Origin: an uncultured Lachnospiraceae bacterium
GTDB taxonomy: Bacteria > Bacillota > Clostridia > Lachnospirales > Lachnospiraceae
Assembly (NCBI GenBank): GCA_905236025.1
Contig: CAJOOB010000024.1
Location: 1-32,683 of the forward strand
DNA: 32,683 nt
Direction: 5' to 3'
In this document: piece by piece, positions 1 to 32,683 of the stretch
Layout: each line of letters starts with the position of its first letter
Numbering within the stretch: position 1 is the first letter of the stretch
The notes under the pieces: model-generated
Seen by the model: the letters and a program-made list of their open reading frames with translations, nothing else
What the model was told of the DNA's origin: nothing
Database searches by the model: none
Translations under genes and position numbers: made by a program

Positions 1-69
<69 letters not shown>

Positions 70-119
70 TTTGCCTTTTATAGGCATAATTTAATAGCAG
101 AAATGCCCAAGGCATTATG

Positions 120-193
120 GTGGATATAGCGCAGCTGGCTAGCGCACCAGATTGTGGCTCTGGGGGTCAAGGGTTCGAATCCCTTTATCCACC
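120..193 (+). tRNA. tRNA-His (GTG)
   Basis: gtggatatagcgcagctggctagcgcaccagattGTGgctctgggggtcaagggttcgaatccctttatccac; acceptor gtggata/tatccac pairs; extra 5' G typical of tRNA-His. Confidence 0.93.
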
Positions 194-207
194 CTTAAAT
201 TTTGCAT

Positions 208-279
208 AGGGCTATAGCCAAGTGGTAAGGCAAGGGACTTTGACTCCCTCACGCGTTGGTTCGAATCCAACTAGCCCTG
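208..279 (+). tRNA. tRNA-Gln (TTG)
   Basis: agggctatagccaagtggtaaggcaagggactTTGactccctcacgcgttggttcgaatccaactagccct; acceptor arms pair. Confidence 0.92.
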
Positions 280-313
280 TCTATAACAACTATGTGTCTG
301 CTAAATTTAATAT

Positions 314-387
314 GGGATATTAGCTCAGGTGGTAGAGCACTTGACTTTTAATCAAGTTGTCGGGGGTTCGAATCCCCCATGTCTCAG
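314..387 (+). tRNA. tRNA-Lys (TTT)
   Basis: gggatattagctcaggtggtagagcacttgactTTTaatcaagttgtcgggggttcgaatcccccatgtctca; cloverleaf arms intact. Confidence 0.93.
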
Positions 388-390
388 ATA

Positions 391-419
391 ACGCCTTACA
401 TTATGTAAGGCGTTTTACT
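391..419 (+). terminator. Rho-independent terminator after the tRNA cluster
   Basis: cgccttacattatgtaaggcgtttta: 8-bp stem followed by a T-rich tract. Confidence 0.75.
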
Positions 420-522
420 TTACTGTTTTGCTTTAGTGTGTTAAAATTGTACAGTACGAAAGCCACGCCTAGTGACGGGGCAGGCTAAAGGGCATACAAA
501 CGTCACAGAAACGGGAAGAAAT

Positions 523-804
523 ATGGATAAACTCAGAACAAAAGAAGTTGAATCACTTTTTGACGGCATTCTTACACTTAAGAACAGGGAAGAATGTTTT
601 GCTTTTTTTGAAGATTTGTGCACGGCAAACGAGTTAATCTCAATGGCGCAAAGACTTGAAGTTGCAAAGATGTTAAGAAACAACAACACATACGTGGAAA
701 TATCGGAAAAGACCGGCGCTTCAACGGCAACAATCAGCAGAGTGCGACGTTCCTTGGATTATGGTAACGATGGCTACGATACCGTAATAAAGCGTGTTAA
801 ATAG
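523..804 (+). CDS. TrpR-related protein, YerC/YecD family
   Basis: MDKLRTKEVESLFDGILTLKNREECFAFFEDLCTANELISMAQRLEVAKML...TGASTATISRVRRSL; ATG at 523 preferred (gggaag upstream) over the 472 start. Confidence 0.88.
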   Translation: MDKLRTKEVESLFDGILTLKNREECFAFFEDLCTANELISMAQRLEVAKMLRNNNTYVEISEKTGASTATISRVRRSLDYGNDGYDTVIKRVK

Positions 805-811
805 GTGAATC

Positions 812-1579
812 ATGTACGAAGATTTTTCAACAAAATATGATCTTTTAATGGATAACGTACCATATGACAAATGGGAAAAGCGTATATTAAAAGAATTCAA
901 AAAATATGATATTAAACCCTCATTATGCCTTGATTTGGGATGCGGAACGGGTGAAATGACGTTACGCCTTGCAAAAGCAGGGTATGATATGATTGGCGTT
1001 GACTCGTCATTTGAAATGCTTGAAGAAGCAACAAAAAAGAGCGAAAAAGAAGACGAAGACATTCTTTTCCTTTGCCAGGATATGAGGGAGTTTGAACTCT
1101 ACGGCACGGTACAAAGTGTAATATCCGTATGCGACTCAATAAATTACATAACAAATAAAGATGATTTATTAAAAGTCTTTAAGCTTGTAAATAACTACCT
1201 TGAGCCCGGCGGATTATTCATCTTTGATTTTAATACACCAAAGAAATACAAAATGATAGGGTGTAACACAATTGCAGAAAACAGAGAAGATTTAAGCTTT
1301 ATCTGGGAAAACTGGTATGACTCTGAAACAAATATAAATGAAATTGATTTAACCCTGTTTATAAAGCGGGAGGAAGAAACATACGAAAGATGCGAGGAAA
1401 CCCACATTCAAAGGGGATATGAAAAAGAAGATATTGAGTACATATTAAAACTGGCAGGTTTGGAAGTGTTATCATTTACGGATATAAGTAAAGATGAGGG
1501 AGAAACAAGACAGAAAAGGTATCTTGCGGTATCAAGACTTCCAAAAGATACGAAGAAAAAGATATTTGAAGAAAACTAA
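812..1579 (+). CDS. Class I SAM-dependent methyltransferase
   Basis: LDLGCGTGEMTLRLAKAGYDMIGVDSSFEML (motif I) and the following Rossmann motifs. Confidence 0.88.
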   Translation: MYEDFSTKYDLLMDNVPYDKWEKRILKEFKKYDIKPSLCLDLGCGTGEMTLRLAKAGYDMIGVDSSFEMLEEATKKSEKEDEDILFLCQDMREFELYGTVQSVISVCDSINYITNKDDLLKVFKLVNNYLEPGGLFIFDFNTPKKYKMIGCNTIAENREDLSFIWENWYDSETNINEIDLTLFIKREEETYERCEETHIQRGYEKEDIEYILKLAGLEVLSFTDISKDEGETRQKRYLAVSRLPKDTKKKIFEEN

Positions 1580-1588
1580 GGAGAAGAA

Positions 1589-2464
1589 ATGTCAGATTAT
1601 ATTGTAAAAGCAACTGCAGCAAACGGCACAATAAGAGCGTACGCGGCAACAACAAAAGAACTGGTTGAAGAAGCCAGAAAGACGCATAATTTAAGCCCTG
1701 TTGCAACGGCGGCTCTTGGAAGAACAATGACTGCAGCAGTAATAATGGGCAGTATGCAAAAAAATGATGATGATATGGTAAGCATAATAATAAGAGGGGA
1801 CGGTCCAATGCAGGGACTTGTTGTAACGGCAACCTCAAAGCTTACCGTTAAAGGATATGTTTACAACCCTTCATTTGTAAACGAAGCAAATTACTTCGGT
1901 CACTTTGATGTGGGTGGTGCGCTTGGTTACGGCACACTTACGGTAATAAAAGACATTGGCTTAAAAGAGCCGTATTCGGGAACCGTAAACCTTGTAACCG
2001 GAGAAATTGGAGACGACCTTACATATTACTTTGCAACAAGTGAGCAGACACCTTCATCTGTAGGCCTTGGCGTTTTAATGAATAAAGAAAATACGGTAAG
2101 AGAAGCGGGCGGCTTTATCATCCAGTTAATGCCTGATGCACCTGAAGAAGTGATTGGAAAGCTTGAGGCAAAGATTGGTGAAATTACATCTGTTACGGAT
2201 ATGCTTGATAAGGGAATGACGCCTGAAGACATTCTTTCAATGCTTCTTTCAGATATGGATTTAAAGATAAATGAAAAGGTAAATCCTAAGTTTATGTGCG
2301 ATTGCAGCAAAGAAAGAGTAATGCGCGCCGTAATGAGTACCGGTAAAAAAGAGATTGAATCAATGATTGCAGACGGTAAGCCTGTTGAGGTTAATTGCCA
2401 GTTCTGCCGTAAAAACTACGAAATAACCTTAGATGAATTAAAGGCAATGATAAGCGATAAATAA
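1589..2464 (+). CDS. hslO: Hsp33 redox-regulated chaperone
   Basis: IVKATAANGTIRAYAATT... ; C-terminal CDCS...CQFC zinc-binding cysteines. Confidence 0.93.
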   Translation: MSDYIVKATAANGTIRAYAATTKELVEEARKTHNLSPVATAALGRTMTAAVIMGSMQKNDDDMVSIIIRGDGPMQGLVVTATSKLTVKGYVYNPSFVNEANYFGHFDVGGALGYGTLTVIKDIGLKEPYSGTVNLVTGEIGDDLTYYFATSEQTPSSVGLGVLMNKENTVREAGGFIIQLMPDAPEEVIGKLEAKIGEITSVTDMLDKGMTPEDILSMLLSDMDLKINEKVNPKFMCDCSKERVMRAVMSTGKKEIESMIADGKPVEVNCQFCRKNYEITLDELKAMISDK

Positions 2465-2595
2465 TTATATGAAAAATAACAGTTTTGTTATATATCAAAT
2501 TTGTAATCTACGTAAATTTCACAGAATTTACATTGCTTTTAGAAATTGATTAGAGTATTCTTGATATACCAAATTATGATTTAAGGAGACTAGAA

Positions 2596-3351
2596 ATGAA
2601 AAAATTTTGGAAAAAGAATAAGTCCACTTTAATTGGAATCCTTGCAGCGGTTATATTCTGCCTGGTTTGCTATTTTACAATATTCAGAGAGAATACAACA
2701 TCAGATGCCACATCATCAACAACCACAACAACGGCATCTGCTGACTCGGTAGATTACGAAGTGGATCCGGACAGCCTTTCGGGCACATATTATGCAGAAA
2801 TGGTGATTGAAGATTACGGTACCGTAACAATTGCGCTTGATGCAGATACAGCACCAATCACGGTTGCAAACTTTATTGAACTTTCACTTGAAGGCTTTTA
2901 TGACGGTCTTACATTCCACAGATATGTAGAAAACTTCTGTTTACAGGGTGGTGACCCGGATGCTGACGGAACGGGCGGATCAGATGAAACAATCACAGGT
3001 GAATTTTCATCAAACGGTGTAGATAACGATATTTCGCATACAACAGGCGTTATCTCAATGGCTCGTTCATCGACGGGTTATGACACGGCTTCAAGTCAGT
3101 TCTTCTTTACATTATCAGATGATTACACATCTTCACTTGACGGCTTATATGCTGCATTTGGTTATGTTACTGAAGGCTGGGACATTATCGAAGAACTTTG
3201 TGAATACCTTTCAGAAAACGCTGAATATTCAGATTCTTCAAGCGGAACACTTGCATCAACATCACAGCCTGTGATCACATCCGTTACAATTTATAACGAA
3301 GACGGCACAGTATTTACGGTTGAAGATGAAGCATCAACTGACGAAGAATAA
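2596..3351 (+). CDS. Membrane-anchored peptidyl-prolyl isomerase (cyclophilin type)
   Basis: N-terminal TM segment, Ser/Thr linker, then TFHRYVENFCLQGGDP...SQFFFTL...LDGLYAAFGYV; aaggaga RBS. Confidence 0.9.
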   Translation: MKKFWKKNKSTLIGILAAVIFCLVCYFTIFRENTTSDATSSTTTTTASADSVDYEVDPDSLSGTYYAEMVIEDYGTVTIALDADTAPITVANFIELSLEGFYDGLTFHRYVENFCLQGGDPDADGTGGSDETITGEFSSNGVDNDISHTTGVISMARSSTGYDTASSQFFFTLSDDYTSSLDGLYAAFGYVTEGWDIIEELCEYLSENAEYSDSSSGTLASTSQPVITSVTIYNEDGTVFTVEDEASTDEE

Positions 3352-3403
3352 TTAAACGAATTAAGAACATATAAACGTGCAAGTATGCGGGATTTAATGA
3401 GCA

Positions 3404-4447
3404 ATGAATGTTAAGAAAATTGTAGGTTACATAAAAAAAGTAAATATACTGTATATGTTAATGCCGCTTGTTGCGCTTATTCTGCTTTCCCTAGTATTTA
3501 TACTTATTCCGTTTAAGGATATTATTTTTCCAAAAACCATAAAGATAAATCAGGAGTCCTCGTATGAGGAGACGCTGGATATACTTAACAACAGCGATTA
3601 TTACAAGATAAACTTTGAAAAACTTACATATACGGGATACGACGTCGTTGGAAGAAACTCCGTAACGGGCGCGTATTATTACGCAATAATCGGAGATCAC
3701 AGCGTTTTTGTACTTCTTTCATCTGATTATAAACCGGATGAATCAGGCGTAATATCTAATGTGACCGTGTATTGTAAAAAGGCGGAAATCGATGATAAAT
3801 ACGAAAAAATGCTTACGCTTTATGCTGCAGATATATCCTGGACAATGGAAGGCTTAGAAGAGGCAACGCCTAAGTTCTTTCTTGATAATGCAACGTACAG
3901 CTTTTATGCATACGTGATTTTATACATTATACTTCTTTTGTTTGTGGGATTTGCGGTTGTAATGTTTGTAATATTTATTACGTATATTGTGAATCCGTTC
4001 ATATTACATCCGACATTTAGAACGCTTAGAAAGCTTAACCACCTTAATTACAAGGAGTTTAAGGGATTTCTTCCGAAGCTTGATAACGAGCTTACGTACG
4101 GTGTGATAATGCGTACGGCAAATACAATTGTTACAAAGAATTACTTTATAGACTTAAATTATCACGAAACCCTGATAATTCCCAATGATAAGCTTGTCTG
4201 GATGTATAGCTATCAGCATATAAGGGAGATATTCAATAAACACGTGGGAGTCCATACAGATATGGTGTTTATCCTTGCCGATGGCCAGAAAAAGACTATT
4301 TACAACGTTCATCCGGACCACGCAAGAAAAGTGTACGGATACTATATGGAGAAATATCCGAATATACTGTATAAATATTCAGAAGATAATAAGAAAACCG
4401 CGATGGATATTATTTCAAAAAATAATGAAGAAGCGCATAAAAAATGA
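3404..4447 (+). CDS. Conserved membrane protein of unknown function
   Basis: Long ORF, TM segments near residues 15-40 and 165-200, family not recognised with certainty. Confidence 0.65.
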   Translation: MNVKKIVGYIKKVNILYMLMPLVALILLSLVFILIPFKDIIFPKTIKINQESSYEETLDILNNSDYYKINFEKLTYTGYDVVGRNSVTGAYYYAIIGDHSVFVLLSSDYKPDESGVISNVTVYCKKAEIDDKYEKMLTLYAADISWTMEGLEEATPKFFLDNATYSFYAYVILYIILLLFVGFAVVMFVIFITYIVNPFILHPTFRTLRKLNHLNYKEFKGFLPKLDNELTYGVIMRTANTIVTKNYFIDLNYHETLIIPNDKLVWMYSYQHIREIFNKHVGVHTDMVFILADGQKKTIYNVHPDHARKVYGYYMEKYPNILYKYSEDNKKTAMDIISKNNEEAHKK

Positions 4448-4478
4448 TAAAATACACATCATTTAGCGTTTATTTTGA

Positions 4479-4507
4479 TTGACTATCACAATTTATTGTG
4501 GTATTCT
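4479..4507 (+). promoter_or_regulatory. Sigma-A promoter of the cold-shock gene with a palindrome in the spacer
   Basis: TTGACT (4479-4484), 17-nt spacer, TATTCT (4502-4507); spacer contains the perfect palindrome CACAATTTATTGTG (4487-4500). Confidence 0.6.
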
Positions 4508-4556
4508 AAAACAGGATTGGTTTTACAGTCTTAATGTTATTTTTTGGAGGTATCCT

Positions 4557-4754
4557 ATGAAAGGTACTGTAAAGTGGTTTAACAACCAAAAGGGTTACGG
4601 ATTCATCAATACTGAAGAGGGTAAGGATGTATTCGTTCATTTCTCCGGTATTCAGGGAGAAGGCTATAAGCAGTTAGAAGAAAGCCAGGCTGTTGAGTTT
4701 GAAATAACTGACGGCGCTAAGGGACCACAGGCTGTTAATGTAGTTAAGTTATAA
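4557..4754 (+). CDS. Cold-shock protein (CspA family)
   Basis: [53 protein letters not shown] tggagg; the 4479 start of the ORF track is too early. Confidence 0.96.
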
Positions 4755-4832
4755 TTCGAGGCAATTAGTATTATTATATATTCGACATCAAGAGATTACG
4801 TAATAATAAAGCAAAGGTTTATGGATTATAAG

Positions 4833-4863
4833 AAAAGGAACTGTTTACACAGTTCCTTTTTTC
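4833..4863. terminator. Bidirectional terminator between convergent csp and DUF1836 genes
   Basis: aaaaggaactgtttacacagttccttttttt hairpin. Confidence 0.75.
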
Positions 4864-5555
4864 GCGCTCTTTTTGTTGCTTTTTTCAATCTCTTTCAGAA
4901 GACGTTCCGCCTCTTCTTTTTGCTTCTTTTCTTCTTCTAAGGCAGCTTCCTTCTTTTCTGCGAGTCTGTCAATATATTCTTCCAAAAGTCTTTTCTTTAA
5001 AGTAATATCAACCGCAAGGTCCGCTAAAATAATGAAATCACGGGATTCAGCAATTGCTTCGTTGTCGGCAATCTGATTATCAACGATGTTGCATATCTTT
5101 TCAATATCCTTATCAACTCTGTCCGCAACCTTTGGAGAAGAGGTGTAAAGGTATGAATAGATGTCCACAAGGTTTGGGCCTTCCTGATTGTTGAAATGCT
5201 TATCCGTTACGTTTTCCATAAGAGTAGTAATGTCCGAAATGGATAGAACGTTCTTAAGATAGTAGATCATAATCATTAGTGCAAGATGGTCTTTGGAATA
5301 TTTCTTTTTTTCCGGAGAAGGCATGAGATTTGCTTTTGCATAATTATTAATCATTGTCTTTGTAAGAATCTTGTCTTCTTCTTTTCTTTTGTAGTATGTA
5401 AGATGTTCATCCATGAAGGTTGTAACCTGGTCCATATATAAATCAATGTTTGGAATATCCGAAGGATTAATACCCTTTAATTTTGAACGGATATTTCTGT
5501 ATATCTTCATAATATCAACCGGTTCGTTATCAAATTGATTCTTGGGATTGTCCAT
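4845..5555 (-). CDS. DUF1836 domain-containing protein
   Basis: LTKTMINNYAKANLMPSPEKKKYSKDHLALMIMIYYLKNVLSISDI; Lys/Glu-rich coiled-coil C-terminus. Confidence 0.8.
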   Translation of the reverse strand: MDNPKNQFDNEPVDIMKIYRNIRSKLKGINPSDIPNIDLYMDQVTTFMDEHLTYYKRKEEDKILTKTMINNYAKANLMPSPEKKKYSKDHLALMIMIYYLKNVLSISDITTLMENVTDKHFNNQEGPNLVDIYSYLYTSSPKVADRVDKDIEKICNIVDNQIADNEAIAESRDFIILADLAVDITLKKRLLEEYIDRLAEKKEAALEEEKKQKEEAERLLKEIEKSNKKSAKKGTV

Positions 5556-5710
5556 ATCTGTCTCCTTTATGTTATGACCTTATTATATAGTATTAAAAAC
5601 TATGATTCAAGAATTATTTAAATATAACCGATAATGTGGTACAATATTTTGGTGTCGTCTAATGTACAGAGACAGATTTATTATATGAAATTATATAAAA
5701 GAGGATATAT

Positions 5711-7966
5711 ATGGAAGTTAAATTAAATGATATGCAGGCGCAGGCTGTCTGCCAAACAGAAGGACCTTTACTTATTCTTGCCGGCGCAGGCTCCGGTAAG
5801 ACAAGGGTTATAACTCACAGAATAGCATACCTGATCGAGGAACGAATGGTTCCTCCATGGAATATAATGGCCATTACCTTCACTAATAAAGCGGCTGCCG
5901 AAATGAGAGAAAGAGTTGACAGAATTGTAGATAAAGGCTCTGAAAGTGTTTGGGTAAGTACCTTCCATTCGCTTTGCGTAAGGATTTTAAGAAGGCACAT
6001 AGACAGACTTTTGTATGATACAAACTTTACCATTTACGATACGGACGATCAAAAGACACTTATGAAGGATATTTGTAAGCGTCTTAATATTGATACAAAG
6101 CAGTATAAGGAAAAGAGAATACTGCGTGATATTTCTGCGGCAAAAAATGACATGATAACACCGGGAATGTGCAGACAAAAAGGCGCAGAAAACGGCGGAT
6201 ATTATGAAGCGGACATTCTCCCTAAAGCTTATGAAAAATATGAACAGGAACTTAAAAAGAATAACGCCCTTGATTTTGATGACCTTTTAGTAAAGACAGT
6301 GTTACTCTTTGAGCAGTGTCCGGATGTTTTGGAATCGTACCAAAACAGATTCCTTTACATAATGGTGGATGAATACCAGGATACAAACAACGTGCAGTTC
6401 AGACTGGTTGAACTGCTTGCTCGTAAAAACAGAAACCTCTGTGTTGTGGGTGATGATGATCAGTCCATTTATAAATTCAGAGGTGCAAACATATATAACA
6501 TTTTAAACTTTGAAAAGGTGTTTACCGAAGCAAAGGTGATTCGTCTTGAACAAAATTACCGTTCAACTCAGACCATCCTTGATGCTGCAAATGCAGTGAT
6601 TTCAAATAACGAAGGAAGAAAGAGAAAGCGCCTTTGGACTGAAAATGAAAAGGGTGAAAAGATAACACATAAAGAATGTGCCACCGCATATGATGAGGCG
6701 GAGTATGTTGCAACGGATATTTTAAAGGCAGTAAGAAACGGAAGAAGTTATAATGATAACGCTGTATTTTACAGAACAAACGCGCAGTCACGTATCTTAG
6801 AAGAAAAACTTATTGCATACAATATTCCTTACAGGCTTTTTGGTGGCGTAAACTTTTATGCGCGTAAGGAAATTAAAGATGTTTTGGCATACCTTAAAAC
6901 CGTTGATAACGGGCTTGATGATGTTGCCACAAAAAGAATCATAAATGTGCCAAAGCGTGGTATTGGTGCAACCTCGGTTGAAAAGTTAAGCACATACGCA
7001 GAGACGTACGGTACAAGTTTCTTTGAAGCATGTAAGCATGCAAACGAACTGCTTTCTGCAAAGTCAGCAGCAAAGGTTTTGGAGTTTGTAAATCTTATAC
7101 AGAGATTAAGAACGGAACTTGATCCTTCTGACGTACTTTCATTATATGATGAGATACTTGATGTAACGGAATATATAAAAGAACTTCAGGCAGAAAATAC
7201 TGAAGAGTCACTTGCAAGAATTGAAAATATTGATGAACTTCGTAACAAGATTTTGAATTACGAAGACAATATTGCGGATGATGAAGAAGAAAGCCTTTCA
7301 TCTTTCTTAGAAGAAGTGGCGCTTGTTGCTGATATTGATAATTATGATGAGAATGCGGATTACGTTGCCTTAATGACAATTCACAGTGCCAAGGGACTTG
7401 AATTTCCAAGAGTTTATATATGCGGTATGGAAGAAAATCTCTTCCCGGGTTTTGCGGCAAATGAGGATAATGAAGAACTTGAAGAAGAAAGACGTCTTTG
7501 TTATGTTGCAATTACAAGAGCAATGGAAGAGCTTACAATCATTAATTCAAGAACCCGTATGTTAAGGGGCGAAACGCAGTATAATGCGCCTTCAAGGTTT
7601 ATTGAGGAAATTCCTTGCGAACTGCTTTCAAGTGACAAGGAAAACTATAATCCTGTCAAAAAGAACTATAAAAAAGAAAAACCGAACTATATTTCGAATT
7701 TCAGATCCAAACCGTTTGGCTTTGGCGCTCCTTCTGATGATTCAGATGAGCCAACAGTCGGCTTTACAAAGGGAATCACTCTTAAAAGTAAGCCGCAGGC
7801 CCTTTTATACGGTATTGGAGACAGGGTTTCTCATGTAAAATACGGTCGCGGTACCGTTCTTAGCATAACTGATGCCGGAAGAGATTATGAGGTGACGGTT
7901 TCGTTTGATAATTTTGGCGTGAGAAAAATGCTCGCTGCATTTTCAAAATTGATAAAAATTCAGTAA
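5711..7966 (+). CDS. pcrA: ATP-dependent DNA helicase PcrA (UvrD/Rep superfamily 1)
   Basis: LNDMQAQAVCQTEGPLLILAGAGSGKTRVI Walker A, VDEYQDTN, GDDDQSIYKFRGA, TIHSAKGLEFPRVY. Confidence 0.96.
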   Translation: MEVKLNDMQAQAVCQTEGPLLILAGAGSGKTRVITHRIAYLIEERMVPPWNIMAITFTNKAAAEMRERVDRIVDKGSESVWVSTFHSLCVRILRRHIDRLLYDTNFTIYDTDDQKTLMKDICKRLNIDTKQYKEKRILRDISAAKNDMITPGMCRQKGAENGGYYEADILPKAYEKYEQELKKNNALDFDDLLVKTVLLFEQCPDVLESYQNRFLYIMVDEYQDTNNVQFRLVELLARKNRNLCVVGDDDQSIYKFRGANIYNILNFEKVFTEAKVIRLEQNYRSTQTILDAANAVISNNEGRKRKRLWTENEKGEKITHKECATAYDEAEYVATDILKAVRNGRSYNDNAVFYRTNAQSRILEEKLIAYNIPYRLFGGVNFYARKEIKDVLAYLKTVDNGLDDVATKRIINVPKRGIGATSVEKLSTYAETYGTSFFEACKHANELLSAKSAAKVLEFVNLIQRLRTELDPSDVLSLYDEILDVTEYIKELQAENTEESLARIENIDELRNKILNYEDNIADDEEESLSSFLEEVALVADIDNYDENADYVALMTIHSAKGLEFPRVYICGMEENLFPGFAANEDNEELEEERRLCYVAITRAMEELTIINSRTRMLRGETQYNAPSRFIEEIPCELLSSDKENYNPVKKNYKKEKPNYISNFRSKPFGFGAPSDDSDEPTVGFTKGITLKSKPQALLYGIGDRVSHVKYGRGTVLSITDAGRDYEVTVSFDNFGVRKMLAAFSKLIKIQ

Positions 7967-7980
7967 TTTTTAAAAAATAC

Positions 7981-8009
7981 TTGCAAAAAAAATATCGTTA
8001 AAGTATATT
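7981..8009 (+). promoter_or_regulatory. Probable sigma-A promoter with a long (about 270 nt) leader before the transglutaminase lipoprotein
   Basis: TTGCAA (7981-7986), 17-nt spacer, TATATT (8004-8009). Confidence 0.5.
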
Positions 8010-8284
8010 TATTTATGGAGAAGAAAACCGCTGTTTTACCATGGCTTTTGAGGATTCAAAAAAAGTGGTTGTCCTTGTTTTGCGGCAGTTTGAGAAAGTC
8101 AAATGTGCTCTTGCGGTTTAATCCTTTATAAATAAAAGGCAGTATAAATGGTTTACATAATTTAGGTCGGTTAACACAGTTTACTTTTACATGACCGGTG
8201 CAGACGGTCGGATAATTAATTAAGGTTTAATTTATACTTTTTAACTAAGGACATACACCGCAAAATGCGCGGTTGGTGATATAT

Positions 8285-9607
8285 ATGAAAAAGAGAATAT
8301 TTTCAAATCTTGCCATTTTAATTTTGGCATCTTTTTTGGTTACTTCCTGCGGTAGCGACAGGGCAACCGTTACTACTGCCAATTCTTACAAGACGGTAGA
8401 TGAAACATCGGATTTGACAGACGAAGTCGGTTCTTCGGTTGAAGGCGCAACTCAGACAATAACAGACGGCGCAACAACAAATGTTTCGGATGAAACAACC
8501 ACAATAAGTCCGTTTTCGGATGCTTCGTTAAACAATACGACGACAGATGATTCATCCGCTGTTACTACGGATTCTTCAGATTCCTCAGATGAAATAACAA
8601 CTACAACAACGCAAACAACAACTACTACAACGACTACGACTTCTCAAATGACTACGGAAGCCGCGACAACGTCTGCAACGCAGGCGGCGGCATTATATAA
8701 TGCAACATATGAAGCGGTCAGCTCGATGGGATTAAGTAAAACGCTTTTATCGACGGATGCAGGAAAAGTTGTGGCAATAAAGCTTGTGTATGAATGGATT
8801 GTAAGATATGTAACGTATGATGTTGAAGGATATGAACTTTACCAGACATACATATCACAAGGATATTCGGATGAAGATGCGGCAAATCTTTCCTTTGATT
8901 TATCGGTATTTGAAGCGTACGGAGCAATTGTTAATCATGAAGCTGTGTGTGAAGGATATGCAAAAGCTTTTGATTATATGCTTGATATAATTTACGAGAT
9001 ATATAATGTAGAGATTAAATGCAGAACCATTTACGGATATATGTATGATACCTCAACATCGGGTTCTGAGTATCATTGCTGGAATGCAGTATATATTGGA
9101 AGCAACTGGTATTACATTGATGTAACCGCGGGTGATCCGGTAATATCCAAAAATGGAAGCGTTACGGTTACGGCTTACGGAAGTATCGATAACATCCTTT
9201 ATAATACATTTCTTCTTCCGTATGATTATTGGAGACTTTCGTATCAGACGGAAAAATCAGGCAGCAGCGATACTTCATACAGAATATATTCAATTGATAA
9301 AGACGGAAATGCTATTGTGATGGGAAGCTCGTCAGATGCACCAAACAGTACAAATTCAAACTCGTACACGTATGTAAATTATGTTTCTCCTCTTTGTAAG
9401 GTGGATGAACTTACACAAACAGTGTTTGATACGTATGTTTTACCATATATAAGCACAGGTTCAAGCAAAATAAGGCTTTTGATGCCAACCTCCATATATA
9501 ACTGGAGTACAATTCAAACCTTGCTTTCACAGTATGCAACCATTCAAAGTGCTACAAAGGTTAATTACGGAACAAGTTACGTAATAATAACCGTTACATT
9601 ATCATAA
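8285..9607 (+). CDS. Lipoprotein with Thr-rich linker and transglutaminase-like domain
   Basis: Signal peptide with lipobox LVTSC, Thr-rich linker, EAVCEGYAKAF (Cys), YHCWNAVYIGSNWYYIDVTAGDP (His/Asp). Confidence 0.85.
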   Translation: MKKRIFSNLAILILASFLVTSCGSDRATVTTANSYKTVDETSDLTDEVGSSVEGATQTITDGATTNVSDETTTISPFSDASLNNTTTDDSSAVTTDSSDSSDEITTTTTQTTTTTTTTTSQMTTEAATTSATQAAALYNATYEAVSSMGLSKTLLSTDAGKVVAIKLVYEWIVRYVTYDVEGYELYQTYISQGYSDEDAANLSFDLSVFEAYGAIVNHEAVCEGYAKAFDYMLDIIYEIYNVEIKCRTIYGYMYDTSTSGSEYHCWNAVYIGSNWYYIDVTAGDPVISKNGSVTVTAYGSIDNILYNTFLLPYDYWRLSYQTEKSGSSDTSYRIYSIDKDGNAIVMGSSSDAPNSTNSNSYTYVNYVSPLCKVDELTQTVFDTYVLPYISTGSSKIRLLMPTSIYNWSTIQTLLSQYATIQSATKVNYGTSYVIITVTLS

Positions 9608-9650
9608 AAAGCGGATTTCAGCTACTAAACAGCGATCCTAATAGAAGAAC

Positions 9651-9688
9651 AAAACCTGCAGGTTATTAAAGCCTGCAGGTTTTGTTAT
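9651..9688. terminator. Bidirectional terminator
   Basis: aaaacctgcagg-ttattaaag-cctgcaggtttt: perfect 12-bp stem with A/T tracts. Confidence 0.85.
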
Positions 9689-9776
9689 ATTTTGAAAAAT
9701 TATAGTTCGTTTTTTGAAAATTAAAGTTTCTTTTGTGGGATTTTTAATTCCCGGAGTTTAACTTCATAGAAATTAT

Positions 9777-10205
9777 TTATGCATCTAAATCAGCTGTACA
9801 ACAAGGACACTTTGTCGCGTCAATGTTGATTTCGCTCCGGCACTTAGGACAAATCTTTGTTGTTGGAGCAGCAGGTGTTTCTTTCTTTTTGCCAATGCTT
9901 GTAAGCTTGTTTACTGCTTTAACCATTAAGAAAATACAAAATGCCATGATAATGAAGTTAATTACCTGAGTAAGGAAATCACCCCAAAGAAGATACTGTG
10001 CATTTTCTCCGGTTCCTGTCCAAGGAAGGTGAATCTTTCCGCCAAATGTTGCGCCGCCGATTGAATTGATGAGCGGATTAATAAAGTCTGTTGTGAATGC
10101 TGTTACAATGCTTCCGAAAGCTGCACCGATAATTACACCGACAGCCATGTCCATAACATTGCCTTTAAGGGCAAACGCCTTGAACTCTTCTAAGAACTTT
10201 TTCAT
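9777..10205 (-). CDS. mscL: Large-conductance mechanosensitive channel MscL with C-terminal zinc ribbon
   Basis: MKKFLEEFKAFALKGNVMDMAVGVIIGAAFGSIVTAFTTDFINPLI; C-terminus CPKCRSEINIDATKCPCC. Confidence 0.94.
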   Translation of the reverse strand: MKKFLEEFKAFALKGNVMDMAVGVIIGAAFGSIVTAFTTDFINPLINSIGGATFGGKIHLPWTGTGENAQYLLWGDFLTQVINFIIMAFCIFLMVKAVNKLTSIGKKKETPAAPTTKICPKCRSEINIDATKCPCCTADLDA

Positions 10206-10439
10206 ATTGCCTCCTATACAAAATATGTGCAAGATTTATTGTGTAATATACACCAAAACAATAAGATTATAGCACAATAATGCCTTAAAAACCATAATTA
10301 AGTGGCATAAAAATGAGGCGTTATTACATATATTTTTCGTTACCCATAAATAAGAAAATTATAATTGAAATAAGCAAAATCCTTGATATTTTTCTTTGTA
10401 TGTTCTATTATACAAGGAACTAATGGCGAAAGGAGAAGA

Positions 10440-11288
10440 ATGATGCCAAGTCACAATAATCAGAAAAAGATTGCGGTTATTAATGATTTTTGCGGTTTTG
10501 GACGCTGTTCAATTGCAGCGGAACTTCCAATAATTTCAGCGATGCAGATACAGTGCTGTCCGCTTCCTACGGCTATCTTCTCCAATCATACGGGATTTTC
10601 GGAGTATTACTGGAATGATTATACAAAGCATATGCCTTTGTATGCGCAGGAATGGAAGAAGTTAAACTTAAGATTTGACGGTATTACAACGGGTTTTTTG
10701 GGTTCCGAGCATCAGATTGAAATTGTAACAGATTTTATTAAGGAATTTAAGGATAAGGATACGGTGGTGGTTGTGGACCCGGTAATGGGTGATTACGGAA
10801 AACTTTATCCAACGTATTCTCTTTCGCTTGCAAATAAAATGAAAGAACTTGTTGAGCACGCAGACGTTCTTACACCTAATCTTACGGAGGTTTGCTTCCT
10901 TACAGATACAGAGTATGACGAATACATGCCTGCAAGCAAACTTTTAAATATGTGTAAAGCGCTTTCTGAAAAAGGACCGGGAAAGATTGTAATATCCGGC
11001 CTTGATCACGGTGAGCATTTAAGCAACTTTGTGTATGATAAGGATAAGGGTTCAACAATAATAACAAAAGAACGAACCGGTCCAAACCGTTCAGGTACGG
11101 GCGATGTATTTGCGGCCATCTTAACGGCTGACTGTGTAAACGGTGTGGATTTAAAGGAATCGGTTGACAAGGCTGCAAGCTACATTGCAACAACCATTGC
11201 CAGATGCGTTGAACTTGGAATACCGGAAACAGACGGAATATGCTTTGAAGAAACACTTCATATGCTTATTCCAAAGAAATCAAAATAA
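10440..11288 (+). CDS. Pyridoxamine/pyridoxal kinase
   Basis: IAVINDFCGFGRCSIAAELPIISAMQIQCCPLPTAIFSNHTGF...GTGDVFAAIL; RBS aaaggagaaga. Confidence 0.88.
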   Translation: MMPSHNNQKKIAVINDFCGFGRCSIAAELPIISAMQIQCCPLPTAIFSNHTGFSEYYWNDYTKHMPLYAQEWKKLNLRFDGITTGFLGSEHQIEIVTDFIKEFKDKDTVVVVDPVMGDYGKLYPTYSLSLANKMKELVEHADVLTPNLTEVCFLTDTEYDEYMPASKLLNMCKALSEKGPGKIVISGLDHGEHLSNFVYDKDKGSTIITKERTGPNRSGTGDVFAAILTADCVNGVDLKESVDKAASYIATTIARCVELGIPETDGICFEETLHMLIPKKSK

Positions 11289-11316
11289 ACAGACTTTTGA
11301 GCGGAAGGTGATATAT

Positions 11317-11931
11317 ATGAAGAAATCTTTTACACTTACATATAAGGTGGGCGACAATATATATGTAAATATGACAAACAGGTGTCCTTGCTCCTGCACG
11401 TTTTGCTTAAGATTTAATGCAGACGGTGCGTACGGATCAGACCCGTTGTGGCTTGAAAGAGAGCCAAGTGTTGAAGAGGTTTGCGCTTCACTAGATACAT
11501 GGGATATGAGCAAATATAAGGAAATTGTATTTTGCGGTTACGGCGAGCCGACGGTAAGACTTGATGATTTGCTTTTGGTTGCAAAGTATGTAAAAGAAAA
11601 ATACAATATGCCAACCAGAATAAACACAACCGGTCTTTCTGACTTAATATTTAAAAAAGATACGGCTCCAATGTATGAGGGCTTGATTGATACGGTTTCA
11701 ATAAGCTTAAATGCAACAAATAAAGAAGATTATCTTAAACTTACAAGAAGCAGTTTTGGTATTGAATCATATGATGCAATGCTTAAGTTTGCTAAGAATG
11801 TAAAGAAATACGTTCCAAATGTTGTAATGACGGTGGTGGATCAGGTTACGTCAAAAGAAGAGCAAAAAAAGGCACAGGAAATCTGCGATTCTATTGGAGT
11901 AAAGCTTAGAATAAGACCTTTTGAATCATAG
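11317..11931 (+). CDS. TatD family-associated radical SAM protein
   Basis: NMTNRCPCSCTFCLR (CX3CX2C), FCGYGEPTVRLDDLL; ATG at 11317 is after the pyridoxamine kinase stop, RBS gaaggtg. Confidence 0.85.
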   Translation: MKKSFTLTYKVGDNIYVNMTNRCPCSCTFCLRFNADGAYGSDPLWLEREPSVEEVCASLDTWDMSKYKEIVFCGYGEPTVRLDDLLLVAKYVKEKYNMPTRINTTGLSDLIFKKDTAPMYEGLIDTVSISLNATNKEDYLKLTRSSFGIESYDAMLKFAKNVKKYVPNVVMTVVDQVTSKEEQKKAQEICDSIGVKLRIRPFES

Positions 11932-12035
11932 ATAAAAGTGTTAAAAACAGCCCCAAATATTGACACAAAGCGCATTTTAGCGTAAAATTAAATTAGCGAT
12001 ATGTGCTTTGTGGTATTATATTGGGTGGTGAAAAA

Positions 12036-13685
12036 ATGAATTCAGAAGAATTGATTAATAAAATATTTGACGCAATTGCGGATACTTCAGACAACAGATA
12101 CATCTTTATGTGTGAGATGAAACGTGATTTTTCGCATTGGTCAAAGCAGGCGGTCAAGTATTTTGACCTTCCGGGCGAATATATGTATCAGGCAGGAAAG
12201 ATTTGGGAAGGGCTGATACATCCGGATGACAGAAAAGTATATAGAGACAGCATAAATAATGTCTTCTCGGGGCGCAGCGATGAACATAATATTGATGCGC
12301 GAATAAAAAACAGAGAAGGCAATTATGTAATGTGCACCTGTAAGGGTGTGGTAATAAGGGACAATAACGAGATGCCCCTTTATTTTGCCGGTTCAATTGT
12401 TAACCACGGAATACAGGAAAGCATTGATTCGACAACGAATCTTTATAATCTTTACACCTTCCTTTCTGATATTGACAAGCTTAAAGCTAAAGAACAGGAA
12501 GCAAGGATTCTTTTTATTGGAATTACAAACTTTAACGAAATAAATGCCACATATGATTATTCTTTCGGTAACAGTGTGCTTAAATATGTTGCAACGGAAC
12601 TTCTTGCAAAAGCAAAGGGAAAGTGCAAGGTTTACAGACTTGACGGAACAAAGTTCGGCGTATATTCAACAGCGCTTAATGATGAGGAAGTTGCCGAGTT
12701 TTACAATGATTTTTCTAAGTGGTGCAAGAGCGAGGTAAAGATTGGAAACATAAATGTTTCGCTTCATCTTTGCGCAGGTCTGGTGGATTATAATGATTTT
12801 TCGCTTGATTCACATGCGGTTTATTCCTGCGCAAGATACGCGTATACAACCTCAAAAACCAAGGAAAACGGCGAACTGGTAATGTTAATGAGCGAGGAGC
12901 TTAAGGATTACAGCAATCCTTCTCTAAAAGTTGCAACAGAGCTTAGAAAGAGTATACTTAATGAGTGCGATGGCTACTATATCAACTACCAGCCAATCAT
13001 TTCCGCCGACAAAGAAGAAATTAAGGGAATGGAAGCGTTACTCAGATGGAAGAAAGAACCTGTGGGGGATGTTCCGCCGGCAGAATTTATACCGTGGCTT
13101 GAATCAGATCCTCTGTTTATGGATTTGGGCTTCTTTGTAATTAGAAAGGCGTGTGAGGATACACTTCCTATACTTAAAAAATATCCAAGATTCAAGCTTC
13201 ATTTGAATCTTTCGTATGCACAGCTTGAAAACAGGGATTTCCGTTCGGGACTTTTGCAAATCCTTTCGGAAATTAATTTCCCTCCGACAAATCTTTGCTT
13301 TGAACTCACGGAAAGATGCAAACTGCTTGATATGGATGCCTTAAGAAAAGAAGTGCTTTTCTTTAAATCAAAGGGTATTGCAATTGCAATTGATAACTTT
13401 GGAACCGGATTTACTTCACTTAATTTATTAAGAGAGCTTCCAATGGTTGATATAATAAAGGTTGATCGTAAGTTTATAAAAGATATAGAAGAGAGTAAGA
13501 CAGACCAGTACATGATTGACGCCATTATAACCGTTGTTAAGAAGATGGGCGTTTCGGTATGTATTGAAGGCATTGAAAATAAAGACTTAAAAGAATTCAT
13601 GAAGAAATATGATGTTTCGGCCTTCCAGGGATATTATTTCTCGAAACCCTGCAAAATTGAGGAATTGAAAAAGAAATACATTTAA
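12036..13685 (+). CDS. PAS + degenerate GGDEF + EAL domain protein (c-di-GMP related)
   Basis: EALLRWKKE, NLSYAQL, CFELTER, IDNFGTGFTSL, KVDRKFI, CIEGIE; GGDEF position reads RLDGTKFGVY. Confidence 0.88.
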   Translation: MNSEELINKIFDAIADTSDNRYIFMCEMKRDFSHWSKQAVKYFDLPGEYMYQAGKIWEGLIHPDDRKVYRDSINNVFSGRSDEHNIDARIKNREGNYVMCTCKGVVIRDNNEMPLYFAGSIVNHGIQESIDSTTNLYNLYTFLSDIDKLKAKEQEARILFIGITNFNEINATYDYSFGNSVLKYVATELLAKAKGKCKVYRLDGTKFGVYSTALNDEEVAEFYNDFSKWCKSEVKIGNINVSLHLCAGLVDYNDFSLDSHAVYSCARYAYTTSKTKENGELVMLMSEELKDYSNPSLKVATELRKSILNECDGYYINYQPIISADKEEIKGMEALLRWKKEPVGDVPPAEFIPWLESDPLFMDLGFFVIRKACEDTLPILKKYPRFKLHLNLSYAQLENRDFRSGLLQILSEINFPPTNLCFELTERCKLLDMDALRKEVLFFKSKGIAIAIDNFGTGFTSLNLLRELPMVDIIKVDRKFIKDIEESKTDQYMIDAIITVVKKMGVSVCIEGIENKDLKEFMKKYDVSAFQGYYFSKPCKIEELKKKYI

Positions 13686-13728
13686 AATATGTATCATGAA
13701 AACATATCATAAATTGGTGAATACATAA

Positions 13729-13763
13729 AAAGGACCGGTACTTAAGTATCGGTCCTTGGTTTT
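13729..13763. terminator. Bidirectional terminator
   Basis: aaaggaccggtacttaagtatcggtccttggttttt hairpin. Confidence 0.8.
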
Positions 13764-13775
13764 TATTATATAAAA

Positions 13776-14504
13776 CTACTTTGTCTTCTTTGCAGGCTTT
13801 TTGCCAACTGCAACGATTGCAGCAGCGGCTTCTTCGACTGACATGTTCTTCTTAACAGTCTTTGCCTTTGTAGCAGCCTTTTCTTTAGCTGCAACTGTCT
13901 TAGTTGTGGCTTTGGCTTTAACTTCAGTGGCTTTAGCAGTTGCTTTTGCTTTAGTTTCTGTAGCCTTAGCAGTTGCTTTTGTCTTAGTTTCGGCAGCAGT
14001 AGCCTTTGCCTTAGTGGCTGTAGATTTAGCCTTTGCAGCAGCCTTTGTTTTTGTTTCAGCGGCAACTGTCTTTGTTTTTGTAGCTGCCTTAGTGGCAGTT
14101 TTCTTTGCTTTTGCTGCTTTTGTGGTTGCGGTCTTTTTAGCGGTTGTCTTAACCTCTGCTATCTTTTCAGCAGTTTCCTTAGTAGTGGGTGTTTTCTTTG
14201 CTTTTGCAGGGAAAACCAGGCTTAAAAGCTTAACTGTTTCATCATTTCCTGTATGATAAAGGTCAATTGGATTAACCTTTCCCTTTGTTAAGTCAATAAT
14301 CTGTTCTGCAGTTGCAATAATCTTTGCGTCGTTGTCGTAGTATTCATATGGTTCGACATCGACTGTACCGTTTTCAACTTTAATATAGAAAGCGCCGTGG
14401 CCTTCTTCGATAATATCTACCTGATAAGCAACAGTAACATTTTTGTCAACTTTTGCTTTCTTTGCGGCAGTTGTTACTTTTTTTACAATTTCTTCATACG
14501 TCAT
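13776..14504 (-). CDS. SCP2-like sterol-carrier domain protein with long Lys/Ala/Thr-rich C-terminal tail
   Basis: N-terminal about 105 aa globular (GHGAFYIKVENGTVDVEPYEYYDNDAKIIATAEQIIDLTKGKVNPIDLYHTG), then low-complexity AKATAKATETKAK repeats; RBS ggaggt on the minus strand. Confidence 0.75.
   Translation of the reverse strand: MTYEEIVKKVTTAAKKAKVDKNVTVAYQVDIIEEGHGAFYIKVENGTVDVEPYEYYDNDAKIIATAEQIIDLTKGKVNPIDLYHTGNDETVKLLSLVFPAKAKKTPTTKETAEKIAEVKTTAKKTATTKAAKAKKTATKAATKTKTVAAETKTKAAAKAKSTATKAKATAAETKTKATAKATETKAKATAKATEVKAKATTKTVAAKEKAATKAKTVKKNMSVEEAAAAIVAVGKKPAKKTK
13931..14004 (-). repeat. Imperfect tandem repeats encoding the KATAKATETKAKATAKATEVKAK tail
   Basis: ctttagcagttgcttttgctttagtttctgtagcc followed by cttagcagttgcttttgtcttagtttcggcagcagtagcc. 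Confidence 0.7.
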
Positions 14505-14822
14505 AACTTACCTCCGTTCTCAATTGAACAATTCACGAAAAATGCTTAAAGCAACCAACGCCTTTAATTATAAACAAATTTTATAAAAAATCAACAGTTT
14601 TGTGCGTTTTTGCAATATTCTTATAAAAAAATGATTAAAAATAAATGCTTTATGGAGACGGATTTTGGCTATCGTCGAATAGTTTACTTAAAAAATAGTT
14701 GAAAATACAATATAATGTGATAAAATCTATGTATGGTGAATGAAGTTATTGTGAATATAACTTGTTGTTGGGAACATGCAGTATATAGGGATATTGTATG
14801 TTTGTATTAAAGGTATGAAAAT

Positions 14823-15953
14823 ATGAAAAAAACTATTTTGGTTGTGGACGATGTAAAACTTAATCTTGTTGCAGCAAGGGACGTATTGCAGGATACGTAT
14901 GAGCTTTATGAGGCCATAAGCGCAGAAGAAGGCTTTAAGATTTTGGATGAGCATATCCCTGATCTTATCCTTTTGGACATTTATATGCCTGAGATGGATG
15001 GGTATGAGATGCTTGAGAAACTTAAGGCCAGCAACAGACTTAAGAAAATCCCGGTAATTATTTTGACGGCGGATACGCAGAGCGCCAGCGAAATTAAGGG
15101 TTTTCAGTTAGGTGCGGTTGATTTCATAACAAAACCTTTCATTGCACCTGTTATGAAGCAAAGAATCAGAACGCAGTTAGAACTTGCTTCGTATCAGCAT
15201 TCACTTGAAGCCGAGGTTGAACGAAAGGTAATGGAAAACGAGAAATTGCAGGATATGCTTTCACGTGGCTTTGCAGAACTGGTTGAGTCAAGAGACGGTA
15301 TTACCGGTGGTCACGTAAAGAATACTTTCGTTTATTACAAAGCTTTTGTTGAGGTCCTTAAGGATCTTCCTAAATACAGAGATGAAGTCACTGATGATTT
15401 TATCAAGTGTACTGAGCGCTCTGCGCCTTTACATGATATTGGTAAAATTGGCATTGATGACGTTGTACTTAGGAAAAACGGTTCTTTAGAACACGTGGAA
15501 ATGGATTACATGAAGCGCCACGCAGAACTTGGCGGCTTGACATTCCACAAAATTCGTAAGATTTTTCCGGAAAATGAATTTTTGAAAATAGCAGAGGAAA
15601 TGGCTTTATTCCATCATGAAAGATGGGATGGTAAAGGTTACCCTTGTGGGCTTAAAGGGGAAGAAATTCCGCTTTGTGCAAGGATAATGTCCCTTGTAGA
15701 CGTTTATGATGCTCTTACATCAAAGCGTCCTTATAAGGAACCGTACAGCCATGAAAAAGCAATGGGTATAATTGTGGAGGGCAGAGGAACGCAGTTTGAC
15801 CCTGATTTGGTAGATGAATTTGTTAAGCAGAGTGAACTCATTAAAGAGTGTCTCAATGCAAAATACGAACTCACAAAATTCATGCATGAAGGAACGGAAG
15901 AATTTTACGAGATGTATAATCTTCCAAATACTCCAATTGAACAGGAAGAATAG
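14823..15953 (+). CDS. Response regulator with HD-GYP domain (c-di-GMP phosphodiesterase)
   Basis: ILVVDD...LLDIYMPEMDGYEML receiver; HDIGKIGIDD and HHERWDGKGYPCGLKGEEIP. Confidence 0.92.
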   Translation: MKKTILVVDDVKLNLVAARDVLQDTYELYEAISAEEGFKILDEHIPDLILLDIYMPEMDGYEMLEKLKASNRLKKIPVIILTADTQSASEIKGFQLGAVDFITKPFIAPVMKQRIRTQLELASYQHSLEAEVERKVMENEKLQDMLSRGFAELVESRDGITGGHVKNTFVYYKAFVEVLKDLPKYRDEVTDDFIKCTERSAPLHDIGKIGIDDVVLRKNGSLEHVEMDYMKRHAELGGLTFHKIRKIFPENEFLKIAEEMALFHHERWDGKGYPCGLKGEEIPLCARIMSLVDVYDALTSKRPYKEPYSHEKAMGIIVEGRGTQFDPDLVDEFVKQSELIKECLNAKYELTKFMHEGTEEFYEMYNLPNTPIEQEE

Positions 15954-16003
15954 TCTTTAGTTCATATATGCGTGCTTTTTAACTCTACCGGGAAGGAGAT
16001 TAA

Positions 16004-16879
16004 ATGGAACGTGTTGATATTGCAATTATCGGCACAGGCCCGGGTGGTCTGGAAGCAGCTATCACAGCAATTAATCGAAATAAGAAAATATTACTTATCG
16101 GAAGTAGGGATTTTAGTGATAAGGTAAGCAAGGCCCATATGATCAAGAATTATCTGGGCTTACCTGATGCTGCCGGTGATGTTTTGGCAAAAAGTTTTAA
16201 AAATCACATTGAAGGTATGGGCGTTGAAATCACAGAAGATAAGATAAATGCGGTGTATGCAATGGGTAAGTATTTCTCTTTGCAGGGCGCAAATGAAACA
16301 TATGAAGCTACAACCGTTATTTTGGCAACCGGAGTTGTAATGGCAAAGCCGTATCCGGGTGAAAATGAATTCCTTGGAAGGGGCGTAAGTTATTGCGCGA
16401 CGTGTGATGCACCTTTATACAAAGGAAAAACGGTTGCAGTAATTGCGGCAACAAAAAAAGAAGAGGCGGAAGCGGATTTCCTTACGGAAGTATGCGAAAA
16501 TGTCCTTTATTTCCCTCTTTATAAGGAAACACCTTCTGTGTGTGACAAGGTTACGGTTATTAACGAAAAGCCTTTGGAAATTAAGGGAGATATGAAGGCA
16601 CGCACGCTTGTAACAAGCGAGGGTGAGCATAATGTTGATTGTATATTTGTGCTTCGTGATGCAATTTCACCGGGACAGCTGGTTCCGGGGCTTGCAACGG
16701 AAGGGGCACATGTTAAGACAGACAGGCAAATGACAACAAATATACCGGGTTGCTTTGTGTGCGGCGATTTGGCGGGTAAGCCTTATCAGTACATAAAGGC
16801 AGCAGGTGAAGGAAATGTAGCGGCGCTTTCAGCGGTTGACTACATTGCGGAACTAAAAAAAGGAGAGCAGCAGGCTTAA
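16004..16879 (+). CDS. FAD-dependent thioredoxin reductase-like oxidoreductase
   Basis: IAIIGTGPGGLEAAITA, CATCDAP redox CxxC, CFVCGDLAGKPYQYIKAAGEGNVAALSA. Confidence 0.88.
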   Translation: MERVDIAIIGTGPGGLEAAITAINRNKKILLIGSRDFSDKVSKAHMIKNYLGLPDAAGDVLAKSFKNHIEGMGVEITEDKINAVYAMGKYFSLQGANETYEATTVILATGVVMAKPYPGENEFLGRGVSYCATCDAPLYKGKTVAVIAATKKEEAEADFLTEVCENVLYFPLYKETPSVCDKVTVINEKPLEIKGDMKARTLVTSEGEHNVDCIFVLRDAISPGQLVPGLATEGAHVKTDRQMTTNIPGCFVCGDLAGKPYQYIKAAGEGNVAALSAVDYIAELKKGEQQA

Positions 16880-16893
16880 AAAAGGAGAAAAAT

Positions 16894-17202
16894 ATGGTAA
16901 AAAACGTAAACACTAATGAATTTGATGAAGTAAGAAATGCAGATATAGCGGTTGTAGATTTTTATGCAGACTGGTGCGGCCCTTGTAAGATGGTTGGCCC
17001 TGTGGTTGAAGAAATCTCAAACGAGGTTACGGACGTTAACTTTTATAAAGTAAACGTTGACAATAACCATGATTTGGCAACAGAGTTTGGCATCATGTCA
17101 ATTCCTGCAATCTTCGTATTTAAGAAGGGCGTAAAAGTTGCTGAGCAGATTGGGTTTGCACCAAAGGATGCGCTTCTTGCAATGATTAATGCGGCAAAAT
17201 AA
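16894..17202 (+). CDS. trxA: Thioredoxin
   Basis: VVDFYADWCGPCKMVGPVVEE...IPAIFVFKKG; 15 nt after the reductase gene, probable operon. Confidence 0.95.
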   Translation: MVKNVNTNEFDEVRNADIAVVDFYADWCGPCKMVGPVVEEISNEVTDVNFYKVNVDNNHDLATEFGIMSIPAIFVFKKGVKVAEQIGFAPKDALLAMINAAK

Positions 17203-17243
17203 GATTTATTCTGCTGAATTTTGATTTTAATGCGGCAAAATAA
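17187..17243 (+). repeat. 16-nt direct repeat at the thioredoxin gene 3' end
   Basis: taatgcggcaaaataa at 17187-17202 (spans the stop codon) and again at 17228-17243. Confidence 0.8.
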
Positions 17244-17258
17244 TTAAAGAAATGTATT

Positions 17259-17292
17259 AAAGATAAGCTGCGTTTTGCGGCTTATCTTTTTT
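17259..17292 (+). terminator. Rho-independent terminator after thioredoxin
   Basis: aaagataagctgcgttttgcggcttatctttttt. Confidence 0.85.
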
Positions 17293-17513
17293 GCCTTATA
17301 ATTCGTAAACGTGATGCTTTCAAAGAAATTTGAAAATTTCATATTTCGTGTTTGTTTTTTGGTTTATGCTACATTCTCAATTTAAAAATTTAAGTCAATT
17401 ATCGAAATAATTGTAACGCAGGTTTGAAAATATGTGTTTATTAGAGTGAAGGCCTTTATAAAACCGATATTATAACTGAATGTCGGTAAATAATCTGACG
17501 GAGGACAGTGGTT

Positions 17514-18074
17514 ATGGAAGATAAGGAAATTATCAGATTATACTTTGAAAAAGATGAGACGGCAATTGAAAAGACTAAGGAAAAGTATGGCCATTGGCTT
17601 AAAACTCTTTCATATGGAATTGTAAGGGATATTCAAACGGCTGAGGAATGTGAGAACGACACTTATTTAAAGGCGTGGCAGACCATTCCGCCAAAAGACC
17701 CAAAAGAGTATTTTTACCCGTATTTGGCCTGTATAATCAGAAATATTTCCCTTAATTGCTGCAGAATTAAGAAAAGCTTAAAGCGAAGTGCTCATATTTG
17801 TGAGCTTAGTGCGGAACTTGAAACGGTTCTTCCGGGCGGCTCTGACACAGAATCAATGATTGATGAGTATATTCTTAAATCGACAATAAATAACTTCCTT
17901 GCCTCCATATCCAAGGATAAGCGGATAGTTTTTGTAAGAAGGTATTTTTATCTTGATTCGGTAAGCGACATTGCAAAAAATATAGGCGTTTCGGAAAGCA
18001 AGGTAAAGGTGACTCTTATGAGATTAAGACAGAAATTGTCGGGATATCTTAAAAAGGAGGGCTACACACTATGA
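17514..18074 (+). CDS. Sigma-70 family (ECF-like) RNA polymerase sigma factor
   Basis: ECENDTYLKAWQTIPPKDP region 2; RIVFVRRYFYLDSVSDIAKNIGVSESKVKVTLMRLRQKLSGYL region 4; RBS ggagg. Confidence 0.88.
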   Translation: MEDKEIIRLYFEKDETAIEKTKEKYGHWLKTLSYGIVRDIQTAEECENDTYLKAWQTIPPKDPKEYFYPYLACIIRNISLNCCRIKKSLKRSAHICELSAELETVLPGGSDTESMIDEYILKSTINNFLASISKDKRIVFVRRYFYLDSVSDIAKNIGVSESKVKVTLMRLRQKLSGYLKKEGYTL

Positions 18075-19120
18075 ACGGAAATGAATTATTAGACAAAATG
18101 GACTTAATTGATCCAAAATATATTGAAGAAGCGGGGAAAATGCAGAAAAAGAGAAATGTCATGCTTAAATATTTGCCTTATGTTGCATCTCTTTTGCTTG
18201 TGTTGTCTTTGGCGGGTACGTATTTTGCATATGTACACAAATCTCAGGGACTGCGAGAGTCACAGATTTTGGATTATACGGAAGAAAGTAGTCAAAACAG
18301 CGAATACATCACAAAGCATGTAACTTCGGATGAGGGAACCGGCGAAGAAATTGCCGTTGTAATGCAGTGGGATGATATGACAGATGCCTGCAGGTATAAA
18401 TCCCTTGTTTACGGGGATAAGGAATATACAACCGGTTTAATTGCTGTGTGGGAAGAAAATGTGGGAGATGCGCTTGATTACGCGGATATTAGCGGGTACG
18501 ACATATATACGGACACCACACATACACTTAACAGATTATGCTGTGCAATTGCGGGAATTAATCCGGAGGCAGCGGTTTGCGTAAAATTTAATGAAACGGA
18601 TAAATACCACTATGCATACGTAAATACAAATTATACGCCGGAAACTCTTGGTGATTTTATAAGTGATTTAAATCTTACAGAAACGCTTGAAACAGGGCTT
18701 ATTTACGATGAAAGAGATTCGTCACAGACCATTGTGTATGAAGATGTGGATAAAAGTCTGATTTTTGAAATGCTTCTTTCTGACACAACCTTGGAAAATG
18801 AACCGGATGGGACTTATAAAGATGTTGGAAAAAATATATTTGAAATAAGTGTGAGTGTGGACGTGCTTGGCTATCATAACGTAACAATTACCCTTACGGA
18901 CACAGGATATATGTGGACAAACATTCTTTCAAGCGGCAAGTATTTCTATGTTGGAACGGAGAAAATTGAGGCGTTTATTGAGGAAGTGACAAAAAACCAC
19001 CAGGGATACATATATATTTATGATTCTCTTACGGGTACGGGCGAACTTAATGAAGATGTAACGGCAGAGGAAGAAGAGTTAGAAACCGTTGTAATGACAA
19101 CGTCTGCGGCAAAAGAGTAA
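18071..19120 (+). CDS. Single-TM protein translationally coupled to the sigma factor (candidate anti-sigma/sensor)
   Basis: ATGA overlap with the sigma factor stop codon; TM at about residues 33-53 (YLPYVASLLLVLSLAGTYFAYV); acidic C-terminus. Confidence 0.6.
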   Translation: MNGNELLDKMDLIDPKYIEEAGKMQKKRNVMLKYLPYVASLLLVLSLAGTYFAYVHKSQGLRESQILDYTEESSQNSEYITKHVTSDEGTGEEIAVVMQWDDMTDACRYKSLVYGDKEYTTGLIAVWEENVGDALDYADISGYDIYTDTTHTLNRLCCAIAGINPEAAVCVKFNETDKYHYAYVNTNYTPETLGDFISDLNLTETLETGLIYDERDSSQTIVYEDVDKSLIFEMLLSDTTLENEPDGTYKDVGKNIFEISVSVDVLGYHNVTITLTDTGYMWTNILSSGKYFYVGTEKIEAFIEEVTKNHQGYIYIYDSLTGTGELNEDVTAEEEELETVVMTTSAAKE

Positions 19121-19172
19121 GCGTGGTTTAAGTTAAGATGACAATACATGCAGGATAAAAATGAGAAGAAAA

Positions 19173-19217
19173 AGTACCGGCTTCAAACAAAGGCGTTTGG
19201 GGCCGGTACTGTATTTT
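19173..19217. terminator. Bidirectional terminator
   Basis: agtaccggcttcaaacaaaggcgtttggggccggtact: 9-bp outer stem plus caaac/gtttg inner stem, then tattttt. Confidence 0.85.
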
Positions 19218-19227
19218 TGATATTTAC

Positions 19228-19569
19228 TTAGAAATTTCTGCCGTTCCAGCCCCAATCGTTTGTGCCAAGATATGAAACGTAAACATTCTTTGCCGGGATA
19301 TCCAGTTCTTCTTCAAAGATATTGCAGATGGCCGCCGTGAACTTGTCACATTCACTTGATTTTGGCTGACCAAAGACTCTTACCGCAACGTAAGCTCCCT
19401 TTTCAAGCTTGTTACCTGCCATATAAAGGCAGTATTCGTCTTCAAATCCAACCATAAGAAAAGATTCAGGCTTTCCGATTATTGAAATTTCTTTACCCAA
19501 ACGGGCTTTGATGGCTTCTCTTTTTTCGTCAGAAACCTTGAGTGTGATTTTTGAATCTATAAAAGGCAT
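19228..19569 (-). CDS. MIF/phenylpyruvate tautomerase-related protein
   Basis: MPFIDSKITLKVSDEKREAIKARLGKEIS...VYVSYLGTNDWGWNGRNF; N-terminal Pro after Met. Confidence 0.85.
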   Translation of the reverse strand: MPFIDSKITLKVSDEKREAIKARLGKEISIIGKPESFLMVGFEDEYCLYMAGNKLEKGAYVAVRVFGQPKSSECDKFTAAICNIFEEELDIPAKNVYVSYLGTNDWGWNGRNF

Positions 19570-19714
19570 AATTCCTCCTAAATGTTGCAAACTTTGGTTA
19601 CACGGATATATTAAGGCAAAACTTTGCCAAAAGTCAATAAATCTAAAGGATTTCCTTGTTATAATTTGCTTAAACTGATATTATAAAATGGTAAAAAAGA
19701 TTTAGAGGTATATC

Positions 19715-21118
19715 ATGAAAAAAGGCGAAATATACGAAGGTACGGTCTTGGAATTGTGCTTTCCAAACAAAGGAAAAATAAAATATACGGATGAAGACGG
19801 TACGGTCTATACATGTACCGTAAAAGATGCGCTTTCGGGACAGACGGTTCGCTTTGCGGTTAAGAAAAAACGTGAAAGAAAGTGCGAATGCGTGCTTTTA
19901 GAGGTGTTAGAGAAATCCCCGTTACAAAGTAAGGAGCCAAAGTGCGCGCATTTTGGCAGGTGCGGCGGATGTACGTATGAGGAACTTGAATATGAAAAAC
20001 AGGTGGAACTTAAGGCAGAGATGGTAAAAAAGCTGATTGATCCGGTCTGCTCGGATTATATATTTGAGGGCATTACAAAAAGCCCAAATCCGTGGGAATA
20101 CAGAAACAAGATGGAGTTTTCATTTGGCGACGAATATAAGGACGGGCCGCTTGCGCTTGGTCTTCATGCAAAGAATTCCAATTACGACCTTGTGAATGTG
20201 ACCAATTGCCACATAGTAAATAACGATTTTAACCAAATTTTGAATGCGGTGTTTGAATACTGCAATAAAAAAGAACTTCCGTATTTTCATGTAAGGAGAA
20301 GATGCGGATATTTGAGGCATTTACTTATAAGAAGAGCGCAAAAAAGAGGAGAAATCCTTGTGGATTTGGTTACAAGAAGTGATGTAACGGGATATGAAGG
20401 GAAAGAGCCGCTTTCAGACGCAGAATTAAAAGAGCTTTCGGAAATTGTAACGGGCCTTAATTTAAACGGCGAAGTTGTGGGCTTTTTGCATACAATAAAT
20501 GATTCATTCGGAGATGCGGTAATAAATGAAAAGACGGATATTGTGTATGGCCGCGATTATATTTATGAGGAACTTTTGGGCTTAAAATTTAAGATATCGG
20601 CATTTTCATTCTTTCAGACAAATTCGCTTGGCGCTGAGAAACTCTATGAAAAAGCCCGTGAATACATTGGTGAAATAAAAGGGAGCACAGTGTTTGACTT
20701 ATACAGCGGAACCGGTACAATTGCGCAGATGCTTGCAAAAAGTGCCGGCCACGTAACGGGTGTTGAGATTGTTCCTGAGGCTGTTGAAGCCGCAAAAGTA
20801 AACGCAAAGTTAAATAACCTTGAAAACTGCGATTTCCTTGCGGGCGACGTCTTAAAGGTATTAGACGACATCAAAGAAAAGCCTGACTATATTGTGCTTG
20901 ACCCGCCGCGCGCCGGCATTATGCCAAAAGCAATGGAGAAAATTATTAATTACTCGGTGGACAGAATTGTCTATATTTCCTGCGTTCCAACGAGTCTTGC
21001 AAGGGATCTTGAGCCGCTTTTGGCAGCAGGATACAAACTGCAGAAAGTGGCCTGCGTTGATATGTTCCCGCAAACCAAAGGGGTAGAGACTGTAGTGTTG
21101 CTACAAAGAGTGAACTAA
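19715..21118 (+). CDS. rlmD: 23S rRNA (uracil-C5)-methyltransferase, RlmD/RumA family
   Basis: CAHFGRCGGCTYEELEYEKQ Fe-S motif, FDLYSGTGTIAQMLA, VLDPPRAGI, YISCVPTSLARDL. Confidence 0.93.
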   Translation: MKKGEIYEGTVLELCFPNKGKIKYTDEDGTVYTCTVKDALSGQTVRFAVKKKRERKCECVLLEVLEKSPLQSKEPKCAHFGRCGGCTYEELEYEKQVELKAEMVKKLIDPVCSDYIFEGITKSPNPWEYRNKMEFSFGDEYKDGPLALGLHAKNSNYDLVNVTNCHIVNNDFNQILNAVFEYCNKKELPYFHVRRRCGYLRHLLIRRAQKRGEILVDLVTRSDVTGYEGKEPLSDAELKELSEIVTGLNLNGEVVGFLHTINDSFGDAVINEKTDIVYGRDYIYEELLGLKFKISAFSFFQTNSLGAEKLYEKAREYIGEIKGSTVFDLYSGTGTIAQMLAKSAGHVTGVEIVPEAVEAAKVNAKLNNLENCDFLAGDVLKVLDDIKEKPDYIVLDPPRAGIMPKAMEKIINYSVDRIVYISCVPTSLARDLEPLLAAGYKLQKVACVDMFPQTKGVETVVLLQRVN

Positions 21119-21247
21119 TAGAAATCCTTGAATTTACGCACTTTTTTGAGCGTTTTAATGAAAACGTATTAAACGGAATAGGAATTGCAGGTATGGATTA
21201 GAGAAATGTAGTAAAATCAGGACATCGAATAAAGATGGTGGAGGAAG

Positions 21248-22150
21248 ATGGAGTTTATGGAAAAACGGACAAAACAAATCCTAAAACAGATATTTATATG
21301 GCCGTTTCGGAGGGCATTATTGATTTCTGTTCCCGGGTTTATCATGGTCGGATATGCGCTGAATCATGGCTTCGGAAATGTTTTGGATTATGTGGCTTAT
21401 ATGTACTCAAGTTACGGACTTGTGGTACTTGGGATTGCTACGGCGACGGGCATATTTGAGGTGGCTGGGAGACTTAGAAACAGCGCATTTTATAAATGGT
21501 TGCAAAGCCTGCCGGTGATCGGCAGGCTTATATGCGATGTGGAGCACAGAGTAAGGGTATCCTTATACTTAGGAGGAATCTTTACTTGGATATATGCTTT
21601 CTTGAAAATCAGTACGGGAATCATTTATAACTCTTTATGGCTTTTGTTTTTTGGTTGTTATTATGTGATGATCAGTTTCTTAAGGCTCTATATTATTGAC
21701 GGAGAACGGCGATATTCCGATGATACCCGGATACGGGATGAATACAAAAGATACCTGAAATGCGGGATTGTGCTTCTTGTTATAGATTCAAGTCTGATTC
21801 CGATTATTGATATGGCCTCCGCTCTGGAGGGCGTGATCGAATACCCCGGCTATCTCATTTATGGTATGGCAACCTATTCGTTTTTTACGGTCATTGTCTG
21901 CGTTGTCAATGCCATCAAGTTTAAAGGGTATCATCGGCCCATATTTTCTGCGGCGAGGATCTGTAGTCTGACCGGGGCGCTGGTCTCCATGTTATCACTT
22001 GAAATTGCCATGACAGCCAGATTTGGCGCAGCGGAAACGGCCTTCAGGAAGTATATGACCGCCGTTACGGGAGGGCTGATTATTATCCTTGTGATGGTCA
22101 TGGCTCTCATGATGATCTTAAGATCCAGACGCTTTTTTAGGCAACAATAA
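21248..22150 (+). CDS. Polytopic membrane protein of unknown function
   Basis: 300-aa ORF with several TM segments; different codon/composition feel from neighbours. Confidence 0.6.
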   Translation: MEFMEKRTKQILKQIFIWPFRRALLISVPGFIMVGYALNHGFGNVLDYVAYMYSSYGLVVLGIATATGIFEVAGRLRNSAFYKWLQSLPVIGRLICDVEHRVRVSLYLGGIFTWIYAFLKISTGIIYNSLWLLFFGCYYVMISFLRLYIIDGERRYSDDTRIRDEYKRYLKCGIVLLVIDSSLIPIIDMASALEGVIEYPGYLIYGMATYSFFTVIVCVVNAIKFKGYHRPIFSAARICSLTGALVSMLSLEIAMTARFGAAETAFRKYMTAVTGGLIIILVMVMALMMILRSRRFFRQQ

Positions 22151-22253
22151 AGTCGACACAGTAATGTGGACAAATCGCATTTAATAAGTTAAAATGTGTG
22201 AGAATTTTTTAAAGTAAACGATATTTAAAAAATTATAAAATAAAGTGATCATT

Positions 22254-23394
22254 ATGGAAGAAATATCATACGAACAATTAAATAAAATGCCGAAAAGTTC
22301 TTATATATTAGTGGATATCAGAGATGAGGCCTTAACAACATACGGAATGATTCCTGGAGCAGTGAACATATGCGAAAAAGACCTTGATGGTGCCAATGGT
22401 CTTGAGTTACTTCCGCCTGATAAGAAAGTGATTTTTTACTGTGAAGTGGGTCATAAATCAAGGCTTATTGACGAAAAACTGTCGAAGTTTTCCGGAAGAG
22501 ACTGTTACAGTCTTGCCGAAGGTTATATTGGATATGTAAGAGCCTGTATGGCTACTGAGGATTTGAAAAAGGAAAAGAGAAAAAAGGCAGAAGAAAGTAT
22601 ACAAAAAAAATTTCATAAGCGGCTTTTCTCTCCTTTTGCCAAAGCGTGCAAAACATATCAACTTATCAGTGAAAACGATCATATTGCGGTATGTATCTCC
22701 GGAGGGAAGGATTCCGTGCTCATGGCCAAACTTTTTCAAGAGATACAGCGTCACAGACAGATGAATTTCCGACTGACTTTTTTGGTGATGAATCCGGGAT
22801 ATAATGAGGAAAATCTTCAACTTATCAAGAGTAATGCGAGTGCTTTGGGAATACCGATTACCGTATTTGAAAGTACCATTTTTGATGCGGTTGATACGGT
22901 TGAAAAGAACCCTTGTTATTTGTGCGCCAGAATGAGGAGAGGTCATCTATACAATAAAGCAAAAGAATTAGGATGTAACAAAATTGCGCTGGGACATCAT
23001 TATGATGATGTGATTGAGACTATATTGATGGGGATGTTACATGGCGCTCAGATTCAGACGATGATGCCGAAACTCCACAGTACTAACTATGAGGGAATGG
23101 AATTGATAAGGCCGCTTTATCTGGTAAGAGAGCGATATATGTGCATGGAGAGATTATAATGATCTGCATTTTCTTCAGTGCGCATGTCATTTTACCGAAA
23201 CTTGCAGTGTATGTCATATTGATGGAACCACAGCGTCAAAGCGTCTTGAGACAAAGAGGTTAATTGCTGAGTTAAAAAAGACAAATCCGTATGTGGAATC
23301 AAATATTTTCAGAAGTATGGAAAATGTAAATCTTGATACGGTTATTGAATATAAAAAAGATGGTATACGTCACAATTTTTTGGATGAGTACTGA
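22254..23394 (+). pseudogene. Rhodanese + TtcA-like PP-loop ATPase fusion, frameshifted
   Basis: Rhodanese VIFYCEVGHKSR; PP-loop ICISGGKDSVLMAKL; CYLCARMRRGHLY; GHHYDDVIETILMGMLHGAQIQTMMPKL. Frame ends at 23159, but from 23143 the +1 frame continues AWRDYNDLHFLQCACHFTETCSVCHIDGTTASKRLETKRLIAELKKTNPYVESNIFRSMENVNLDTVIEYKKDGIRHNFLDEY* to 23394. Confidence 0.85.
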
Positions 23395-23434
23395 TCTTTT
23401 GACGGTTGTACTAAAAAGAATGAAGATGGAAATA

Positions 23435-24097
23435 ATGAATAATAAAATCAACACAGTTATTTTTGATTTGGATGGAACGCTTTTAGATACATTAAAAGAT
23501 TTGCAAATCAGCACAAACTACGCCCTTAAAAAACACGGAATGAAGGAACGAACGCTTGATGAAGTGAGATGCTTTGTCGGAAACGGTGTGGCAAAGTTAA
23601 TTGAAAGGGCGATTGACGGTGGTCTCGAAAATAAGGAATACGCCGAGGTTTTAGAAGATTTTAAAAATCATTACAAACTTCACTGTAACGACAACACAGC
23701 GCCGTATGACGGGATTCCTGCGCTTTTATCAGAGCTTAAGAAAAGCGGAATGAAGATGGCCATCGTCTCGAATAAGTTTGATGCGGCGGTTAAGGAGCTT
23801 AACAGCCTTTATTTTTCTGATTATATTCAGGTTGCAATTGGGGAGAGTGAAAAAATTAAGAAAAAGCCGGCGCCGGATACGGTGAATGCCGCAATTGAGG
23901 AGCTTGGCAGCTGTGTTAATGAATGCGTATACGTGGGGGATTCCGATGTGGACGTTATGACCGCAAAAAATGTTGGGATTCCGTGCATTAGCGTGACATG
24001 GGGGTTTAGAGATAAGGATGAGTTGAAGGACCGCGGAGGGACGATGTTTGCGGATGTTCCGGGGGATATTCTTAAGATTTGCGCCTCCGAAGAGTAG
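23435..24097 (+). CDS. HAD family hydrolase, phosphoglycolate phosphatase-like
   Basis: INTVIFDLDGTLLDTLKDLQISTNYAL...VYVGDSDVDVMTAKNVG. Confidence 0.9.
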   Translation: MNNKINTVIFDLDGTLLDTLKDLQISTNYALKKHGMKERTLDEVRCFVGNGVAKLIERAIDGGLENKEYAEVLEDFKNHYKLHCNDNTAPYDGIPALLSELKKSGMKMAIVSNKFDAAVKELNSLYFSDYIQVAIGESEKIKKKPAPDTVNAAIEELGSCVNECVYVGDSDVDVMTAKNVGIPCISVTWGFRDKDELKDRGGTMFADVPGDILKICASEE

Positions 24098-24222
24098 GAA
24101 AGCCATTAACTTGTTTGTAACGTAATGACTGCATATCTTTCTCAGAGCGCTTAAAAATGCGCCTTCGAAAAATATACAGTCATTACGTTTCTACGTTTTC
24201 CCGCTTTCTACTCTACGAGGCT
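24083..24222. repeat. Long imperfect inverted repeat (about 140 bp)
   Basis: Left arm gcctccgaagagtaggaaagc...aacgtaatgactgcatat; right arm atatacagtcattacgtt...gctttctactctacgaggc. Confidence 0.7.
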
Positions 24223-24284
24223 TTAAGGCGTGGCCACGGCTTTTTTTTTAACAGTGCGGTTGGGATTTTTGTGCAACTCTTGGC

Positions 24285-24313
24285 TTGACATTAAAGTTTT
24301 AAAAGTTTAAAAT
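24285..24313 (+). promoter_or_regulatory. Sigma-A promoter
   Basis: TTGACA, 17-nt spacer, TAAAAT upstream of the 24364 gene. Confidence 0.65.
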
Positions 24314-24363
24314 TTTTATCAGGATGTTACGTAAACGTGCAAATTTCATTAAAAGGAGAAGGT

Positions 24364-24966
24364 ATGGGATTATTTGACAGTGTTAAGAATTCTTTGAAAC
24401 AGGGAGCATCTAAGGTTATTAATGAGGCGGCGGATTCTGCGGCAGCAGGCGTTAAGAAGGCAGTGGAAAGTAAGAAAGAGACATTTACTTTCAATGACAT
24501 TCCTACTACGGTTGAGGAACTTCAGGCAATTCCTGAGTATTCAATGGACACACCGTATAAGACGGCTGCGCTTGCAATTTTGGTACTTTGTAATTATGAG
24601 AACAATCCGGAAAACACATATGCAATGCTTGATGCGCTTCGTGGTCCGGATCCAATGACAGTTGTGGCTAAAAACTTTATTAAAGATCGTCTTGAAGGTA
24701 AGACTTACAAGCCTTATTCATTCTTTGAAGGGGCGACGGTTGAAAATAATTACACGCCAAACCTTCCGCTTAAGATTACGGTGTCTTCAAATGCATATTC
24801 GTTCCCTGAGGAAAATTGGGCAACTATCCATGCAAAGAGTGCCGGTGCTGATTCTGACAGACCAATCAAGCTTCGCTTGAAACCGTCCACAAATCAGTGG
24901 TTCTTAAATGATATCCAGATTTTGGCGGATATTCGCGTTCCTGTGGCAGAAAACCCATGGGCTTAA
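24364..24966 (+). CDS. Conserved hypothetical protein (DUF6935-like, from recollection)
   Basis: MGLFDSVKNSLKQGASKVINEAADSAAAGVKKAVESKKETFTFNDIPTTVEELQAIPEYSMDTPYKTAALAILVLC; RBS aaaggag. Confidence 0.7.
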   Translation: MGLFDSVKNSLKQGASKVINEAADSAAAGVKKAVESKKETFTFNDIPTTVEELQAIPEYSMDTPYKTAALAILVLCNYENNPENTYAMLDALRGPDPMTVVAKNFIKDRLEGKTYKPYSFFEGATVENNYTPNLPLKITVSSNAYSFPEENWATIHAKSAGADSDRPIKLRLKPSTNQWFLNDIQILADIRVPVAENPWA

Positions 24967-24981
24967 AATTTGAATCATGAT

Positions 24982-25010
24982 AAAAGGCGTCGCTTTGCGG
25001 CGCCTTTTTT
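24982..25010 (+). terminator. Rho-independent terminator
   Basis: aaaaggcgtcgctttgcggcgcctttttt. Confidence 0.85.
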
Positions 25011-25022
25011 GCTTGCTTTTCT

Positions 25023-25196
25023 CAGTTTTTATATGAGGAAAAACTGTGGAGCCGGCAACCGGGGACGAGTTTTTTTAGTAAGAATGGGGCTTGCAAGATT
25101 TGCCTTGGCGATAACCTGATTATCACGGAGGAGACCGCGGCCGACCCGCTTGGCGCGGACGAAATCGAGTTTGTGATTAAAAAGTACCTGATTTAA
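25023..25196 (+). pseudogene. Startless coding-like fragment (C-terminal gene remnant)
   Basis: Open frame ...LWSRQPGTSFFSKNGACKICLGDNLIITEETAADPLGADEIEFVIKKYLI* without an ATG; locally GC-rich. Confidence 0.35.
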
Positions 25197-25329
25197 CGCT
25201 TTTGATATATAATAGATATACAATTGTTTTTGCCGATGGCCACGAAATGCGCGAATTTTGATTTGGCTTTGTTTTGGTAAAATTAAGGAAGGATTTAGAA
25301 AGTGCGGCTGCATTTTCGGGTTTTGAATG

Positions 25330-25920
25330 ATGGATGAACGCTTAAGAAAACAGCTTGATTTTTCACTGGAAATTGATAAAGAAAAGAATATTTTCAGGCA
25401 GACGCATCTTACAAATTATTTGAGAAATGAGAATGATGCGGAACACGCCTGGCACATGGCTATCATGGCATATTTACTAAGGGAGCACGCAAACGAAGAC
25501 GTTGATATTTCCAAGGTTATGATAATGTGCTTAATTCATGATATTGTCGAGATTGACGCGGGTGATACGTATGCCTACGACGCGGAAAATTTAAAGACTC
25601 AAAAAGCAAGGGAAGATGCGGCAAAAGAGAGGATTTTTTCTTTGTTGCCACAGGATCAGAAAGAGGAAATGATTGCGCTTTTTGACGAGTTTGAGGAAGC
25701 AAAGACGCCGGAAGCGCTGTATGCGCATGCTATGGACAATTTGCAACCGCTTATGCTAAATGATTCTAATGACGGCAAGGACTGGAGATTGCACAATGTC
25801 TGCGCAAGCCAGGTTTATGGAAGACAAAAGACTACTAAGGGCGGCTCTGAAGTGATTTTTAATGTTGTGGATGAAATGATTAAGAAAAATGTTGAAAAGG
25901 GGAATATCAGACCTGAATAA
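25330..25920 (+). CDS. HD domain-containing hydrolase (YfbR/HDDC2-like)
   Basis: NDAEHAWHMAIMAYLLREHA...MIMCLIHDIVEIDAGDTYAYD. Confidence 0.88.
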   Translation: MDERLRKQLDFSLEIDKEKNIFRQTHLTNYLRNENDAEHAWHMAIMAYLLREHANEDVDISKVMIMCLIHDIVEIDAGDTYAYDAENLKTQKAREDAAKERIFSLLPQDQKEEMIALFDEFEEAKTPEALYAHAMDNLQPLMLNDSNDGKDWRLHNVCASQVYGRQKTTKGGSEVIFNVVDEMIKKNVEKGNIRPE

Positions 25921-25946
25921 ACAGAGAAGCAAGAAAGGCAAAGAAT

Positions 25947-26129
25947 ATGGCGAGTGGCGGAACGTGTGATACATGCGCATATTATATGTATGATGAAAAT
26001 TTTGATGAATATGTGTGTGACATGGATATGGACGAAGATGATTACGTAAGGCTTGTAGAAAGCAAGTTCAAGGGGTGCCCGTATTATAAGGACGGGGACG
26101 AATATAAGGTGGTCAAACATCAAATGTAA
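25947..26129 (+). CDS. Small cysteine-containing protein (DUF6472-like)
   Basis: CDTCAYYMYDENFDEYVCDMDMDEDDYVRLVESKFKGCPYYK: CxxC...C...CPYY pattern. Confidence 0.75.
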   Translation: MASGGTCDTCAYYMYDENFDEYVCDMDMDEDDYVRLVESKFKGCPYYKDGDEYKVVKHQM

Positions 26130-26306
26130 TAAAGGGAAGCAAGAAGACGATTGCCAAAAAAACGGCGGCATCGATAACAGAAAAAACTTGATTTTCGATG
26201 TCGGCCCCAAAAAAGGACGAAAAAAGTCCCAAAAAGCTCCAAAAAGGACTAAATAAGCCAAAAGCAAGCCAAAATCAATCCACCCCCGAACACACTCAAT
26301 AAATAA

Positions 26307-26335
26307 TTGCAAATTGCATCCAAAATAACTATAAT
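26307..26335 (+). promoter_or_regulatory. Sigma-A promoter of the trpB-like gene
   Basis: TTGCAA, 17-nt spacer, TATAAT (26330-26335). Confidence 0.7.
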
Positions 26336-26385
26336 AAAATAAACAAGGACATCCGTCCAAATCTATGTAATGTCTAGGAGGAGAA

Positions 26386-27759
26386 ATGGAAAAAGAAATT
26401 CCATATAAGATTTATCTAGAAGAAAATGAATTACCTACACAATGGTACAATGTAAGAGCAGATATGAAGAATAAGCCTGCTCCGCTTCTCAATCCGGCCA
26501 CAATGCAGCCAATGACTGCCGCTGATCTTGCCGGTGTTTTTTGCGACGAGCTTATTGAACAGGAACTTGATAATGAACATGCATATATTCCAATTCCGGA
26601 AGAAATTTTAAAGTTCTACAAAATGTACCGTCCGTCACCTCTTGTAAGAGCATACTGCCTTGAAGAGAAGTTACAGACACCTGCAAAGATTTATTATAAA
26701 TTTGAAGGAAACAACACAAGTGGCAGCCACAAGCTTAACTCAGCCATAGCCCAGGCTTACTACGCAAAGAAGCAGGGACTTAAGGGCGTTACCACGGAAA
26801 CCGGCGCAGGCCAGTGGGGAACGGCTCTTTCAATGGCGTGCTCATATTTTGGGCTCGATTGCCAGGTTTACATGGTTAAGGTTTCTTATGAGCAGAAGCC
26901 GTTCCGTCGTGAAGTTATGCGTACTTACGGAGCAACCGTAACTCCTTCACCAAGTGACACTACTGAAGTTGGAAGAAAGATTCTTGCTGCTCATCCGGGC
27001 ACCACAGGAAGCCTTGGATGCGCAATTTCTGAAGCTGTTGAAGCTGAGATGAAGCAGGAAGGATATAAGTATGTTTTGGGAAGTGTTTTGAACCAGGTGT
27101 TGTTACACCAGACGGTTATTGGCCTTGAGACTAAGGCGGCGCTTGATAAATACAAAATCACTCCTGATATTATTATTGGCTGCGCCGGCGGCGGTTCTAA
27201 CCTTGGCGGTCTTGTTTCACCGTTTATTGGCGAAATGTTAAGAGGAGAGAAGAAATACAGAATTATCGCTGTTGAGCCGGCTTCCTGTCCAAGCCTTACA
27301 AGAGGCAAGTTTGCGTATGATTTCTGTGATACCGGTAAGGTTTGCCCTCTTGCAAAGATGTACACTCTTGGCAGCAACTTTATTCCATCTCCTAACCACG
27401 CAGGCGGTTTAAGATATCACGGAATGAGCCCGGTTCTTTCACAGCTTTATCATGACGGCTATATGGAAGCAACTTCTGTTGAGCAAACAGCTGTTTTTGA
27501 AGCTGCAACGCAGTTTGCAAGAATTGAAGGTATTTTACCTGCTCCTGAAAGCAGTCATGCAATCAGGGTTGCAATTGATGAAGCTCTTAAGTGCAAGGAA
27601 ACAGGCGAAGAAAAAACAATCGTCTTTGGTCTTACAGGTACAGGTTACTTTGATATGGTTGCATACCAGAAGTACAATGACGGCGTTATGATGGATTACA
27701 TCCCGACTGATGCAGAACTTGAAGCAAGCTTTGCGGAACTTCCAAAGGTAAATTTATAA
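26386..27759 (+). CDS. TrpB-like PLP-dependent enzyme (TrpB2 type)
   Basis: KFEGNNTSGSHKLNSAIAQAYYAKKQG, TETGAGQWGTALSMA, GCAGGGSNLGGL; RBS aggagga. Confidence 0.92.
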   Translation: MEKEIPYKIYLEENELPTQWYNVRADMKNKPAPLLNPATMQPMTAADLAGVFCDELIEQELDNEHAYIPIPEEILKFYKMYRPSPLVRAYCLEEKLQTPAKIYYKFEGNNTSGSHKLNSAIAQAYYAKKQGLKGVTTETGAGQWGTALSMACSYFGLDCQVYMVKVSYEQKPFRREVMRTYGATVTPSPSDTTEVGRKILAAHPGTTGSLGCAISEAVEAEMKQEGYKYVLGSVLNQVLLHQTVIGLETKAALDKYKITPDIIIGCAGGGSNLGGLVSPFIGEMLRGEKKYRIIAVEPASCPSLTRGKFAYDFCDTGKVCPLAKMYTLGSNFIPSPNHAGGLRYHGMSPVLSQLYHDGYMEATSVEQTAVFEAATQFARIEGILPAPESSHAIRVAIDEALKCKETGEEKTIVFGLTGTGYFDMVAYQKYNDGVMMDYIPTDAELEASFAELPKVNL

Positions 27760-27842
27760 AACTAATGATGGATTCTTAAAATAAACGCGAAACAGAATTC
27801 CACAAGTAAACTTATAATTTTAAATCACAAAGGAGGATTATC

Positions 27843-28517
27843 ATGCAGTATGAAGTAAAAGGCGGAAATCTGCCGGTAGTATTAATCAAACTTGAGCAGG
27901 GCGAACGTGTAACCTGCGAATCGGGTGCCATGGCCTGGATGGACAGAGGCATCAGGATGGAAACTGAAGGCGGCGGAATTGGTAAGATGTTTGGAAGAGC
28001 ATTTACAGGAGAATCTCTCATGCTTAACCATTACACGGCAGAACGAGCCGGTGAAATTGCTTTTAACTCAAGCTTTCCGGGCTCAATTAAGGTTATTGAA
28101 GTAACACCTGAGAAACCTGTGATTGCACAAAAGGGCGCTTTCCTTGCATCATGCGGAAACATCAACATGAGCGTTCACTTTCAGAAAAAAATTGCCAGCG
28201 GTTTCTTTGGCGGCGAGGGCTTCCTTATGCAGAAATTTGAAGGAAACGGACTTGTGTTCCTTGAAATTGACGGTTCGGCAATTGAATATGAATTACAGCC
28301 GGGTGAAAGCAAAGTTGTTGACACGGGTTATCTTGCAATGATGGACGCAACAGTAAGTCTTGATATTGAAACGGTTAAGGGTGTAAAGAATGTGCTATTT
28401 GGCGGTGAAGGCTTCTTTAACACAGTACTTACGGGCCCGGGTAAAATTGTCTTACAGACAATGCCAATCTCCGGCACCGCAAGCGTTATTGCAAGATATA
28501 TTCCGTCAGGAAACTAA
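27843..28517 (+). CDS. AIM24 / TIGR00266 family protein
   Basis: MQYEVKGGNLPVVLIKLEQGERVTCESGAMAWMDRGIRMET...GEGFFNTVLTGPGKIVLQTMP. Confidence 0.9.
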   Translation: MQYEVKGGNLPVVLIKLEQGERVTCESGAMAWMDRGIRMETEGGGIGKMFGRAFTGESLMLNHYTAERAGEIAFNSSFPGSIKVIEVTPEKPVIAQKGAFLASCGNINMSVHFQKKIASGFFGGEGFLMQKFEGNGLVFLEIDGSAIEYELQPGESKVVDTGYLAMMDATVSLDIETVKGVKNVLFGGEGFFNTVLTGPGKIVLQTMPISGTASVIARYIPSGN

Positions 28518-28528
28518 ATAAAAGCTTA

Positions 28529-28558
28529 AAAAGGACGGCTTTTGTCGTCCTTTTTTTA
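28529..28558 (+). terminator. Rho-independent terminator
   Basis: aaaaggacggcttttgtcgtccttttttt. Confidence 0.85.
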
Positions 28559-28577
28559 AAGCGTGACAAGGAGAAAT

Positions 28578-28979
28578 ATGGGAGATTTTAAAAACAAAGA
28601 AGAAGCGACAGAATTTTTTAAGGATGATTTATTTGCTGTGTCAAACGGTATTACAATAGATGAGCTTACCGACGATGGCTGTGTTTGCAGCATGATTATT
28701 AAGCCTGAGCATAGAAATGCGATGGGCGGAGTAATGGGAGGAGCGATATTCACACTCGCAGACTTTGCATCGGCTGTTTCATCAAACAACGACCATTTAA
28801 AAACGGTTGGGCTTAATGCAAGCATCAATTATCTTTCAACATCTAAGGGAACTAAGCTTATTGCGACGGCATATAAAGAAAAAAACGGCAGAAACACCGC
28901 GGTTTACAGAGTAAGTGTTAAGGATGACCTTGGAAAAGATATTGCGTTATTTGTTGGAACGGGATATAAAATGGACTAA
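28578..28979 (+). CDS. PaaI family (hot-dog) thioesterase
   Basis: PEHRNAMGGVMGGAIFTLADFASAVSSN...NASINYLS; RBS aaggag. Confidence 0.88.
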   Translation: MGDFKNKEEATEFFKDDLFAVSNGITIDELTDDGCVCSMIIKPEHRNAMGGVMGGAIFTLADFASAVSSNNDHLKTVGLNASINYLSTSKGTKLIATAYKEKNGRNTAVYRVSVKDDLGKDIALFVGTGYKMD

Positions 28980-28983
28980 TAAA

Positions 28984-29466
28984 ATGGATAAAATACAGGC
29001 AGACAATTTAATAAAATCGCTCATATCTGCAAATATCACGATTTCTTGTATGGAAAGTTGCACGGCTGGGATGATTGCATCCATAATCACAGACACCGAG
29101 GGAGCTTCCGCCGTTTTTAAGGGAAGTTACGTTACTTACTCAAACGAAGAAAAGATAAGAATGGGCGTGAATGCAGACGTAATCAGGGATTATGGAGTGT
29201 ACTCAAGGGAGTGCGCAAGTGAGATGGCTTGGGTTGTAAAACGTGATTTTAAGGTGGATGTGGCTATCGGCATCACGGGGAATACGGGCAATACGGATGT
29301 GAATAACCCGAAGGGGAAGGTTGGAGAAGTCTTCTTTTGCATTATAAAAGGGGATGAGGAGCATACGTATTCATATAAGATTGACGTGAAAAATTTAAGC
29401 AGACATGAAATCAAGAAGGCTTATGCATATCAGGTATTTACTGAGCTTTCTGAACTTTTAAAATAG
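28984..29466 (+). CDS. pncC: CinA C-terminal family (nicotinamide-nucleotide amidohydrolase)
   Basis: TISCMESCTAGMIASIITDTEGASAVFKGSYVTYSNEEK...VAIGITGNTG; stand-alone C-terminal domain. Confidence 0.85.
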   Translation: MDKIQADNLIKSLISANITISCMESCTAGMIASIITDTEGASAVFKGSYVTYSNEEKIRMGVNADVIRDYGVYSRECASEMAWVVKRDFKVDVAIGITGNTGNTDVNNPKGKVGEVFFCIIKGDEEHTYSYKIDVKNLSRHEIKKAYAYQVFTELSELLK

Positions 29467-29492
29467 AGGACACAAAATGTTCACAAAAATTA

Positions 29493-29519
29493 TTAGCACT
29501 CACCATTGACGAGTGCTAA
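29493..29519. promoter_or_regulatory. CIRCE element (HrcA operator)
   Basis: TTAGCACTC-accattgac-GAGTGCTAA, perfect 9-9-9. Confidence 0.95.
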
Positions 29520-29534
29520 TAAAAGTGATATAAC
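29506..29534 (+). promoter_or_regulatory. Sigma-A promoter overlapping CIRCE
   Basis: TTGACG (29506-29511) inside the CIRCE spacer, 17 nt, TATAAC (29529-29534). Confidence 0.8.
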
Positions 29535-29636
29535 ATAGTCAGAAAGAGAGAAAAGCAATAAATACTTAGTATCTCTAACTTTAACATATAGATATTTACT
29601 TGGAAAACCAAGCAAGAATTAAAGGAGGAATGACTT

Positions 29637-30122
29637 ATGTTATATTTACCTGATGTTTTTGGAAAAGATTTGATGGATGATTTCTTTGGAGATACGTTTG
29701 GATTATTTGACAAAGAGATGTGCAATTTAGATAACGAATTTTCAAAGAAGAACCCTTTGTACGGCAAGCACGCAAAGAATCTGATGAAGACTGATGTGCG
29801 TGAACTTGAAAATGCGTATGAAGCAGACATTGAGCTTCCGGGCTTTAAGAAGGAAGATATTAATGTTTCACTTGAAAACGGATATTTGACAATTACCGCT
29901 GCTAAAGGCCTTGATAAAGAGGAAAAGGACGAAAAGAAGGGCAAAGTGATCCGCAGCGAACGTTATGTTGGTTCACTTTCAAGAAGCTTCTATGTTGGCG
30001 AGGAAATAAAGGAAGACGATATTAAGGCTAAACTTGAGCACGGCGTACTGATGCTTACAATTCCAAAGAAGGAAGTAAATCCGGAAGTACCTGCAAAGAA
30101 GACAATTATGATTGAAGGATAA
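29637..30122 (+). CDS. Hsp20/alpha-crystallin small heat-shock protein
   Basis: TDVRELENAYEADIELPGFKKEDINVSLENGYLTITAAK...GVLMLTIPKKE. Confidence 0.95.
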   Translation: MLYLPDVFGKDLMDDFFGDTFGLFDKEMCNLDNEFSKKNPLYGKHAKNLMKTDVRELENAYEADIELPGFKKEDINVSLENGYLTITAAKGLDKEEKDEKKGKVIRSERYVGSLSRSFYVGEEIKEDDIKAKLEHGVLMLTIPKKEVNPEVPAKKTIMIEG

Positions 30123-30185
30123 CCGACCATAATGATGATAAATTAATTATTTTGCCTCCCCCCAAAGAAAGTGCAAAACAGCAAA

Positions 30186-30221
30186 GGACCCCTTTCTCAG
30201 TAAGTGAGAGAGGGGCTTTTT
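30186..30221 (+). terminator. Rho-independent terminator
   Basis: cccctttctcagtaagtgagagagggg followed by cttttt. Confidence 0.85.
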
Positions 30222-30399
30222 GTGATGTAAAACGCACTATTTAAGTAAATTATCTCAGGCTTTAAACAAAATAATCACGCAAATTTTACTGTAAATTATG
30301 AAGAAAATATAGTAAAATTAAATCAGTGAATTATGTGAAAAAAGTAAATAGAATAAACCACGCATATGCAGTATCTAAATCATATAAAGGAGTGCATTT

Positions 30400-30612
30400 A
30401 TGGACAAAAACGAAACTAAACACAGCTACGGGGTTGTTAACAGACTGATGTACGGAATGGCTGAATTTTACAACGGCGGGTGTTTTGTTATCATTATAGT
30501 AAATGTCTGGACCGTCAACACAAACGAGCATTTGATGATTTGCAAAGAATACGGTGTGGATGCGGTAATAACAAATTATCCTGCAAAAGCAAAAGCTCTG
30601 TATGAAGGATAA
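30400..30612 (+). pseudogene. Chimeric remnant: MFS/GPH transporter-like N-terminus fused in frame to a glycerophosphodiester phosphodiesterase C-terminus
   Basis: MDKNETKHSYGVVNRLMYGMAEFYNGGCFVII (transporter-like) then VNVWTVNTNEHLMICKEYGVDAVITNYPAKAKAL (GDPD C-terminal pattern). Confidence 0.7.
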
Positions 30613-31389
30613 TTGCAAAAATACCATGAATATGTATATTACCTTTGGCGGGCGGGATTTACCGTGTACTTTTTGGAGCAGCGCGGGTACGGATACTCTG
30701 AAGGAAAGCTTGCAGAGCCGGACTTGGTGTATATTGATTCGTTTGATACATATGTGGAGGATTTAAACGAGTTTGTGACAAAGGTGATAAAGCAGGAAAG
30801 CGCGGGACTTCCGCTTATAATGCTTTCACATTCAATGGGTGGTGCAATTGGGGCGCTTTACCTTGAAAGTTACCCGGATGTCTTTAAAGCGGCCGTGTTT
30901 TCGTCTCCAATGCTAAAAATGAATACCGGGGGAATGAGCCGGTTTAAAATAAATCTTGTAAAGGTTTATATGCTTCTTATGCACAAGCAAAAGAGTTTAA
31001 GCCCGGGGCAGAAACGTTTTGCCACAGAGCCTGATTTTGAAAACAGCAGTGCCTTATCAAAAGCGAGGTTTGATTATGTATTTAAGATGCGGGTGTCGGA
31101 TTATCATTATCAGACATTTGGTGCAAGCCTTGGCTGGGTGATGGCTGCGTTAGATTCTGAAAAAAAGATTTTAGAAAATGCATATAAAATAAAAATCCCG
31201 GTTGTGCTTATTCAGGCGGGGATGGACAGCCTTGTAATGCCGCGGGGGGTTGAACTTTTTATGCAAAAGGTGCCGCAGGCAAGGAAACTTATGTACGAAG
31301 ATTCAAAGCATGAAATCTTTAATGCGCATGATGATGTGAGAAAGAAGTATTTTAATGACGTTTTAGAAGAACTGAACAGCTTTTTGTAA
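30613..31389 (+). pseudogene. 5'-truncated alpha/beta hydrolase (lysophospholipase/PldB-like)
   Basis: Begins mid-domain KYHEYVYYLWRAGFTVYFLEQRGYGYSEGK; nucleophile LSHSMGGAIGALYLESYPD; only TTG as possible start, directly after a TAA; upstream HG segment missing. Confidence 0.75.
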
Positions 31390-31392
31390 GAT

Positions 31393-31433
31393 AAACCTCT
31401 TTATGCGGTTATGGCCCGGTAAAGAGGTTTTTG
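31393..31433 (+). terminator. Rho-independent terminator
   Basis: aaacctcttta...taaagaggtttttgt, 11-bp stem. Confidence 0.8.
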
Positions 31434-31546
31434 TACACAAATTCAGATGGAAAAATAAATCTTTGAATGTTATAATTATTTTAGAAATTTGGTCGTTAAT
31501 ATATTGTGTGAACGTAAATAAACCTTTTTAATCAGGAGGGCTTATT

Positions 31547-32242
31547 ATGAGAAAGAAAGATGTGGAAAATATGGAAAAACCCGCAAGAAGAAGGTTTAAT
31601 CCAAGCAGATTTTTGGTAATATGCATACTTGTTGCTGCAATTGTTTTTTGTGTATGGTTTTCAATTCATATATCAAGCAAAGAATCCGGCAGCACCATCA
31701 TCACCGAAGAAAAGAAAATCACAAGCATAACCATTAGCTCAGGAATTGAGGATATGGGAAGGCTTATAACAGCGGAATATTACTACACCCATATGGAATA
31801 TTACGAAGAATCAAAGAAAGCGTGGGGATTTACCATTCCTTTTTCAACAAAGTCCTTTATTCTTAAGTGCACGGGCGTTGTAAATGCCGGAGTTGACTTT
31901 ACGGAGGTAAGGGTAGATGTGGATGATGTGTTAAAGACAATCACGGTATATCTGCCAAATGCCGAGGTATATGATAATTACGTGGATACAGACAGCGTGG
32001 AATTGTGCGACGTGGATGAGGCGCTTTTTAATAAGATTGAAGCGTCAGATGCAACAGATCTTTTGGATGAAATAAACGATGCGGAGCTTTTGGCTGCGCT
32101 TGATAAGGGCGTACTTGAAACGGCTGAGAAAAACGCGGAAGACATTGTTGAAAGCTTTGTAAGAAGCCTTATAGATGACGATGAATACGGAATCATTGTA
32201 AGCTTTACAGATGATACGGACGAGGAAGAAACCAAAGAATAG
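31547..32242 (+). CDS. DUF4230 domain-containing membrane-anchored protein
   Basis: N-terminal TM; ITSGIEDMGRLITAEYYYTHMEYYEESKK-type DUF4230 pattern; RBS aggagg. Confidence 0.8.
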   Translation: MRKKDVENMEKPARRRFNPSRFLVICILVAAIVFCVWFSIHISSKESGSTIITEEKKITSITISSGIEDMGRLITAEYYYTHMEYYEESKKAWGFTIPFSTKSFILKCTGVVNAGVDFTEVRVDVDDVLKTITVYLPNAEVYDNYVDTDSVELCDVDEALFNKIEASDATDLLDEINDAELLAALDKGVLETAEKNAEDIVESFVRSLIDDDEYGIIVSFTDDTDEEETKE

Positions 32243-32256
32243 CATAGAGGAATCAT

Positions 32257-32683
32257 ATGAAGAATCAAAATACCAAAAAGAAAATAAAGTTTTGCATAGA
32301 GGTTTTAATCGTTGTGTTTACGGCTATTGGCAGTGCGATTATGTTTACAAACACTGACACAACCACGGGCCTTGCGGATACGGGCCTTTCAAACCTTAAG
32401 TACTTTACGGTGCTTTCAAACCTGCTTTGCGGAATGGTGTATTTTGTGGACTTAATCCTTTATCTTACGGTAAAGAAAAACGTTCACTTTATGTTAAAAT
32501 TCTTTGCTGTTTCGGCAGTGGGTCTTACTTTTGCGGTTGTTGCATTCTTTTTGCAGCCCCTTTATTTTGGCACAAACCTTTATAAGGACGGAAACCTCTT
32601 TTTTCACCTTTTGGTGCCTGTAACGGCAATGATTGAATTTATGTTTTTTGAAGGAGAAAATGGAAAGATTCCGTTTAAAAATA
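32257..32683 (+). CDS. Polytopic membrane protein, 3' truncated by window (Pr6Pr-like)
   Basis: ATG at 32257 with agagg RBS: MKNQNTKKKIKFCIEVLIVVFTAIGSAIMFTNTDTTTGLADTGLSNLKYFTVLSNLLCGMVYFVDLIL, open to the window end; not in the ORF track. Confidence 0.65.
   Translation, partial: MKNQNTKKKIKFCIEVLIVVFTAIGSAIMFTNTDTTTGLADTGLSNLKYFTVLSNLLCGMVYFVDLILYLTVKKNVHFMLKFFAVSAVGLTFAVVAFFLQPLYFGTNLYKDGNLFFHLLVPVTAMIEFMFFEGENGKIPFKN

Follow-up and report, generated by a model that had tools for sequence, protein, structure and literature searches.

The window analysed here, the whole of contig C24 (32,683 bases), belongs to a fragmented 1.84-Mb MAG of 176 contigs that is 85% complete. The source organism is a rumen-type gut bacterium, and the closest relatives of the hydrolase described below are found in rumen Lachnospiraceae, mostly Butyrivibrio. 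The comparison set consisted of 397 genomes of the family, which belong to other genera, with about 100 loci searched by profile; no hydrolase relative of the same genus was found in the named genomes, the best match, from another genus, having 54% identity. On the plus strand, two frames lie end to end: a 70-aa ORF (30400-30612) and a frame of 258 codons (30613-31389), in the same reading frame with a TAA between them. Upstream, 3' of an Hsp20 gene at 29637, there is an intrinsic terminator with an 11-pair stem plus T-run (30189-30224, plus strand), the one terminator-like site found in the region vs. a chance mean of 1.1, i.e., near chance expectation. Judged from this one site, the operon whose decay is described here would be a separate unit beginning downstream of it. 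No RNA families were found within 28500-32683. A perfect CIRCE element, TTAGCACTC-N9-GAGTGCTAA, is present upstream of the Hsp20 gene (29493-29519; chance expectation 0.01), which suggests that this small heat-shock gene may be under HrcA control; this stretch has DNA matches in further family genomes too. The two frames are flanked by this Hsp20 gene and by a 231-aa gene at 31547. Hsp20 and the downstream genes of the window were not found beside the operon in relatives, except at locus L082, where an Hsp20 gene stands downstream of the hydrolase.

The 70-aa ORF carries complete signals, with a Shine-Dalgarno-like AAAGGAG (30386-30392, plus strand) 7 nt 5' of its ATG at 30400, which is the kept translation start of a transporter gene, and a TAA at 30610-30612. 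A preliminary description, made from the letters of the window, had held that the chimera kept a start codon and that it joined about 32 aa of a transporter N-terminus to the last about 37 aa of a glycerophosphodiester phosphodiesterase (GDPD). Separate searches with the two halves and Pfam agree with this, the transporter being refined to an MFS_2/GPH-like type. When the N-terminal 33 residues are used as the query, residues 7-32 match the N-termini of five MFS_2 transporters of ~500 aa (L085, L084, L082, L087, and L088), with E values of 2.6e-8 to 2.3e-4 that come from a small ORF set, the loci around related hydrolases. Identity in the best genomes is 65-67% across 26-27 residues (HSYGVVNRLMYGMAEFYNGGCFVII of the window vs., e.g., IGTRLMYGMAEFYGGGAFVII of transporter relatives). 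This transporter part (30400-30495, plus strand) amounts to the first ~32 codons of a protein that has about 490-510 aa in relatives; the ~12 transmembrane helices over ~450-500 aa of MFS_2 (PF13347) are not there. The remainder (30499-30612, plus strand) comprises the last 37 codons and the stop of the GDPD, as is also seen in an alignment with full-length GDPDs. Residues 33-62 correspond to the final 30 positions of the Pfam GDPD family (PF03009, 2.3e-5, profile 214-243 of 244), and the C-terminal 37 aa searched alone give the same family (1.6e-5, profile 215-243/244); the catalytic N-terminal part, with HRGA and later motifs, is missing. Thus, the two parts, which meet around the peptide FVIIIVNVWTVNTNEHLMICK, derive from two different, normally separate genes. 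No relative of the entire 70-aa ORF was found among the 397 family genomes, where nearly all strong matches span one half only, the exception being one GDPD match extended across residues 7-67 at 38% identity. A DNA search found no donor copy elsewhere in the genome, and no other GDPD was found in this MAG of about 85% completeness; another genomic copy as the donor was accordingly rejected.

The 258-codon frame (30613-31389, plus strand) has no internal stop and encodes the body of a monoglyceride-lipase/PldB-like alpha/beta hydrolase (PF12146, 3e-40, profile 18-236/239), the Hydrolase_4 match starting at profile position 18. Homologous open frames are 322-435 aa long. Hydrolase matches at E<=1e-20 occur in 70/397 family genomes, and all but one begin at residues 1-3. 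In an alignment of 93 sequences, the other sequences have at least 62 residues (median 76.5) upstream of the window's first, and the HG motif, present in 91 of 92 relatives, is missing from the window hydrolase. This agrees with the earlier view of a hydrolase that starts mid-domain without its HG. A hydrolase naturally beginning at this residue was rejected, since homologues carry those 62 or more upstream residues; neither this outcome nor a full-length homologue of the 70-aa ORF, the two results that the preliminary description had set against its own reading, was encountered. In a model of a full-length hydrolase (L117, 23 sequences, mean pLDDT 94.6), strands are assigned to residues 34-40, 46-52, and 59-64 and the HG to 65-66, and the part retained in the window starts near residue 71, downstream of all of these. 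The window protein therefore lacks the N-terminal strands and the oxyanion-hole HG motif of the Hydrolase_4/monoglyceride lipase-PldB-like family; in a model of it, confidence goes down to 63 around residues 21-30 and the first strand is unassigned. The nucleophile elbow (GHSMGG-type), the Asp, and the His are kept, with HSMGG, D205, and H233 invariant in the 23-sequence alignment. Of the 32 columns with at least 90% conservation among relatives, 4 differ in the window (H26Y, V59I, L70M, and L96F), mildly more than its general level of divergence would predict (residual z 2.9, rank 5 of 93).

Among the profile-searched loci, eight contain an intact MFS_2-GDPD-hydrolase operon (L085, the same as L122, L088, L115, L116, L117, L118, L130, and L148), in cultured Butyrivibrio and in several MAGs. 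The operons of Butyrivibrio WCD3002 (L115), MB2005 (L116), and P6B7 (L117) have the same three families as the window, in the same order and on the same strand, but are intact and about 2.2 kb longer. Other loci contain the GDPD-hydrolase pair alone, without a leading transporter. In L060, L089, L142, and others, the pair is led by a distantly related MFS transporter; the lead transporter thus differs by lineage from the L085/L115 types, the first operon gene having been swapped. The window MAG itself has other MFS_2 genes that are cut at contig ends, one on contig C146 (L099/L197) and one on contig C16 (L098/L196, 1-846, minus strand); the latter adjoins a glycoside-hydrolase-like gene and encodes ~170 transporter residues followed by about 100 Ser/Thr/Asp-rich residues that are not MFS-like.

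In all eight intact operons, both source genes of the fusion are complete and colinear, and the sequence absent from the window lies between the equivalents of its breakpoints. At the first junction (30493-30501, plus strand), transporter codon ~32 runs in frame into the VNVWTVN segment of the GDPD, and the equivalent stretch in these operons is 1994-2167 nt long. Therefore, a first deletion of about 2.0-2.2 kb would have removed the greater part of the transporter and the GDPD up to about codon 205. The second junction (30612-30619, plus strand) jumps from hydrolase codon ~5 to codon ~70, with roughly 0.2 kb missing and the frame shifted. Its position is indicated by Butyrivibrio WCD3002 and MB2005, in which the GDPD ends TAT GAA CAA GGT TAA and the hydrolase begins inside this end, at ATG AAC AAG GTT AAT TTT TTA GGT (MNKVNFLG). 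The window has the equivalent TAT GAA GGA TAA TTG with an overlapping ATG at 30602, and this ATG AAG GAT AAT (M-K-D-N; 30602-30613, plus strand) is the probable native hydrolase start, homologous to the overlap TATGAACAAGGTTAATTT in L115 and L116 and similar to that in L120. Because the same overlap occurs in Butyrivibrio and in the window, the GDPD end and the hydrolase start are probably both native, and the second deletion probably lies inside the hydrolase gene. The reading from ATG 30602 is 54 codons long, with a stop at 30764, and the hydrolase body is in a different frame. Consequently, the head of the hydrolase is absent as had been claimed, but the break is probably not at the GDPD stop. 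Likewise, the TAA, the TTG, and the hydrolase stand in one frame, as first described, but TTG 30613, which has an SD-like sequence at a distance of only 2 nt, is disfavoured by the surviving ATG and is probably not a genuine start; since the native start and the body are in different frames, the frame shared across the TAA is most likely a coincidence.

Taken together, these results make it very probable that the locus is what two deletions have left of a three-gene operon. In this model, an ancestral operon of MFS_2 transporter, GDPD, and monoglyceride-lipase/PldB-like hydrolase would have lost about 2.0 kb in one deletion, which fused the beginning of the transporter in frame with the last 37 GDPD codons, and about 0.2 kb in another, which took hydrolase codons ~5 to ~70 and left the native start reading into an early stop. 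Since the intact colinear operons of relatives are about 2.2 kb longer, two such deletions best explain the locus, and the earlier claim of at least two deletions joining parts of three genes stands. A repeat-mediated or mobile-element deletion was rejected, because direct repeats were not found in 30350-30700 and no mobile element was seen at the locus.

Against the two-deletion reading, it can be held that the MAG is fragmented and that the comparison is with other genera, with no undeleted sister allele among them. It might thus be postulated that two stretches were lost during assembly or scaffolding and that the operon is intact in the organism, an error that 176 contigs, incomplete recovery, and the cutting of other MFS_2 genes at contig ends would all favor. 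However, two separate junctions lie only ~115 bp apart with no run of N, the surrounding sequence offers no direct repeat able to mislead an assembler, the missing GDPD is absent from the rest of the assembly, and similar internal deletions exist in an isolate genome (INlla16). Given the spacing of the junctions, the lack of repeats and N runs, and the absence of the GDPD elsewhere, misassembly is unlikely, and the deletions would be real in the organism's DNA. The same closeness of the junctions, on one strand and colinear, could also be explained if one complex event with two jumps, by template switching or replication slippage, made both of them. This variant of the two-deletion reading, which does not exclude it, is rather unlikely: no diagnostic repeat was found, and in G382, L119, and L120 only the transporter has decayed.

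The open hydrolase body speaks against decay, since 258 uninterrupted codons with the catalytic Ser/Asp/His motifs kept and conservative substitutions would also fit a protein in use. In simulation, the median number of random substitutions before a stop arises in 258 codons is 15, with 95% within 55, and these are rough bounds. Such a frame, together with the retained ribosome-binding site, could mean that selection maintains the truncated hydrolase, the 70-aa fusion, or both as functional products, the deletion-born fusion having gained a role. Yet three core strands and the HG motif of the oxyanion hole are gone from the hydrolase, the start that survives does not share the frame of the body, the SD-like sequence is only 2 nt from TTG 30613, and no homologue of the fusion occurs in the 397 family genomes; selected function is thus highly improbable. 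With its good ribosome-binding site, the fusion may be translated as a by-product, but nothing points to a function for it, and the products would be non-functional. If the remnant is unconstrained, the stop-free 258 codons indicate, in terms of the simulation, that the event looks recent, dating back no more than a few percent of sequence divergence as a rough bound.

A modest, unsystematic tally finds decay of the same transporter family in four or more further genomes, with 18 near full-length matches (about 700 bits or more) in the 397-genome survey. In G382 (L091, contig C33), the start and ribosome-binding site are kept, and six codons are followed by an in-frame join to residue ~288; about 280 codons are gone in frame, and the downstream GDPD and hydrolase are intact. 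In G093 (L192, contig C15), a 67-aa ORF with a start codon (5219-5422, minus strand) combines ~38-46 N-terminal aa with the extreme C-terminal end of a transporter from the same MFS_2 family, an independent in-frame collapse. L119 has a ~90-codon middle fragment, and the isolate genome of Butyrivibrio INlla16 (L120) has an internal deletion plus frameshift. Three of these five decays, window included, keep start and frame, a pattern that would be compatible with selection for unbroken translation into the downstream genes, although so few cases prove nothing. A stronger proposal is that the transporter in rumen Lachnospiraceae repeatedly decays by losing internal segments in frame while its start and ribosome-binding site persist (window, G382, and G093), because downstream translation is needed or the mini-proteins are active; the 70-aa fusion would then be one of these small proteins, and expressed. 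This is very unlikely.

Fusions that arise when a genomic deletion brings parts of different genes together have been described across bacteria (Kaul, Rossine, Brinda, Baym 2026 preprint, PMC12803068): acrR-glcD stays in frame, in mlaE-htpX the fragment fused on is out of frame, and narX is described as a composite from three genes of one operon. As in these, a deletion in the window unites pieces of separate genes in one open frame; those events were called against same-species sister strains or in a screen of isolate genomes, whereas this one is known from a MAG compared with other genera. For short ORFs without full-length homologues, an origin as pieces of genes that once functioned has likewise been put forward ('The Journey to smORFland', PMC2447293). 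The 70-aa ORF resembles them in its length, its lack of a full-length homologue, and its origin from gene fragments, but, unlike in those orphans, both source genes are still recognizable. The locus thus looks real but represents ordinary gene decay, a further instance of a described kind rather than a new kind or mechanism. It provides a clean example of a short ORF without full-length homologues arising by intra-operon deletion and a warning to annotators that the 258-codon hydrolase should not be called a gene with a TTG start. Furthermore, the recurrent decay hints that the transporter of the transporter-GDPD-lipase operon of rumen Lachnospiraceae may be dispensable in some niches.
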